A stretch of 64,000 bases of DNA, taken from the NCBI GenBank assembly GCA_018822845.1, contig JAHJJD010000003.1, positions 1 to 64,000 of the forward strand, read 5' to 3'. The position numbers and the translations under genes were made by a program. Positions 1 to 64,000 of this stretch are shown piece after piece; positions within the stretch are counted from its first letter, which is position 1; every line of letters starts with the position of its first letter. The DNA comes from Gammaproteobacteria bacterium. GTDB taxonomy: Bacteria > Pseudomonadota > Gammaproteobacteria > Thiotrichales > Thiotrichaceae. The notes beneath the pieces are model-generated. The model had not been told where the DNA came from. It did not search any database and saw only the letters and a list, made by a program, of their open reading frames with translations.

Positions 1-2873
1 TCGAAATCTTCCAGCTTTTCCAGATAGCCATACTCGATCAAATACGTCGGATCGCGCTCGTATTCACGCAAGCGTGACCAGATTTCGGGGATCAGCAGGC
101 TGATGTCGTGATCCACCCGCAAATTCGCGCCGATATAGCCCGCCGCGCTGGAAAAACCCGCATACCCGCTGATCAGGAACGACACCAGCGCATTGTTCAA
201 ATCCGCCGTGGTGCGCAAGGCGTTGAACGGCCCTTTGGTCAGCGCACCTTCACTGCCCGCACCGGTAGTGGATGGCGATTTGCCAGTCACGCTACAGATG
301 AAATCCATGAACAGTTCCGGCAGTTCCTGATAATGGATCGGGTTGAATACCGCCAGCGGACGGATGCCCTTGCCCGGCGGGTTGTTGCGCCGCCCGGTCA
401 GTACTGCATCCACCGGGGTAATCAGTGGCTGATCCAGCGGCACGCGCCGCAGGAAACGTGCGCCCATTTCCGCAACGTACTTGCGCAACGGCTGCTGCAA
501 ATCGGGGCGGATTTGCAGGTAACGCGGGTTTTCGCTCGGCTTGCCATTGACCAGACGCGGGTTGGCGGAAGACACCACGTATTCGCCGGATTCACACGCC
601 GCTTGCAGCAAAGTCGCCATCGGTGCGGTGTATTTCTGGAACTCGACCACATCCTCAACGATTTCGGTCAACGAATCGCCCTTGAGCGGCTCGAAATTGG
701 CAATGAAGTTGCCCGCTTGCGCCATATCGAATTCGGTTTGCTTGTCGAAACCGCGATGGATCGCTTCATCCGGGCGCTGGAACAGGCGATATTCGCAGTT
801 TTTCACCAGCTTGACGCTGGGATTGGAAGATTTGGGAGAACGGTTTGGCAATACATCAGCGCTGACCACCACGGACGCGCTGATGTCGTCTTCCATCTGC
901 ACTTTTTCGGTGGCGATGAAATCCTGCCGCACCTTGTAGGTGTGCCAATTGCCACCCTTGTCCAGCCCTACGCGCAGGTAGGAAGCGACCAGTTCGCGCC
1001 CGTCCTGCTTGAGTGCGTTGCCCGGCATCCCGTTGATCACGTCCACCGAGAAATGCTTGCGCCAGTCCTGCCCCCAGGCCGGTTTGTACATGCGCTTGAT
1101 GATGAACACATGCGACAAAATCCGCGCCGGAATCGCTGCCAGCCACGCATTGTATTCATCGGTATTGCTGGGCGAAGGGGTAAGCAGTTTGATCACCGAG
1201 CCGAGGCTGCGTTCTTCACTGAGCGGCTGGCGGGTCGGGTCACGGTCTTCGGCGGCGAATTCCGGCTTGAGACGCTGGGTGTAGTCGTGGTTGAAAATGG
1301 CTGCGACCTGATCCATATCGGTCTCGAAATCCTGCACGAATACCGGCCCGTAAATCACTGCGTCATTCAGCGACTTGGAAATTTCAGACTTGCCGCCGCC
1401 AGACACGGTACAGGGTTTGTGGCAAAAGGTGCCTTCCGCATCCGTACCGATAATGCGCCATGACGGGGCAGACGGGTGTTTCTGCATCTCGGTCTTGTAG
1501 CCGTTGGGCTGCATGTAGACCTTGTTGGGGCGCAATTTGATGCTGTATTCGCTGCCCTCATGCTTCCAGCGGATGGTCTGGGTGCGTAAATCCATGCGGA
1601 TGTCGAGCGGCAGGTAAATCAGGTCGGGGAACTGCTTGTCGATGGCATAGCCTTCTGGCTGCACGTCCATCACACTGCCGTATTGCGCCACCATATTGGC
1701 GAAGTTGTAAAGCTCCGGGCGCTTGCGGGTGCGGCTGTCCGCGCCGTATTCCTCACCGTGGTTGCGGCGCTGGAACGCGAGTGCGCCACCGGCATGTTCC
1801 TCTTCAGCCAGCCCGAACAGGTTGGCGGAATAGCTGATCTGGGTTTTGACTTCCTTCTTGCAGTAGCCGTAATAGTTGTCGGCGAGGATGGTGACAATCA
1901 CGCCGCGCTTGTCGCGTGCCGTTACTTTGAAGGCGTTGCCATCATTGTAACGTTCGCCCTCTTCCTGCCAGCACATACCATCCTTGCGCTGGCGTTCGCT
2001 GGCTTGGTCGTAGTGCGGCAAGCCCAGTTCCTGCTTGGTCAGGCGGGTCAAATGCGGGGCAAGGATCACGCAGCCGGTATGCCCCGTCCAGTGTTCCACA
2101 TCCAGCGCGGCATCGTGTTTGGGCAAGTAGGGGTTACCTGCATTGCCGAAAATGCTTTCGACGAAATCGAGGTTGCTGACCAGATTGCCGGGGGCGAAGA
2201 AACGGATTTCCATGCTTTTTTCCGCATCCACGCCGGGAATCTCCGGGCAGACTACCGGGCGCAGCAGCAGCGAGACGAACAGGCGGGCTTTTTGCTCCTC
2301 GTTAGCGGTGAAGGGCAATTCCAGCAACTCATCTGGCGGGTTGAGGGCGTGGGCCAGCATCCGCGCATAGGCGAGTTTCGGCACAGCTTTCTTGTCGCCG
2401 GGGATCGGCAAGCCACCTTCTGCAATGTGGAACGAGCCTTTGGTGGTGCGGCGGTCATTCGCCGGGTTGTGCAAAATGCCCTGCTTGATACGGTAGCTGG
2501 ATACGATGTCAGATTTGAATTCATCACCATCGGACGGCAGGGAGAGTTCCCGCGCCACACCGTAGCGGTCAAGCACGATGCTGTTGCCAGGCAGGCGCAC
2601 ATTGGCGGAATCGCCGCAATCTTGCAGGTAACTGTCGAGGAAATCCTGAATACGGCGGTCAGCGGGGCACAGATAACCCGTCAGCAAGCGGTTCTTTTCG
2701 CGGTAACTGGCCAGCAAATCGTCGGCGATGGAGAGGAATTCGTTGTCCCCGGCATGAGCGGCAGGTTGGCCGGTGGAGGAGAGTTTCAGGTTGATATAAA
2801 GCTGGAGACGGCGGCGTTCGGCGTCGGAGTCCGGGCGTGACTTGCCCAAACCCAGGGAAGTTTCCATATTCAT
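1..2873 (-). CDS. PPi-type phosphoenolpyruvate carboxykinase, C-terminus beyond window
   Basis: The frame is open from ATG 2873 to the left window edge, giving at least 957 residues with no stop, so the C-terminus is missing. I recognise the sequence as the diphosphate-dependent PEP carboxykinase family (EC 4.1.1.38; about 1,100 residues in Propionibacterium and Entamoeba), which interconverts PEP plus phosphate plus CO2 and oxaloacetate plus diphosphate in the cytoplasm. Supporting motifs are [13 protein letters not shown] near residues 260-275, YNDGNAFKV followed by [19 protein letters not shown], and the phosphate-binding-like loop [10 protein letters not shown] with GGGKSE at 492-497. It is unrelated in length to ATP- or GTP-PEPCK. 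The start is chosen because GAGAG lies 9 bases upstream; ATG 2867 is an in-frame alternative. Recognition is from memory of the family, not from a search. Confidence 0.75.
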
Positions 2874-2996
2874 GCGGGCTGGCTCTCTTTGGTGCTAACT
2901 ATAGTGGTTGGCGGGAGGTTACCGACAAGCGGTGCAGAATTCCATATCCCACTTGCACGGGTGAGGATTAGCAAGTGGTTATTTTGGAAGAGAAAC

Positions 2997-3045
2997 CCCC
3001 ATCCCCAGCCCTTCCCCCGCAAGGGGGGAAGGGCTGGGGATGGGG
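2997..3045. repeat. Perfect GC-rich palindrome (solo palindromic element)
   Basis: Two perfectly complementary 22-base arms (2997-3018 and 3024-3045) are separated by a 5-base loop. The left arm begins CCCCATCCCCAGCCCTTCC, the same sequence that opens the longer element at 35680-35785. The right edge touches the stop codon of vapC (TAA at 3046-3048 on the minus strand). It could act as a bidirectional transcription terminator, but there is no adjacent T-run, so I treat it primarily as a mobile palindromic repeat. Confidence 0.8.
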
Positions 3046-3507
3046 TTAAGCGTTTGGGGTGTAGCTGGCTTGAGTTTCGTGGATCGTATTGTTCTGTGAC
3101 GGGTACGGGCTGATAAGTTTCACGCCGGGAACAGCTTTGAAATCGTCAACATTGGTGGTGAGGATGCTGTAGCCCTGTACCAATGCAGTTGCGGCAATTT
3201 GCAGGTCATGCACATTCAGGTTGCTGCGCCGCTGTTGCCCCAGGGCTTGCGCATACAACTCAGCATAGGTGCGGGCTACTTCGGTATCAAAATCCAGTAC
3301 CGGAATGGTGCTGAGGATGCTCTCGGCGTAGGTGTGCCGGTGCATGTATTCCTCTGGAGTTTTGGCAAGCTTAACCCCGGCGAGCATTTCCGCCACCGTG
3401 ATCGCTGCAATAAATACTGGCTCAGTTTGCAACACCGGGATTGCACCCAGTTCCAACCGTCCGTTTTCTGCGTCAATGAAAACGTTGGTGTCGATGATCA
3501 ATCCCAT
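3046..3507 (-). CDS. vapC: VapC-like PIN-domain toxin
   Basis: A 153-residue PIN-domain ribonuclease, the likely toxin of a type II toxin-antitoxin pair; such toxins cleave RNA, often tRNA. The PIN acidic cluster is visible: D7 in LIIDTNVF, a conserved E in TVAEMLAG near 40, D in NVHDLQIAATAL near 100, and TTNVDDF near 118. The ATG at 3507 overlaps the 3' end of the antitoxin gene by 10 bases, implying translational coupling. The C-terminal tail after ISPYPS is longer than usual, and the stop codon sits exactly at the edge of the palindrome at 2997-3045, so insertion of the repeat may have reset the C-terminus. Confidence 0.85.
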   Translation of the reverse strand: MGLIIDTNVFIDAENGRLELGAIPVLQTEPVFIAAITVAEMLAGVKLAKTPEEYMHRHTYAESILSTIPVLDFDTEVARTYAELYAQALGQQRRSNLNVHDLQIAATALVQGYSILTTNVDDFKAVPGVKLISPYPSQNNTIHETQASYTPNA

Positions 3508-3779
3508 GCTGATTTCGGCAATGCTGCCGCCTCACGGATAGTGCGCAGGTCTTGGCTGAAGGCGCGTTTTTCTTCCTGACTGAGGCTATGGCGTTGCAAC
3601 AACCTGCCCAAATCCGCCAAGGTTGCGCCATTGCTGATGACGGGGACAAGCTGGGCAACGTCTTGATTGCCGCGTGTAATGATCAGGCGGGAGCGGGATA
3701 CCCGCACCTGATCAATGGCTGAGGCGAGATTCCGCGCCAATTCGGTGGCGGAAATCCGGGGGGTGAGCAGGTTTGCCAT
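3498..3779 (-). CDS. Phd/YefM-family antitoxin
   Basis: A 93-residue protein upstream of and overlapping the PIN toxin gene. The N-terminus (ISATELARNLASAIDQV...LIITRGNQDVAQLVP) has the Phd/YefM pattern: a DNA-binding dimerisation domain with a conserved R/N-x-G turn. The C-terminal half (about 50-93) is charged and helical, as expected for the toxin-binding tail. It should neutralise the toxin and repress the shared promoter. A promoter with a palindrome between its -35 and -10 boxes lies immediately upstream (3808-3835). Confidence 0.8.
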   Translation of the reverse strand: MANLLTPRISATELARNLASAIDQVRVSRSRLIITRGNQDVAQLVPVISNGATLADLGRLLQRHSLSQEEKRAFSQDLRTIREAAALPKSAWD

Positions 3780-3807
3780 GGTGTTATCTCGAATGCTGAT
3801 TATGCGT

Positions 3808-3835
3808 ATAATACATAAAGTATGTATTTTTGCAA
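3808..3835 (-). promoter_or_regulatory. phd-vapC promoter with operator palindrome in its spacer
   Basis: On the minus strand there is a -35-like TTGCAA (3830-3835), a 16-base spacer and a -10-like TATTAT (3808-3813), 28 bases ahead of the antitoxin ATG. A perfect palindrome, ATACATA-CTT-TATGTAT (3811-3827), fills the spacer. A repressor bound there would block RNA polymerase, as expected for antitoxin autoregulation. Confidence 0.6.
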
Positions 3836-3859
3836 TTCCCCCGCAAGGGGTGAACGATA

Positions 3860-5059
3860 TTACGGCAACGGCGTTACCAGCAAGGTATGTAAGCGTTCCG
3901 CAATCGGTGCAAACCCGACGTACTGCTGCTGCAAACGCTCCAACAGCGGCAAGTTCTGCTGAATAGCCTGTTCCACGGCGGCATCACTCGCCGCAATTTG
4001 TTGCGCATCAAGCTGGCAATGATGGCGGGCGAAGTTGTGTAACACTTTGCGTTTAGGCCAACGTTTCGAGCCTGTCAGCGTCAACGCCATCGTGTCATGC
4101 GGCAAATACGGAACAGTACTGACCAGATCAAATACTGGCGCAAGCGAGCGGATCATCGTTGGTATTTCACCCGCACGAAAATCTTGCAGGCATGAGTAAA
4201 GCACCCCCAGGTTTTTCAGGTGAGCATCGCCATTCCTGACCCTGACATTGAGGTAACTGAGTTTGTACAAGTCATGCAAGGCTTGCGGCTGCTGTTCTGG
4301 CGACACGAACTGGCGGATGGTATTGGCGCAACTTTCCAGCGAACTGTCGTATTTCTGCTTCGTGCCCTTGGCTTGCAGCACGCAAAAATCTTCAAACCCC
4401 AGTGCCTCGCCGTGGCTATCGATGTCAAAGCGCTGGCTGATCAGCAGCCTTGCATCATCGCTCAGGTAAAAAGTGGGGACTTGCAGACCCGCATCCCTGG
4501 CAATGCTCATGCAGACGTATTCGTTGCAGCCCAGATGCGGGTAATCGTCCCCCCAGCTTTTGACGATGTAGTGTTCCAGCGGCAAGGCTAAATGCCCTTG
4601 CAGGTCGAGCAAGACTTTGGGCTGCACCCCCGCCACGCCGGATTGCCTGGCGTAACGCTGCAACAGTTCACTGAACAGATTGGCATCCTGATTGTGTAAC
4701 AGGTCATCCAGCGCCAAGGGTTTGTCAGCTGGGGCAGGTAAAGGTTGGTCTGCCAAGGCGTAGGCAATCCGCCCGATCTGGTGAGTGCCGAGGATAGTCA
4801 GCAGGGTCAGGTCGTCACTGCCGTATTGCTTGGCAGTCATGCGTTCGAGGGCTTCGCGCAACGCACCTTCGGGCAGGTTCATCTGGAAAATGGGGTGCAG
4901 TTGCCCATAGCTGTAGCTTTCATGGCGCAAGGGCATGGTCAGCGACACGGCTTCGCGGGCATCGTGGCGGTAGCTGAAAACGTATTGCTGTTGACTAGCG
5001 CTCAGGCGTCCGGCAATGCCGGGGCTGCCATGCCCGGTGTAGACATCGACCTCAGCCAT
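3860..5059 (-). CDS. hipA: HipA-type serine/threonine kinase toxin
   Basis: A 399-residue HipA-family kinase; E. coli HipA (440 residues) phosphorylates glutamyl-tRNA synthetase and causes dormancy. Kinase features are visible: EHYIVKSW with the likely ATP-contacting Lys near residue 165, the catalytic loop VRNGDAHLKN with its Asp, and PVFDLVSTVPY as the metal-binding Asp region. The N-terminal HipA domain has LPEGALREALE. The gene starts 8 bases inside the end of hipB, the standard hipBA arrangement. The N-terminus is shorter than in E. coli, so it belongs to a compact subfamily; the target cannot be predicted from sequence. Confidence 0.88.
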   Translation of the reverse strand: MAEVDVYTGHGSPGIAGRLSASQQQYVFSYRHDAREAVSLTMPLRHESYSYGQLHPIFQMNLPEGALREALERMTAKQYGSDDLTLLTILGTHQIGRIAYALADQPLPAPADKPLALDDLLHNQDANLFSELLQRYARQSGVAGVQPKVLLDLQGHLALPLEHYIVKSWGDDYPHLGCNEYVCMSIARDAGLQVPTFYLSDDARLLISQRFDIDSHGEALGFEDFCVLQAKGTKQKYDSSLESCANTIRQFVSPEQQPQALHDLYKLSYLNVRVRNGDAHLKNLGVLYSCLQDFRAGEIPTMIRSLAPVFDLVSTVPYLPHDTMALTLTGSKRWPKRKVLHNFARHHCQLDAQQIAASDAAVEQAIQQNLPLLERLQQQYVGFAPIAERLHTLLVTPLP

Positions 5060-5306
5060 GTTGCACCTTCAAATCGTCGAGCGTGGGCAAGCCTACATCT
5101 TGCGTGGTGAGGTTTTTGCCCAGCACCATCAACACGCGGTCTACCTTGCGGATGCCGATGTCGTTGTAATCATTGCGTTCGAGTGCACCGATAGTGGTGC
5201 GGTCGAGATGGCACAAGTCGGCAAGTTGTTGCTGGCTCCAACCGCGTGCTTTGCGGGCGGAGCGGATGGTTTCACCGATGGCTGCTAACATGATGTCTAT
5301 ATTCAT
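5052..5306 (-). CDS. hipB: HipB-type antitoxin and transcriptional repressor
   Basis: An 84-residue Xre-family helix-turn-helix protein (IRSARKARGWSQQQLADL...TTIGALERN) that precedes and overlaps hipA. It should bind HipA, neutralise it and repress the operon. ATG 5306 is chosen; a TTG one codon upstream is possible. The first codons lie inside an operator palindrome and no Shine-Dalgarno sequence is visible in the very short predicted leader, so translation may be weak or nearly leaderless. Confidence 0.82.
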   Translation of the reverse strand: MNIDIMLAAIGETIRSARKARGWSQQQLADLCHLDRTTIGALERNDYNDIGIRKVDRVLMVLGKNLTTQDVGLPTLDDLKVQHG

Positions 5307-5354
5307 CAAAAAATGGAATTACAGGATTATTGATGAATATAGACATCATTTCAA
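5290..5354 (-). promoter_or_regulatory. hipBA promoter with two HipB operator-like palindromes
   Basis: Two copies of TGATG-N8-CATCA occur at 5291-5308 and 5331-5348; the two blocks are themselves perfect inverted copies of each other (20-base arms, 5290-5309 and 5330-5349). The half-site spacing of 8 equals that of the E. coli HipB operator (TATCC-N8-GGATA). A promoter on the minus strand, TTGAAA (5349-5354), 17-base spacer, AATAAT (5326-5331), has one operator exactly in its spacer; the other covers the hipB start codon. Confidence 0.75.
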
Positions 5355-5489
5355 GTTAATTTATGCCCCAGGCTTCTCCCCTGCACCAAACCTGCACCAC
5401 GTTCTGCCAAATCTCCACATACGTACAACTGAATCTGCATCAGCGCCTTTTATAGTCACGGCAAGCACTCAACAAGAAAGGAGCCTTCC

Positions 5490-6875
5490 ATGCAAAACCA
5501 GCGTTTCTACCTTAAACTTGGCCTGATCGCTTTCCTGATAATGCTATTGCTGATTCCGCAAGCCTTCATTCTCGGGCTAGTGGGCGAACGCGAAAGCTGG
5601 CGCTATCAGGCGTACCAGAGCATCGAGCAAAGCTGGCCGGGGCAGCAAACCCTCGCCGGGCCGTTGCTGACGATTCCTTATTATTTCACCTACAACGTCA
5701 AGGAACGGGTCAAGGACAAGGATGGCAAGGAACGTGACATCCTGCGCGAAGTAACGGAAACAGATGAACTCAGCCTGATTCCGGCGCAACTCAATATCCA
5801 GAGCAAACTGGACAGCTCGCTGCGCTACCGGGGCATTTACGAAGTACCGGTTTACGCCAGCAGCTTGCAGGTCACGGGCGAATTCAACACCCAGCCACTG
5901 ATTGACCTTCAAGCCGAGTTGAAAGGCAAGCAAATCCACTGGGAAAAACCACAACTGTCGGTACTGGTACGCGACCAACGCGGTATCGCCAGCCCGCCCA
6001 GCCTGCAATGGAATGGCGCAACCATCGCCTTCAAACCGGGCAGCAACCTGTCAGGCACTGCCGCCGGAATGCACAGCAAACTCCCCGACATCGACCTGAC
6101 CCAAGCCAGCCGCCTGCCGTTTGCGTTCGATCTGGAACTGCGCGGCATGCGCTCAATGAATTTCGCCCTGCTGGCCGAAAACAGCGATGTGAAACTCGCT
6201 GCGAACTGGCCACACCCCAGCTTCACTGGCGAATTGCTGCCGGAAACCCGCGAAGTGACGGACACCGGTTTCACTGCGCACTGGCGCGCCTCCTCATTTT
6301 CCTACAACGTTAGCGGCGCGCTGGAACAATGCCGCAAGGGCGAATGCGCCAGCCTGCTGGAACGCGCCGTCGGTTTCGACCTGATCCAGCCGGTCGACGT
6401 GTACCAGCAGTCGGAACGCAGCGTGAAATACGCCGTGCTGTTCATCGTGCTGAGCTTCGTGGTACTGATTATGTTCGAACTGCTGAAGAAACTGCGGGTA
6501 CATCCGGTGCAATACACCCTGGTCGGGTTTGCGCTGCTGGTGTTCTACCTGCTACTGATTTCGTTGTCGGAACACATTGATTTCCTGAGCGCGTATGCAG
6601 TCGCGGCCTTGGCCAGCACCGGGTTGCTGACGCTGTATTTCGGCTCAATCCTGCATAGCCGCAAGCTGGGGCTGATGCTGGGTGGCGGCTTGGCTGGGCT
6701 GTACGCACTGTTGTACGTAATCTTGCAGGCTGAGGAAAATGCCCTGCTGATGGGCAGCGTGCTGATTTTTGCGGTACTGGCGGTGCTGATGCTGGCAACG
6801 CGCAATTTCGACTGGTATGCACTGACGACTCAAACGGCAGCAAAACCCAAGCCGGAAACAGTCGCAACCGAATGA
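5490..6875 (+). CDS. creD: Inner-membrane protein CreD family
   Basis: A 461-residue CreD (cell envelope integrity, formerly Cet) family protein. There is one N-terminal membrane segment (about 9-30), a large periplasmic region (about 31-300) containing the family motif RGIYEVPVYASSLQVTGEF, and a cluster of hydrophobic segments at about 310-440 (VLFIVLSFVVLIMFELL, GFALLVFYLLLISLSE and following). AAAGGAG lies 8 bases before the ATG. In enterobacteria creD is controlled by CreBC; no such two-component genes are adjacent here, so it stands alone. The biochemical function of the family is unresolved. Confidence 0.88.
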   Translation: MQNQRFYLKLGLIAFLIMLLLIPQAFILGLVGERESWRYQAYQSIEQSWPGQQTLAGPLLTIPYYFTYNVKERVKDKDGKERDILREVTETDELSLIPAQLNIQSKLDSSLRYRGIYEVPVYASSLQVTGEFNTQPLIDLQAELKGKQIHWEKPQLSVLVRDQRGIASPPSLQWNGATIAFKPGSNLSGTAAGMHSKLPDIDLTQASRLPFAFDLELRGMRSMNFALLAENSDVKLAANWPHPSFTGELLPETREVTDTGFTAHWRASSFSYNVSGALEQCRKGECASLLERAVGFDLIQPVDVYQQSERSVKYAVLFIVLSFVVLIMFELLKKLRVHPVQYTLVGFALLVFYLLLISLSEHIDFLSAYAVAALASTGLLTLYFGSILHSRKLGLMLGGGLAGLYALLYVILQAEENALLMGSVLIFAVLAVLMLATRNFDWYALTTQTAAKPKPETVATE

Positions 6876-6880
6876 ACCGT

Positions 6881-6906
6881 GTAGGGGCGCACCCCTGTGT
6901 GCGCCC
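6881..6906. repeat. Short palindrome of the GTAGGGGCG repeat family
   Basis: GTAGGGGCGCACCCC followed by TGTGTGCGCCC folds into an 8-bp stem (6885-6892 with 6899-6906). It starts with the same GTAGGGGCG as the larger inverted repeat at 28581-28650 and sits just after the creD stop codon. Confidence 0.6.
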
Positions 6907-6951
6907 TCTCTGGACGAAAAAGTTTGGATGAAAGGAGGTTTGGAGGCAGTT

Positions 6952-7410
6952 TCAGCTTTCCTTTTTCACATGGCGGGTGAGGAAACGGTCAAGCTGGTTG
7001 GCGAAAGCCTGCCGATCCGTCTGATTGAGCGTGGGCGGCCCACCGGTCATCACCCCGCTGCTGCGCATTTCCTCCATCGCATTGCGCACCCGCAGGCGTT
7101 CGCGGATATTTTCCGGGGTGTAAAACTGCCCGCGCGGGTTGAGCGCATGGCCTTTTTTCTCAATGACTTCGGCAGCCAGCGGGATGTCGGCGGTAATGAC
7201 CAGATCACCTGCTTCCAGCTCTTGCACAATGCGGTTATCCGCCACATCGAAACCGGCCTGAACCTGGATGCTTTTGATGTACAGCGATGGCGGGGTACGC
7301 AATGGCTGGTTAGCGACCAGCGTCGTCCGCACTTTCACCCGCTCGGCGGCGCGGAACAGGATTTCCTTGATCACGTTGGGGCAGGCGTCGGCATCGACCC
7401 AGATTTGCAT
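6952..7410 (-). CDS. yaiI: YaiI/YqxD family protein (UPF0178, DUF188)
   Basis: A 152-residue protein matching the YaiI/YqxD family throughout: N-terminal [14 protein letters not shown], central [19 protein letters not shown], and [15 protein letters not shown] with a GVMTGGPP motif. The fold is related to PIN-like nucleases, with conserved Asp residues near the N-terminus (D6, D8) and in TADIPLA, but no activity is established for the family. AAGGA lies 7 bases upstream of the ATG. It is read towards creD. Confidence 0.88.
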
Positions 7411-7440
7411 GGTGGTTCCTTGGAAGTAGTATCAGTAATT

Positions 7441-8385
7441 TCAGAGCAGCACTCCCTGCCGCCGTTCCTTGCCATTGGCAACAGGCACACCATCTGACAG
7501 CATTTCCAGTGTTTCCCCCCGGTATTTAGGGTACAAACCGGATAGCTGCCGAATATTGGTATGCAACGACGCAAAATAATCGTCATCAACTTCAATGCCT
7601 ATGGCATCGTAGCCAACGGCCTGACAAGCGGCAAGCGTAGAGCCAGAACCACAGAACGGGTCCAACACCTGGCCTTTCCCAAGTGGCAACAGGCTGCGGG
7701 TCAGAATACGCAACAAATGCTGGGGTTTCAGGGTAGGATGGTCTGAAACTGCCTCCTCGATTATTGGTGTTTTACCACTCTGAATAATATCGGGTAAGGG
7801 TTGGTCTACACTCAAACGGCGCAATGCCCCCGTTCCCCACTTCCGCAAATTTTGGGCTACCGTTTTCTCAGCAATGGGTTTACGGAACAGCATCCAGGGT
7901 TCATAAGCCCCACGAGGCGTGACACAAACATTGGCAAACTCCTGTTCTGCCAATTTCGGGCGGTCGCCCCCCCGAAAACCGCGATATAAGCGCATAATGG
8001 CTCCCCGAACTTCGTAGCCTGCTTCTGCCATGCCACTTTGCACCAAATGTTGCAACATCGGTGTTCCGGCAAGAAAAACATGCGCCCCCGGTATCAGGGC
8101 AGGCATTAGCGCTTCACCAAACTCACGGAAATACACCCGCACATGCTCACGTTCCTGTTGGTTCAGTGTGGTAAAACGGGGAAGCGGCGCACGCTGACTA
8201 CCCCCGATGGTGGGAGGAATCCGCCACACCCCACCGCGACCATTACGCAGCTTGACCATTTCATGGGGAAGAAATTCGACAATGCCGAATGGAGGGTCAG
8301 TGCAAACAGCGTGGATGCTCAGAGGCGTCTGCTGTTCCCGCAGCCATTCAAAGCAGTTTGCGTGGTGTACTTCATAATGTGCCAT
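7441..8385 (-). CDS. Beta-class DNA methyltransferase of a type II R-M system
   Basis: A 314-residue amino-methyltransferase (N4-cytosine or N6-adenine) from ATG 8385. The catalytic motif IV, TDPPFGIVEF, is near the N-terminus (about 29-38), and the AdoMet-binding motif I, LDPFCGSGST, comes late (about 240). That IV-before-I order defines the beta class. In between are YEPWMLFRKP and KWGTGALRR, typical of this group. It modifies the site cut by the divergently transcribed nuclease that starts 61 bases away. A longer reading frame extends upstream to 8541 but would run through the divergent promoter and into the nuclease gene, so I reject it. The position of methylation cannot be told from sequence alone. 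Confidence 0.85.
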   Translation of the reverse strand: MAHYEVHHANCFEWLREQQTPLSIHAVCTDPPFGIVEFLPHEMVKLRNGRGGVWRIPPTIGGSQRAPLPRFTTLNQQEREHVRVYFREFGEALMPALIPGAHVFLAGTPMLQHLVQSGMAEAGYEVRGAIMRLYRGFRGGDRPKLAEQEFANVCVTPRGAYEPWMLFRKPIAEKTVAQNLRKWGTGALRRLSVDQPLPDIIQSGKTPIIEEAVSDHPTLKPQHLLRILTRSLLPLGKGQVLDPFCGSGSTLAACQAVGYDAIGIEVDDDYFASLHTNIRQLSGLYPKYRGETLEMLSDGVPVANGKERRQGVLL

Positions 8386-8446
8386 ATTGGCAGTTTCGCC
8401 TATAGTTGAAAGACCGTCAAGCATATGACCGGTAAACTGTTGGGCT

Positions 8447-9349
8447 ATGAGTGAAACCCAGAAAATTATCGGTGCCTGTGTGCGCCTGCTTCGAGAGCAA
8501 CAACGCTTCTCGCAGGAAACGCTTGCCGCAAAAGCAGGCATCAGTTATCAATACCTGTCCGGTGTCGAAACGGGTAAGGAGAATTTTAGCATCCAGGTGC
8601 TGGAGTCTCTAGCCAAAGCGCTGGGTTTGCCCATCCGCGCACTGGTCATTGCTGCTTATGATGGGGCGGCAGGGGCGCAAGCACCACGCCTGGAAACCCG
8701 TCATTTCAGACCGCAAGCCCCCTTACCGGAAGGGCTGACACTCAACCAGCTTGAAGCAGCCGCCAACCTGACACAATCCATCATTCACCGCATCAACCGC
8801 AACATGATCCTGGAGGTTGGGCAACCACTGCAATCCCTGATTCAGGGGAATAACTTTTCCGGGCTGGTTTCCAACATTTTCAGCAATTCGATGGATGAAT
8901 GCTCACTTTACAAACACAATCATGACCAGCGCTACCCCGACCTGATGTATAAACAGGGTAACACAGGGGCAGGTGTTGGTCTGGAAGTAAAAACGACCAT
9001 CAACATTGGCAAGGGTGGTGAAAGCCACAACGGGCATAGCGGTTGGCATGTCATTGCCTGCTACAACTTTATCGGGAACGGTGACATTCAGTTTGTCCAT
9101 ATCATGTTTGCGCAACTGAACGGACACCAACACACCAACCCTGACTGGAGCTATGTAGGCAGCAAAGTGAACACTGATACAGGCAGCCGTCGGACGGAAA
9201 CCTACGTTACCACCCTGGCTGGCACCACCAAATTGCGGGATGGTTCCGCGTACCTCGATACGGATAAGGTCAACTTTTCCCGGTGGCGGCAAGCACGGGA
9301 CGGGGCTATTCCGCCATGGTCTATCTTTGCCAATAACAATCCGCTTTGA
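8447..9349 (+). CDS. HTH-fused type II restriction endonuclease, ScaI-like
   Basis: A 300-residue fusion. Residues 6-65 form an Xre-type helix-turn-helix (RLLREQQRFSQETLAAKAG...YLSGVETGKENFS) like that of controller proteins of R-M systems. From about residue 95 a nuclease domain follows with a PD-(D/E)xK site: P164-D165, then E180-V-K182 in GVGLEVKTT. Strongly ordered stretches include GNNFSGLVSNIFSNSMDEC and GKGGESHNGHSGWHV, which I associate with the ScaI restriction endonuclease family (AGTACT); this assignment is from memory. The divergent methyltransferase gene is its likely partner. The fusion suggests that the nuclease represses or times its own expression and that of the methyltransferase. 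Confidence 0.78.
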   Translation: MSETQKIIGACVRLLREQQRFSQETLAAKAGISYQYLSGVETGKENFSIQVLESLAKALGLPIRALVIAAYDGAAGAQAPRLETRHFRPQAPLPEGLTLNQLEAAANLTQSIIHRINRNMILEVGQPLQSLIQGNNFSGLVSNIFSNSMDECSLYKHNHDQRYPDLMYKQGNTGAGVGLEVKTTINIGKGGESHNGHSGWHVIACYNFIGNGDIQFVHIMFAQLNGHQHTNPDWSYVGSKVNTDTGSRRTETYVTTLAGTTKLRDGSAYLDTDKVNFSRWRQARDGAIPPWSIFANNNPL

Positions 9350-9369
9350 GGGAAGTAAAAACTTACAAC

Positions 9370-11652
9370 ATGGACATATCACCAATACTCAACCCCCTGA
9401 ATACCCAGCAACGTCTGGCCGTTTCCGCCCCGCCCGTACCCGTACTGGTGCTGGCAGGCGCTGGCAGCGGCAAAACCCGCGTGCTGGTGCATCGCATTGC
9501 CTGGCTGATCGACGTGGAAGGCGTTTCGCCCTTCAGCATCCTCGCCGTGACCTTCACCAACAAGGCCGCCAACGAAATGCGCGGGCGCATCCAGGAACTG
9601 CTGCAAGTACCCAGCGGTGGCATGTGGGTCGGCACCTTCCACGGCCTTTCCCACAGGCTGCTGCGCCTGCACTGGCAGCAGGCCAAATTGCCGCAGGCTT
9701 TCCAGATACTCGATTCCGAAGACCAGATCCGCATGGTCAAGCGCATCCTGAAAGCGCTGGAACTGGATGAAACCCGCTTCCCGCCACGGCAGGTCGCCGG
9801 TTTCATCAACGCGCGCAAGGACGAAGGTTCCCGCCCGCAGCACATCGAAGACCGGGGCGATTTCAACCAGCGCCAACTGGTACGGATTTACACCGCCTAC
9901 GAAGAAGCCTGCCAGCGCAACGGGCTGGTCGATTTCGCCGAACTGCTGCTGCGTTCGCTGGAACTGCTGCGTGACAACCCCGACCTGCAACAGCATTACC
10001 GCAGCCGTTTCCGCCATATTCTGGTCGATGAATTCCAGGACACCAACGCCCTGCAATACGCCTGGCTGCGTCTGCTGGCGGGGTCGGTGAGCGGAGTCGA
10101 ATCGCAGAACCCGGTATTCGCGGTCGGCGATGACGACCAGTCGATCTACGGCTGGCGCGGGGCGAAGATTGAAAACATCCGCAATTTCACCAAGGATTTT
10201 CCGCGCTGCGAAACCATCAAGCTGGAACAAAACTACCGCTCCACCGCCAACATCCTCAAGGCCGCCAATGCCCTGATCGACAACAACCGGGGCCGCTTGG
10301 GCAAAAAACTGTGGACGGATGGCAAGGAAGGCGAACGCCTGCACCTCTACGCCGCCTTCAATGAAATCGACGAAGCACGCTTCGTTGCCGGACGCATCCA
10401 GAAATGGCAGGAACAGGGCGGGGTGCGCCGCGATGTCGCCATCCTGTACCGCTCCAACGCCCAGTCGCGGGTGTTTGAAAGCATCTTCAACGAAAACCGC
10501 ATCCCCTACCGTGTGTACGGCGGTTTGCGCTTCTTCGAGCGGGCTGAAATCAAGGATGCACTGGCCTATTTGCGCCTCACCGCCAACCGCGCCGACGATG
10601 CCTCGCTGGAACGCATCATCAACCACCCACCGCGCGGCATCGGCGAACGCACCGTCGACATCCTGCGCTCCCAGGCGCGGCAAGACGGCAGGCCACTGTG
10701 GGAAGCCGCCAGCGCCGCCGCCGACTGCGGTGAGTTCACCCCGCGCGCAGCCAACGCCGTGCTGGGTTTCGTCCACCTGATCAAGCGCATGGCTGCCGAC
10801 ATCAACGGCCTGCCGCTTAAGGAACAGGTCGAAATCGTGATTGACCTGGCTGGCCTGAAACCCCATTTCCTCGCCAAGGAAAAGGGTGAACAAGGCCAGG
10901 CACGGGTCGACAACCTCAACGAACTGGTCACTGCCGCGCACGGCTTCGACATGAACGCACTCAACCGCTCCCCGAGCGGAGTCGAAGGGAGCGAAGACGG
11001 TTCCCTGAATGGAGTCGAAGGGATGCCGGAAATGGATGAGCTTTCCGCCTTCCTCTCGCACGCAGCACTGGAGGCAGGCGAAGGCCAGGGTGAAGCAGGC
11101 GAAGATTGCGTGCAAATGATGACCCTGCACTCGGCCAAGGGGCTGGAATTCCCGCTGGTATTCCTGTGCGGCATGGAAGAAGGCTTGTTCCCGCACCAGA
11201 TGTCCGCCGAAGACCCGGCGCGGATGGAGGAGGAACGCCGCCTGTGCTACGTCGGCATTACCCGCGCCGAGCAGGAACTGGTCATGACCTACGCCGAACA
11301 ACGCCAGTTGCACGGGCAAACCCGTTTCAACCCGCCCTCCCGTTTCCTGCGTGAACTGCCGGAAGAACTGGTGGAAGAAGTACGCCCCAAGGTAAAAACC
11401 TACCAGACCGGTTTCCAAAGCAGCGGCTACCGGCCATCAGCCCCACCGCCGCCGATACGCAAACCGCCCAACAAATATGCGGAGGCCGAAACCGGCTACC
11501 GTATAGGCCAGCGGGTGCGCCACGCCAAGTTTGGCGAAGGGGTGATTACGAATTCGGAGGGTGATGGCGCGCATTCACGCTTGCAGGTGAATTTCCGCGA
11601 ATATGGCAGTAAATGGCTGGTGTTGGGTTACGCCAATCTGGAAAAAATCTGA
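9370..11652 (+). CDS. uvrD: UvrD, DNA helicase II
   Basis: A 760-residue superfamily 1A 3'-5' helicase acting in nucleotide excision and mismatch repair. Visible motifs: Walker A LAGAGSGKT (28-36), VTFTNKAANEM (Ia), LVDEFQDTN (II), VGDDDQSIYGWRGA (III), MTLHSAKGLEFPLVFLCG (V), RLCYVGITRAEQEL (VI), and a C-terminal Tudor-like domain beginning YRIGQRVRHAKFGEG. At 760 it is about 40 residues longer than E. coli UvrD. Two inserts account for much of this: SVSGVESQN near 240, just before motif III, and a longer one near 534-552 carrying two SGVEG/NGVEG units. Both correspond to a dispersed DNA repeat. ATG 9370 is chosen over an upstream TTG because UvrD homology begins there. Confidence 0.93.
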   Translation: MDISPILNPLNTQQRLAVSAPPVPVLVLAGAGSGKTRVLVHRIAWLIDVEGVSPFSILAVTFTNKAANEMRGRIQELLQVPSGGMWVGTFHGLSHRLLRLHWQQAKLPQAFQILDSEDQIRMVKRILKALELDETRFPPRQVAGFINARKDEGSRPQHIEDRGDFNQRQLVRIYTAYEEACQRNGLVDFAELLLRSLELLRDNPDLQQHYRSRFRHILVDEFQDTNALQYAWLRLLAGSVSGVESQNPVFAVGDDDQSIYGWRGAKIENIRNFTKDFPRCETIKLEQNYRSTANILKAANALIDNNRGRLGKKLWTDGKEGERLHLYAAFNEIDEARFVAGRIQKWQEQGGVRRDVAILYRSNAQSRVFESIFNENRIPYRVYGGLRFFERAEIKDALAYLRLTANRADDASLERIINHPPRGIGERTVDILRSQARQDGRPLWEAASAAADCGEFTPRAANAVLGFVHLIKRMAADINGLPLKEQVEIVIDLAGLKPHFLAKEKGEQGQARVDNLNELVTAAHGFDMNALNRSPSGVEGSEDGSLNGVEGMPEMDELSAFLSHAALEAGEGQGEAGEDCVQMMTLHSAKGLEFPLVFLCGMEEGLFPHQMSAEDPARMEEERRLCYVGITRAEQELVMTYAEQRQLHGQTRFNPPSRFLRELPEELVEEVRPKVKTYQTGFQSSGYRPSAPPPPIRKPPNKYAEAETGYRIGQRVRHAKFGEGVITNSEGDGAHSRLQVNFREYGSKWLVLGYANLEKI
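10087..10102. repeat. Single unit of the GAGCGGAGTCGAA repeat inside uvrD
   Basis: GTGAGCGGAGTCGAAT matches the core of the dispersed repeat seen at 10972-11023 and 38625-38727. It is read in frame as SGVES, a few residues inserted immediately before helicase motif III. Confidence 0.6.
10972..11023. repeat. Two tandem units of the GAGCGGAGTCGAAGGGA repeat inside uvrD
   Basis: GAGCGGAGTCGAAGGGA and, about 27 bases later, GAATGGAGTCGAAGGGA occur in direct orientation and are translated as SGVEGSE and NGVEGM. They fall in the loop that in E. coli UvrD precedes the conserved LxAFLSHAALEAGEGQ segment, so the helicase core is intact. Confidence 0.75.
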
Positions 11653-11653
11653 A

Positions 11654-12289
11654 TCAGACGTACATACCTTGCTGGATCATCAGCAAGGCGTTCAGGGCCG
11701 CTGCCGCCAACACCCCACCACCGCGCGTACCATTGACTACGATACATTCCAGCCCCAGGTCTTCGCGCTGCTCCCATAACGCCTGTTTGGCGGGTTCGGC
11801 ATTCACGAATCCACGTGATGTGGCAATGATCAGCGCAGGCTTGGGCGCGCCATCCTTGAGCATTTCCAGCAAATGAAACAGCGCGGTGGCGGACTGACCG
11901 ATGAGGATGATGGAATTCGCCATGTAAGGCCGCCAGTGTTCTACCGCCGTCATGGCCCGGGTCTGCTTGTTGGCCTTGGCGTGTGAAATTACCGACGCCT
12001 TGCCCAGAAAACTGAGTGGCTCCTGATACAGCAGGGAATCATCCAGCGCATGCCGGACAAGCTCTACATCGTAAAGGATATTGTTGCGCTTTTTGATCAG
12101 CTTGAGTGCTGCGTCAGTGGCCTTATCACTGAACTGGAGGTAATGCGCCAGTTCCGGGTCGCCATAGGCACGCACCATGTGAATAACAACCTGCTGCTGG
12201 TCAGGGGTAAAACGTTCCAGCGCAACCAGTTCACGAATCTTGTCGTAATTCTGCTGACGAATACGATCCGGGTCGCGCAGGTATTGCAT
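11654..12289 (-). CDS. Precorrin-8X methylmutase family protein (CobH/CbiC)
   Basis: A 211-residue member of the precorrin-8X methylmutase family (cobH/cbiC), which moves a methyl group from C-11 to C-12 to give hydrogenobyrinate or cobyrinate in cobalamin synthesis. Family signatures are VVIHMVRAYGDPEL (with the catalytic-type His), IGQSATALFHLLEML, TSRGFVNAEPAKQAL and NGTRGGGVLAAAALNALL. Some positions differ from the classical VGNAPTAL and PVGFVGAAESK. No other cobalamin gene is nearby; it lies 11 bases after a lipoprotein gene in a cluster led by pdxH. It meets uvrD tail to tail with one base between stop codons. Confidence 0.8.
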   Translation of the reverse strand: MQYLRDPDRIRQQNYDKIRELVALERFTPDQQQVVIHMVRAYGDPELAHYLQFSDKATDAALKLIKKRNNILYDVELVRHALDDSLLYQEPLSFLGKASVISHAKANKQTRAMTAVEHWRPYMANSIILIGQSATALFHLLEMLKDGAPKPALIIATSRGFVNAEPAKQALWEQREDLGLECIVVNGTRGGGVLAAAALNALLMIQQGMYV

Positions 12290-12300
12290 GTTTTCGCAGC

Positions 12301-13134
12301 CTATTTCGCAATTGCCGCCAACGGGCCAGTGGCAGCAATCAGGCTGCGGATGTCGTCGTAATGCACGGTGAATTCCGTCGGCCCCAGAGCATAGGGTGCC
12401 ACCTCATATGAATTAAAAACAAACACCAGACCATCACCCAACACACCGAAGTTGGTATTGACCGAGAAGGTATCGTTTTCAAACCAAAAACCTTCAGCTT
12501 CCAGGCTTGCATCCGGTGCTATCTCGCGAGCCTGCCGGAAAGCGTGCTCGCCCGTCACATTAAGCTCGCTTTCGTAACCGTGATTAAGCAGGTCGGCCAG
12601 CGTCAGTTGTTGCCCACTGTTGGTATCCAGCACGAAATAGCGCTGCCCACCGAAAGGATGCGCCCCGCCGGTATAACCATACTCATGGTAATTGAGCGTC
12701 ACCAGATGTTCCGCGCTGAAACTGACCCCGACAGTACGCTCCACTTCCCAACTGCCAACCGGGTTGGGGTCTTGCAAATAGTCGCCGATAAACATGTTGG
12801 CAAGCTCATCCAGTGAAGCCGGTTGTTTGCCTTCTGCATCGCTGTAGTCCAGCAACTGGCTCTGGATAAACTGGTTGAGGGCGTCAATGGCAGCAGGGCT
12901 TCCTGCATCCAGCACCTTGGGATAGGAAACCCTGATGGTGGCGCAACGCTGGTTTTCCTGCGTAACACCTGCGGTACCGATGCATTGCGGACCACCGGAA
13001 CGCTGGAATTCAACCATTTCTACCTGCAATGCGCCAACCGTAACCGGCCCCTCGGCACCACCAAGGGGATTTTCCAGTTTGCAGGCGGTTAACAGCATCA
13101 GGCCGCATACCGTGACTAAAGCTCTTCGACACAT
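12301..13134 (-). CDS. Lipoprotein with DUF3298/RsiV-like domain
   Basis: A 277-residue predicted lipoprotein. The signal peptide ends LMLLTAC, so Cys would be acylated after cleavage. The mature part has the DUF4163-DUF3298 layout known from RsiV and PdaC: an N-terminal segment with paired Cys (QCIGTAGVTQENQRC), then LNYHEYGYTGGAHPFGG and LTLADLLNHGYE, and a C-terminal VFVFNSYEVAPYALGPTEFTV. In RsiV this domain binds lysozyme; here the ligand is unknown. ATG 13134 is preferred to a TTG five codons upstream because it opens directly into the signal peptide. It is probably co-transcribed with the methyltransferase-like gene upstream (21-base gap). Confidence 0.75.
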   Translation of the reverse strand: MCRRALVTVCGLMLLTACKLENPLGGAEGPVTVGALQVEMVEFQRSGGPQCIGTAGVTQENQRCATIRVSYPKVLDAGSPAAIDALNQFIQSQLLDYSDAEGKQPASLDELANMFIGDYLQDPNPVGSWEVERTVGVSFSAEHLVTLNYHEYGYTGGAHPFGGQRYFVLDTNSGQQLTLADLLNHGYESELNVTGEHAFRQAREIAPDASLEAEGFWFENDTFSVNTNFGVLGDGLVFVFNSYEVAPYALGPTEFTVHYDDIRSLIAATGPLAAIAK

Positions 13135-13155
13135 ACACTCACTCGACAATTCTTT

Positions 13156-13617
13156 TCAAATCCAGCGGGAAACCCGCGCTTTGTACTCAAGATACGCGGA
13201 GCCAAACTTTTGTTCCAGCACTTTTTCTTCGGGGATGACCTGTTGCACAGTCAGGGTCAGCACAAATAGCGGCAACAGCAGGAACGGCGTGATACTGCCA
13301 AGGTAGATTCCCCACCCAGCCAGAATTATCAGCATTCCCACATACATCGGGTTACGGGTGTAATGATAAGGCCCGTCGGTCACTAATGCGCTAGTGCGTT
13401 CTGGATGAATGGGGTTAAACGTTGTATGGGCGCGGAAAAACAACCCAAGAGACCAGAAATCGACCACGACAGCGACACCAATCAGAACCAACCCCAGCTT
13501 GTTCCAGGGTACGGGGATTAGCTGGAATAGCGGAACCCAGGCATTCACCAGCCACATCAACCCCGCGAAAGTGAGCAGGTAAACGGGGGGAGGAATTTTC
13601 AACTGCAAGGCATTCAT
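13156..13617 (-). CDS. Isoprenylcysteine carboxyl methyltransferase (ICMT)-like membrane protein
   Basis: A 153-residue integral membrane protein with about four hydrophobic segments. It has the ICMT/PEMT motif region [19 protein letters not shown] followed by a C-terminal [21 protein letters not shown], where the RNPMY and E-x-x-L-x-x-x-F-G-x-x-Y pattern binds AdoMet in relatives. Substrates of bacterial members are mostly unknown. Its ATG overlaps the pdxH stop as ATGA, so it is translationally coupled to pdxH. Confidence 0.82.
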
Positions 13618-14249
13618 GGCGCTAACCTCTTGATTTCCCAACCGGCATCCGTGCGCCGGTATTCAAAACGGTCATGCAAACGGTTGGGGCGACCCTGCCA
13701 GAATTCGAAGCTATCCGGCACTATCCGGTAACCACCCCAGAAATCGGGTAGCGGGATTTCCCCCGCGCTGAACTTGCGCTTCATTTCATCCAGCTTCATT
13801 TCCAGCAGCTTGCGCGAGGTAATGATCGAGCTTTGCGTCGACACCCACGCACCCAACTGGCTGCCGCGCGGACGGCTGGTGAAATAACGCAGCGAATCCA
13901 GGGTGGAAACCTTTTCCGCCCGCCCGGTGATTTCCACCTGCCGTTCCAGCTCCTTCCAGAACAGCAACAGGGCAACCTGCGGGTTTTCGCTGATCTGTTG
14001 CGACTTCTGGCTATGGTAATTGGTGTAGAAGACGAAGCCGTTTGCATCGTAGGACTTGAGCAGCACGGTGCGCAGGGTTGGTTTGCCGCTGGCAGAAACG
14101 GTAGCGACCTGCATGGCGTTGGGTTCCAATACCTCGGCTTCCACCGCCTGCCGGAACCATAAACTGAATTGCTGGAAAGGGTCGAGTGCGAGGGTGGAGC
14201 GTTCCAGTCCTGCCTGGGTGTATTCGCGACGAAGCTCACCGATGTCCAT
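13614..14249 (-). CDS. pdxH: Pyridoxamine 5'-phosphate oxidase
   Basis: A 211-residue FMN enzyme that oxidises pyridoxine or pyridoxamine 5'-phosphate to PLP. Motifs: [51 protein letters not shown] (FMN contact region), [16 protein letters not shown], and the C-terminal signature [17 protein letters not shown]. Length equals the family norm. ATG 14249 with AAGAGAG upstream is chosen over an extended frame to 14276. It leads a four-gene minus-strand cluster. Confidence 0.95.
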
Positions 14250-14292
14250 GAATAACTCTCTTGCTGGGGATAACAAGTGAGAGTGTACAACG

Positions 14293-14325
14293 AAAAAAAG
14301 CCAGACCCGAAATAATGGGTCTGGC
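14293..14325 (-). terminator. Rho-independent terminator after the small lipoprotein gene
   Basis: A 9-bp stem (GCCAGACCC, 14300-14308, with GGGTCTGGC, 14317-14325) with an 8-base loop is followed on the minus strand by seven T residues (14293-14299). It separates the lipoprotein gene at 14411-14722 from pdxH. Confidence 0.85.
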
Positions 14326-14410
14326 CAAAGAGACGCAAAGGAAGGGCTAAGACCTTTGCATCAAAGTGGAGTCCACAAGGACTCCAGGGGCTAACAATTT
14401 GTTTATGCGC

Positions 14411-14722
14411 CTATTGTAATGAATAATGGCTGGCTATGTATTGATGTTCCGCATACGACGCAACAGGAACGACCATATCGCTTGTGCGAGTGAGGTACCC
14501 TTCCTGCGGCATATAGTTCAGGCCATTACCATTGTTGAATTTGTATGGCATCGCGGCATTTATGAATGGACTGCTGCCGGTAGCCGGAACAGGTAAACCA
14601 TAGGCACTATAGGCGCGTTCCTGCCAGGCACTATAAAGCGGATGGTTTTGCACGCTTGTACAGCCAGACAGCAACAGCAGGGTATACGTGGGCAATAACA
14701 CTCTGTTTATTCTTGTTTTCAT
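14411..14722 (-). CDS. Small lipoprotein of unknown function
   Basis: A 103-residue protein with a signal peptide ending LLLLSGC, a clear lipobox. The mature 80-odd residues are rich in Tyr, Ser, Pro and Asn (PLYSAWQERAYSAYGLPVP) with no recognised domain. It stands alone, with a strong terminator immediately downstream and a poor Shine-Dalgarno sequence. I do not recognise a family. Confidence 0.6.
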   Translation of the reverse strand: MKTRINRVLLPTYTLLLLSGCTSVQNHPLYSAWQERAYSAYGLPVPATGSSPFINAAMPYKFNNGNGLNYMPQEGYLTRTSDMVVPVASYAEHQYIASHYSLQ

Positions 14723-14856
14723 GGTGTCGTTTTTTTTGTTTTGGGTTTGTGTATGTAGCTATGGTTACAAAAAACGCAGGCCATGTGCAGTATTAGCTGG
14801 ATAAACGGCACTTAGGCAGACAAGAGGATATAAACGATGGATGCGTGGCTTGCCAG

Positions 14857-15924
14857 CTATTTTGAGATGTGTCTATGGATGGCCCAATCGACATGTTCCA
14901 GCACCATTGGGCTGCTGATTTCCGTGCGCCGGGCTTGCAGCAAATGCAGCGTGGATGGGTGCGGAGGCATGTTGCCCAGCGCAACAGCGATATTGCGCAA
15001 CCAACGCTCGTAGCCGATGCGGCGGATGGCGGAACCTTCCAGCCTGCCGAGGAATTCCGCCTCCGTCCACTGGAACAGCTCGCTCAAACGGGCGCAATCC
15101 AGCCCGTTGCGCACGGCAAAATCGGCCTCGGGGGAGGTTTGCGCGAAACGGTTCCACGGGCAAATCAGTTGGCAGTCGTCACAACCGTAGATGCGGTTAC
15201 CCAACAGCGGGCGCAATGCTTCCGGGATGCTGCCCTGATGCTCAATGGTAAGGTAGGAAATGCAGCGGCGGGCATCCAGCACATAGGGGGCAATGATTGC
15301 TTGCGTGGGGCACACGTCGATGCAGGCGGTGCATTGCCCACAGTGCCCACTAACCGGGGCGGTTTCCGGCAGTGGCAGGTCGGTATAGATTTCGCCGAGG
15401 AAAAACCATGAGCCTGCATCGCGGCTGAGGATATTGGTGTGTTTGCCCATCCAGCCCAGCCCGGCTTTCACTGCAAGCGGCTTTTCCAGTACCGGAGCAC
15501 TGTCGGTGAAGACGCGATAGCCGAATGGGCCGATTTCCGTTTGTAATGCTTGGGCGAATTTTTCCAGCCGCTGGCGGATCAGCTTGTGGTAGTCGCGCCC
15601 GAGAGCATAGCGGGAAATGTAGGCACGTTCCGGGTGGTTGAGCAGCATGGCGGCATCGGTGCTGTCGGGGGGGAAATAGTCCATACGCACACTGATGATG
15701 CTGAGCGTGCCAGGAACGAGTTCGGCGGGGCGGCTGCGCTTGCTTCCGTGGCGTTGCATCCACTCCATATCGCCGTGGTAGCCCTGTGCCAGCCAGTCGA
15801 GCAGGCATTGTTCGGCGCTGGAAAGGTCGATATTGCTGATACCAACAGCATTGAAGCCCAGGGATTTGCCCAAGGTCTGGAGAGTGCGGGGGAAATCGGT
15901 GCTATTCGGGATGGTGTTCGGCAT
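14857..15924 (-). CDS. queG: Epoxyqueuosine reductase
   Basis: A 355-residue iron-sulfur and cobalamin enzyme that reduces epoxyqueuosine to queuosine in tRNA. It has the DUF1730 N-terminal domain (ISRYALGRDYHKLIRQRL), the motif DSAPVLEKPLAVKAGLGWMGKHT, and two [4Fe-4S] ligand sets, CGQCTACIDVCP and CDDCQLICPWN, plus a C-terminal HEAT-like region (RRIGYERWLRNIAVALGN). ATG 15924 gives an N-terminus the same length as E. coli QueG; ATG 15945 is an alternative. Its need for cobalamin makes the isolated cobH/cbiC relative at 11654 of passing interest. Confidence 0.94.
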   Translation of the reverse strand: MPNTIPNSTDFPRTLQTLGKSLGFNAVGISNIDLSSAEQCLLDWLAQGYHGDMEWMQRHGSKRSRPAELVPGTLSIISVRMDYFPPDSTDAAMLLNHPERAYISRYALGRDYHKLIRQRLEKFAQALQTEIGPFGYRVFTDSAPVLEKPLAVKAGLGWMGKHTNILSRDAGSWFFLGEIYTDLPLPETAPVSGHCGQCTACIDVCPTQAIIAPYVLDARRCISYLTIEHQGSIPEALRPLLGNRIYGCDDCQLICPWNRFAQTSPEADFAVRNGLDCARLSELFQWTEAEFLGRLEGSAIRRIGYERWLRNIAVALGNMPPHPSTLHLLQARRTEISSPMVLEHVDWAIHRHISK

Positions 15925-15985
15925 TCGGCCAGTATACGCCAGCATTCAACAAAATCTGAGAGAGCTATTCTCATTTAGTGGCCAA

Positions 15986-16016
15986 AAAAGCAAAAACCCC
16001 GCCATTTCTGGCAGGG
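15986..16016 (-). terminator. Rho-independent terminator downstream of fusA
   Basis: On the minus strand, CCCTGCC (16010-16016) pairs with GGCGGGG (15997-16003), allowing one G-T pair, across a 6-base loop, then a T-rich run containing TTTTTGCTTTTTT. It lies between the fusA stop and queG. Confidence 0.75.
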
Positions 16017-16048
16017 CTTTTGTCTGGTTCGCGAAAAGCGTGAGCTGA

Positions 16049-18139
16049 TTAAGCTTCAGCGGCCTTCTTGCGCTCCAGTGCTTCCTTGATAACCTGGTCG
16101 GAAACCGACTTCGGACAAGCAGCATAATGGGAGAATTCCATCGAGAACTGGCCACGACCGGAAGTCATGGTGCGCAAGTCACCGATGTAACCGAACATTT
16201 CGCTCAGTGGTGCGTCAGCCTTGATACGTGCGCCAATCGGAGCAGTATCCTGGGACTTGATCATGGCACGACGGCGGTTCAAGTCACCGATCACGTCACC
16301 AACATGAGCGTCTGGCGCGAACACGTCAACTTTCATGATGGGTTCCAGAATCTGCGGGCCAGCTTTTGGCATGGTCTGACGGTAGCCGCCTTTAGCTGCG
16401 ATTTCAAACGCGATGGCTGAGGAGTCAACCGCGTGGAATGCACCTTCGCGCAGGGTTACTTTCACGTCTACGACAGGGTAGCCAGCCAGCGGGCCTTTTA
16501 CCATGCTTTCCTTGAAGCCCTTGTCGATCGCAGGCCAGAATTCGCGAGGTACGGAACCACCCACAACCACGGATTCAAACGCATAACCGGCACCGGTTTC
16601 GTTAGGTTCGATGGTGTAGTCGATTTTACCGTACTGACCGGAACCACCAGACTGCTTCTTGTGGGTGTAGCTGTCTTCGACGCGCTGGGTGATGGATTCG
16701 CGGTACGCTACTTGCGGCTTGCCCACGTTAACTTCAACACCATGGGTACGCAGCAGGATGTCGACTTTGATGTCGAGGTGCAATTCACCCATGCCCTTGA
16801 GGATGGTTTCGCCAGTTTCCTGATCGGTTTCAACCCGGAATGACGGGTCTTCTTTCGTCATCTTGTTGAGGGCGATACCCATTTTCTCAGCGCCTGCCTT
16901 GTTCTTGGGCGAGACAGCGATGGAAATAACCGGATCAGGGAATACCATTGGTTCAAGGGTAGCCGGATTCTTCTGGTCACACAGGGTATGGCCAGTTTGC
17001 ACGTTTTTCAGGCCAACCAGCGCAATAATGTCACCAGCCTGGGCTGAATCGATGGAGTTGGCTTCATCCGCGTGCATTTCCACCATCCGGCCTACACGTT
17101 CGGTTTTGCCGGTGAAGGTATTGAGGATGGTGTCGCCAGTTTTCATCGTACCGGAATAGATACGGGTAAAGGTCAGTGCGCCGTATTTGTCATCCATGAT
17201 CTTGAATGCCAGTGCGCGCAGCGGGCGATTCGGGTCAACGATGGCAAACTCGCCAGTCGGGTTACCTTCAAGGTCAACTTCAGGCTGTGGTTTGACTTCA
17301 ATCGGGCTGGGCAGGTAATCAACCACGCCGTCCAGTACGTTCTGTACGCCCTTGTTCTTGAACGCAGAGCCTGCAAAAGTCGGGAAGAAGTCCAGCGCGA
17401 TAGTACCTTTACGGATACAACGCTTGATGTCTTCAAGGGAAGGTTCCTCGCCACCGAGGTACATTTCCATCATGTCGTCGTCTTGCTCGACGGCGGTTTC
17501 AATCAGCTTTTCACGCCATTCTTCGATCTGGTCAGCCATATCCGCTGGCGGATCCTGGATGGTGTAGTTCATTGGGTCGCCGGAGTTATCCCAAACCCAT
17601 GCCTTGCGGGTCAGCAGGTCAACCACACCGGTGAAAGCGTCTTCAACACCGATCGGCAGTACCATTACCAGTGGACGCGCACCCAGCACGTCTTCTACCT
17701 GTTTGACTACGCGGTAGAAATCGGCACCCAGACGGTCAAGCTTGTTGACAAAGATGACACGGGCAACGCCGGATTCATTGGCATAACGCCAGTTGGTTTC
17801 AGACTGGGGCTCAACACCTCCGGAACCACAGAATACACCAACACCACCATCCAGTACTTTCAGTGAACGGTAAACTTCGATGGTGAAGTCAACGTGTCCT
17901 GGGGTATCGATGATGTTGAAACGGTGATCTTTCCAGAAACAGGTAGTGGCGGCTGACTGGATGGTTATCCCGCGCTCTGCTTCCTGTACCATGAAGTCTG
18001 TAGTGGCCGCACCATCGTGTACCTCACCGATCTTGTGGATCTTGCCGGTCAGTTTCAGGATACGTTCGGTCGTGGTGGTCTTGCCAGCGTCAACGTGGGC
18101 AAAAATGCCGATGTTTCGGTAGAGTGTTAAGTCAGTCAT
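16049..18139 (-). CDS. fusA: Elongation factor G, EF-G2-like
   Basis: A 696-residue translational GTPase. G-domain motifs are complete: [15 protein letters not shown] (P-loop), [19 protein letters not shown] and NKLDR. All five EF-G domains are present by length. The stretch [19 protein letters not shown] and the stand-alone location, away from rpsL, rpsG and tuf, resemble the second EF-G paralogue of several Gammaproteobacteria. EF-G2 copies may favour translocation or ribosome recycling; which applies here is not visible. A terminator follows at 15986-16016. Confidence 0.92.
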
Positions 18140-18186
18140 TTGTCCAAATCTCAATGAAAATATCGCAAGTGTGCGGTAAGGGGGCG

Positions 18187-18215
18187 ATTGTAAATCATCT
18201 TGGAGCACGGAGTAA
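18187..18215 (-). promoter_or_regulatory. Possible fusA promoter
   Basis: On the minus strand TTACTC (18210-18215), a 17-base spacer and TACAAT (18187-18192) lie about 48 bases ahead of the fusA start. The -10 box is good, the -35 box poor. Confidence 0.3.
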
Positions 18216-18269
18216 GGGGAAATTCAAGGCCAAATCCGTTGATTCAATGATTTTTTCATTATGCAATCG

Positions 18270-19313
18270 TTATAACAACCAATCGCGGGGAATCTCGCCA
18301 GCAAATGGTGCAACACTGATCTCGCGGAACACCTCACCCGGCCTCGCCACCTTGCACACGACTTCCGGCTCGTTCTTGCCCTTGCTGTACTTGGCGGAAA
18401 GTTGCGCCGCAAGCTCAATATCGTCATCCGTGAGGCCATCACCATCCAGGATGGTCAACGGCCCGGAATGGCTGGCAGTTTTGATCCAGGTAAACTGGTT
18501 TTTGTAACCTTCCAGAAAGTTGGTTTCGCCTTCCTCGCGCGACACAATCATCTTGAAATGCGGGCGCGGGCGCAAATGCCGCCCGATTTTCAGCAACATG
18601 ATGTCGTCGAGCTCGTAGTCGCGACTGGGACGATGCGCCCACAAATCTTTCAGCTTGTGGGTGTAATTGGCGTCAGTGAGGAAGCAGCAGCCACCGGCAG
18701 GCTGGGCGTATTCCTCAATGCCCCATTGCTCGGCCAGCGCCATCTGAGGCTTGCGGCTGCGGCCATTGAAACCGAACAGTTTTTCGCGGTCGACCCAACC
18801 TTCCCGCTCCGGCTTGCTGGGTGGCAGGTTACGGGCGGAAAGTGGGCGCAATAGCAAATCTTCCGCCCCAGATTCCCGCGCTACGATCGGCATGGTCGCG
18901 GCGCGTTGCGACATCGGGCGCTGCCCGACCACTTCGCCAGTGATGATGAAATCGAAGCCCTTTTGCTGAATCCACTCGTGCGCCTTTTTCACCATGAAAA
19001 TCTTGCAATCCAGACAAGGGTTCATGTTCGCGCCGTAACCGTGCTTCGGGTTCAGCACCACATCCTTGTAATCCTCAACAATATCGACGATGTGCAGCTT
19101 GATGCCGAGCTGTTCCGCCACCCACAGGGAATTGTTACGCTTGGGCTTGTCGCCATGTTGCTTGCGGATGGCGTGGGTGTGGCCTTCCACGCAAAAGCCG
19201 GTGAAAAAGTTGATGCCTTCTACGTGCACGCCCTGCTCCAGCACAGCCTTGGTGGCGAGCATGGAATCGAGGCCACCGGAAATCAGCGAAACGGCGCGGT
19301 ATTGTCGGGTCAT
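18270..19313 (-). CDS. PP-loop ATPase related to tRNA-thiolating enzymes (MnmA/ThiI-like)
   Basis: A 347-residue protein with a PP-loop at its N-terminus (SLISGGLDSMLA, residues 9-20), which adenylates its substrate. A C-x2-C pair follows in GANMNPCLDCKIFM, and ITGEVVGQRPMSQR sits in the position of a substrate-binding loop. A further Cys pair is in PAGGCCFLTD. Proteins of this type are usually annotated as tRNA 2-thiouridylation-like enzymes, but it is clearly not the cell's standard MnmA, and I cannot assign the nucleotide. Its start overlaps the uup stop as ATGA, so the two are co-translated. Confidence 0.7.
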   Translation of the reverse strand: MTRQYRAVSLISGGLDSMLATKAVLEQGVHVEGINFFTGFCVEGHTHAIRKQHGDKPKRNNSLWVAEQLGIKLHIVDIVEDYKDVVLNPKHGYGANMNPCLDCKIFMVKKAHEWIQQKGFDFIITGEVVGQRPMSQRAATMPIVARESGAEDLLLRPLSARNLPPSKPEREGWVDREKLFGFNGRSRKPQMALAEQWGIEEYAQPAGGCCFLTDANYTHKLKDLWAHRPSRDYELDDIMLLKIGRHLRPRPHFKMIVSREEGETNFLEGYKNQFTWIKTASHSGPLTILDGDGLTDDDIELAAQLSAKYSKGKNEPEVVCKVARPGEVFREISVAPFAGEIPRDWLL

Positions 19314-21112
19314 GATGCCATCTGCTCCAGTTCTTCCCAGCGGGCGAACGCTTGTTCCAGTTCGGCTTCCAGCGCTTCAAGTTCAGCCTGTTTCGCGGTG
19401 ATGGCAGAATTGTCCTGCTGGTAAAATTCTGCCGTACCCATGAACTCATGCGTCGCAGCAATGGTGGCTTCCAACTGTTCAAGGCGGGCGGGAAGCTGTT
19501 CCAGTTCGCGCTGATCCTTGTAACTGAGCTTTTTCTTTGCCACCGCTGCTGGTTTGTTGTCTGCCTTGGGTTTTTCCGCCGGTTTGTCAGGTTTTGCGGC
19601 AGGCTTTTCCGCTACCGGTTGCGGACGTTGCAACAACCAGTCGTCGTAACCGCCAGCATATTCGCCGATGGTACCGTTCTCAAACACAATGCTGCGCGTG
19701 ACTACCGAGTTGAGGAAACTTCTGTCATGCGAAATCAGCAGCAGGGTTCCCTGATAGTCGATCAGTAGTTCTTCCAGCAGCTCCAGGGTTTCGGCGTCGA
19801 GGTCGTTGGTCGGTTCGTCCAGCACCAGCAGGTTGGATGGCTGGGCGAACAGGCGCGCCAGCAACAGACGGTTGCGTTCGCCGCCGGACAGCACTTTCAC
19901 CGGCTTCTGGATTTGCAACGGGGTAAACAGGAAATCCTGCAAGTAGCTGATGATGTGACGTTTCTGCCCATTGATTTCGACAAAATCATTACCCGGCGCA
20001 AGGTTGTCGCGCAGGTTCTTTTCATTGTCGAACTGGGAGCGGTGCTGGTCGAAATAGGCGACTTGCAGGCGTGTGCCCATGTCCAGCTTGCCGGAATCCG
20101 CTTTGATCTGGCCGAGCAGCAGCTTGATCAGGGTGGTTTTGCCCACGCCATTGGGGCCGATAATGCCGATCTTGTCGCCACGCAACACTGTGGTGCTGAA
20201 ATTGCGGATCAGCGGCTTGTCTTCCCAGCCGTAGCTGAGATTGGTGGCTTCAATGACAATCTTGCCGGAAGCGTCCGCCTGCCCGATCTGCGCTTGCACC
20301 TTGCCTTGCAGGTTACGGCGCTGCATGAATTCCGCGCGCATTGCTTCCAGACGGCGCACGCGCCCTTCGTTGCGGGTGCGACGTGCCTTGATACCCTGGC
20401 GTATCCACACTTCCTCTTCCGCCAGCCGCTTGTCGAACAGGGCCGCCTGTTGCGCTTCGGCATCCAGCGCGGCCTGTTTGTTTTCCTGATATTTCTGGAA
20501 ATTGCCCGGCCAACTGGTGAGGCGGCCACGGTCGAGTTCGATGATGCGGGTGGCCAGTTTCTGCACGAAAGCGCGGTCATGCGAGACGAACAGCAGCGTA
20601 CCCTTGAAGCCGAGCAGGAAATTTTCCAGCCATTCGATGGCGGGAATATCCAGATGGTTGGTTGGCTCGTCCAGCAACAGCAAATCGGGTTCGGACACGA
20701 GCGCGCAGGCCAGCAGGGCGCGGCGTTTCCAGCCACCGGAGAGACTTTCGAACCTTACCTCGCCATCCAGTTGCAGGCGGGAAAGCACCGTGTCGACCTT
20801 CCACTGGATTTGCCATTCGTCTTCCGGGGGCAAATCAGCCAGACCTTGCGCCACAATGTCGAACACGCGGGCATCGTTGCCGTGCGGCACATCCTGCTGC
20901 AAGCGGGCGATTTTCAGGTCGGGGGAATGGATCATTTCACCGTCATCAGCCTGCACCTCGCGGCACAGCAACTTCATCAGGGTTGATTTGCCCGTGCCGT
21001 TGCGCCCGACCAGACACAGGCGTTCGCCCGGCTCGATGGTCAGGTCGATGCTGTCGAATAAACGGTTGTCACCGTTTTCCAGATGGATGTTACGTAAGTT
21101 TAAAAGTGCCAT
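19310..21112 (-). CDS. uup: ABC-F ATPase Uup
   Basis: A 600-residue soluble ABC-F protein with two nucleotide-binding domains. Domain 1: Walker A GRNGTGKS, signature LSGGWKRR, Walker B LLLLDEPTNHLD. Domain 2: GPNGVGKT, LSGGERNR, LLVLDEPTNDLD. An Ala/Lys/Pro linker (KPAAKPDKPAEKPKA) leads to the C-terminal coiled-coil DNA-binding domain (about 530-598) typical of Uup. ABC-F proteins act at the ribosome; Uup also affects precise transposon excision and branched DNA. It is the first gene of a two-gene unit with the PP-loop protein. Confidence 0.93.
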   Translation of the reverse strand: MALLNLRNIHLENGDNRLFDSIDLTIEPGERLCLVGRNGTGKSTLMKLLCREVQADDGEMIHSPDLKIARLQQDVPHGNDARVFDIVAQGLADLPPEDEWQIQWKVDTVLSRLQLDGEVRFESLSGGWKRRALLACALVSEPDLLLLDEPTNHLDIPAIEWLENFLLGFKGTLLFVSHDRAFVQKLATRIIELDRGRLTSWPGNFQKYQENKQAALDAEAQQAALFDKRLAEEEVWIRQGIKARRTRNEGRVRRLEAMRAEFMQRRNLQGKVQAQIGQADASGKIVIEATNLSYGWEDKPLIRNFSTTVLRGDKIGIIGPNGVGKTTLIKLLLGQIKADSGKLDMGTRLQVAYFDQHRSQFDNEKNLRDNLAPGNDFVEINGQKRHIISYLQDFLFTPLQIQKPVKVLSGGERNRLLLARLFAQPSNLLVLDEPTNDLDAETLELLEELLIDYQGTLLLISHDRSFLNSVVTRSIVFENGTIGEYAGGYDDWLLQRPQPVAEKPAAKPDKPAEKPKADNKPAAVAKKKLSYKDQRELEQLPARLEQLEATIAATHEFMGTAEFYQQDNSAITAKQAELEALEAELEQAFARWEELEQMAS

Positions 21113-21159
21113 GGGCGCGGATTATCCCAGTACCGCAGCAGTTTGACCAGAACCCTGCT

Positions 21160-22758
21160 TCAGGCAGTCATGCGGGGAAGCGCAAAGGAGGCATCAAAAC
21201 TGCGCCGGGCACGCTGGATCAGGGCAACGGCTTCCACCTTGCCGCCGGTAAGACTGAGCAGTTTGCTGAGCATCTTGAGGTTTTGCAGCATACTGGGCTG
21301 ATCGTGGCTGAGTTCCGCGTAGGCAACGCTACGGCGGGCGCAGTAGATGGCGGCAGGAATATTCCCCAGCACCAGATGATGTTCGCTGAGGTGATAAGCG
21401 AGAATGGCGGCACGATACCATTGCTTGCGCTGGGTGGACTGTTCCAGCTTCACCCCCAACGTCCTGGTCGCCTGTACTGCCGTTTGCAGGTCTGGCAAGG
21501 CATGGCTGCGGGCAGCGGAACCCATTTCCGCCCCCTGCATTATAAACGCCCCGTCAGGCTGACGGCAGTTTTTCAGCAAGGCGTCAAAACGTTCCTGCAT
21601 GAGCGGAAAGCGCAATGCAACGCGCTGGCGAAAATATGCACGAATCAACGCATGAGTATCCAGCGACGGCGCTACCGCCGGGGAAGAAACCAGGTGCAGA
21701 CGGTGCAGGCGTCGCTGTATTTTGGTGTACTCCCGCACGTCCACCTGGGTCAGCGGCGCAACAGCCCGCAGTGCCTGATCAGGCTGGAGCCAGCGCCGAA
21801 ACCAGGGCTGACGGCAATTACCCAATAACTGAAACAGTTCCTTTTTGGTCGCCGGGCCATCCATCAGACTGAGCAGGTAAATCAGTATCAAGTCCGGGCT
21901 GGCTCCCATCCATTGTTCAATGGCTGACAACACCCTCCGGGTATGGAAACCTTCCTGTTGCAAATCCTGCCAGATAGGAATTGAGTCCATGCGCTCGGGT
22001 GAACCATTGAAGGCATGCGCCAGATAACCGCCCAATAGCCGCAGGCTCAAGGGATCGCCGCCGAAACTGTGCGCAATGCGCTGCAACCGCCCGGTTTCAG
22101 CCTTGACGCCCTGCTGCCTGAGCAACGCAGCGCCCGCATCATCATCCAGGCCCGGCAAGGCATACTGGATGACGCCGGAGCGGAATGCCTCACTGACGGG
22201 CACATCCTTGCGCCCTGCCAGCAGACACAAACCGGGGTTATACGCTGCCAACTGATTCAGCAAAGCTCCCAACAACTGACGCTCGTGAATCTGTGCCGAT
22301 ACATCCAGGGTAAAATTCAGATGGGAAACATTATCCAGCACCAGCAGGGTGCGACGGCGCTGGATCAGGCGTGCCAGCAGGTTAAGCTGTTCTGTCAACG
22401 CCGGGGGAATTTTCATGTCCGGCCCGAACCATTCCAGCGCTTGTTGCAGGAAATCCTGCATCGCACGCTGAGCACCCGGATAAGTGGAAACATCCGGAAA
22501 TGACCAGCCAAATACCTGCTCCGCCCCATGCCAGCCAGCCGCTTCAGCCTGCGTCAGCCATGCCTGGAGCAATGAGGTTTTACCAACTCCCCCCATACCG
22601 CTGAGCATAAAAACATTATGGGAATCGCTACGCCAAGCTTTCAATAACAGGCCGAGTTCTTTTTTACGGCCAACAAAAACTGATCGACAGTCATTAACGA
22701 GACTGACTCCATTATCTACTTTATTTTTTTGTCGCCAGGCAACAAAAGCCCCTACCAT
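21160..22758 (-). CDS. STAND (NB-ARC-like) ATPase without effector domain, copy 1
   Basis: A 532-residue signal-transduction ATPase. Residues 26-40 hold the STAND entry motif FVGRKKEL; Walker A is GMGGVGKT (54-61) and Walker B LLVLDNV (138-144). GGDPLSLRLLGGYL matches the GxP position of NB-ARC proteins, and THALIRAYF matches the MHD motif. A helical, TPR-like C-terminal part follows (about 430-532). Only about 25 residues precede the ATPase, so there is no TIR, protease or nuclease effector. It shares the unusual segment DSIPIW...RRVLSA with the gene just upstream, so the two are paralogues from a duplication. Role unknown; relatives act in immunity or regulation. Confidence 0.75.
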   Translation of the reverse strand: MVGAFVAWRQKNKVDNGVSLVNDCRSVFVGRKKELGLLLKAWRSDSHNVFMLSGMGGVGKTSLLQAWLTQAEAAGWHGAEQVFGWSFPDVSTYPGAQRAMQDFLQQALEWFGPDMKIPPALTEQLNLLARLIQRRRTLLVLDNVSHLNFTLDVSAQIHERQLLGALLNQLAAYNPGLCLLAGRKDVPVSEAFRSGVIQYALPGLDDDAGAALLRQQGVKAETGRLQRIAHSFGGDPLSLRLLGGYLAHAFNGSPERMDSIPIWQDLQQEGFHTRRVLSAIEQWMGASPDLILIYLLSLMDGPATKKELFQLLGNCRQPWFRRWLQPDQALRAVAPLTQVDVREYTKIQRRLHRLHLVSSPAVAPSLDTHALIRAYFRQRVALRFPLMQERFDALLKNCRQPDGAFIMQGAEMGSAARSHALPDLQTAVQATRTLGVKLEQSTQRKQWYRAAILAYHLSEHHLVLGNIPAAIYCARRSVAYAELSHDQPSMLQNLKMLSKLLSLTGGKVEAVALIQRARRSFDASFALPRMTA

Positions 22759-22887
22759 TTCCTGTCACCACGGATTATCAGCTAATTCACCTGATTTAGT
22801 AAGATAATGCCCGCAGGGCAAATAAAAAATAATAAGGGGTAATTGAATCCAGATAATCGGCTTATCAGCAGTTAATATAATTTTTTA

Positions 22888-24393
22888 TTATGGGCGTAAA
22901 TAACCAGCTTGTTCGCTCAAGCTTTGAGCCTCCGAAACCTCACCAGTATTCTCCAACAACTCCGCCAGCACGATCAGTTTGGTCTGCAAATGCTCCAGAT
23001 CCATACCAAGATCGGCATATACGACCGCTTGCCTCGCATGCTCGACGGCCTCCTTCATGTTATTGCGTGATTTGCACTCCTCACCAATCAGGCTGCTGAT
23101 TTCTGAAGCACCCAGCCAATCCTGATATTGCGCGCGCCGCATCAGCACAACAGCCAACTGTTCACCGCTGGGGAAACCATCGGGAAGGTCGTCATTCATC
23201 TTTGCCTGCAAGAGTGGCGCAGGGTGCATCGTTTCCCATACATCAGGGTAGTGAAGCCGCAATTGGCGGGTGAAATATTCGCCAACCACGCCCTGCATTT
23301 CAAAATGCCCACCATCGGCGTAAGGCACGATAAGCCCCCACCGCAGCAAGCGCTGCCATGCACGCTCCCAACCTTCCTCAGGCAGAGTTTTCAGGTTGTT
23401 GAGCAGATTTTCATAGCTGCCAGCTTCACTTTTCCGGCGGGACAGCCACGGCATCCTGCGGGCTGCCACCCATGCCCGCAGCTCTTCCTGGCAAAATGGC
23501 CGCCGCAACAAGGGCAGGAAATACAACATGGACAGCTCCGGGCAGTTCGCCAACCAGATTTCATACGCCGCCAACACCCGCCGGATGGATCTTCCCCTGG
23601 GTTGCGGGTCATACCAGATCGGGATACTGTCAGCACGATGGACATCACCCTCATGCCATTGCAGCAGGTATTGCGCAGCCAGTGCCAGGGTTGCGGGATA
23701 TTCGCCAAACTGTTGTACCAATGGTTGCAAGCTATCCCTGCCCCCCTGCACGCCCAAACGCCACAGCAACTGGATAGCTGCGTCTGTCTCCAATGGAGCC
23801 AGCTCCATGTGTTCCGAATTCGGCAATTCCAGAATGGCCTCAGGCATGACCGAACAGCCCGCCAGCAAACACATGCCCTGCTGGCTATCAGCCAGTTGTT
23901 GCAGGAAGGTCAGCAGGGCAATATCCAGTTCCGGTTTGCCATTGATCTGAAGACAGGGGATGTTGTCCAGCACCAGCAACACGCGCCGCCCGCGTAAACG
24001 TTCGATAATCTGCTGGGAATGGGTATAGGTTGGCGGCAGGGTCGTGCCTTCATCCTGTAACCAGCGCAGGACATGTGCGAGAAAATCGTCTATTGCCGCA
24101 CGCTGTTCAGCGGGGGTATCGGTTTGCGGAAAACACCAGACCAACAGGGCATCGACATCCGCCCAGTATTCCGAGGCAAGTTGCTGCAACCAAAGGCGGA
24201 TAAGGCTGCTTTTACCCATGCCACTATCGCCTTGCAAGGAGAACAGGGTGGTAGAACCTTCCTTCCATGCTGAGCGCAGACGCCCCAGCTCCTCGTCACG
24301 TCCGAATACTGGAGTAAACCGCGCCCTGCCCAAATAAAAGACGGTGTTGTCAGGATGCGTTTCACGCCTGTATGCCGCCAGCAGCCCTGTCAT
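22888..24393 (-). CDS. STAND (NB-ARC-like) ATPase without effector domain, copy 2
   Basis: A 501-residue paralogue of the preceding entry, in the same orientation and 129 bases upstream of it. FGRDEEL starts the ATPase at about 30; Walker A is GDSGMGKS (55-62), Walker B LLVLDNI (139-145); FGEYPATLALAAQYLL and FEMQGVVGEYF take the GxP and MHD positions. DSIPIWYDPQPRGRSIRRVLAA parallels copy 1. The C-terminal 80 residues look like TPR-type helices. GAGG stands 7 bases before the ATG. No N-terminal or C-terminal effector is visible. Overall the pair is divergent in sequence, so the duplication is old or the copies have specialised. Confidence 0.75.
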   Translation of the reverse strand: MTGLLAAYRRETHPDNTVFYLGRARFTPVFGRDEELGRLRSAWKEGSTTLFSLQGDSGMGKSSLIRLWLQQLASEYWADVDALLVWCFPQTDTPAEQRAAIDDFLAHVLRWLQDEGTTLPPTYTHSQQIIERLRGRRVLLVLDNIPCLQINGKPELDIALLTFLQQLADSQQGMCLLAGCSVMPEAILELPNSEHMELAPLETDAAIQLLWRLGVQGGRDSLQPLVQQFGEYPATLALAAQYLLQWHEGDVHRADSIPIWYDPQPRGRSIRRVLAAYEIWLANCPELSMLYFLPLLRRPFCQEELRAWVAARRMPWLSRRKSEAGSYENLLNNLKTLPEEGWERAWQRLLRWGLIVPYADGGHFEMQGVVGEYFTRQLRLHYPDVWETMHPAPLLQAKMNDDLPDGFPSGEQLAVVLMRRAQYQDWLGASEISSLIGEECKSRNNMKEAVEHARQAVVYADLGMDLEHLQTKLIVLAELLENTGEVSEAQSLSEQAGYLRP

Positions 24394-24509
24394 GTTTGCC
24401 TCGCTGTCGTTGTCTGTTTACGGATTTACCCTGAAACACAATAACAGACGCACCATTCCTGCCAAAATGTATCAGGGCAAACGGACAAATCTGCTTGACG
24501 GAACCAAGC

Positions 24510-24899
24510 TCAGTTTTTCCGTGCGTCCAGTTGCTCTGCGGCAGGGTCGGGCGTTTCCACCAGTTCACTCTTAACCAGTTGTTCAGGATCGTTGTTGACC
24601 TGCTCTGACATGGGGGCGGCCACAGCCTCGTCGGTACCCTCCGACACCAGCGGCAACGGCTCCTGCATGTTGTCACTCAAACCAGTCATGCTACTCATGC
24701 ATTCCTTGATGTATGCGTCCCGTTTGGCGGTTTCAATGCCGTCCTCATCCGCGTAAGTGCTGCATAAATCATTCAGAGCTGCGTCATTGCTCTCAGCTAG
24801 CGCAGCGACATCTTCCTTGGCGTCGGCCTCCTCTTCCGCAAAGGCCGCTGGTGCAATCAGAGTGCCAGCCAGCGCCAGCAGGGTCAGACAGTGTTTCAT
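24510..24899 (-). CDS. Small acidic secreted protein, unknown
   Basis: A 129-residue protein with a clear Sec signal peptide (MKHCLTLLALAGTLIAPAAFA, cleavage after AFA). The mature part is strongly acidic, with two Cys (DLCSTYA, IKECMSS) that could form a disulfide in the periplasm, and a disordered Glu/Pro-rich C-terminus. The upstream in-frame extension to 24968 is rejected because it would bury the signal peptide. I do not recognise a family. Confidence 0.6.
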   Translation of the reverse strand: MKHCLTLLALAGTLIAPAAFAEEEADAKEDVAALAESNDAALNDLCSTYADEDGIETAKRDAYIKECMSSMTGLSDNMQEPLPLVSEGTDEAVAAPMSEQVNNDPEQLVKSELVETPDPAAEQLDARKN

Positions 24900-25032
24900 G
24901 GTTTCAACCTTCGGTAATGGCAATGTATCCGTCACGATGGACGTTCCCGGCTGCAAAATGCACTCCATGCATTTCCTGCAATATCATATCTACGACAATA
25001 AATATGGAACCAACCCGGCAAAAATACAAGAT

Positions 25033-25380
25033 TTACCCGAATTTCAGCCCGGTGAAAAAGCCAGCCACTGCACTTACGCCCTTGCTGGTGATATGCGAAA
25101 GCCGCTCCACCAGAAATCCGCCAGACTGTTTGGCCATGTCGGTGGCCGCACTGGCTGCGCTTTGCAGTTTTTCATCCGCCATTTCAGTAATACCGTAATA
25201 CTCGGTGACGAACAGCAGTACGATTGCTGCGCCCCCCAGAAACAGCGCGAACTTCAGCATTTTCTTGGCGAAGTAACCCACCGCCAGACCGATGACAAAA
25301 GGCGCGCCCACATTGCCAAACAGGAAAGTGGAAGAGAGAAAATCGGTTGATGCACCGGAATTCATTGGGTAGTCGTTCAT
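25033..25380 (-). CDS. FUN14-domain membrane protein
   Basis: A 115-residue FUN14-family protein with two hydrophobic segments (GAPFVIGLAVGYFAKKMLKF and FALFLGGAAIVLLFVTEYYG) and a C-terminal amphipathic segment (VSAVAGFFTGLKFG), the usual layout of the bacterial family. AGGGG lies 6 bases before the ATG. The function of bacterial FUN14 proteins is unknown; eukaryotic FUNDC1 is a mitochondrial mitophagy receptor. Confidence 0.82.
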   Translation of the reverse strand: MNDYPMNSGASTDFLSSTFLFGNVGAPFVIGLAVGYFAKKMLKFALFLGGAAIVLLFVTEYYGITEMADEKLQSAASAATDMAKQSGGFLVERLSHITSKGVSAVAGFFTGLKFG

Positions 25381-25589
25381 ATATGCCCCTGTTTTACTTG
25401 TTGCTGCTCCAGACCGGAATGGCTGGCATTGTCCGGCATTTTATGACCACTTGCCAGCGGGAAGGTTCAGCACTGCGGAATACGCAAACAAACCGGTATT
25501 CGAATTTCTGCTACCTTTGTTCATGACAGCTTAATCAATGATAGCAACTGCTGCTACCTTCCCTGCATCTACCCGCAAGGCTTACCGAC

Positions 25590-27095
25590 ATGCGACAAAG
25601 TTACTCCATCTCCGCCCTGATCCGTCTGGTGGCCATTGCCCTCAATGCCATCGGGGCGTTGGTGCTGTTGCCTTTCATCCTGAAATCGCTGGGCGAATAC
25701 CATTTCGGCATCTGGGGCATGGCAAGCTCGATCACGGGCTATCTGCTGCTGCTGGATCTGGGCATCGCCATGGCCTGCACCCGCTATCTTTCCATGCAGG
25801 CGCATGAAGCGAAAAGCTGGAACGCCATTATCAGCAACTCACTGGCGCTATCACTGGCTGTCACGGGCCTATTGGTCATTGCCGTCATCGTGACGCAAAT
25901 CCTGTTGCATACTGGCCTCATCAGCCCCGCCAATGCGACCCTGACCAATGTGGTCAGCATTGTCATGGTGGAAGTGGCGCTTTCCATCCCCTTGCGCATG
26001 TACCAGAGCATCCTGCGCGCTGAAGTGCGTTATACCGATATTGGCCTGTTCGAAATCGTGCGCATTGTCCTGCGGGTCGGGGGCATATTTGTTGCGCTAC
26101 TGCTGGGAGCCGGGCTGCTGGAAATTGTTCTGCTCAGCTCCTGCGCCAACACACTGTTCTTCCTGCTACCAATGCTGAGTGTCTACAAACGCCACCGCAG
26201 CTTGTATTTTCAGCCGGACTCAATCAACAAACCGCAACTGCAATCACTATTCTCCTTCAGCAAGTTTAGCGCCATTGCGCAGACTTCCGAGTTTTTCAAA
26301 TACCGCACCGATAGCGTGTTTGCGGGCATGCTGCTGGGCATCAGTTCTGCCGCCCATTTCACCCTGATGGCCGCCATCATGGACATGCTGACCCAGATAC
26401 TGACGCGCTTCACCAGCTACTGGGACACCATCATCATCCGTCAGGTAGGGGAAGGCCAGCAGCAAGCCGCCCTGAACACGGTAATGCAATCGCTACAAAT
26501 CGGCCTCGCCCTTTCCTTGCTGGCTGCACTCAACACCTTCCTGCTGGGGGAAACCTTTCTCAGTATCTGGGCAGGCGAAAAATACGGCTTCCTCAGTAAT
26601 GCACTGAGCCTGTTCAGCCTGATCCTGATCGGCAGCAGTTTTCAGATGGCCACAACACCTTATTTCAATGCCATGGAAAAGCAGCGGGAAAATGCCTTTA
26701 TCGCCCTGACCGAAATACTGGCAAAACTCGCCCTGCTGATTCCATTTACCCGCTGGTTCGGATTTGAGGGCATTATTTATGCATCGCTGTGTTCCAGCAT
26801 TGGTGCCAGTCTTTTGTTACGTCTGCCGCTGCTGGCTCGCCTTGCAAAAACCAGGCTCACAACCCTGTTATTGGCCAGCGGCAAAGCACTTGCCCCCGTG
26901 CTGCTTATAGCAGGAGGCGTACTGATATTTTATTTATTCATGGATAAACAGGAAAAATTTTCTTTGCGTTCTTTAGCGATTATTTTCACTATCCAACTTG
27001 GGGGAATTCTTTTTACCACACTTTTGAGAAAAGGCACGATTCCGAAGCCATGGAAGAAATCCGCGACGGCAATGGGCACTAGCTCAGCGCCTTGA
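25590..27095 (+). CDS. Polysaccharide/lipid-linked oligosaccharide flippase
   Basis: A 501-residue polytopic membrane protein of the MATE-like MOP superfamily (Wzx/RfbX type) with about 12-14 hydrophobic segments. The first segment region (LVLLPFILKSLGEYHFGIW...LLLLDLGIAMACTRYLS) is the family signature. It likely flips an undecaprenyl-linked sugar across the inner membrane. No glycosyltransferases are adjacent, so the substrate is unknown. Its 3' end overlaps the convergent TauE/SafE gene by 17 bases. Confidence 0.82.
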   Translation: MRQSYSISALIRLVAIALNAIGALVLLPFILKSLGEYHFGIWGMASSITGYLLLLDLGIAMACTRYLSMQAHEAKSWNAIISNSLALSLAVTGLLVIAVIVTQILLHTGLISPANATLTNVVSIVMVEVALSIPLRMYQSILRAEVRYTDIGLFEIVRIVLRVGGIFVALLLGAGLLEIVLLSSCANTLFFLLPMLSVYKRHRSLYFQPDSINKPQLQSLFSFSKFSAIAQTSEFFKYRTDSVFAGMLLGISSAAHFTLMAAIMDMLTQILTRFTSYWDTIIIRQVGEGQQQAALNTVMQSLQIGLALSLLAALNTFLLGETFLSIWAGEKYGFLSNALSLFSLILIGSSFQMATTPYFNAMEKQRENAFIALTEILAKLALLIPFTRWFGFEGIIYASLCSSIGASLLLRLPLLARLAKTRLTTLLLASGKALAPVLLIAGGVLIFYLFMDKQEKFSLRSLAIIFTIQLGGILFTTLLRKGTIPKPWKKSATAMGTSSAP

Positions 27096-27813
27096 GAACC
27101 AGCGACAGGCTTGCTGCCAGCAACAAGCCGCCAATCAGGCGCGTCATCTGCACATGCGTCAAACCGGTGTGGACATGCCCACCCACATACAGCGCCCCCA
27201 GCATCAGCGGCAATGCCCCCAGCATCGTCCACCATACCGTATTCGCCAGCAACAGGCCCGCACCCAGGAACGTCACGATACGCACTGCACCTTCCAGAAA
27301 AAACAGTGCAGAAAACGTCGCCCGCAACAGGCTTTTGTCGTGGATGCGATGATTGAGGTAAATCACGTAAGGTGGCCCGCCCGTGCCAAACAAGCCACCA
27401 ATCGTCCCCCCGGCCAACGCCGCTGGCACAGCCCACCACTGCGAAACCGGTTTCTCACTCTTGATGTTCAACAGGCTGCGGATAGCAAAAATCAGTACGA
27501 ATAACGCCAACCCCAGCAGCATCGGCATAACCGGCAGATTCACCAGCAAATGGGTTCCTGCCACCACACCAACAATACTGAAAGGAATCAGCATTCCCAC
27601 TTCCCGCCATTGCACGCGCTTGAAATCCAGCCCGCCCATCACCAGTGAGGCGGTAAAATCCAGCAACAGGATGAGGGGCACAACGAATGTCAGCGGCAGG
27701 AACAAAGCCAGCAACGGTACGGCGATCAGGCCCGAACCAAAACCGGCGATGCCCCGGATGAAATACGCCAGCAGCACAATCGCCGCCGCAGCGGCATATT
27801 GCCAGACCTCCAC
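27079..27813 (-). CDS. TauE/SafE-family sulfite/anion exporter
   Basis: A 244-residue membrane protein with about eight hydrophobic segments and the duplicated TauE/SafE motif: RGIAGFGSGLIAVPLLALFLPL in the first half and GGTIGGLFGTGGPPYVIYL in the second. Members export sulfite, sulfoacetate or other organosulfur anions. It starts with GTG, overlapping the hisI stop by one base (TAGTG), so it is co-translated with hisI. The substrate cannot be told from context. Confidence 0.85.
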   Translation of the reverse strand: MEVWQYAAAAAIVLLAYFIRGIAGFGSGLIAVPLLALFLPLTFVVPLILLLDFTASLVMGGLDFKRVQWREVGMLIPFSIVGVVAGTHLLVNLPVMPMLLGLALFVLIFAIRSLLNIKSEKPVSQWWAVPAALAGGTIGGLFGTGGPPYVIYLNHRIHDKSLLRATFSALFFLEGAVRIVTFLGAGLLLANTVWWTMLGALPLMLGALYVGGHVHTGLTHVQMTRLIGGLLLAASLSLVLKALS

Positions 27814-28202
27814 TAGGCGTAGAGTGTTTTGGGATCAATCAGCACTTCACGGTCAATAATGACCTGCCCACCTTCCACCTTGTTGTAGAAACAGGAACGC
27901 CGCCCGGTATGGCAAGCCGGGCCAGTCTGGTCAACCAGCAGCAGGATGGTGTCAGCATCACAGTCGTAACGGAATTCCTTCAACACCTGCATCTGCCCGG
28001 AGGATTCACCCTTGCGCCAGAACTGGTTGCGCGAACGTGACCAGTAACAGACGCGCCCGGTTTGCAGGGTTTCCTCGATACTGGCGCGGTTCATCCACGC
28101 CATCATCAGCACTTCGTTGCTGTCGTACTGCTGCGCAATTGCCGGAATCAGGCCGTCAGCATTGTATTTGAGGGAATCAAGCGCTTCGGCAAGAGCAGCC
28201 AT
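27813..28202 (-). CDS. hisI: Phosphoribosyl-AMP cyclohydrolase
   Basis: A 129-residue zinc enzyme for the third step of histidine synthesis. Signature residues: MMAWMNRASIEETL, YWSRSRNQFWRKGESSG, DCDADTILLLVDQTGPACHTGRRSCF, containing the metal-binding Asp and Cys residues. It is the single-domain HisI form, without the HisE domain. ATG overlaps the stop of the DUF971 gene by one base (TGATG). It lies outside any his operon. Confidence 0.94.
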   Translation of the reverse strand: MAALAEALDSLKYNADGLIPAIAQQYDSNEVLMMAWMNRASIEETLQTGRVCYWSRSRNQFWRKGESSGQMQVLKEFRYDCDADTILLLVDQTGPACHTGRRSCFYNKVEGGQVIIDREVLIDPKTLYA

Positions 28203-28567
28203 CAGATCACCTGCCCCGGCAATTTGCGTGTGTAGCCAGCCGCTTCCAGCTTGGCCAGGTATTCCGCCCAGTTCTGCTCCATGTTCCTGCCCAGATCGTA
28301 CAACAGGTTCCAGTCGTAAATGCCACTGTCATGGTTGTCATCAAAGTACAACTGGATGGCGTAATGCCCGACCGGCTCGATGGCCTTGATGTTCACGTTT
28401 TCCTTGCCGATTTGCAGCTTTTCCTGCCCCGGCCCGTGCCCGCGTACTTCGGCGGAGGGGGAATTGACCCGCAGGTATTCACAGCTCAGGGCGTGCACTT
28501 CGTCGCCCGGCCAGGTGATCAGCAGTTCGCGGGTTTTCTGGTTCAGGGTAATGTCGATCGGTGTCAT
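28202..28567 (-). CDS. DUF971 (GBBH-like N-terminal) protein
   Basis: A 121-residue DUF971 protein: TPIDITLNQKTRELLITWPG, LSCEYLRVNSPSAEVRGHG and AIQLYFDDNHDSGIYDWNLLYDLG are the family core, shared with the N-terminal domain of gamma-butyrobetaine hydroxylase. Small DUF971 proteins often neighbour hslVU in Gammaproteobacteria, as here, and some are linked to iron-sulfur proteins. It is downstream of hslU with a palindromic repeat between. ATG 28567 is chosen; an upstream extension would run into that repeat. Confidence 0.88.
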   Translation of the reverse strand: MTPIDITLNQKTRELLITWPGDEVHALSCEYLRVNSPSAEVRGHGPGQEKLQIGKENVNIKAIEPVGHYAIQLYFDDNHDSGIYDWNLLYDLGRNMEQNWAEYLAKLEAAGYTRKLPGQVI

Positions 28568-28580
28568 GGCAAATCTCACA

Positions 28581-28650
28581 GTAGGGGCGTATTGCATACG
28601 CCCTTGGCATTTTCAGGGTTCCAGCATGGGCGTATGCAATACGCCCCTAC
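28581..28650. repeat. Perfect 23-bp inverted repeat of the GTAGGGGCG family
   Basis: Arms at 28581-28603 and 28628-28650 are perfectly complementary with a 24-base spacer. Each arm starts or ends with GTAGGGGCG and also contains its own near-palindrome (GGGCGTAT, ATACGCCC). The right arm supplies the hslU stop codon (TAG at 28647-28649, minus strand). A shorter relative is at 6881-6906. Confidence 0.85.
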
Positions 28651-30014
28651 AGGATGTAACGGCTCAGGTCTTCATCCTTGACCAGTTCGCCCAGCGTATT
28701 GTTTACGTAATCAGCATCAACCGTCATCTGGTTTTCGCAATCCGGTGCATCGTACAGCACTTTTTCCAGCAAACGCTCAACCACGGTATGCAGGCGGCGC
28801 GCGCCGATATTCTCGGTGCGTTCGTTGACCTCGAAAGCGATTTCAGCAATGCGGCGCACCGCTTCCTGCGTGAAATGCAGTTCCACCCCTTCGGTTGCCA
28901 GCAGCCCCTGATACTGTTCGGTCAGGGAAGCATTCGGCTCGGTCAGGATGCGCTCGAAATCATTGGCGCTGAGGGCATCCATTTCTACACGAATAGGCAG
29001 GCGACCCTGTAATTCCGGTATTAAATCGGAGGGTTTGGCAACGTGGAATGCACCCGAGGCAATGAACAGGATATGGTCGGTCTTGACCATGCCGTATTTG
29101 GTGTTGACGGTGGAACCCTCAATCAGTGGCAGCAGATCACGCTGCACGCCTTCGCGGGAAACATCCGCCCCGCTGACCTGCCCGCTACGCGCCACCTTGT
29201 CGATTTCATCGATGAACACAATGCCGGTCTGTTCCACCGCAAACAGGGCGCGCTGCTTGAGGTCATCCTCGTTGACCATCTTGTGCGCCTCTTCCTCGGT
29301 CAGCACCTTGAGCGCATCCTTGATCTTCATCTTGCGTTTGCGCTTTTTGTGGCTGCCGATGTTCTGGAACATGCTTTGCAACTGACTGGCCATTTCCTCC
29401 ATGCCCGGTGGGGTCATGATTTCCACGTTCGTGCCACCGACGGAAACATCCAGCTCGATTTCCTTGTCATCCAGCTCGCCTTCGCGCAGTTTCTTGCGGA
29501 ATTTCTGCCGGGTGGCGGTATCTTCACGTGCCGGTTTGGCGGATTCATCTTCGCCGCCAGAAAGCCATTCGTTGACCGGCGTTTCCTTACGCGGCGCAGG
29601 CAGGAGGATGTCAAGGATACGTTCTTCAGCCGCCTCCTGCGCACGGTAGTTGACCTTTTCCACTTCCTGTTCGCGTAACATTTTCATCGCCATGTCGGCC
29701 AGGTCACGGATAATGGAATCAACTTCCTTGCCCACGTAACCGACTTCGGTGAACTTGGTGGCTTCGACCTTAATGAAGGGCGCATTGGCGAGGCGCGCCA
29801 GGCGGCGGGCGATTTCGGTCTTGCCCACCCCGGTCGGGCCAATCATGAGGATATTTTTCGGGGTAACTTCGTGGCGCAGCACATCATCCAGTTGCTGACG
29901 ACGCCAGCGGTTACGCAGGGCAATGGCGACGGAACGCTTGGCCTTGTCCTGACCAATGACGTGTTTGTCCAGTTCCTGGACGATTTCGCGGGGAGTCATG
30001 GTGGAAACGGCCAT
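28647..30014 (-). CDS. hslU: HslU, ATPase subunit of the HslVU protease
   Basis: A 455-residue AAA+ unfoldase that feeds proteins to HslV. Motifs: [21 protein letters not shown], Walker A GPTGVGKT, pore-loop region [11 protein letters not shown], Walker [11 protein letters not shown], sensor and C-terminal DLSRYIL, whose tail activates HslV. The I-domain (about 110-240) is present. ATG 30014 overlaps the hslV stop by one base (TAATG). The stop codon TAG is part of the inverted repeat that abuts the gene. Confidence 0.96.
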
Positions 30015-30547
30015 TACAGTTCCTCGATGGTCAGATTATGGTTGCTGTAAATACAGATGTCAGCGGCGATATGTAAGCCTTTTTCGACGATTTCACGTGC
30101 CGTCAGCTCGGTGTTTTCCAGCAATGCACGCGCGCCAGCGAGGGCGAAGGAACCGCCTGAGCCAATCGCAATCAGGTCATTTTCCTGCTCCACTACGTCG
30201 CCGTTGCCAGTGATCAACAGGGAAGCAGTGGCGTCGGCCACGATCAGTAACGCTTCGAGGCGGCGCAACATGCGGTCAGTACGCCAATCCTTGGCCAGCT
30301 CTACCGCAGCGCGGGTGAGGTTACCGTTATGCGCCTGCAACTTGCTTTCAAAGCGTTCAAACAGGGTAAAAGCGTCAGCAGTACCGCCAGCAAAACCGGC
30401 CAGCACCTTGTCGTTATAGAGACGGCGAACCTTGCGGGCATTGCCCTTGAGCATGGTGTTGCCCAGCGTGACTTGTCCATCACCACCTACGACAACCTTG
30501 CCGTCGCGGCGCACGCTTAATATGGTGGTACCTCTGTATTGTTCCAA
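30014..30547 (-). CDS. hslV: HslV, peptidase subunit of the HslVU protease
   Basis: A 177-residue threonine peptidase. I choose a TTG start at 30547 because GGAG lies 6 bases upstream (30554-30557) and it yields [19 protein letters not shown]. The catalytic Thr (first T of TTILS) then follows a short propeptide ending in Gly, as in other HslV proteins. An ATG further upstream (30589) would add 14 unrelated residues. Other features: [45 protein letters not shown]. It is the first gene of hslVU-DUF971-hisI-tauE. Confidence 0.95.
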
Positions 30548-30787
30548 AATCTGCTCCAGATGGGTAATTCTGCCATAGGGTGAGGGCACAAACCGCCAAT
30601 TTCAAGGGCTGGGGCTAACCCGCATCACCTGATAAAAATTATTGTTTAGTAAATAATCCAACCAAGTGTACTATACTGTCTGAGTTGAGGTATTTTCCCT
30701 TAAACTTCAATGGGTTGTTTGTACCACATTGTTGTTTTAATGCCACAATTAGTCCATTGTTCAAGCCAAGCCTCAAGGAGGTGCAGC

Positions 30788-30907
30788 ATGAGTATTATCG
30801 GCATGGTAATTTTTGCCACCATCGTCGTAGCCACCTGCTACGCGACACGCTGCCTACACCGTGGTGCCGGGCGTGACCTTCCGCGCGAAATCAAGCGGAC
30901 ATTTTGA
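30788..30907 (+). CDS. 39-residue single-pass membrane protein
   Basis: An open frame of 39 residues with a textbook Shine-Dalgarno sequence (AAGGAGG, 7 bases before the ATG). Residues 3-17 (IIGMVIFATIVVATC) form one membrane segment, followed by a basic tail (RCLHRGAGRDLPREIKR), predicting N-out, C-in topology. A terminator follows at 30980. The strong ribosome site, isolated unit and terminator argue that it is real. No family recognised. Confidence 0.55.
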   Translation: MSIIGMVIFATIVVATCYATRCLHRGAGRDLPREIKRTF

Positions 30908-30979
30908 TACGCCAACACGGTAATCCCGAAGACCTGACAAAAACAAATCTTTAGAGAGCCTCCCACCAAAAAAAATCAC

Positions 30980-31000
30980 CTGCCCGCACCGCGCGGGCAG
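30980..31000. terminator. Bidirectional Rho-independent terminator
   Basis: CTGCCCGC (30980-30987) pairs with GCGGGCAG (30993-31000) over a 5-base loop. TGTTTTA follows on the plus strand; on the minus strand a run of eight T follows GTGA. It can end both the 39-residue gene and the leftward lactate/aminotransferase operon. Confidence 0.8.
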
Positions 31001-31015
31001 TGTTTTATCCGGGCT

Positions 31016-31879
31016 TTATTCTGCCAGGAGCAGCGCGGTTTGCAGGTACAACTCCCGCAAGCGGCGCGTCAGACTGCCCGGCTTGCCATTCCCCAGCACA
31101 TGTCCGTCGATACTCACCACGGGTAGCACGAAAGCGGATGCACCCGTGCTGAAAGCTTCCGCTGCGACATAGGCTTCCGCCAGCGTAAAGCTGCGTTCTT
31201 CCAGCATCAGGCTCTGCTCATTCGCCAGTTTCAGCACGGCGGCGCGGGTAATGCCATGCAAAATATCGTTGCCGAGGTGGCGGGTAACGATTTTTCCATC
31301 CTGGGTGATGATAAAGGCGTTGTTGGCGGTGCCTTCGGTGACGTAACCGTTTTCGACCAGCCAGGCGTCATCCGCCCCTGCATTGATGGCCTGTTGCTTG
31401 GCCAGCGAAGCAGGCAGCAGCATGGTGGTCTTGATATCGCGCCGCTGCCAGCGGATATCGTCCACGCTGATGACGCAGATACCGCGTTCCGCCAACGGAT
31501 TATTGCGTAACGCGGCAGTTTGCGTGAACAGGATCAGGCTGGGCGTGGCGTCCTGCGGAATGGCGAAACTGCGCTCGGGAACCATGCCACGGGTCACTTG
31601 CAGGTAGAGGATGCCTTCCTGCAAACCGTTGCGGCGGATCACTTCGCGCTGGATTTCCACCAGTTGCAGCGGCGTTACCGGCAGCTTCATGCCCAGTTCG
31701 GCGAGGGAACGTTGCAGGCGGATGAGGTGGGCGGGGTTGTCGATCATTTTGCCGTCGAGCACGGAGGTGACTTCGTACACACCATCAGCGAACAGGAAGC
31801 CACGGTCGAAAATGGAAAGTTTTGCCTCGGCAGCGGGCAGGTATTCGCCGTTGAGGTAGACGCAGGAATTATTATTCAT
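31016..31879 (-). CDS. Class IV aminotransferase, D-amino-acid transaminase-like
   Basis: A 287-residue PLP enzyme of fold type IV. It has the DAT-type start (VYLNGEYLPAAEAKLSIFDRGFLFADGVYEV), the Schiff-base Lys in RRDIKTTMLLP near 150, VTEGTANNAFII and GITRAAVL, as in D-alanine aminotransferases, which convert D-amino acids and 2-oxo acids. It is 51 bases after the D-lactate dehydrogenase gene in the same direction and may share its transcript, linking D-alanine to pyruvate. Aminodeoxychorismate lyase or branched-chain transaminase are less likely. Confidence 0.8.
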   Translation of the reverse strand: MNNNSCVYLNGEYLPAAEAKLSIFDRGFLFADGVYEVTSVLDGKMIDNPAHLIRLQRSLAELGMKLPVTPLQLVEIQREVIRRNGLQEGILYLQVTRGMVPERSFAIPQDATPSLILFTQTAALRNNPLAERGICVISVDDIRWQRRDIKTTMLLPASLAKQQAINAGADDAWLVENGYVTEGTANNAFIITQDGKIVTRHLGNDILHGITRAAVLKLANEQSLMLEERSFTLAEAYVAAEAFSTGASAFVLPVVSIDGHVLGNGKPGSLTRRLRELYLQTALLLAE

Positions 31880-31930
31880 TTAGCAGATCCATGACGGTTT
31901 ACACCGCCATGATCATACGCCACACCGCGC

Positions 31931-33634
31931 TTAGCCGCAGCAGCTGCAATTGCGCCTGTATTTCTCCATCTTCCCAATCCCCGGATTAAACGTATTGGTC
32001 GGATCAAGCCGCTTGTAAAACTCGCGCAAACCACTTTCCGCCTCATACAAATGCCCGACATTATGCTCCGCCGGATATTTCGCCCCCCGCGTATCCAGCA
32101 ATGCCAGCATCGCCTTTTTCACCGCCTTCGCATCCGCCCCCTTTTTCAGAATGTAATCCTGATGGAAAACGTGGCACATGAAATGTCCGTAATACAACGT
32201 CTGTTCCAGTTGGCTGCTGATGCTTTCCGGCAGTTGCTCCACCCAGTTTTCGTCATTGCGGCGCAGGGCAATGTCGAGCGCGAGGATAGCCCCGACCCGC
32301 TGGCTGTGTACGGTCTGGTAGCGGATGGCCGCCCCCGCTGCGGCGAAACGTTGCAGGTAAGCCTTGCTGGCTTCCTCCGACGTACATTCAAAATAGCCGC
32401 CTGCATTGGCGGGGTCGGCAAAGAATCCCGGCAGGAACGCCCGCGCCTCGGCAATGCCGCCATCGCTCATTTTCAGGATCAGGTGATGCTCATAGCGGTC
32501 GCGGAATGCCAGCAAGCGTTGCGGCAAATGCTGCGGAAACAGACAGCTTGCCCCCTGCATCACCCGGTCGCTGAGGAATTTTGGCAGCAGCGGCAGCTTG
32601 TTCAGGGTCGCATCGGTGCGCCCCTTGATGGCGAACAGCTTCGGCATCCAGTCGGTGCCCAGCTTTTCAATGGTGAGGAAAGTATCCTTGCCATATTTTT
32701 CGGCGATGTTGAAGATGTCACGGTGCATGTATTCACCCACATCCGGCACATTTGCAAACTGGCCCAGCAGGTGGCGGCGCAAGCGGGTCAGCACCTGTGG
32801 GTCATTGGTACCGATGTAGAAAGTTTGCTCCTGTTGCGCCACCGGAAACGTATCCAGCCGCACGGCAAACACCGCGACTTTCCCTGCGCAGCCGCTGGCC
32901 TCGAACAAGCGGCGTTCGTCGGCGTTGAAACGTGCCGGAGTGGCAGCATCGACATCGCGCAGGCGTTCCACATATTCACGGTCAGACGCCAGTTTGCCGC
33001 CGTCATCCACCCCATCCTTGACGAAATCGCCAGACGCCAGCCGGGTAAGGATTTCCTCCGGTGTCTCCCCCAGTTCCACGCCCAGATGGTTGACCAGTTC
33101 CAGTTTCCCCAGCGCGTTGACCCGCGCAAACAGCGCCATTTCGGTATAGGCCGGACCACGCTTGACCAGCGCCCCGCCGGAATTGTTCGCCACCCCGCCG
33201 ACAATCGACGCGCCCAAACAGGACGAACCGATCACCGAATGCGGCGCACGCTTCAACGGCTTGAGCAGCTTTTCCAGCTTGTGCAAGGTCGCGCCGGGAA
33301 AACCCAACACCTGTTCGCCACCATTCAGCAGCACCAGATCATCCATCGCCAGCGTATTGATCACCACCACTTCCCGGTCGTAATCCTCGCCGCTGGGAGT
33401 GGAGCCTTCCGTCAGACCAGTGTTGGCCGCTTGCATGATGATGATGACGTTTGCGTCCACACAGGCTTGCAGCACCTGCCACAGCTTCAACAGCGAATCA
33501 GGAAACACCACCGCCAACGCACTGCCACCGCCGGAACGGAAGCCGGTGCGGTAGTGTTCGGTGCGGCGCTGGTTGGTGGCAACTTTTTCATTGCCCACAA
33601 TCGACTGAAGTCTGGAAATGAGGGAATGATTCAT
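31931..33634 (-). CDS. dld: FAD-dependent, quinone-linked D-lactate dehydrogenase
   Basis: A 567-residue peripheral membrane flavoenzyme oxidising D-lactate to pyruvate and passing electrons to quinones. The FAD domain has IIIMQAANTGLTEGSTPSG, GATLHKLEKLLKPL and SSCLGASIVGGVANNSGGALVKRGP; the Dld membrane-binding and C-terminal parts have GTNDPQVLTRLRRH, GEYMHRDIF and FHQDYILKKGAD. Length equals E. coli Dld (571). ATG 33634 is 10 bases after the dctM stop. The C-terminus ends NCSCCG, which is unusual. Confidence 0.94.
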   Translation of the reverse strand: MNHSLISRLQSIVGNEKVATNQRRTEHYRTGFRSGGGSALAVVFPDSLLKLWQVLQACVDANVIIIMQAANTGLTEGSTPSGEDYDREVVVINTLAMDDLVLLNGGEQVLGFPGATLHKLEKLLKPLKRAPHSVIGSSCLGASIVGGVANNSGGALVKRGPAYTEMALFARVNALGKLELVNHLGVELGETPEEILTRLASGDFVKDGVDDGGKLASDREYVERLRDVDAATPARFNADERRLFEASGCAGKVAVFAVRLDTFPVAQQEQTFYIGTNDPQVLTRLRRHLLGQFANVPDVGEYMHRDIFNIAEKYGKDTFLTIEKLGTDWMPKLFAIKGRTDATLNKLPLLPKFLSDRVMQGASCLFPQHLPQRLLAFRDRYEHHLILKMSDGGIAEARAFLPGFFADPANAGGYFECTSEEASKAYLQRFAAAGAAIRYQTVHSQRVGAILALDIALRRNDENWVEQLPESISSQLEQTLYYGHFMCHVFHQDYILKKGADAKAVKKAMLALLDTRGAKYPAEHNVGHLYEAESGLREFYKRLDPTNTFNPGIGKMEKYRRNCSCCG

Positions 33635-33644
33635 GCAACGCCCC

Positions 33645-35039
33645 CTACTTATTCGCGTAAGCCACCGACGGCAGCCACGTGACAATATCCGGGAACAAGA
33701 ACACAATCGCCAACCCGATCAATTGCAGGATAATGAACGGCACCACGCCCTTGTAAATATCCAGCAGCGTCACCCCCGGCGGGCAAACGCCTTTCAGGTA
33801 GAACAACGCAAACCCGACCGGTGGCGTCAGGAAGGAAGTCTGCAAGGTCACCGCCACCAGCAGCGCGAACCACACCAGTTCCGGCTTATCGACTACACCA
33901 TGCCCATCCACGCCCAGCTCCATCGCCCCCACCACCGGAGCCAGCAACGGCAGCATGATCAGGGTGATTTCGATCCAGTCGAGGAAGAAACCCAACAGGA
34001 ACACGATAAACAGGATGAAAATGACCAGCCCATAGCCTTCAAACGGTAGCCCGGTGAGGATGTCTTCCACGAATTCATCGCCACCCAGCTCGCGCAACAC
34101 CAGCGCAAACACGGTCGCACCCACGAAAATGGCGAAAATGTAAGCCGAGGTGTTGAAGGTGTTGACCACCACCTCCTTCATCACCGCCCAGTCCAGCTTG
34201 CGGTAAGCCAGCGCCATCACGGTTGCACCCACTGCGCCAATCCCGGAAGCTTCCGTGACCGTGGCAATCCCGGCAAACACCGAACCCAGCACTGCCAGGA
34301 TCATCCCCGCAGGCGGCAGGATGTCGAGGAACACGCGCCCAATCAGCTTCCAGTCGGTTTTGGTATTGTGGTCAGCCGCAAACGGCACATTTTCCGGCTT
34401 CAGCAAACCGTACACAAAGATGTAGCCCACATACAGCAGGCCCAGCAACAGGCCGGGGAACACCGCCCCCATGAACAAATCGCCTACCGACAGCGCCAAC
34501 TGGTCGCCCATCACCACCAGCATGATGCTCGGCGGAATCAGGATGCCTAAACAACCCGCGCTCGCCACCGTACCCAGCGCCAGCGTCTTGCTGTAGTTCT
34601 GTTGCATCATCACCGGCAGTGACATCAGCCCCAGCAACACCACCGACGCACCGATAATCCCGGTGGAAGCCGCCAGAATGATCCCGATCAGTGTCACTGT
34701 AATGGCAAGACCACCGCGCACATTGCCGAACAGCCGCTGCATCGAATACATCATGCGTTCAGCCACACCGGACTTGTCCAGCATCAGCCCCATGAAAATG
34801 AACATCGGCAAGGCCACCAGCACCCAGTTGTCCATGATGCTGAAAATACGCCCGACTGCCAGCCCCAGCGTGGAATAATCCAGCCCGGTTACCGTATCCA
34901 GATACTCATCGGACAAATAGCCAATGCCCGTAAACAGGATCGCAATCCCCCCCAGCACCCACGCCACCGGGTAACCGCTAAACAGCAGCAGGATGAAACT
35001 GGCGAACATCGCCACCACCAGGACTTCATTGGTATCCAT
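33645..35039 (-). CDS. dctM: TRAP transporter large permease
   Basis: A 464-residue membrane protein of the DctM family, the ion-driven channel of a TRAP uptake system, with about 12 hydrophobic segments. The family region IGILIPPSIMLVVMGDQ is visible as LGILIPPSIMLVVMGDQLALSVGDLFMG, along with FFLDWIEITLIMLPLLAPV. ATG 35039 overlaps the dctQ stop (TGATG) with GGGGAGG upstream. Probable substrate lactate or another 2-hydroxy/2-oxo acid, from the operon it sits in. Confidence 0.93.
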   Translation of the reverse strand: MDTNEVLVVAMFASFILLLFSGYPVAWVLGGIAILFTGIGYLSDEYLDTVTGLDYSTLGLAVGRIFSIMDNWVLVALPMFIFMGLMLDKSGVAERMMYSMQRLFGNVRGGLAITVTLIGIILAASTGIIGASVVLLGLMSLPVMMQQNYSKTLALGTVASAGCLGILIPPSIMLVVMGDQLALSVGDLFMGAVFPGLLLGLLYVGYIFVYGLLKPENVPFAADHNTKTDWKLIGRVFLDILPPAGMILAVLGSVFAGIATVTEASGIGAVGATVMALAYRKLDWAVMKEVVVNTFNTSAYIFAIFVGATVFALVLRELGGDEFVEDILTGLPFEGYGLVIFILFIVFLLGFFLDWIEITLIMLPLLAPVVGAMELGVDGHGVVDKPELVWFALLVAVTLQTSFLTPPVGFALFYLKGVCPPGVTLLDIYKGVVPFIILQLIGLAIVFLFPDIVTWLPSVAYANK

Positions 35040-35662
35040 CACTTGTCCTCCCCGTCATGCTCATGCGCCTGCACACTGAACAGGTGACGCAGTAATGAAA
35101 CCCGCCCGGAAATTTCCGGCTCCTGCTCTTCCCCCTTGTGCAACAGCAACAGGATGGATTGCAGCAGACGCGCCAGCGCCGCCACGAACAGCAGGAAAAA
35201 ACTCAATGGAACAACTGACTTGACGATCCAGCGGTTACCCAGACCGGTCGGGCTGGAAGAGGATTCGCCAATTTCGTAGGCTTGCCACACCCAGGCAAGG
35301 CTATGGTGGAAAATGACGATGATGAATGGCAGCAACAGGAACAGGATGCCCAGAATTTCAATCACATGCCGCGTATTCGCCGACAAGTGCATGTGCACCA
35401 GATCCACCCGGATGTGGGTATCATTGGTCATGGCATAACTCAGGCCAAACATGATACCGACTGCGTAGAATTGCCAGATCAGCTCTTCCAGTGCCACCAG
35501 ACCGTGATTAAAACCGTAACGCAGCACCACCTGTGCCAGAATGACCGCAATCACCACCACATTGATCCACGCCGCCACATGGCCGATCGCACGTACCAGA
35601 CCGTTCAGCCTGTCGACCACCGGAATGCGGTACAGCGGCTCAAAGCCAGTTTGCATACCCAT
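35039..35662 (-). CDS. dctQ: TRAP transporter small permease
   Basis: A 207-residue DctQ-family protein with four membrane segments (VVVIAVILAQVVLRYGF, IWQFYAVGIMFGLSYAM, ILGILFLLLPFIIVIFH, VVPLSFFLLFVAALARLL). The motif ALEELIWQFYA...THIRVDLVH is the family signature. GGAGGTG precedes the ATG. The cytoplasmic tail is longer than usual and Glu/His-rich. It binds DctM to form the membrane unit. Confidence 0.9.
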   Translation of the reverse strand: MGMQTGFEPLYRIPVVDRLNGLVRAIGHVAAWINVVVIAVILAQVVLRYGFNHGLVALEELIWQFYAVGIMFGLSYAMTNDTHIRVDLVHMHLSANTRHVIEILGILFLLLPFIIVIFHHSLAWVWQAYEIGESSSSPTGLGNRWIVKSVVPLSFFLLFVAALARLLQSILLLLHKGEEQEPEISGRVSLLRHLFSVQAHEHDGEDK

Positions 35663-35679
35663 GTTTCACCTCCGTATTA

Positions 35680-35785
35680 CCCCCCATCCCCAGCCCTTCC
35701 CCCGCAAGGGGTGAAGGGAGCAAGAGAAAAGAAGGGAGTGCTTCTTGTTCCCTCCCCCCTTGCGGGGGAGGGTTAGGGTGGGGGG
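35680..35785. repeat. Full-length double-hairpin palindromic element, intergenic copy
   Basis: About 106 bases between dctP and dctQ. Two hairpins, each with CCCC(C)GCAAGGGG-type tips, flank a spacer containing GAGCAAGAGAAAAG and CTTCTTGTTCC. The outer ends (CCCCCCATCCC and GGGTGGGGGG) are nearly complementary. The same plan (hairpin, spacer with AGCAAGA or TCTTG, hairpin) recurs inside glk and lutC. It may attenuate transcription between dctP and dctQM, a common arrangement in TRAP operons where the binding protein is needed in excess. Confidence 0.8.
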
Positions 35786-35796
35786 AATTCCCCCTG

Positions 35797-36891
35797 TTAC
35801 TTCGCTACCCGCTCAGTACCCGGACGTGGCAGGAATGCCCACTCGTTCCAGACCTTGTAATCGTTACGGAAGGTTTGCAGGTTTTCCCAGGTCGCCTTGA
35901 AATCAGCATCCTTGCCGGATTCTTCCTTGACCACTTCTTCCCACTTGGCGCGGAAGGCGTCCAGCATTTCATTGGACCAGTAACGGTTTTCCACACCATT
36001 CTTTTCGGTGTTTTCCTTCATCACCGGGAACTGGATGGCTTCGCCCAGCGCCAGACCGTCGAGCATGGCAGCTTTACAGGCCATTTCGAGGGTGTTCTGC
36101 TGGGCTGAACTCATTTCCTTCCACTGGTCGCCGTTGATGATCAGCTCGAAAACGGTGGCAGGCTGATGCCAGCCGGGGAAGTAGTTGTATTTCAGGATCT
36201 TGCTGAAACCCAGCCCCTTGTCGATGGCAGGCATGGAGAATTCGGTCGCATCAATCGCACCCTTTTCCAGCGCCGGGAAGATTTCCTTGGAAGGCAGCAG
36301 CGAGGTGGAAACACCCAGCTTTTCCATCACCAGCGCACCCAGACCGAAGAAGCGCATCCGCAGCCCTTGCAGGTCTTCCGGCTTGTCGATCGGCTTGGAG
36401 AACCAGCCGGAAGTTTCCGGCGCAATAATGCTGCACGGAATGGCGTGGACATTGAGTTTTTTCTTGTCGTACATGTCCTGCCACAGCTTGCGGCCTTCAC
36501 CGTAGTAAATCCAGGCGAGGAATTCCGGCGCATCCGGCCCGAACGGCACGGCGGAGAAAATCGCGCCCTGCTGCCCCAGCGTGCCAGTGTTATAGCCGGG
36601 GGTAGTCCAGCCAGCGTTGACCTGCCCCTTGTTGACCGCTTCGAGGATTTCCTTGGGTGGAATCAGCTTGTCCGGTTCGTAGATTTTCAGCTTCACGCTG
36701 CTATCCATCGCGTCGAGCTGCTCAGCCAGCCAGGCCGGGGTGCTGCCCAGACCTTGCAGGTGCGTGCCGAAATAGACTGGCACTTTCAGCAGGACTTTTT
36801 TGTCATCTTCGGCATTCGCAGTAGTAGCGGATGTGAGCAGGGCAACAGCAACGGCAACAGCGGTCGCCACACGGGTCAGTTTACGCAACAT
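35797..36891 (-). CDS. dctP: TRAP transporter periplasmic solute-binding protein
   Basis: A 364-residue DctP-family protein. The signal peptide (about 1-27, ending TTANA) is followed by KVPVYFGTHLQGLGSTPAWLAEQL. RFFGLGALVMEKLGVSTSLLPSKEIFPALEKGAIDATEF is the conserved core with the carboxylate-binding Arg. It resembles binding proteins for lactate and 2-oxo acids (Thermus TTHA0766, Rhodobacter TakP), matching the D- and L-lactate dehydrogenases beside it. GGAGGAG precedes the ATG. An LldR/PdhR-type operator lies 34 bases upstream. Confidence 0.93.
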   Translation of the reverse strand: MLRKLTRVATAVAVAVALLTSATTANAEDDKKVLLKVPVYFGTHLQGLGSTPAWLAEQLDAMDSSVKLKIYEPDKLIPPKEILEAVNKGQVNAGWTTPGYNTGTLGQQGAIFSAVPFGPDAPEFLAWIYYGEGRKLWQDMYDKKKLNVHAIPCSIIAPETSGWFSKPIDKPEDLQGLRMRFFGLGALVMEKLGVSTSLLPSKEIFPALEKGAIDATEFSMPAIDKGLGFSKILKYNYFPGWHQPATVFELIINGDQWKEMSSAQQNTLEMACKAAMLDGLALGEAIQFPVMKENTEKNGVENRYWSNEMLDAFRAKWEEVVKEESGKDADFKATWENLQTFRNDYKVWNEWAFLPRPGTERVAK

Positions 36892-36924
36892 GGTTTCTCC
36901 TCCAGCTTGAAAGCGTATCGTTTA

Positions 36925-36973
36925 AATTGGTAATACCAATTATCCAGATTATCAAACCAATTCCTTAATTGGT
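36925..36973. promoter_or_regulatory. LldR/PdhR-type operator cluster upstream of dctP
   Basis: AATTGGTAATACCAATT (36925-36941) is a perfect palindrome that equals the PdhR/LldR consensus AATTGGT-N3-ACCAATT. A second pair of half-sites in the outward order, ACCAATT-CCTT-AATTGGT, follows at 36956-36973. Together they would let the adjacent GntR regulator control dctPQM-dld. Confidence 0.8.
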
Positions 36974-37066
36974 CAGTCCGGCAATTCTTATCCATAACAT
37001 TTGCGCTTGTCAACAATGTTTTCAATACATTAGCGAAACCTGATACAGGTAGTGGCTGGCAGGGAA

Positions 37067-37120
37067 TTGCATTTGACCGGAAGAAGCCCTACACTACCCG
37101 AAAAATTGGTAAGACCAAAT
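37067..37120 (+). promoter_or_regulatory. Promoter and operator of the lldR-lutABC operon
   Basis: TTGCAT (37067-37072), a 17-base spacer and TACACT (37090-37095) form a fair promoter, predicting a start near 37102. AATTGGTAAGACCAAAT (37104-37120), one mismatch from the palindromic consensus, covers the predicted transcription start and reaches the lldR ATG, so binding would repress the operon. Confidence 0.65.
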
Positions 37121-37892
37121 GAGCCATACAGAAACCATGAAAAAGCCAAGAATCGCTGAACAAATCGCTGAACAACTGGAAGCCATGATTGTGGAGGGCA
37201 ATATGCAGCCCGGTGACCGCCTGCCTGCCGAACGCACCCTGGCGGAGCAGTTGGGGGTTTCGCGACCTTCATTACGCGAGGCCATCCAGACGCTGATCAG
37301 CCGTGGCCTGCTATGCTCCAAACCGGGCGGCGGCACATTCATCAAAAGCACCCTGGCCGCCGATTTCAGCGACCCGATGTTGACCCTGTTCCGTGAGAAT
37401 CCTGAATACCGTTTCGACGTGCTGGAAATCCGCCATGCGCTGGAAGGCAACGCCGCCTTCTACGCCGCCCTGCGTGCCAGCGACGAAGACAAGGCACGCA
37501 TCAAGCAGGCTTTCGACACCATGATTGCCCTGCACGGCAGCAAGGATCCGATGGATGAAGCGCGCGCCGATGCCGCGTTCCACCTGTCGATTGTGGAAGC
37601 CTCGCACAATCTGGTGCTGCTGCACGTCATGCAAGGGCTGTTTTCTCTGCTGCAAAACAGCATTTCGCACAACCTCGACAAGCTGTACACCATCCACCGC
37701 GTATTCGACCCGCTCAGTTGCCAGCACGAAGCCCTGATGAACGCGATCCTCGCCAGTGAACCGGAAAAAGCCCGCAAGGCCGCACAGGAACACCTCACCT
37801 TCGTGGAAGAATCCCTCAAGAAAATCGACGAGGAAGAAGCCCGCAAACTGCGCTCGATGCGCCGTCTGACCACCGTAGGAGCAGCCCTGTGA
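37119..37892 (+). CDS. lldR: GntR/FadR-family lactate regulator (LldR/PdhR-like)
   Basis: A 257-residue regulator. N-terminal winged helix: GDRLPAERTLAEQLGVSRPSLREAIQTLISRGLL, with PGGGTFI wing; C-terminal FCD domain: VLEIRHALEGNAAFYAALRASDED and the metal-binding His residues in HLSIVEASHN and HEALM. It resembles both E. coli PdhR and pseudomonad LldR. With lutABC downstream and a lactate transporter divergent, lactate (or pyruvate) is the likely inducer. ATG 37119 overlaps the operator; ATG 37137 (MKKPRIAEQ) fits relatives equally well. Confidence 0.88.
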   Translation: MSHTETMKKPRIAEQIAEQLEAMIVEGNMQPGDRLPAERTLAEQLGVSRPSLREAIQTLISRGLLCSKPGGGTFIKSTLAADFSDPMLTLFRENPEYRFDVLEIRHALEGNAAFYAALRASDEDKARIKQAFDTMIALHGSKDPMDEARADAAFHLSIVEASHNLVLLHVMQGLFSLLQNSISHNLDKLYTIHRVFDPLSCQHEALMNAILASEPEKARKAAQEHLTFVEESLKKIDEEEARKLRSMRRLTTVGAAL

Positions 37893-38746
37893 GCAAGCCC
37901 GATACCGTTTATTTCTTCGGCACCTGCCTGATCGACCTGATCTACCCGCAGGCGGGTGTATCGGCGATCCAGTTGATCCAGCGCGAAGGCGTGCAAGTCA
38001 TTTTTCCGCAGGCACAAACCTGTTGCGGGCAACCGGCGTGGAACTCCGGCTACCGCGACGAAGCCCGTGCTGTCGCCCGTAGCCAGATCGCACTATTCCC
38101 CAAGCCCATTCCCATCGTCATCCCCTCCGGCTCCTGCGCCGGGATGATGAAAACCCACTACCCGGAACTGTTCGCCGGTCAGCCGGACGAAGCACAGGCG
38201 CTGGAAGTCGCCGGGCGTGTGTACGAACTTACCGAATTTCTGGTCGACGTGCTGCACATTGAATTGAAGGATTTGGGCGAACCCGTGAAAGTCGCCGTGC
38301 ACACCTCCTGTTCATCCCGCCGCGAAATGGGCGTTGCCGACAGGATCGAAACGCTGCTGGATCAGCTTGCCAACGTCACCAAACTGGAACAAATCCGCAA
38401 GGCCGAATGCTGCGGCTTCGGCGGCACTTTCGCCGTCAAGCAACCGGAAATTTCCGCCTCCATGGTGCTGGAAAAGGTCGACACCATCCGTGCTACCCAA
38501 GCTGACCGTTTGGTCGGGCAGGATGCGGGTTGCCTGATGAATATTGGCGGGGCGATGGAAAAGCAGGGTGCTGCAATTCCGCATCAGCATATTGCCGAAT
38601 TTTTGTGGGAACGCACCAACATGGCTTCGACTCCGCTTCCTTCGACTCCGCTCAGGAACCACAGCCACCGGACAGAGCGTCCCCTGAACGAAGCTGCGGC
38701 CCGTTCCCTGAGCGGAGTCGAAGGGAACAAGGAGACTGCCCAATGA
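37889..38746 (+). CDS. lutA: LutA, CCG-domain subunit of L-lactate oxidation, with repeat-derived tail
   Basis: A 285-residue cysteine-rich protein (YkgE/LutA), subunit of the iron-sulfur complex oxidising L-lactate to pyruvate. Both CCG motifs are seen: QTCCGQPAWNSGY and AECCGFGGTFAVKQPE. It starts with GTG, overlapping the lldR stop (GTGA), with AGGAG 8 bases upstream. The family is about 240 residues; homology ends at HIAEFLWERTN, and the last 40 residues (from about 246) are encoded by a dispersed inverted repeat at 38625-38727, so the tail is probably non-functional. The stop overlaps lutB as ATGA. Confidence 0.92.
   Translation: MSKPDTVYFFGTCLIDLIYPQAGVSAIQLIQREGVQVIFPQAQTCCGQPAWNSGYRDEARAVARSQIALFPKPIPIVIPSGSCAGMMKTHYPELFAGQPDEAQALEVAGRVYELTEFLVDVLHIELKDLGEPVKVAVHTSCSSRREMGVADRIETLLDQLANVTKLEQIRKAECCGFGGTFAVKQPEISASMVLEKVDTIRATQADRLVGQDAGCLMNIGGAMEKQGAAIPHQHIAEFLWERTNMASTPLPSTPLRNHSHRTERPLNEAAARSLSGVEGNKETAQ
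38625..38727. repeat. Inverted-repeat element forming the lutA 3' end
   Basis: TTCGACTCCGCTCAGGAA (38641-38658) and TTCCCTGAGCGGAGTCGAA (38704-38722) are inverted copies, with one further TTCGACTCCGCTTCC unit outside on the left. The spacer is about 45 bases. The same core occurs in uvrD. The element encodes the last 40 residues of LutA and ends just before the lutB ribosome-binding site (AAGGAG). Confidence 0.8.
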
Positions 38747-40152
38747 TTTCCGAATTCCGCCAACACGTCATCGAAAACCTCGCCAAACCCAAGGTCCGCG
38801 CCAACTTCCGCAAGGCAATGGATGGCCTGATGCAACGCCGCCTCGACCAGTTCCCCGACCCGCAGGAGCTCGACCGCATCCGCACGCAAGCGCAAGCGAT
38901 CCGCGCCAACGCCCTGAGCAAACTGCCCGAGTTGCTGGAACAACTGGAAGCCAGACTCACCGCCAACGGCATCCACGTCCACTGGGCCGAGACCACCGAG
39001 CAAGCCAACCAGACCGTACTTGCCATCATGCAACAGCACGACGCCAAAACCCTGATCAAGGGCAAATCGATGGTTTCCGAAGAAATGGGACTGAACCATT
39101 TTCTGGAAGCACACGGCATTGATGCGCTGGAATCCGACCTGGGCGAATTCATCCTGCAACTGGCGCACGAACCGCCTTCGCACATCGTCGCCCCCGCCAT
39201 CCACAAAAGCCGTCAGGACGTGGCCAAACTGTTCAACGAAAAATTCCCCGACATACCCTACACCGAGAACATCGACGAACTGACGCAAGCCGCCCGCACC
39301 ATCCTGCGCGACAAGTTCTACAGCGCCGATATCGGGCTTTCCGGTGTCAATTTCGCGGTCGCTGAAACCGGCACGCTGTGTCTGGTCGAAAACGAAGGCA
39401 ACGGGCGCATGTCCACCACCGTTCCGCGCGTACACATCGCCGTCACCGGCATCGAAAAAGTAGTGGAAAAGTTCAGCGACATCCCGCCTTTGCTCAGTAT
39501 CCTGACCCGTTCCGCCACCGGGCAGCCGATCACCACCTACTTCAACATGATTTCCAGCCCGCGCAAACCGGGCGAAAAGGACGGCCCGGAAGAAGTACAT
39601 CTGGTGCTGCTCGACAACGGGCGTTCCAATATCTACAGCGACCCCGAACTGCTCGCCACCCTGCGCTGCATCCGCTGCGGCGCGTGCATGAACCACTGCC
39701 CGGTCTACACCCGCATCGGCGGGCACAGCTACGGCACGGTCTACCCCGGCCCCATCGGCATCATCCTGGAACCGCAAAAAGCCGGGCTGGACGTACACGG
39801 CGAACTCACCCAGGCGTCGACCCTGTGCGGCGCGTGCGGGGAAGTCTGCCCGGTACGCATCCCGATTCCGACCCTGATCAACCGCCTGCGTTTTGAAGGC
39901 GTGCGCAAGGACGCCAGCACCACCCCCGGAACTGGCAGCCGCCGCAAATTACAGGAAGCTGCCGCCTGGAAAGCCTGGTCGTGGTCAGCCAGCCACCCCG
40001 CTGTCTACAATTTCGGCGCAACCGCCGCCACCCGCTTGCAGGGCATGTTACCCACCAACATGAGCGCGTGGACGAACGTGCGCTCCGCCCCCAAACTCGC
40101 CGAGAAAACCCTGCACGAACGCCTGAAAGATCTGGGAGTCGCCGATGAATAA
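38743..40152 (+). CDS. lutB: LutB, ferredoxin-like iron-sulfur subunit of L-lactate oxidation
   Basis: A 469-residue LutB/YkgF protein: an N-terminal LUD domain (KGKSMVSEEMGLNHFLE, SGVNFAVAETGTLCLVENEGNGR) followed by two [4Fe-4S] motifs near 308, CIRCGACMNHCPVY, and near 360, CGACGEVCPVRIPI. It channels electrons in the lactate-oxidising complex. ATG 38743 is inside the lutA stop (ATGA), with AAGGAG upstream; an upstream in-frame extension is just repeat sequence. It overlaps lutC by 8 bases. Confidence 0.95.
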   Translation: MISEFRQHVIENLAKPKVRANFRKAMDGLMQRRLDQFPDPQELDRIRTQAQAIRANALSKLPELLEQLEARLTANGIHVHWAETTEQANQTVLAIMQQHDAKTLIKGKSMVSEEMGLNHFLEAHGIDALESDLGEFILQLAHEPPSHIVAPAIHKSRQDVAKLFNEKFPDIPYTENIDELTQAARTILRDKFYSADIGLSGVNFAVAETGTLCLVENEGNGRMSTTVPRVHIAVTGIEKVVEKFSDIPPLLSILTRSATGQPITTYFNMISSPRKPGEKDGPEEVHLVLLDNGRSNIYSDPELLATLRCIRCGACMNHCPVYTRIGGHSYGTVYPGPIGIILEPQKAGLDVHGELTQASTLCGACGEVCPVRIPIPTLINRLRFEGVRKDASTTPGTGSRRKLQEAAAWKAWSWSASHPAVYNFGATAATRLQGMLPTNMSAWTNVRSAPKLAEKTLHERLKDLGVADE

Positions 40153-40858
40153 TTCTGCTGCCCGCGCCAACATCCTGCAACGCCTGAGAAAAGAAACCCC
40201 TCCCGGCCTCCCCTTGTCAGGGGAGGGGCGTTCTTGCACGCTAGTGGCAGATGCGTCTTGTTCCTCCCCTGACAAGGGGAGGTTAGGAGGGGTTTCTTCC
40301 TTCGACTGGGACAAAGCCGAACGGGTACGCCGTTTCACCGAGCGTATGCAAGCCGTCCGCGCCGAAATCCACCACGCCGACCGCCACAACTGGCTAGAGG
40401 TGCTGGTCGAAATCTGCCAGGCCAAAGGGCTGAACAACCTGCTGCTGTCACCCAATACCGCATGGGGGCAGACCATCACCGCCCAAGCCGAACGCTTTCC
40501 GTCACTACGCCATTACGACCAGCCCATCGACGACTGGAAAGAAGAAATGTTCTACGGCATCGACGCCGCTTTCACCGCCACACGCGGCGGCATTGCTGAA
40601 ACCGGCACGCTGATCCTGTGGCCGGATGCAGAAGAACCACGCCAGATGTCGCTGGTTCCACCTATCCACATTGCGGTGCTGGAAACCGACCAGCTTTACA
40701 CCACCTTCGCCGCAGCAGTGCAGAAACAGGGCTGGGTGGAAACCGGGCTGCCAACCAATGCGCTGCTGGTGTCCGGCCCGTCGAAGTCGGCGGATATTGA
40801 GCAGACGCTGGCGTATGGGGTGCACGGGCCGAAGGAGCTGGTGGTGATTCTGGTGTGA
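40145..40858 (+). CDS. lutC: LutC, LUD-domain subunit of L-lactate oxidation, with palindromic-element insert
   Basis: A 237-residue LUD-domain protein (LutC/YkgG). The family core is clear: AFTATRGGIAETGTLILWP, LSLVPPIHIAVLETDQLY and GPSKSADIEQTLAYGVHGPKELVVILV. Residues about 17-51 (from ETPPGLPLSGEG to KGRLGGVSS) are encoded by a 102-base palindromic element and have no counterpart in the family; removing them leaves about 203 residues. The insert lies between the N-terminal helix and the LUD core, so the protein may stay functional. Third gene of lutABC. Confidence 0.92.
   Translation: MNNSAARANILQRLRKETPPGLPLSGEGRSCTLVADASCSSPDKGRLGGVSSFDWDKAERVRRFTERMQAVRAEIHHADRHNWLEVLVEICQAKGLNNLLLSPNTAWGQTITAQAERFPSLRHYDQPIDDWKEEMFYGIDAAFTATRGGIAETGTLILWPDAEEPRQMSLVPPIHIAVLETDQLYTTFAAAVQKQGWVETGLPTNALLVSGPSKSADIEQTLAYGVHGPKELVVILV
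40194..40295. repeat. Double-hairpin palindromic element inserted in frame in lutC
   Basis: A 102-base element with complementary ends (AAACCCCTCC and GGAGGGGTTT), hairpin tips CCCCTTGTCAGGGG and CCCCTGACAAGGGG, and a spacer with GTTCTTGCACG and GTCTTGTTCC. Length is a multiple of three and both junctions keep the lutC frame without a stop. Confidence 0.88.
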
Positions 40859-40989
40859 TAACTACTTTTCGGAACCCTGGGTTATTCTAGGGTCACGCAG
40901 GGGAACGCGCAGAAAGAAACACCCTCCACACTGCACATGCTTATCATACACTCAGAAGAGAATTCTCATGGAAAAGGAGGTAAACAAGC

Positions 40990-41136
40990 ATGACGCTCCA
41001 CCTACAACTGGAATATTTGCTGGCTCTCATTGCAGGCATTGTGATTCTGATTGTCCCCAGACTACTCAATTACATTGTGGCAATTTATTTGATCGCCGTA
41101 GGCGTGATCGGGATTTTGGGTATTAGAGTCAGCTAA
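40990..41136 (+). CDS. DUF3096 small membrane protein
   Basis: A 48-residue protein with two hydrophobic segments (LEYLLALIAGIVILIV and YIVAIYLIAVGVIGILGI) separated by PRLLN. This is the DUF3096 pattern, in which the PRLLNYIVAIYLIxxGxxG core is strongly conserved. AAAAGGAGG precedes the ATG by 8 bases. Function is unknown; such proteins are widespread in Proteobacteria. It forms a monocistronic unit between lutC and the sensor kinase. Confidence 0.75.
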   Translation: MTLHLQLEYLLALIAGIVILIVPRLLNYIVAIYLIAVGVIGILGIRVS

Positions 41137-41250
41137 TTGGGAGGACTCTCGTAGCCTATGGCATAGATGAGCCAGAGGAACTGTTAGTGGTTTTGGTATA
41201 CTGGATGCGCTATCTTGACCCCGTGCCCCAATGGCGTATCCAGTTCCTAT

Positions 41251-43332
41251 ATGAAACCATTTTTCCTTATCCTGTTCTGCTGCTTTTTACTGCCATCAGT
41301 AGGACAGGCAACGGCTGCGGACACACCACAACTCCAGACTCCTGCCACCATTGCCCTGACTAAAGCGGAACAAATCTGGCTGGCGCAACACCAAGACACT
41401 GGCCTGCGCTATTGCTTCAGCCCCGTCTGGACACCCTATGATTTTCTGGAAGATGGCCAGCACAAGGGCATTTTTGCCGACTACCTGCAACTCATCTCCC
41501 AGCGGCTGGGTATCCCCTTGCAGCCGGTAATAAGCAATAGCTGGCATAAAGCCTTGCAGCTTGCCCGCGAGCGCAAATGTGATCTGGTGTCAGGTGCAGT
41601 CAAAACCCCCGAGCGTGAAGCCTATCTGGCGTTTACCTCGCCGTATTACCTGACCACGCATGTCCTGCTGGCAAAATCTGACCAGCCTTTCATCCAGTCG
41701 ATTGCCGACATTGCGGATAGAAAAATTGCCGTGCCAGCCAAGGGAGCCATCGCGGATACGCTGCGGCAGGCTTATCCTGCCACCACCTTCATCCCGGTGA
41801 AATCGCCAGAACTGCTGTTCAAAACAGTCGAAAGTGGTGATGCCTATGCCGGGGTAGCGTCCTTCGAGCATGGGGTACAAATCGTCCAGCAAGGTTTGTA
41901 CAACCTGAAGATCATCGGTAAACTTGATGACACCTACCCCATTTCCATCGCAGTGCGCAATGACGCCCCCGAGCTGCTCAGCATCATGCAAAAAGCAGTC
42001 GATTCCCTGACCCAGAGCGACCACAACACCATCAAGCGCAACTGGAGTTCGGTCAATATCATCGAAAGCCCCGACTATTCCCTGATCTGGCAAATCGCCA
42101 TCGGCGCAACGCTCATTTTGCTGGGGATATTTTACTGGAACCGCAAACTGGCCCGCCTCAACACCGCACTTCAGCAAGCCAAAGAGGAAGCCGTCCGTGC
42201 CAGCCAGGCCAAAAGCGAATTCCTGACCAACATGAGCCATGAAATCCGTACCCCCATGAATGCCATGATCGGCTTTGGCTACCTGTTGCAACAAACCGAA
42301 CTCACGGACAAGCAGCTTGATTACCTCAACAAAATTCAGTCATCTTCCAAATTGCTGCTGGGCATTATCGACGACATTCTGGATGTGGCGAAAATCGAAG
42401 CAGGTAAGCTCGAACTGAGCACTACTGCATTCCGGCTCACGGATGTGTTGCAACAAATGGCTTTTATGCTGGAAGAGCAGGCACGGCAAAAAGGGCTGGG
42501 CTTTCACATTCAGGTTGCAGAGGATGTGCCTTCCTGCCTGGTCGGCGACCCCCAGCGCCTTGCCCAGATTCTGCTGAACCTTGCCAGTAACGCCATCAAG
42601 TTCACCGAGCGCGGCGAAATTCGCATCGGCATTGAACGCTTAACCCAGCTTGCAGATGCCTCCCGCTTGCAGTTCCGGGTGACCGACACCGGCATTGGTA
42701 TCAGTGCAGCGCAACAGGAAAAACTGTTCCTGCCTTTTTCCCAGGCAGACGCCTCCTTGTCCAGACGCTATGGCGGTAGCGGCCTGGGTCTGGTGATCAG
42801 CCAGGCGCTGGCGCGACTCATGGGCGGCGACATCAAACTGGATAGCCAACCGGGACAAGGCAGCACCTTTATTTTCACCGCAGCATTCACGGCCTGTCAG
42901 GATGGCGAGCCAGCCTACGCGGCCTCAACTGCACCAGCGGCAATAGCAGCAAACATCCACGTTTTACTGGTGGAGGATGACATCCTGAACCAGATGTTTG
43001 CCTGTGAACTGCTGAAAAAGTCGGGTGTTACCGTCACGGTGGCGAATAATGGCATGGAAGCCCTGGAAGCACTCAGGAAAACCGCTTTCCACCTGATCTT
43101 CATGGATATTCAAATGCCGCACATGGATGGCTACGAAGCCGTCAGGCTGATCCGCCAACAGCCCGCCTGGCGTCATTTGCCCATCATTGCCATGACGGCT
43201 CATGCCATCTCCGGTGAACGGGACAAATGTTTTGCCGCCGGTATGGATGACTACCTGTCCAAACCGATTGATCCATTAGGATTGGCAAATATGCTATCAA
43301 AATGGACAGCCGCTCAACGCCCGCCCGGATAA
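41251..43332 (+). CDS. Hybrid sensor histidine kinase with periplasmic solute-binding sensor (BvgS-like)
   Basis: A 693-residue membrane protein. Signal peptide (1-24), a family 3 solute-binding-like sensor domain (about 50-265; [38 protein letters not shown]), one membrane segment (about 282-300), then HisKA with the phospho-acceptor His in SHEIRTPMN (about 328), HATPase with [18 protein letters not shown] and GSGLGL, and a receiver domain with the Asp in [14 protein letters not shown] (about 617). There is no Hpt domain and no separate response regulator nearby, so the output partner is elsewhere. ATG 41251 opens directly on the signal peptide. Confidence 0.9.
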
Positions 43333-43343
43333 GGGCTGCTACC

Positions 43344-43802
43344 TCACTCCTCCTCCGGCTTTAAATCCACCCCTTCCAGATTCTGCTCAACCGTATCAGG
43401 TTTGCAGTAAACCGTTGCCAGCAGGTCGCCTTTCTTTTCAACATGTACACCAGCCTCGACTTCGTGTTCATCCGTGAGACGGTCAACGCCCCAGAAAACA
43501 CGGTACAGATAGTCGCCATTCGGAATGTTGACGGTGTACGACATGTAGCGCCCGATGCCATTCCACTGCCAGCTGGTGACATCATCACGCTTGGCGGCAA
43601 TCGCCAGTTCCGGCTTTTTGCCCGGCTTGCCGAAGGAATAATTGATGGTTGCGTCTGCATCACAGACTTCGATCTGCTTGCCATTTTTCTGGGCAATGCA
43701 GCTAAACAGGGTTTCACTGCCGCCTTCACATTTGGCAAAAGCAGTACCAGACAGCCCTGCACCTAGCAGAACGGTAGCAATGGTGATGATGGTGGGTTTC
43801 AT
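43344..43802 (-). CDS. Secreted protein of unknown function
   Basis: A 152-residue protein with a signal peptide (ending GLSGTAFA). The mature part has four Cys (KCEGG, FSCIAQ, EVCDA, VYCKP), suggesting two disulfides, and a beta-rich pattern (INYSFGKPGKKPELAI, SWQWNGIGRYMSYTV). I recall similar unnamed periplasmic proteins in Proteobacteria but no function. It lies 68 bases after the DUF1461 gene and converges on the sensor kinase. Confidence 0.65.
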   Translation of the reverse strand: MKPTIITIATVLLGAGLSGTAFAKCEGGSETLFSCIAQKNGKQIEVCDADATINYSFGKPGKKPELAIAAKRDDVTSWQWNGIGRYMSYTVNIPNGDYLYRVFWGVDRLTDEHEVEAGVHVEKKGDLLATVYCKPDTVEQNLEGVDLKPEEE

Positions 43803-43870
43803 GGTTATCCTCGCAAGTTTTCATGGGGAAAGCTGGAGTATAAGAGCAGACACCAAACTTGTCTCCAGCC

Positions 43871-44593
43871 TTAATAATGCTCTGCCACCAACCTGTACCC
43901 CCACAACAAGCCAAGGCTGATGACGACCGCCAGCCCCACCAGCATTGCCGCGATGTAAGCAAACAACACAGGGGCTTTCATCATCATGCTCATGAGCGAT
44001 TCTTCGTAATAGAAAAACCACTGGTGTCCCTCGGGGAAAATCCAGATGTGTAACTGGTAAAATACTTCAGTTGCGCCAAACGACAACACCGCAGCAAGCA
44101 CCAGCCCCATCCCCAGCAACCCCAGCAACAACTGTCTTGCGCCAGGCAATGCCTGCCGGTAGTACAACAACACCACAAGCAGGATAAGCCACAGGATCAG
44201 CGCCCCCAAAGATGCCGTTGTGACGGTATCCAGCAAATTGGCCACATCCTGCAAATGCACAACTTCCGCTTCCGTCAGCAGCGTGTTGAGCGGCTGGCCA
44301 TTCCGGTCATGGTAGCGCAACGCAGTCAGCCCTTGCCCCTGATGCTGGATACTCTCCACAATGCCATGAAACAGACGCGCCCGTTCTTCCCTCGTAGTCT
44401 GGTCGAAACCTGGCCTGACGGCGTTACGTGGCGCATATTGTGTAATATTGTCTCCCAACCCGGCATAGTCATGCAGCAAGGGGTAAGCGAAATCAACTTT
44501 CGCCAACACCACCCAGCTTAACGCCAGAGAAACCACAAAAGTCAGCAGCAGGAACACCAACCACTGCGCGAAACGCCGAATCGAAGAAATCAT
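43871..44593 (-). CDS. DUF1461 (TIGR01906-type) integral membrane protein
   Basis: A 240-residue protein with four or five hydrophobic segments. The conserved pattern LTEAEVVHLQDVANLLD in the first loop and FYQLHIWIFPEGHQW in the second match the DUF1461 family (LxxxExxHMxDVK, FHxLxF). Function is unknown. The ATG at 44593 overlaps the stop of the CPBP gene (ATGA). A much longer upstream frame exists but is antisense-like sequence within the CPBP gene and is rejected. Confidence 0.75.
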   Translation of the reverse strand: MISSIRRFAQWLVFLLLTFVVSLALSWVVLAKVDFAYPLLHDYAGLGDNITQYAPRNAVRPGFDQTTREERARLFHGIVESIQHQGQGLTALRYHDRNGQPLNTLLTEAEVVHLQDVANLLDTVTTASLGALILWLILLVVLLYYRQALPGARQLLLGLLGMGLVLAAVLSFGATEVFYQLHIWIFPEGHQWFFYYEESLMSMMMKAPVLFAYIAAMLVGLAVVISLGLLWGYRLVAEHY

Positions 44594-45435
44594 GGCCACC
44601 ACTGTTGGGGTAATCCTCTGGTCTGGATAAGAGCGGCCATATCCATGCTGAAGGCAATCGACACATGCACCAACACGCCACCCCAAATCGTGCGGGTGCG
44701 CAACGCAAGCACCCCCAGAAACAGGCCGAACAGGATAGCGCCGGTCGCTTCCAGCCACGGCTTGGTGAAATGGATCATCAGGTAAGGCACGATCATCACA
44801 AAAATGGCATTGACGCCAAACGCTGGCCGACAGGCTTGTATGATAAAACCGCGAAAGAAAAATTCCACACACACAAACTGTGACAGGTACAGCATTTCCC
44901 ACATCAGCAGGTCGGCCCAGCTACGGTTTGCCAGCCGATAAAACGGGTAATGGGTAGAAAAGTCATGACGAAAACTGACCATCACCACAAAGCAAAGGAT
45001 GGGAGCCGCCAACAGCAGATACCACCCGGCGTGCTTGCGCAGCTTGCCGATCCCCAAGCCGTAATTCGCCAGCGATTCGTGGAACACCGTTTTAATCACC
45101 AGCACCGGGATGAGGATGAAACAGACAATATGCCACCCGCTCCACCAGGCTTCGCCCAACAACATAAAAAAGGGCTGCTGGCGGAATTGCTGCATGGCTG
45201 CTGGCGGGTTATCCGCCGTTGCCGCAAACCACCACTCCAACGCTGCCTGATAGCTTGTCGCATATTTCAGGTAATTCAGCATCAGCAAGCAAACAGCAAT
45301 GACCATCAGCGCCATGGCCGGGCGAATATCCCATTGCGTGGCTGACCGGGGCGAACTGCTGTCAAGCGACTCCTGATGGATGTCCTGCAACACGCTCAGG
45401 AAGCGTTTGGGGTGAAACCCCGCTAATTGTTTCAT
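44590..45435 (-). CDS. CPBP-family intramembrane protease-like protein
   Basis: A 281-residue protein with about seven or eight membrane segments. The CPBP (CAAX prenyl protease/bacteriocin-processing) motifs are visible but altered: motif 1 reads VEFFFR where EExxxR is usual, so the first Glu is Val; motif 2 has His in YLMIHFTKP; motif 3 has GGVLVHVSIAF. With one Glu missing, activity is uncertain. It is 30 bases after ilvD and coupled to the DUF1461 gene. Confidence 0.78.
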   Translation of the reverse strand: MKQLAGFHPKRFLSVLQDIHQESLDSSSPRSATQWDIRPAMALMVIAVCLLMLNYLKYATSYQAALEWWFAATADNPPAAMQQFRQQPFFMLLGEAWWSGWHIVCFILIPVLVIKTVFHESLANYGLGIGKLRKHAGWYLLLAAPILCFVVMVSFRHDFSTHYPFYRLANRSWADLLMWEMLYLSQFVCVEFFFRGFIIQACRPAFGVNAIFVMIVPYLMIHFTKPWLEATGAILFGLFLGVLALRTRTIWGGVLVHVSIAFSMDMAALIQTRGLPQQWWP

Positions 45436-45465
45436 GCTAGTCTGGAATCGCTATCGGGTCGGGTT

Positions 45466-47316
45466 TTACTTTTCCAACTGCGTTACGTCACGCACCGCAC
45501 CACGGGAGGCGGAGGTGGTCATGGCAGCATAGGCTTTCAGCGCGGCGCTCACCACACGATCGCGGTTGACCGGTTTCCAGCCAGCACTGCCCTTGGCGTC
45601 CATCATTTCACGGCGTGCCGCCAGCTCTGCATCGCTGATGCGCACATTGATGGTACGGTTGGGGATGTCGATGTCGATCATGTCGCCCTCCTGTACCAGA
45701 CCGATGGCACCGCCTTCCGCCGCTTCCGGGGAAACGTGGCCGATGGAAAGGCCAGAGGTGCCACCGGAAAAACGTCCGTCAGTGATCAACGCGCAGGCTT
45801 TACCCAAGCCCTTGGACTTGATGTAGGAAGTCGGGTAGAGCATTTCCTGCATACCGGGGCCGCCGCGCGGGCCTTCGTAGCGGATCAGTACGATGTCGCC
45901 TGCCACGATTTTGTCACCGAGGATACCTTCCACTGCCGCGTCCTGTGATTCGAAAATACGTGCAGGGCCGGAGAATTTGAGGATGCTTTCGTCCACACCA
46001 GCGGTTTTGACCACGCAGCCATCCAGCGCGATATTGCCGAACAGTACTGCCAAGCCGCCTTCGGTGCTGTAAGCGTGCGCTCTGTCGCGGATACAGCCAT
46101 TTTCGCGGTCAAGGTCGAGCGAATCCCAACGCTTGCTTTGGCTGAAAGCGACTTGTGTCGGCACATTGCCAGGGCCTGCGCGGAAGAATTCGTGGCGTTT
46201 GGCATCGTCGGTCAGGCGTATGTCCCACAGTGACAGCGCTTCTGCCATGTTGCTGGCGTGGACAGTGCCAGCTTCGCGGTTGAGCAGCCCGGCGCGGTCG
46301 AGTTCACCGAGGATCGCCATCACGCCGCCCGCACGGTGTACGTCTTCCATGTGGTAAAGCTGGGTGGAAGGCGCAACCTTGCACAACTGTGGCACCTTGC
46401 GGCTCAGCCGGTCGATGTCGTTCATGGTGAAGGCCACGCCTGCCTCCTGTGCCGCCGCCAGCAGGTGCAGGATGGTATTGGTGGAACCACCCATGGCAAT
46501 GTCCAGACACATGGCATTTTCAAAGGCAGCGAAACTGGCGATGGAACGTGGCAGCACGGATTCATCATCCTGCTCATAGTAACGTTTCGCCAGACCCACG
46601 ATGATACGCCCCGCTTCCAGGAACAAGCGCTTGCGGTCGGCATGGGTCGCCAGCGTGGAACCATTGCCCGGCAGGCTCAAACCCAACGCTTCGGTCAGGC
46701 AGTTCATCGAGTTGGCAGTGAACATGCCGGAACAGGAACCGCAGGTCGGGCAGGCGGAACGCTCCATGGTTTCCACATCTGCATCGCTTTCCTTGGGGTT
46801 GGCGGCGGACACCATTGCATCAACCAGATCCAGATGCACCACCTTGCCCTGGATTACCGCCTTGCCCGACTCCATCGGCCCGCCGGAAACGAAAATGGTG
46901 GGAATGTTCAGGCGCAGCGCTGCATTCAGCATCCCCGGCGTGATCTTGTCACAATTGGAAATGCACACCAGCGCGTCGGCGCAATGCGCGTTGACCATGT
47001 ATTCCACCGCATCGGCGATCAGCTCGCGCGACGGCAGCGAATACAGCATCCCGCCGTGGCCCATGGCGATGCCATCATCCACCGCGATGGTGTTGAATTC
47101 CTTGGCCACACCCCCGGCAGCTTCGATTTCGCGCGCCACCAGTTGCCCCAGGTCTTTCAGGTGCACATGACCGGGCACGAACTGGGTGAATGAATTGGCG
47201 ATGGCGATGATGGGTTTCTGGAAATCCTCATCCTTCATACCGGTGGCACGCCACAGGGAACGTGCGCCAGCCATGTTGCGGCCTGCGGTCGAGGTGCGGG
47301 AACGGTAAACGGGCAT
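45466..47316 (-). CDS. ilvD: Dihydroxy-acid dehydratase
   Basis: A 616-residue iron-sulfur enzyme of valine, isoleucine and pantothenate synthesis. It has the signature [44 protein letters not shown] and the C-terminal [20 protein letters not shown]. Length equals E. coli IlvD. ATG 47316 with AGGAG upstream is chosen over a frame extending to 47373. It is away from other ilv genes. Confidence 0.97.
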
Positions 47317-47465
47317 GGTAAGCTCCTGAACGAAATTCTGTGCAAAGCGGTATTCTAACGCCGGAATTGCCATGTGTCATAATGTGCTGTGGTACATTGT
47401 GCTATCAGAGCTTATTAGTGGCTTTTGTATTACTCTGTTTATTAAAGATGGCAAGAGAACGGTTT

Positions 47466-48011
47466 ATGAGTATTCCTGTTTTCCTCAGTTATCCCAGACC
47501 CCATGTATCCCGCCAAACAAAGTTCATCACCTCGGTGCAGGAATACCTGCGTATACGCGGACTTGAGCCACGTACACTTGGCGTCACTGACTATGATATG
47601 GATTCACCGCTGAAGGCCATTCGGCGTTTGATGCTTGAATCGAACGGCATGATCACCATTGCGTTCCGCCGTTTGCATATTTCTACCGGAGCAAGCAAAT
47701 ACGGCACTGATATGCCAGACACCACCCCAACACCTGTGCAAGACACCTGGCTTACCAGCCCATGGTGTCAGATCGAACCGGCAATGGCTTATCAGCTCGG
47801 CTTGCCAGTATTGGTGTTACGGGAAAAAGGGGTATTGGCGGAAGGGATTCTGGAAAAAGGAATAGTGGGAACCTACATGCCTGAATTCTCACTGGATGAC
47901 AATCCGGATATGTACCTGAAATCACTGGAATGGAGTTCCCTGATCGGAAAATGGGAGGGTTATGTTCGCTCAGTGGTCGACACCAAGGGTAGCCCGCCAA
48001 AGTTATACTGA
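47466..48011 (+). CDS. TIR-like / nucleotide-hydrolase-like fold protein, unknown role
   Basis: A 181-residue stand-alone protein. It begins with a beta strand and loop typical of TIR-like folds (IPVFLSYPRPH), followed by a helix and EPRTLGVTDYDMDSPLKAIRRLMLESNGMITIAFRR. The segment SPWCQIEPAMAYQLGLPVLVLRE places Glu104 in the helix where TIR and nucleoside 2-deoxyribosyltransferase-like enzymes keep their catalytic Glu. I recall close relatives annotated only as hypothetical. It has no fused partner. It could be an NAD- or nucleotide-processing enzyme or a sensor. ATG 47448 is an alternative start. Confidence 0.6.
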   Translation: MSIPVFLSYPRPHVSRQTKFITSVQEYLRIRGLEPRTLGVTDYDMDSPLKAIRRLMLESNGMITIAFRRLHISTGASKYGTDMPDTTPTPVQDTWLTSPWCQIEPAMAYQLGLPVLVLREKGVLAEGILEKGIVGTYMPEFSLDDNPDMYLKSLEWSSLIGKWEGYVRSVVDTKGSPPKLY

Positions 48012-48088
48012 ATACTTACGAAAGTGATATAGCCCACCACCCCAATCCGCACTAATATGGTGCGAAATTATGATGGGTATGGCTTAAG

Positions 48089-48646
48089 ATGGTGCAAATA
48101 CTAAAAGGCTACTTCGCCAAAATGAAAGGCGGTGGCAATGCTTCCCCGCATCCAATCCACTGGCGCAATGCCCTGTGTTCCTGGCTGGGCGGCTTCATCG
48201 GCATCGCGCTGCTCGGCTGGCTGGGTGGAACCGACAATCTTGCCGACCAGGATCAGCTGTTCCTGATCGGCTCGTTTGGCGCAACTGCGGTGCTGTTGTA
48301 TGGCTCGCCTTCCGCGCCGTTTTCCCAGCCGAATCATGTGCTCGGTGGGCATTTCCTGTCAGCCGTGGTCGGTGTCACCGTCTACCTGCTCATGCCGGAA
48401 CCAGTCTGGCTGTCATCGGCGCTGGCGGTTTCTTTCGCCATCCTGCTCATGTACCTGAGCAAAACAACCCACCCACCGGGCGGGGCAACTGCGCTGATTG
48501 CGGTCATCGGCAGCGACAAGGTTCATGCGCTGGGTTACTGGTATGTGATTGACCCGGTGATGGAGGGTATACTGCTGATGGTGCTGGTCGCCTTGGTGAT
48601 GAACAATCTTTCACCGCTGCGCCGCTATCCCAACTACTGGTGGTAA
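48089..48646 (+). CDS. HPP-family integral membrane protein
   Basis: A 185-residue protein with four membrane segments and the family motif [44 protein letters not shown] is also typical. Plant HPP proteins carry nitrite across chloroplast membranes; bacterial substrates are not established. It is followed by yidD 10 bases later. Confidence 0.9.
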
Positions 48647-48656
48647 CATACTCCGC

Positions 48657-48920
48657 ATGAAACGCCTGCTCATTCTCATCATCCGTGGCTACCAGCTATT
48701 CATCAGCCCCATGCTGGGCAGCAATTGCCGTTTCTACCCCACCTGTTCGCACTACGCGCAGGAAGCGGTTGAAAAACACGGCGCGCTGAAAGGAAGCTGG
48801 CTTGCCATCCGCCGCATCGGGCGCTGCAATCCGTGGCACGAAGGCGGCGTCGATCTGGTGCCGGAACCACCGGCTAAATCTTCCTGCTCGGGCTGCTCTG
48901 GCTGCGGCAAACAGGACTGA
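48657..48920 (+). CDS. yidD: YidD, membrane protein insertion efficiency factor
   Basis: An 87-residue protein with the YidD core [27 protein letters not shown] and [14 protein letters not shown], including the conserved Cys residues. It aids insertion of inner-membrane proteins with YidC. It is usually between rnpA and yidC; here it is separated from them. The C-terminus is Cys-rich ([13 protein letters not shown]). Its stop codon directly abuts the thpR stop on the other strand. Confidence 0.93.
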
Positions 48921-49448
48921 TCAGCCCAGCGGAAACTCCCCGATGCTTGCGTAATACACGCCCCCGGCTGGCAACGGGCGGGATTCCAGCAAATGAAACG
49001 ACCTTGCCTGCCAGGTCAGCGGCTCAATAGCGGCAGCCTGCGGTGACTGCACCACCTTGCGGCGCAAGGTGACATGCGGCGTATAGGTGGAAGCAGCATC
49101 ACCCGCTGAACCACAGTTTCGGCTTACCCCGGCACAAGCTGCGGCCAGCCCGGCCAGTGCTTGCGGCACTGCGGAACAACCCGCCCACGCCACTCCCGCC
49201 CGCCGGAACCAACCCAGCCGGTCGATTTGCAGGCTGAACGTTTCGCCCTGTATTTGCTGCGCCTGTTCCAGCAGGCAATCCACCACTTCGGTGTCGCCAA
49301 CGAAATGCAGGGTAATGTGCAGGTTGGCGGCAGGAACTGGCTGCCCACGCGGCAATGCAGGGTTGTGCTGCATTGCCGCCAGTTGCTTGCGCAAGGCATC
49401 ATCCGGCCACAGACCGAAGAAAACGCGGCGGGGTTTGTTATTCCCCAT
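48921..49448 (-). CDS. thpR: RNA 2',3'-cyclic phosphodiesterase (2H family)
   Basis: A 175-residue 2H phosphoesterase with both HxTx motifs, NLHITLHFVG and YTPHVTLRRK. It starts RRVFFGLWPDDALRKQL as in ThpR/LigT. These enzymes open 2',3'-cyclic phosphates on RNA. It is the last gene of the glycogen operon, overlapping the glgP 3' end by 11 bases; no functional link with glycogen is obvious. Confidence 0.9.
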   Translation of the reverse strand: MGNNKPRRVFFGLWPDDALRKQLAAMQHNPALPRGQPVPAANLHITLHFVGDTEVVDCLLEQAQQIQGETFSLQIDRLGWFRRAGVAWAGCSAVPQALAGLAAACAGVSRNCGSAGDAASTYTPHVTLRRKVVQSPQAAAIEPLTWQARSFHLLESRPLPAGGVYYASIGEFPLG

Positions 49449-51936
49449 TCGCCCCCGGTTTCAGCTTCCAGATGTCGCGGTTGTACTCTTCCATCGTGCG
49501 ATCGGTGGAGAAGAACCCGCTGGAAGCCGTATTCAGGATACTCATGCGCGTCCACGCCGCCTGATCCTGCCATGCCAGCGAGACCTGTTCCTGCGCATCC
49601 ACATAGCTGCGGAAATCGGCCAGCGTCATCCATGGGTCGTGCGGGCTGAGCAGCGCATCCAGCACCATGTCGAAAATGCCCGGTTCACTCATGTTGAAAT
49701 GCCCGCTGCGCAGCCAGTCAATCACACCCTGCAAGTCGTCGTCACGTTCCATGTAGGTCCACGGGCGGTAATCGCGGCGCAACTCGGCCACATCCGCATC
49801 GCGCAAACCAAACAGGAAGAAGTTTTCCTCACCCACCGCTTCGAGGATTTCGATATTGGCACCGTCGTAAGTGCCGATGGTCAGCGCACCGTTCATCATG
49901 AATTTCATGTTGCCGGTGCCGGATGCCTCCTTGCCTGCCGTGGAAATCTGCTCGGAAAGGTCAGCCGCCGGGGCGATGATTTCCATGCTGGAAACCCGGT
50001 AGTTGGGGATGAAAGCGACTTTCAGGCGACCATTGACTTCCGGGTCGGTATTGACCACTTCGGCCACACTGTTGATCAGCTTGATGATGCGCTTGGCCAT
50101 GGCGTAACCCGGTGCCGCCTTGCCGCCAATCAGCACGCAACGGTCGGCCCAGTTTTCCAGCCGCCCCTGTTTGATGCGGCGGTAAAGATGGATGACGTGC
50201 AGAATGTTAAGCAACTGGCGCTTGTACTCGTGGATGCGTTTCACCTGCACATCGAACAGTGCCGACGGGTTGAAATCAACGTCACATTCCTTTTTCACCA
50301 GATCTGCCAGACGCTGCTTGTTGGCCAGTTTGACCGCTCGCCATTGTGCATGAAAAGCGCTGTGTTCCGGTGCGGCCAACGGCTTGAGTTTTTCCAGTTG
50401 GGCAAGGTCACGAATCCAGCCTTCGCCGATATTCTCGCTGATCAGCGCCGTCATGCCCTGGTTGGCGTGCGCAACCCAGCGGCGCGGCGTCACGCCATTG
50501 GTCTTGTTGTTGAACTTTTCCGGCCACAATTCGTAGAAATCACGGAACAAACCGTCGACCAGCAACTGTGAATGCAGCGCTGCCACCCCGTTGACAGAGA
50601 AACTGCCAACAATCGCCAGCCACGCCATGCGCACCTGCTTGACGCCACCTTCCTCAATAATCGACATGCGGCGCTGACGCCCGGTGTCACCCGGCCACTT
50701 CATGGAAACCTCACGCAGGAAACGTGCATTGATTTCGTAAATGATTTCCAGCAGGCGTGGCAGCAGCTTGGCAAACAACGGCACTGACCAGCGCTCCAAC
50801 GCTTCCGGCAACAGCGTATGGTTGGTGTAAGCCATGCAGTTGCGGGTGATATTCCATGCATCATCCCACTCCAGCCCTTTAGTGTCGACCAGAATGCGCA
50901 TCAGCTCCGCGACTGCTATGGTCGGGTGGGTATCGTTCATCTGGAACACATGTTCGGCGGCAAACTTGCTGTAATCATGGTTGCCTTGCCGTTCCCACAG
51001 GCGGATGGCATCCTTGAGGCTGGCGGAAGCGAGGAAATACTGCTGGCGCAGGCGCAGTTCCTTGCCGTTTTCGCTGCTGTCGTTGGGGTATAGCACCATG
51101 GAAATGTGCTCGGCGTGGTTTTTCGCCTCCACGGCTTCGGTGTAACTGCCTGCATTGAATTCATCGAGATTGAATTCATCGGTAGCGGTCGATTTCCACA
51201 AGCGCAAGGTGTTGACGGTCTTGTTCCGGTAACCCGAAATCGGCATGTCGAACGGGATCGCCAGAACATCGTTGCTACCAACCCAGCGAACCTTCGGCTT
51301 GCCATCGTCATCGATGTAATGTTCGGTATGCCCGCCGAACTGTACGCGCTGGCTGTATTCAGGGCGCTCCAGCTCCCACGGATTGCCATCACGCAACCAG
51401 TGATCCGGCTCTTCCATCTGATAGCCATCATTGATGTGCTGACGGAACATGCCGTACTCATAGCGGATGCCATAGCCAACCACCGGCAAACCGAGTGTTG
51501 CACAACTATCCATGAAACAGGCAGCCAGCCGCCCCAGACCGCCATTGCCCAAACCGGCATCCGGCTCCTGTGAGGAAACCTCTTCCATGCTGGTGCAGTA
51601 ATCAAGCAGCGCCTGTTGGGTTTCGTTGCAGATCCCCATGTTCAGCAGGTTATTGCCCAGCGAACGTCCGATCAGGAATTCCAGCGACATGTAGTAAGCA
51701 CGACGCTTGCCCGGTTGCAGATACTCGCCCCAAGTGCTGCGCCAGTCCACCATCAGGCGGTCGCGCAAGGTGTAAGCCAGTGCCTCGTACATGTACACCT
51801 GCGGGCAGCCCTGGAAACGCCCCAGATAGTAAGAGAGATAACGCTGGAAATCGCTACCGAGCGCTTCCGCATCATTCGGCAGCGGATCCAGCGGAACTGC
51901 CACGTATGGGGCAAGATTGGACAGGTGCTTAGTCAT
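49438..51936 (-). CDS. glgP: Glycogen phosphorylase
   Basis: An 832-residue PLP enzyme releasing glucose 1-phosphate from glycogen. PLP site: [20 protein letters not shown] with its Lys; others: [64 protein letters not shown] in the end of glgA is its ribosome site; ATG overlaps the glgA stop (ATGA). Confidence 0.97.
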
Positions 51937-53402
51937 ATTGTCTCTCCCTTATCATATAAGGCCAGGTATTGTCTGGCGCTATTCTCCCAGCCGAAATCCT
52001 GTTGCATCCCGGTTAGCTGCAATTGCTGCCAGATGCGGGGTTGGGCAAAACAGTCAAGTGCCCGCAGGATCGCACCTCTCAGTGCGCTGGTGGTCGGCTC
52101 ATAAAATACAAAGCCATTGGCAGTGCGATTTTCCAAATTGGCGGCTGAGGCATCAACCACCGTATCGGCCAGCCCGCCGGTATGGAACACGACTGGCGGT
52201 GTGCCATAACGCAGGCTGTACATCTGGTTCAGGCCACAGGGTTCAAAGCGCGAAGGCATCAGGAACAGGTCGGTTCCCGCTTCCAGCAAATGCGCCAGTT
52301 GCTCGTCATAGCCGATGAAGATGAACACCCTGTCAGGATGTTCCGCCGCCAATTGGCGCAGGCGCTGTTCAAAATAGCCATGCCCCGTGCCAACCAGTGC
52401 AAAGCGTGCATCGGTCTGCGCCAACAGCTCGGGAATGGCATTGAGTATCAGATCCACGCCTTTCTGTTCCACCAGACGACCAACCGTACCCAGCAACGGG
52501 TACGCCAGATGCGAATCGGGGTCTTGCGCGCCCAGACGCTTCAGTAAGGCAGTCTTGTTCAGACGCTTGCCCGGCTCGATTTGTTCAAGTGAATAAAAGC
52601 CTGCCAGACTCGGGTCAGCCGCAGGGTTCCACGCATCCATGTCGATACCGTTGAGGATGCCGCTCAGCTTGTAACTGCGCGAAAGCAGCAAACCATCCAG
52701 CCCGTAACCGAATGCCGGGGTGCAGATTTCCTTCGCATAGGCGGGGCTGACCGTGGTTACGGCATCAGCATACACAATGCCTGCTTTCAGCATGGAAAAG
52801 CCGCCGTAAAATTCCGCCCCTTCTGCCGACCACCAGTAACCCGGCAAATGTAGGCTGACAAAATCAACCGGTGAAAAGTGTCCGCCGTAAGCCAGATTGT
52901 GAATGGTGAAAATCCGTTTGGGTGGCTGTGGCAAGGTATCCAGAAATGCCGGAACCAGCCCGGTCTGCCAGTCGTTGGCATGCACCACGTCCGGAACCCA
53001 GCCCAGTTGCAGGGTATCGCGGGAAAGCTCCAGCACAGAGCGGGCGAACACGGTGAAACGCTCGGCGTTATCCGCCCAGTCGAAACCTTCCGGTTGCAGG
53101 TACGGGTTACCGGGGCGATCAAACAGCTCAGGGCAGTCCAGCACCCACAGCGGAAACGGAAAAGCCGCATGTTCCGCTTGCAGTATCCTGGCCGCATGGA
53201 TGCGGTTTGCGCCCTGCAACTCCAGCCAACCCAGAATCCGCACACTTTCCAGCTTGCGCAACAAATCACGGTAGCCCGGCAACAACAGGCGCACATCCTG
53301 CCCAGCCTCATGCAAGGCCAAAGGCAAGCTGTAGGCGACATCACCCAATCCACCCGTTTTGACCAGTGGGTAAGCCTCACTGGCGACAAACAATACTTTC
53401 AT
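51933..53402 (-). CDS. glgA: Glycogen synthase
   Basis: A 489-residue GT5 enzyme transferring glucose from ADP-glucose. The N-terminal ADP-glucose loop [26 protein letters not shown], and C-terminal [22 protein letters not shown] are as in the family. ATG 53402 overlaps the glgB stop by one base (TGATG); a GTG two codons upstream is possible. Confidence 0.96.
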
Positions 53403-55573
53403 CAACACCCTTGCAGGAACAAAGCCGCCAGCGGCGGCAAGGTTACTTCCACCGAATGCTCAAATCCCATCCATGCCTGGGATTGCACCGGAATCTCACC
53501 CGCATTGCCGCAATTGCTGCCTCCGTAATATTCCGAATCGGTATTGAGGATTTCGCGATAATGGTCAGCAGCGGGTACCCCAATACGGTACTGGTAACGG
53601 GGTACCGGAGTAAAGTTCAACAATATAATCACTTTATCACCCGGCTGCTCGCCATGCCGCACCAGGCTCAACACCGACTGGTCAGAATCGTGGCAATCGA
53701 TCCACTGGAATCCACGGCTGTCGAAATCGTAATGGTGCAGGGCGGGCAAATCCCGGTACAAGCGATTCAGGTCGCGCAGCAAGTGGCGGACGCTATCGTG
53801 CGCAGGAAAACTGCACAGCGCCCAGTCCAGCTCGCGTTTCACGTTCCATTCCGACCACTGGCCAAACTCGCTGCCCATGAACAGCAGTTTCTTGCCGGGA
53901 TGCGCATAATGCCACGCATAAAACAGCCGCAGGTTGGCAAACGCCTGCCAGTAATCACCCGGCATTTTGTCCAGCATGCTGTGTTTTAAATGCACCACTT
54001 CGTCATGCGACAGTGGCAGCACGAAGTTTTCCGAATAGGAATAAATCTGGCTGAAGGTCAGCAGGTTGTGGTGGTATTTACGGTGTACCGGGTTCTGCTC
54101 GATGTACTTGAGATTATCATTCATCCAGCCCATGTTCCATTTCATGCTGAAACCGAGGCCGCCAAGCTCCACCGGGCGTGATACCGCAGGCCAGGCGGTG
54201 GACTCTTCCGCAATGGTCAGGATGCCGGGGAAATAACCGTGCACCACCGTATTCATTTCACGCAGGAAAGCAATCGCCTCAATGTTTTCGCGTCCACCAT
54301 ACTGGTTGGGCAGCCATTCCCCGGCCTTGCGCGAATAATCCAGATACAGCATGGAAGCGACCGCATCCACCCGCAGGCCGTCGATATGGAATTCCTCAAT
54401 CCAGAACAAGGCGTTGGACAACAGGAAGTTTTTCACCTCATTGCGCCCGAAATCGAAAATCAGCGTACCCCAATCCTGATGCTCGCCCCGGCGCGGGTCA
54501 GCGTGCTCGTACAACGGCTCACCCGTAAAGCGGGCCAGTGCAAAATCATCCTTGGGGAAATGCGCTGGTACCCAGTCCAGCAGCACACCAATACCCGCCT
54601 GATGGCAGGCATCGACGAAGGCACGAAAATCATCCGCCGTGCCATAACGTGCGGTCGGTGCGTAATAGCCGGAAACCTGATACCCCCAGGACTCATCCAG
54701 CGGGTGTTCCGCCACCGGCAGCAATTCGATGTGGGTGTAATTCAAATCCTGCACGTAGGGAATCAGCATTTCCGCCAGTTCCGTCCAGTTATAGAAACGC
54801 CCGTCCGGATGCTTGCGCCAGGAACCGGGATGCAGCTCGTAAACACTGAGCGGCTGGTGTTGCCAGTCGAATCGCTCACGGGCGCTGATCCAGCCTGCAT
54901 CCTGCCATTGGTGGCGTTCGGCAGGCGGAATGCAGGAAGTCGTTTCCGGGCGCATGAACATCTGTTGTGCATACGGGTCGGTTTTGGTGACGATGCGATC
55001 GTGGCGGTTGAGGATTTCGTACTTGTAGGCTTCGCCAGCCTTGAGGCCGGGAATGAACAGCTCCCACACTCCGGTTTCCCCGCGCGTGCGCATTGGGTGA
55101 CGGCGACCATCCCATGCATTGAAATCACCAATCACGCTCACCCGTTGCACGGCAGGAGCCCATACGGCAAACAGGGTTCCATCCACTTCATCAATGCAAG
55201 TCTGGTGAGAACCGAGTACTTTCCATGCATGGTGATGACGACCCTGCCCTAAAAGGTGTAGATCAAGCTCGCCCACCTGGGGGGCGAAGGTGTAGGGACA
55301 GATGGCATCGTGCCAGTTCCCCGACTGTTTGTCCTGCCAACGAAGGGGAGGATGAGGGTTCGTGGCAGGACTGGTCGGTGAGGGTAGTTCTGCTTCAAAA
55401 CAGTCGGTGCCCTGCATGCGTGTCATGTGTCCATGCCCAACCAGCTCAACCGCTTCAGCTGCTGGCATGAAAACACGCAACACCCACAGACCAGACGGCA
55501 GAGGATGCCATCCCAGCCAATCAAACGGGTCATGGTGTCTACCTTGTTGTATTCGACTCAGATTCTCGTTCAT
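53402..55573 (-). CDS. glgB: 1,4-alpha-glucan branching enzyme
   Basis: A 723-residue GH13 enzyme. An N-terminal domain ([12 protein letters not shown]) and a CBM48 domain precede the barrel: [51 protein letters not shown] (nucleophile Asp), [12 protein letters not shown] (acid Glu), [10 protein letters not shown] (third Asp). ATG 55573 lies 35 bases inside the end of malQ. A short stretch near residue 65-77 ([13 protein letters not shown]) is unlike relatives and may be another repeat remnant. Confidence 0.96.
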
Positions 55574-56933
55574 TGCGCTGGTGTCCCTGTAATTTATCAT
55601 GCAATTCTGATGCCAGAGTATCCGGCACATTCCCCCAGTCAAACCGCCACCGCCAGTTGCCATAGGCGGTTCCCGGCACATTCATGCGACCTTCCACTCC
55701 CAGACGCAGCAAATCCTGCATGGGAATCACCGCCAGCAACGCCTTGCTGCCCAAAATGGTATCCAGCATGGCGTCGGTCAGTTCCGCCGGGTCGCTGATG
55801 TCCAGCACCTGCATGACATGCAGCTGCATCTCCTCATCCAGACCGGCAAACCAGCCCAGCAAGGTGTCATTGTCGTGCGTGCCAGTGTAATACACGGTAT
55901 TTTCCCGCACGTTCTGTGGCTTGTGCGGGTTGTCTTCATAGTGGTCAAAGCCGAACTGCAACACACTCATGCCCGGCAGGCCGTACTTGTCGCGTAAGGC
56001 CGTGACATCAGGCGTAATGACGCCGAGGTCCTCCGCCACCAGTGGAATTTCACCCATTTCGGCCTGGATGCTGGTGAGCATGGCATCGCCCGGCACATTT
56101 TCCCACTCACCGTTCATGGCGGTTTCCTCGCTGGCTGGAATCATCCAGCTTGCTGCCAGTCCACGGAAATGGTCGATACGCACCAGATCGAAAAATTCGA
56201 AGTGATATTGCAGCCGCTGCTTCCACCACAAGTAGTTTTCGGCCTGCATGTATTCCCAGTTATAGTGCGGGTTGCCCCAGCGCTGCCCTGTTGCGGAGAA
56301 ATAATCGGGTGGAACGCCAGTGACGAAGGTCGGTGCGCCGGTTGCATCCAGCAGGAAGCGTTCCGGGTGCGCCCAGACATCGGCGCTGTCGTAAGCGACG
56401 AAAATCGGCATGTCGCCAAACAGGGCAACACCCTTTTGCGCTGCATATGCACGTAATTGTTGCCATTGGAGCCAGTAATCGTATTGGCTGTGGATGATGA
56501 CAGCGAGTTCTTCCGCGTAGTCACTGCGGGTCTGGAACAGCGCCCCAGGGCTGTGGCTACGGTAAGCTTGCGGCCATTCATGCCATTCATGCCCGCTGAA
56601 CTGCTGTTTCAGCACCATGAACAGGGCGTAATCTTCCACCCAGTGTTTCTGGGTTGCATACCAAAGGTCGAAAGACTGCGGCTGCGCCGTACCCCTCACC
56701 CCTAACCCCTCTCCTCCAAACAACCCCGGATTGACCGCAAACGCCGAAGCGCACTGATACGGCGAAAAACCAACCAGCGGCACACCCAACGGCAACATCT
56801 GCCAAACCTTGATGCCCGCTTCCGCCAGCCAGTCGATCCAGCGGTAAGCATCCGCATCCAGTTTGCCGGAAGGCAACGAAGTCGGATGCAGCAGCACGCC
56901 TGCCGCCCGACCAATTCCTTGTAATGTACTCAT
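55539..56933 (-). CDS. malQ: 4-alpha-glucanotransferase (amylomaltase)
   Basis: A 464-residue GH77 enzyme that rearranges maltodextrins. Motifs: AAGVLLHPTSLPS, FSPYQCASAFAVNP, FFDLVRIDHFRGL (nucleophile Asp), LVAEDLGVITPDV (acid Glu), YYTGTHDNDTLLGW. Residues near 73-81 (GGEGLGVRG) replace the normal family loop after NPGLF and are encoded by a 23-base fragment of the palindromic element. ATG overlaps the GH57 stop (TGATG). Confidence 0.94.
   Translation of the reverse strand: MSTLQGIGRAAGVLLHPTSLPSGKLDADAYRWIDWLAEAGIKVWQMLPLGVPLVGFSPYQCASAFAVNPGLFGGEGLGVRGTAQPQSFDLWYATQKHWVEDYALFMVLKQQFSGHEWHEWPQAYRSHSPGALFQTRSDYAEELAVIIHSQYDYWLQWQQLRAYAAQKGVALFGDMPIFVAYDSADVWAHPERFLLDATGAPTFVTGVPPDYFSATGQRWGNPHYNWEYMQAENYLWWKQRLQYHFEFFDLVRIDHFRGLAASWMIPASEETAMNGEWENVPGDAMLTSIQAEMGEIPLVAEDLGVITPDVTALRDKYGLPGMSVLQFGFDHYEDNPHKPQNVRENTVYYTGTHDNDTLLGWFAGLDEEMQLHVMQVLDISDPAELTDAMLDTILGSKALLAVIPMQDLLRLGVEGRMNVPGTAYGNWRWRFDWGNVPDTLASELHDKLQGHQRNERESESNTTR
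56692..56714. repeat. Palindromic-element fragment inside malQ
   Basis: CCCCTCACCCC followed by TAACCCCTCTCC is the same as the end of the glk element (60651-60672, complement) except for one extra base. Only this end is present, without the hairpins. Confidence 0.65.
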
Positions 56934-58657
56934 CAGGTATTCCTGCGCATGGTGCCAGCGTTTTCGGCAGCGCCGCCGCCGTGGGAAACGGGTTGATCCA
57001 GATAGGCAGGTGCTTCCACGCCCAGCAAGGCGTAGAGTTTGCGCAGTTGCCGCCGGTACAGGCGCTCGAAATCACGCACACTGTCAGACGGGTTGTAATC
57101 GCCGAACCACCAGAACCAGTCAGAGCCTTCGCACACGCCCAACTGGCGGCTGGCGAGTTCCTGCTGGTGGGCATCCAGCGTGCCGGAGAGCATTACTTCG
57201 TCAAATACCTGCTTGGCTTCGGCAAGGTACTCCCAGCCCCGGTTCTTGTCAGTTGAACCGATCCAGGTCGAAAACGAGCCATACACCCAGCTCCCTGCAC
57301 AGATGGAAGGCAGTAACCGGGTAGCCAGAGTCTTGCTGACATCCGCAAACGTGGTCATCCTGATCTGGTCGGAACTGCACAGTGCCGTGTACAGCGCATC
57401 GAGGAAATATCCGCCATTGTTGGGGTAGTATTCCCACGCATTTTCCCCGTCCAGAATGATGGAAACCACCTGTTGTGGCGCATTGTGGTTGAGGAATACG
57501 GTAATGTTTTCCAGATGCTGGATGAAATCGGCTACCGCATCGCGGGCATGCCAGTCGCTGTACTTGAAACCGATCAGGTCGGAAAGCCCATCATCCCGGA
57601 AAAACAGGCGGACATCCGATTTTGGCTGCCGGTAAGGCATGAACAGGCTGCGCTTGGAACGCTCATCTTCGCCATCAATACCTGACAGGCGGCAACTGTT
57701 ACGCCACACGCCTTCGCCAGAAGCCGTCCAGCGAATTCCAGCCTCATCCAGCAGGCGCACGGCATCGTCACTGATGCCGCCTTCCGACAGCCACACGCCC
57801 TGGGGTTTCATGCCGAAATATTTTTCAAACAATTCGATGCCACGCTGGATATGCCAGCGGGAACGCTCTTCCCCACCCGGATAAGCGACTGCCTGTGGGG
57901 CAGGCGCATTCGGCAATGAACAACGCATATTGGCGAAATCATTCAACAACGGCACGATCGGGTGCATGTAGGGCGTCATCGACAGCTCCACCCGCCCCTT
58001 TTCCGCCAGCTTGCGGTAGCGCGGAATGATGCCTGCCAGACAGTCGCGGATTACTTCCAGCAAGTCACGCCGGTCGGCTGCCGAGAATTCGCTGCCCTTT
58101 TTCAGCAGGCGTTCAACCACAGGCAAATCCTGCAAGGACTGGCCCAGCCATACCAGGTGATACCACGTCAGCATATCGAGGAAATACTGATCGCTCAGGT
58201 ATACCAGCGAGCAGCGGAAGCGCTGGCTGCCAATGCCGCTTTCATCGGTTGCCCCGATAATCTTGAACAGGCGCTGGAAAGGCGCATGCGGGTGAATCAT
58301 GGTCGGCGCATGGCAACGCTGGCATTCCCCGATCAGCTCGGCGCGGGCGGCGCTATCGGCTGGCACAGGCTCCACCCCGGCCAGCAGGTTCAGCAGCCTG
58401 TCCGCCATTGGCTTGCCATCTTTCAGGAAAGCATTCAACTGGCGGGCGTAATCGTCGATCTGTTCCAGCAGGATCGGCGCGAAATTGACCACGCAACGCA
58501 TTCTGGCATGTTTTTCCAGATGCGCCGCCATGTCACTGTAATCCTTCATCCCGTGCAGATATACCCATGGCAACCGGTAGTCGCCATCCAGCCCGTCACG
58601 ATACCAGGGCTGGTGCATATGCCAGCACAGAACAACATTCAACTGGCCATTCGCCAT
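56933..58657 (-). CDS. Glycoside hydrolase family 57 alpha-glucan enzyme
   Basis: A 574-residue GH57 protein. Typical motifs: VVLCWHMHQPWYRD (motif 1), CHAPTMIHP, VWLSEGGISDDAVRLLDEAGIRWTASGEG (region of the catalytic Glu) and SIILDGENAWEYYPNNGG (catalytic Asp). GH57 members include alpha-amylases, 4-alpha-glucanotransferases and branching enzymes; sequence alone does not decide. It sits inside the glycogen operon between glgC and malQ, overlapping glgC by 19 bases, so a role in shaping or debranching glycogen is likely. Confidence 0.9.
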   Translation of the reverse strand: MANGQLNVVLCWHMHQPWYRDGLDGDYRLPWVYLHGMKDYSDMAAHLEKHARMRCVVNFAPILLEQIDDYARQLNAFLKDGKPMADRLLNLLAGVEPVPADSAARAELIGECQRCHAPTMIHPHAPFQRLFKIIGATDESGIGSQRFRCSLVYLSDQYFLDMLTWYHLVWLGQSLQDLPVVERLLKKGSEFSAADRRDLLEVIRDCLAGIIPRYRKLAEKGRVELSMTPYMHPIVPLLNDFANMRCSLPNAPAPQAVAYPGGEERSRWHIQRGIELFEKYFGMKPQGVWLSEGGISDDAVRLLDEAGIRWTASGEGVWRNSCRLSGIDGEDERSKRSLFMPYRQPKSDVRLFFRDDGLSDLIGFKYSDWHARDAVADFIQHLENITVFLNHNAPQQVVSIILDGENAWEYYPNNGGYFLDALYTALCSSDQIRMTTFADVSKTLATRLLPSICAGSWVYGSFSTWIGSTDKNRGWEYLAEAKQVFDEVMLSGTLDAHQQELASRQLGVCEGSDWFWWFGDYNPSDSVRDFERLYRRQLRKLYALLGVEAPAYLDQPVSHGGGAAENAGTMRRNT

Positions 58658-59967
58658 AGCATGTCCTTGTCGCCGGAGCGAAGTTTTTGTCCCATCATTT
58701 CAGCAGTCACCAGCACAATGCCCTCGGGCGTGACGTGGAAGCGCTTGCGGTCGATTTCCAGATCCTCGCCGATGACCATGCCATCCGGAATCACTGTGCC
58801 CTTGTCGATAATCGCCTTGGTAATACGGCAATTTTCACCAATACTGACCTTGGGCAGGATGACACTGTCCTTGATATGGGAATATTTCTCAATAGTGGTG
58901 GCGAAAAATACCATCGAACGTTTGATACGTGCACCTGAAATGATACAGCCTGCCGAAATCAGGGAATCAATGGCTTCCCCACGGCAACCTTCGTCGTCGA
59001 ATACAAATTTGGCGGGCGGGTATTGCGGCTGGTAAGTCCAGATCGGCCAGTCGCGGTCATACAGGTTCAGTTCTGGCTCGACAGAGCACAACTCCATGTT
59101 GGCCTGCCAGTAGGAGTGTACCGTGCCCACATCGCGCCAGTAAGCGGGCTCGCCATTATCCTTGCGGAACGGGAATGCCATCGCTTTGGCTTTGTGGATA
59201 TTGGAAGGAATGATGTCCTTGCCGAAATCGCGCGAAGAATGCAGTTTGTCTGCATCCTCATACAACACCTTGTAGAGGAAATCGCGCGAGAAAATGTAAA
59301 TGCCCATGGACGCCAGCGCCATGCCGGGCTTGCCGGGAATTTCCTCCGGCTCACTCGGCTTTTCCAGGAACTTGGTAATACGCAAGCCGCCATCCACCGA
59401 CATGACACCAAAGCCTTTGGCCTCTTCCACCGGCACTTCGATACAGCCGACGGTGAAATCCGCGCCGGAATTGACGTGGTGTACCAGCATTCTGGAATAG
59501 TCCATGGTGTAGATATGGTCGCCACCCAGCACCAGCACGTAATCCGGGTCATGGCGCTGCACGATGTCGAGGTTCTGGAACAGGGCGTCAGCCGTGCCCT
59601 GGTACCATTCCTTTTTGCTGGTGCGCTGCTGGGCGGGGAGAATTTCGACAAACTCGCCGATTTCAGCACGCATGAAACCCCAGGCACGTTGCAGGTGACG
59701 GATCATGGAATGTGATTTGTACTGCGTCAGCACCCCAACCCGACGAATGCCGGAATTCACGCAATTCGACAGGGCAAAGTCGATAATGCGGTACTTGCCA
59801 CCAAACGGTACGGCGGGTTTGGCACGCCATAAAGTCAGATCTTTCAAACGTGAACCCTCCCCACCTGCCAGCACCAACGCCAGCGTTTTGCGGGTCAGTT
59901 CCGTGACCATTTTCGGCTCGGTGTAATAACGGTACAACTTCGCCTGTTGCTGTTTGTCGAGTGTCAT
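58639..59967 (-). CDS. glgC: Glucose-1-phosphate adenylyltransferase
   Basis: A 442-residue ADP-glucose pyrophosphorylase, the committing step of glycogen synthesis. Motifs: LALVLAGGEGSRLKDLTLWRAKPAVPFGG, WYQGTADALFQN, VLVLGGDHIYTMDYS, GFGVMSVD, FLEKP, YWRDVGTVHSYWQANM, with a left-handed beta-helix C-terminal domain. Its reaction releases diphosphate, a possible co-substrate source for the PPi-type PEPCK at the left of the window. Confidence 0.97.
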   Translation of the reverse strand: MTLDKQQQAKLYRYYTEPKMVTELTRKTLALVLAGGEGSRLKDLTLWRAKPAVPFGGKYRIIDFALSNCVNSGIRRVGVLTQYKSHSMIRHLQRAWGFMRAEIGEFVEILPAQQRTSKKEWYQGTADALFQNLDIVQRHDPDYVLVLGGDHIYTMDYSRMLVHHVNSGADFTVGCIEVPVEEAKGFGVMSVDGGLRITKFLEKPSEPEEIPGKPGMALASMGIYIFSRDFLYKVLYEDADKLHSSRDFGKDIIPSNIHKAKAMAFPFRKDNGEPAYWRDVGTVHSYWQANMELCSVEPELNLYDRDWPIWTYQPQYPPAKFVFDDEGCRGEAIDSLISAGCIISGARIKRSMVFFATTIEKYSHIKDSVILPKVSIGENCRITKAIIDKGTVIPDGMVIGEDLEIDRKRFHVTPEGIVLVTAEMMGQKLRSGDKDMLWRMAS

Positions 59968-59980
59968 AGTTTTCCTCTCT

Positions 59981-61051
59981 CTAATCCTTGGTATGGTGTA
60001 ACGCAGCTTCCAATGCGCCTTGCAAGCCCAGTCGCGTATTGGTAATCAGGTAAATGGGCATCTGCCGAACCAGCTCCGACATCCTGCCCTTGTCAAAACA
60101 GGCATCCAGAAAACCCTGCGTCTGTAACCACGGCTGGATGCGGGCAGAAATGCCGCCACCGAGGTACAAGCCGCCCCTGGGCTGATACAGCAGGGCGAGG
60201 TTGCCAACCCAGTTGGCATAAAGGTCAGTAAATAGTTGCATGGCAGCAAGCGCCACCGGGTCACCCGCCTGCGCTGCGCTGTTGACCACAGCGCCATTGC
60301 GCTCGCGCAGTTCCACCGGAATTTCACCCGTCATGTCCAGCAGGCAGAACTGATAAACCTGATTGACGCCGGGGCCGGACAATACCCGTTCCCACGAAAC
60401 ATGGCTGAAACGCTGGCGCATGAAAGCCAGCAGGCGTTCCTGTTGCGCATTGGCCGGGGAAAAGTCGGTGTGGCCGCCTTCGGTGGGAAAGGTATGGTAG
60501 CGCCCCGCGTGGTCGGCCTGCATCCAGGCCAGCCCAAGACCGGTACCAGCGCCCGTAATGACGCGGATGGCCCCCTCACCCCCCGGCCCCCTCTCCCTCA
60601 AGGGGAGAGGGGGAGCAAGAAAAGAGTCTCTTAGCCCCTCTCCCCTTGAGGGAGAGGGGTTGGGGTGAGGGGTAACGCCCTCATTCAGCACCACATAATC
60701 GTCTGGCGTCAGGGTGACGACACCTTCGGCAGCGGCCTGGAAGTCGTTGATGAACAGCAGGCGCGGCGTTTCCAGCAGACCTTGCAGGGAAGCATGTTCC
60801 AGCACCCAGTCAAGATTGGTCAGGCGGATGGGCTGGCCGGATTGCACCGACCCCGGCAGGGCGAGGCAAACAGCGTCCGGCTTGCCGGGCTGGCTGGCAT
60901 CATTCAGGAACTGCTGCATCAGGGCTTCGGCACTGGGGAAGTCTGCACTGGCATAGACATGCTCAAAGCGCACCTCCACCTTGCTGCCAGCCATTTGCGC
61001 CCACGCCAGCCAGCTCTTGGTTCCGCCAATGTCGCCCGCAATGATTTCCAT
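59981..61051 (-). CDS. glk: Glucokinase with palindromic-element insert
   Basis: A 356-residue ROK-unrelated Glk-type glucokinase: GDIGGTKSWLAWAQ at the N-terminus, LFINDFQAAAEGV, ITGAGTGLGLAW (ATP site), FPTEGGHTDFSP and GGGISARIQPWL. Residues 127-160 (from TPHPNPSPSRGEG to ERGPGGEG) are encoded by a 102-base palindromic element; without them the protein is 322 residues, essentially E. coli Glk (321). The insert lies in the loop just before the ATP-binding strand. ATG 61051 is chosen. It is 13 bases ahead of glgC. Confidence 0.94.
   Translation of the reverse strand: MEIIAGDIGGTKSWLAWAQMAGSKVEVRFEHVYASADFPSAEALMQQFLNDASQPGKPDAVCLALPGSVQSGQPIRLTNLDWVLEHASLQGLLETPRLLFINDFQAAAEGVVTLTPDDYVVLNEGVTPHPNPSPSRGEGLRDSFLAPPLPLRERGPGGEGAIRVITGAGTGLGLAWMQADHAGRYHTFPTEGGHTDFSPANAQQERLLAFMRQRFSHVSWERVLSGPGVNQVYQFCLLDMTGEIPVELRERNGAVVNSAAQAGDPVALAAMQLFTDLYANWVGNLALLYQPRGGLYLGGGISARIQPWLQTQGFLDACFDKGRMSELVRQMPIYLITNTRLGLQGALEAALHHTKD
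60571..60672. repeat. Double-hairpin palindromic element inserted in frame in glk
   Basis: 102 bases with complementary ends (CCCCCTCACCCC and GGGGTGAGGGG), two hairpins with tips CTCTCCCTCAAGGGGAGAG and CTCTCCCCTTGAGGGAGAG, and the spacer GAGCAAGAAAAGAGTCTC. It is a multiple of three and keeps glk open on the minus strand. Confidence 0.9.
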
Positions 61052-61106
61052 GCAATGTCCTGTGGTTAACGTATTATCTTTTTTACCCAATTATCTTTTT
61101 TACCCA

Positions 61107-62750
61107 CTATTTGTTCCGCAACTGGCGGTAATGGTTGATCAGGCCATTGGTGGAAGCATCGTGTGTTTTCACGCTGTCTTCCGCAACCAGTTCCGGCTGA
61201 ATGCGTTTGGCCAGTTGCTTGCCAAGTTCCACGCCCCACTGGTCGTAGGAATTCAGGTTCCAGATAATGCCCTGCACGAAAATCTTGTGTTCATACAAGG
61301 CAATCAGCATGCCAAGCGTGTAGGGTGTCAGCTCATTCAGCAAGAGGGCATTACTGGGGTGATTACCGGCAAACACTTTCGGTGAAATCGGCGGCGTCAC
61401 GCCGGTCGTCAGGCATTCTTGCTGGGTGCGCCCGCGCATCAGGGCTTCGGTCTGCGCCAGGAAATTGGCCATCAGGATGTCGTGATGTTCCTGCATGCCA
61501 CTCGGCTCTGTCACCGAAATGATGAAATCCGCCGGAATCAGGCGCGTTCCCTGATGGATCAGTTGATAGAAAGCGTGCTGACCATTGATGCCGGTCGTGC
61601 CCCAGATAATCGGGCCAGTGCTGTAATCGACAACCTGCCCGTCACGGTCGACGGACTTACCGTTGCTTTCCATATCCGCCTGTTGCAGGTACAGCGGCAG
61701 GCTGCGCAGATAGTGATCGTAAGGCAGGACAGCCTGCGATTCCGCACCGAAGAAATTGCTGTACCAGACACCCAGCAGGGCGAGGATTACCGGCATGTTT
61801 TGCGCCAGCGGTGCATCGCGGAAATGCGTATCCATGGCATGCGCGCCGTCCAGCAGTGCAAGGAAGTTTTTCTCCCCAACCGCCAGCACAATGGAAAGCC
61901 CGATGGCTGACCACAACGAATAGCGCCCGCCGACCCAATCCCAGAAACCGAACATGTTACCGGGGTCAATGCCGAAATCGGTGACTGCCTCCTCGTTGGT
62001 GGAAACTGCCACGAAATGCCGCGCGATATGGGCTTTTTCATGCGCATGTTGGAGGAACCAGCCGCGTGCATAATGCGCGTTGGTCATGGTTTCCTGCGTG
62101 GTGAAGGTCTTGGAGGCGACGATGAACAGGGTGGTTTCCGGATCAAGCGTTTCCAGCTTTTCCTTGACGTGCGCACCATCAATGTTGGAGATGAAATGCA
62201 TCTTCAGGCGTGGGTGGCGGCATACTTTCAGCGCCTGATACACCATGTGCGGGCCGAGGTCGGAACCGCCAATGCCAATGTTGACCACATCCACAATCGG
62301 CTTGCCGGTGAAACCCAGCCATGCGCCACTACGCACCTGTTCGGCAAATACGCCGATGCGCTCCAGCACCTTGTTGACTGCTGGCATGACATCTTCGTCA
62401 TCCACCATCACCGGGGTGTTGCTGCGGTTGCGCAAGGCGGTATGCAACACGGCGCGGCCTTCGGTATTGTTGATTTTTTCGCCCGCGAACATACGGTTCC
62501 GCCAACCAGCCACATCCGCCACCTCGGCCAGTTGCACCAGCAACTGCATGGTTTCTTCAGTAATCCGGTTCTTGGAATAGTCCAGCAGAATATCGCCGGT
62601 TTGCAGGGAAAAACGCTCGAAACGCAGCGCATCAGCCGCGAAAAGCTCGCGCATGTGCACATCACGCACTGTCTGAAAATGCACCTGCAACGCATCGCAT
62701 ACCGGGCTGTGCAGGGCAATTTGCGGGTTTGATCCAACTGTACTGGGCAT
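61107..62750 (-). CDS. pgi: Glucose-6-phosphate isomerase
   Basis: A 547-residue isomerase. Motifs: [51 protein letters not shown], and the C-terminal signature [20 protein letters not shown] followed by [11 protein letters not shown]. It is the first gene of the glycogen operon, 55 bases ahead of glk, and interconverts glucose 6-phosphate and fructose 6-phosphate. Confidence 0.97.
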
Positions 62751-63056
62751 GGGAATCCTCGTTATTTTCTGACGGCGGTATGTCTTTGGAATATGTGCTT
62801 AATCGTCAGTTATGCAAATTTTATGCCCAAAGCAAACAGCAAGTCCTTGACTTTGCGCATGAGTTCTTCTTGTTTATGGTATTAAATTTTCCACTAATTA
62901 GTGTGACGACGCAATGACAGTTCATCCAAAAACACCGCTCATCGGTAAAACCGAACAAAAAACGAATCAATCCCGGAAATTTTCTATTTGCCTCCTGATG
63001 CACAGGTTCGTATATTTGGTTCGTGTTTTGTTCGGTTTTGCAGAAGGAAGGTACAG
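62751..63056. promoter_or_regulatory. Divergent pgi/lexA control region with candidate LexA boxes
   Basis: 306 bases without a gene. For lexA, TTGCCT (62988-62993), 17-base spacer and TATATT (63011-63016) form a plausible promoter. GTTC repeats at 63006, 63019 and 63030; the last two make GTTC-N7-GTTC, the LexA box of Alphaproteobacteria. GAAC-N7-GAAT (62953-62967) is a near copy on the other strand. No CTGT-N8-ACAG box of the E. coli type is seen. The left half is AT-rich and must contain the pgi promoter, which I cannot place. Confidence 0.55.
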
Positions 63057-63662
63057 ATGCTGACACGACGACAACAACAGGTCATGGACATCATCCAGAC
63101 ATTATACGCCCGTAACGGGTATGCCCCCACCCTGGACGAAATCGCCCAGGAAAGCGGCATCAACACCCGCAGTACGGTTCACCAACATGTGCAGGCACTG
63201 ATCCGGGAAGGCCGCCTGCAAACTGCGACAGGCAAGCGCGCCTACCATATGTCGGAATCGGCAGTAGCGCGTCACCCGCAAATGTCGCTGAGCCTGCCGC
63301 TGATTGGCCGCATCGCCGCCGGTAAGCCGATCGAAGCCATCAGCGGGCGTGACGAAATCAACCCCAGCGACATCTTTACCGGCAAGGGCCGTTATGTGCT
63401 GGAAGTACGTGGTGAATCGATGATCGACATCGGCATCATGGACGGCGATTTCGTCGTCATTCAGCAACAGGAGGAAGCCCGTAACGGTGAAATCGTGGTA
63501 GCCCTGGTCGAGCGCGAGGAAGCCACCCTCAAGCGCCTGTTCCACCTGGCGGATGGCAAGATCGAACTGCGCCCGGAAAACAGCAGCATGCAACCGATGG
63601 TATACCCGGAGGAAAGCGTACAGATACAAGGGAAAATGGTCGGCCTGTTCCGCAGCTACTGA
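63057..63662 (+). CDS. lexA: LexA repressor
   Basis: A 201-residue SOS repressor. The N-terminal winged helix (LTRRQQQVMDIIQTLYARNGYAPTLDEIAQESGI) precedes the self-cleavage site Ala-Gly in GRIAAGKPIEA, the catalytic Ser in VRGESMIDIGI and Lys in EATLKRL. The recognition helix region (TRSTVHQHVQALIREGRL) differs from the SPNAAEEHLKAL of E. coli, so a different operator is expected. GAAGGAAGG precedes ATG 63057. Its terminator is at 63735. Confidence 0.93.
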   Translation: MLTRRQQQVMDIIQTLYARNGYAPTLDEIAQESGINTRSTVHQHVQALIREGRLQTATGKRAYHMSESAVARHPQMSLSLPLIGRIAAGKPIEAISGRDEINPSDIFTGKGRYVLEVRGESMIDIGIMDGDFVVIQQQEEARNGEIVVALVEREEATLKRLFHLADGKIELRPENSSMQPMVYPEESVQIQGKMVGLFRSY

Positions 63663-63734
63663 TCCTTTTGCCGAAGAAACCGGGCATTTCTTCACAGCGT
63701 TCAAACAGCCCGTGACCCGACGGGAAAGCCCCTT

Positions 63735-63768
63735 GGGCAGCCGCATTATTGGCGCTGCCCTTTTTTTT
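63735..63768 (+). terminator. Rho-independent terminator after lexA
   Basis: GGGCAGC (63735-63741) pairs with GCTGCCC (63754-63760), followed by eight T residues (63761-63768). Confidence 0.88.
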
Positions 63769-63801
63769 CCAGATACATCACAAACGTCAAGGAGTAGCGA
63801 A

Positions 63802-64000
63802 ATGAATATCGAAATACCTGAAAACGAGCTGCCAACCCTCAACAACGGCGCACACGAACCCGTCATGACACATGATGGCCTGCAAGGTCTGGGTGAAAGG
63901 ATCGACTGGTCACATGTGTGGAAAGTCACCCGTGCTGTGCTGGTCATCTGGGCGGTCGGCGTATGGGCCTTGCTGATCCTGATGCCCGGTGTCGAGCAAA
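63802..64000 (+). CDS. Membrane protein of unknown function, C-terminus beyond window
   Basis: The frame is open from ATG 63802 to the right edge (66 residues seen), with AAGGAG 8 bases upstream. About 45 hydrophilic residues (MNIEIPENELPTLNNG...) lead to a membrane segment (AVLVIWAVGVWALLILM). No family can be assigned from the visible part. Confidence 0.6.
   Translation, partial: MNIEIPENELPTLNNGAHEPVMTHDGLQGLGERIDWSHVWKVTRAVLVIWAVGVWALLILMPGVEQ

Follow-up and report, generated by a model that had tools for sequence, protein, structure and literature searches.

A BoxC-type palindromic repeat in frame within a glucokinase gene of a gammaproteobacterium of the Thiotrichaceae

The window analysed here is a 64,000-nucleotide stretch (contig JAHJJD010000003.1, assembly GCA_018822845.1) from a gammaproteobacterium of the family Thiotrichaceae, and its glucokinase gene (glk) carries an in-frame insert, which is very probably one copy of a dispersed, essentially non-coding element of about 101 bp, composed of an inverted pair of BoxC units, that landed in a tolerant surface loop of the enzyme. 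An earlier reading of the window, made from the sequence only, claimed that a palindromic element lies in glk, keeps the frame and adds no stop, and this claim was confirmed. The parts of the gene and of the element are as follows.

59981..61051, minus strand: glk, glucokinase of 356 aa, intact, stop codon included (PF02685, TIGR00749, Foldseek)
60572..60673, minus strand: in-frame insert of 102 nt encoding TPHPNPSPSRGEGLRDSFLAPPLPLRERGPGGEG, with no counterpart in 12 congener orthologues
60572..60672: palindrome of two inverted BoxC/TM units whose third-strand arms point outward (repeat comparison)
60572..60582: left outer arm CCCCTCACCCC, the minus-strand unit's third strand (conserved in an alignment of 30 copies from this genome)
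60588..60612: left hairpin CCCCTCTCCC-TCAAG-GGGAGAGGGG (complementarity)
60613..60634: variable centre, its core differing from copy to copy inside an AAGA...TCTT bracket (63 parsed copies have 61 distinct centres)
60635..60659: right hairpin, exact reverse complement of the left hairpin (complementarity)
60662..60672: right outer arm GGGGTGAGGGG, the plus-strand unit's third strand (compared with the E. coli unit)

The glk insertion and its product

The two 25-nt arms of the claimed double hairpin (60588–60612 and 60635–60659) are 100% complementary, and the outer arms CCCCTCACCCC and GGGGTGAGGGG form terminal inverted repeats, a trait of MITEs. The glk element contains the BoxC/PIT/TM unit CCCTC(T/G)CCC-loop-GGGAGAGGG-NN-GGGGTGAGGG; its right unit differs from E. 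coli TM_ECO no. 2 by one mismatch and three single-base gaps, as judged from Table 1 of the original report (PMC4666352), and the left unit also resembles TM_ECO no. 2, with extra G/C. On sequence grounds, each half of the glk element is the BoxC/PIT/TM intrastrand-triplex unit of E. coli.

Glk matches PF02685 with 273.9 bits, split into two stretches, and TIGR00749 with 212.5 bits, slightly below the cut-off of 225.45. The insert corresponds to residues 127–160, and its translation gives the 34 Pro/Gly/Arg-rich residues expected (8 P, 6 G, 4 R and 4 L); the interval first given for it, 60571–60672, was off by one base, as the insert codons occupy 60572–60673 of the minus strand. Subtraction of the insert does leave 322 residues, as had been calculated, but the agreement of this figure with the length of E. 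coli Glk, which had been pointed out, looks coincidental, as the Glks of 12 congeners have 327–332 aa. About 5–10 residues of the native loop are thus gone as well, and the event was not a clean insertion.

The insert was also said to fall directly before the motif GAGTGLG, and the AlphaFold2 model (50-sequence alignment; mean pLDDT 91.0, pTM 0.88) places it there, between the strands 119–123 and 162–168. Confidence falls to pLDDT 44–57 in the blocks covering residues 131–160, while a Foldseek search with the model returned E. coli Glk at ranks 1 and 3 (1q18 and 1sz2; TM 0.80 and 0.83). The element is therefore predicted to form a flexible, low-confidence loop on an otherwise intact Glk fold. 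The gene stays under purifying selection, as its codons compared with those of the nearest congener, G007, give a dN/dS of 0.106 at a dS of 1.1 (319 ungapped codons; 83% protein identity). The dS to other congeners is 1.1–2.3 where computable, which was not the case for six of them, and this Glk is roughly as close to the other congeners as that of G007, so that no acceleration is apparent by identity.

Folded as RNA, the insert stretch reaches -91.9 kcal/mol (z -8.9), a stability equalled by none of 200 shuffles, and folded as DNA it gives a z of -7.4. In an mRNA, a hairpin of 43 bp might make ribosomes stall or serve as a target of RNase III; for glk, we infer that translation continues through it. 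An Rfam search of positions 60000–61100 yielded 42 matches (E up to 1); most of these resemble microRNAs, and no match reached the gathering score of its family. A plasmid search with the 34-residue insert (tblastn, E 0.01) returned no match, a result of little weight as the query is short and of low complexity.

The insertion is most simply explained, on the sequences compared, by entry of the element into the glk loop after the split from the sequenced congeners. The genus search covered 16 genomes including this one, and a glk orthologue matching both sides of the site was found in 12 of the other 15, while G004–G006 show only a distant Glk. The element is absent from all 12 orthologues, the comparison that the sequence-only reading had proposed: the distance from the NDFQAAA motif to GAGTGLGLA is 138–153 nt in each of them, against 228 nt in this glk. 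The motif spacing is at most 44 residues in all 54 Glk loci measured (of 80 fetched; four of the 54 are titled Thiothrix), against 65 in this Glk, and the 34 residues recur in none of the 12 congeners and none of the 54 loci. In three sister species (G012, G013 and G014) the same loop is occupied by a different dispersed palindrome, CCCTTCGGCTACGCTCAGGGAAC.

Copies in the genome and in other proteins

The 102-nt query matched 40 places in the genome, a lower bound as 40 of 71 first-look candidates were scored. A profile run over the 40 loci gave 43 non-overlapping matches, of which 41 belong to the element family (38 two-half copies and 3 partial ones) and 2 to a related family of the CCCCCCTTTTTCAAAGGGG type. 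The partial match L074 and L041 are probably the two ends of one copy separated by a contig break, while L076 (the same copy as L280) is a genuine half copy that reads in frame within a deiminase gene. Two further full copies (L281 and L282) were confirmed, giving at least 43 copies in this genome; the glk element is thus a member of a repeat family, as had been supposed. Three copies (L069, 962–1083; L070, 962–1082; L075, 1001–1123) form a subfamily in which the right hairpin is longer by about 20 bases (...GGGTGCGGGGTTGGGG).

The element was matched in 14 of the 16 genus genomes, this one included, with no match in G003 and G010. In a sample of 274 genomes of the class, 60 (this one included) gave a match at E 0.001, scoring being limited to three candidates per genome; most of the matches listed span about 40 nt, the size of one half unit. 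Twelve loci of other genera, chosen partly for closely spaced matches, comprise seven with two units, all outward, and five with one recognisable unit.

Fourteen of the 43 copies in this genome lie in frame in recognised genes, eight inside proteins, four N-terminal and two C-terminal, so that the central metabolic gene glk is one of several hosts. The hosts were recognised by comparing the open frames that run through the element with Pfam and NCBIfam, a procedure by which broken genes are under-counted. The 14 coding copies are the following.

Inside protein: the glk copy
Inside protein, L039: DabA, element within the domain match
Inside protein, L049: HsdR subunit, between a sub-threshold HSDR_N match and ResIII
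Inside protein, L077: second HsdR subunit, within a domain match
Inside protein, L067: linker of a two-ATPase ABC protein
Inside protein, L075: isochorismate synthase
Inside protein, L073: a protein with TIR and Lcl_C domains, element between the two
Inside protein, L280 (= L076): half element within a PAD_porph deiminase domain
N-terminal, L040: NosD signal-peptide region (putative start codon)
N-terminal, L042: signal-peptide region of a SoxH-related hydrolase (putative start codon)
N-terminal, L068: prepilin leader of a GspH-like pseudopilin (putative start codon)
N-terminal, L072: half element after codon 3 of RdgB (putative start codon)
C-terminal tail, L046: MnhC-like protein
C-terminal tail, L066: alternate F0 subunit B

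The host genes differ in the frame that they use, and both orientations occur. At rdgB (L072, 369–1653), besides the half element after codon 3, a full element is present at the 3' end, which reads in another frame into the next gene, encoding a HAD-phosphatase-like protein, and may supply its start codon.

Nine congener loci, mostly picked for an open frame there, were fetched. The ABC linker that hosts L067 also carries the element in frame in G001; in G001 and G012, it is in frame at the membrane/ATPase junction of an ABC exporter; in G008, it is in frame in the TIR/Lcl protein; and L275 (G002) repeats the C-terminal tail of L046. In G007, it lies in frame between domains III and V of DnaX (L272, 766–2400), in the same part of the protein where E. 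coli makes gamma by frameshifting near a hairpin. L273 carries the element upstream of a ScpA domain with an uncertain start, L270 has no recognised host, and L274 has no such frame. Outside the genus, an outward pair at L258 separates an ABC ATPase from its permease domain within a single frame.

The six frames of the 63 parsed copies are open in 24% of cases (90 of 378), against 45% for letter-shuffled versions of the glk copy, which argues that the element is not adapted to coding. With 24% of frames open, about 8% of random insertions (0.24 x 1/3) are expected to leave the host gene open, and the simplest reading is that insertions closing a gene are selected against. Flanking open reading frames were scanned for 30 of the 49 listed. 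Among 12 further copies with both flanks scanned, eight have Pfam matches on both sides, three on one side and one on neither; the families flanking the eight always differ (for example KdpA/P-type ATPase and citrate synthase/aconitase B), and no gene split by an element was found among the 12.

Upkeep, shared sites and alternative explanations

Of 78 copies from five species, 63 were parsed for arms and centres. The arms are 98.0% identical within species and 98.1% between species, values biased upward by leaving out the 15 unparsed copies, whereas the centres are 45% identical. The right linker starts with GTT in 61 of the 63 and the left linker differs, giving two unequal halves. One linker position and one centre position pair as C-G (26 copies) or T-A (25 copies) with no exception in 51 copies, the other 12 parsed copies falling outside the narrower pattern of this count; the pairing could reflect two subfamilies by descent, without repeated compensatory change. 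A centre is shared by two pairs only, namely two G007 copies with different flanks and the orthologous pair in G011 and G015. The common centre of the two differently flanked G007 copies suggests that the centre travels along with movement; if so, most copies would be old, with scrambled centres and with arms held near-constant by selection or by recombination between copies.

The preferred reading of the glk insert as a landed BoxC pair would entail the following course of events. An inverted pair of BoxC/PIT/TM units (about 101 bp), spreading as a non-autonomous element, would have landed in the glucokinase surface loop before GAGTGLG and survived there as its length and frame left the gene open and the loop tolerated 34 flexible residues; ribosomes would read through the hairpin, and the peptide would remain in the enzyme. 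Throughout the genome, copies would last between genes or where a flexible peptide is tolerated, as in loops, inter-domain linkers, leader peptides and termini.

Seventeen insertion sites were compared with up to four congeners (40 regions of 77 matches fetched, judged by eye). Some congener sites are plainly empty; L046 is shared with G002 as an identical copy, centre included; L044 (1001–1100, G000) and L089 (G007) occupy the same intergenic site with the element inverted in place; and the L068 site in G008 holds a half unit. Another palindrome is present at the L067 site in G007, G008 and G002, at the L065 site in G008, G002 and G007, at the L057 site in G008, at the L075 site in G011 and at the L077 site in G007. 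Occupants confirmed as dispersed are those of the glk loop, L067 (G008), L065 (G002, G007) and L077 (G007). Allowing up to two mismatches, the CCCTTCGGCTACGCTCAGGGAAC repeat is present in 15 of the 16 genomes, and the reversed control pattern had zero matches. Dispersal was likewise confirmed for two BoxC-like families (query 249–360 and 361–455); among the matches listed, the GTAGGGTGGG type has one further place and the GTCGGACTGAAG and GTAGGGGCGACC types have only themselves. Two readings fit: that there are few sites at which an insert of any kind is tolerated, or that the hairpin elements prefer the same targets.

Related palindromes also occur elsewhere in the window. Two TTCGACTCCGCTCAGG repeats (38641–38726) lie in the 3' end of the open reading frame 37889–38746, in frame in the C-terminal tail; this is also the repeat family that occupies the glk loop of three congeners. 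A palindrome of the CCCCCCATCCCCAGCCCTTCCCCCGCAAGG type with an AAGA...TCTT-like centre (35678–35786; 38–41 bits to the profile) sits between open reading frames of 207 and 364 aa, which resemble TRAP transporter genes. At 2995–3056, a palindrome with a 22-bp stem (CCCCATCCCCAGCCC...) has its end adjoining the stop-codon end of the minus-strand open reading frame 3046–3507.

A broader interpretation is that hairpin DNA is dispersed and maintained throughout the genus by a system that is neither RAYT nor a classical insertion sequence, with near-identical arms, unique centres and sites acting as exchangeable docking points. This is put forward tentatively: the glk loop, the dual-ATPase linker, HsdR and an intergenic site each receive different palindromic families, and the arms are near-identical across species although synonymous sites in glk are near saturation.

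It is unlikely that the element is of the REPIN type and moved by a RAYT (Y1 HUH) transposase. REPINs are inverted doublets of hairpin units with a variable loop and no target duplication, and the element likewise is an inverted hairpin pair with a variable loop. No target-site duplication was detected, the best flanking direct repeat averaging 2.58 nt against 2.41 nt for re-dealt flanks (reached by 29 of 200 shuffles, n=62), and no terminal repeats were found to extend beyond the element (inverted match of the flanks 0.324, of shuffles 0.355). Short ends are shared among the flanks of the 63 copies, (A/T)AC occurring on the left in 51 and GT(A/T) on the right in 54, but the GTAG/CGTC tag was not recognised by eye; the right flank starts with GTA in 36 of the 63 copies, and no fixed GTAG was seen on the same visual inspection. 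A Y1_Tnp match (PF01797) is present in 8 of the 14 carrier genomes, but none was found in this genome or in the carriers G001, G008, G012, G014 and G015 (6 of 14 in total), while the non-carriers G003 and G010 have 10 and 13. A RAYT/REPIN origin was rejected on this presence and absence of PF01797 in the genome and the genus, and the search for a mobiliser, which covered Y1_Tnp only, found none. In G010, which has no BoxC-pair match, the 13 Y1 transposase matches score equally and lie in open frames of 145 aa.

A selected role in glk for the insert, or for the hairpin that it forms in the mRNA, is improbable, for instance in the tuning of expression or in an interaction. The arms of 10 parsed copies in or next to coding frames are 98.5% identical to the consensus, which would be in keeping with a function, but the value is 99.5% in 22 others, so that the coding copies are if anything less conserved; moreover, the element occurs in many unrelated genes in differing frames and orientations, and congeners fill the glk loop differently or leave it short.

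There is very little probability that the 34 residues never enter the protein, whether through excision of the hairpin from the mRNA or through ribosomal skipping like the byp-type bypassing known from mitochondria. The hairpin is extremely stable, and in G007 one also lies inside dnaX; bypassing, however, needs no open frame, yet all eight recognised internal copies are in frame and stop-free where only 24% of frames are open, a count biased by the discovery of coding copies through their open frames. An assembly artefact of the draft genome, which comprises 130 contigs with L041 and L074 at contig ends, is extremely unlikely, as at least 60 kb and 3 kb of contig sequence lie on either side of the glk copy, the single-contig congeners G001, G006, G009 and G014 carry the same family, and the flanks of other copies are orthologous to congener DNA.

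Relation to known repeat families

In-frame insertion in unrelated genes is known from the Rickettsia palindromic elements (RPEs), of which nearly half of the 44 copies in R. conorii lie in genes, as summarised in a review (PMC10969869). The behaviour is thus shared, as had been proposed from the sequence; the family that the sequence matches is an already described one, BoxC/PIT/TM_ECO (PMC4666352). Membership in the RPE families has next to no likelihood: the sequence matches BoxC/TM, the host is a free-living gammaproteobacterium, and an NCBIfam scan of Glk, with a library that includes an RPE model, returned only glucokinase models. A further difference is the use of several frames and both orientations by the copies.

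With REPIN/REP-RAYT systems the element shares the inverted doublet and the lack of target duplication, and it differs in the missing Y1 gene of this genome and five other carriers and in the unrecognised tag. As outlined for enterobacteria in Delihas 2007 (PMC2759123), RU/ERIC-type MITEs are likewise small mobile repeats that supply reading-frame segments to genes, among them those for an amidase, an L-threonine 3-dehydrogenase and an ABC ATP-binding protein; coding insertion outside Rickettsia is therefore not new as such. RU-1 to RU-3 measure 127, 168 and 103 bp; the present element was matched to BoxC instead. High-frequency in-frame palindromes in Rickettsia and single intragenic MITEs in other bacteria are the precedents; for an element of the already known BoxC/TM family, no report of in-frame use in a protein was found in the literature searched, which covered few subscription papers.

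BoxC (= PIT = TM_ECO) has 23 copies in E. coli K-12, described as 'always located intergenically', including five inverted pairs of types A and B, occurs in more than 260 genomes, has no link to transposons, phages or plasmids, and forms an intrastrand DNA triplex in vitro as studied by CD/NMR, according to Holder et al. 2015 (PMC4666352). The elements agree in the unit of about 36 nt (a hairpin plus the GGGGTGAGGG third strand, near-identical in sequence), in the inverted pairs of unequal halves and in the broad bacterial distribution. They differ in polarity, as the third strands point outward in the pairs of this genus, whereas four of the five MG1655 pairs are inward and one is outward, a difference that belongs to the composite pair and not to the BoxC unit. 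The outward MG1655 pair lies between lldD and trmL (L277, 130–256).

Outward pairs, near-constant arms, unique centres and shared docking sites provide a clue to how BoxC spreads, and the family offers a tractable case for non-coding repeats turning into protein segments. A widespread repeat, known in E. coli since the 1990s and reported there as strictly intergenic in all 23 MG1655 copies, supplies peptides in an environmental sulfur bacterium, where 14 of 43 copies are in frame in recognised genes, the recipients including glucokinase, DabA, HsdR, an ABC ATPase linker and leader peptides, and in a sister species DnaX.
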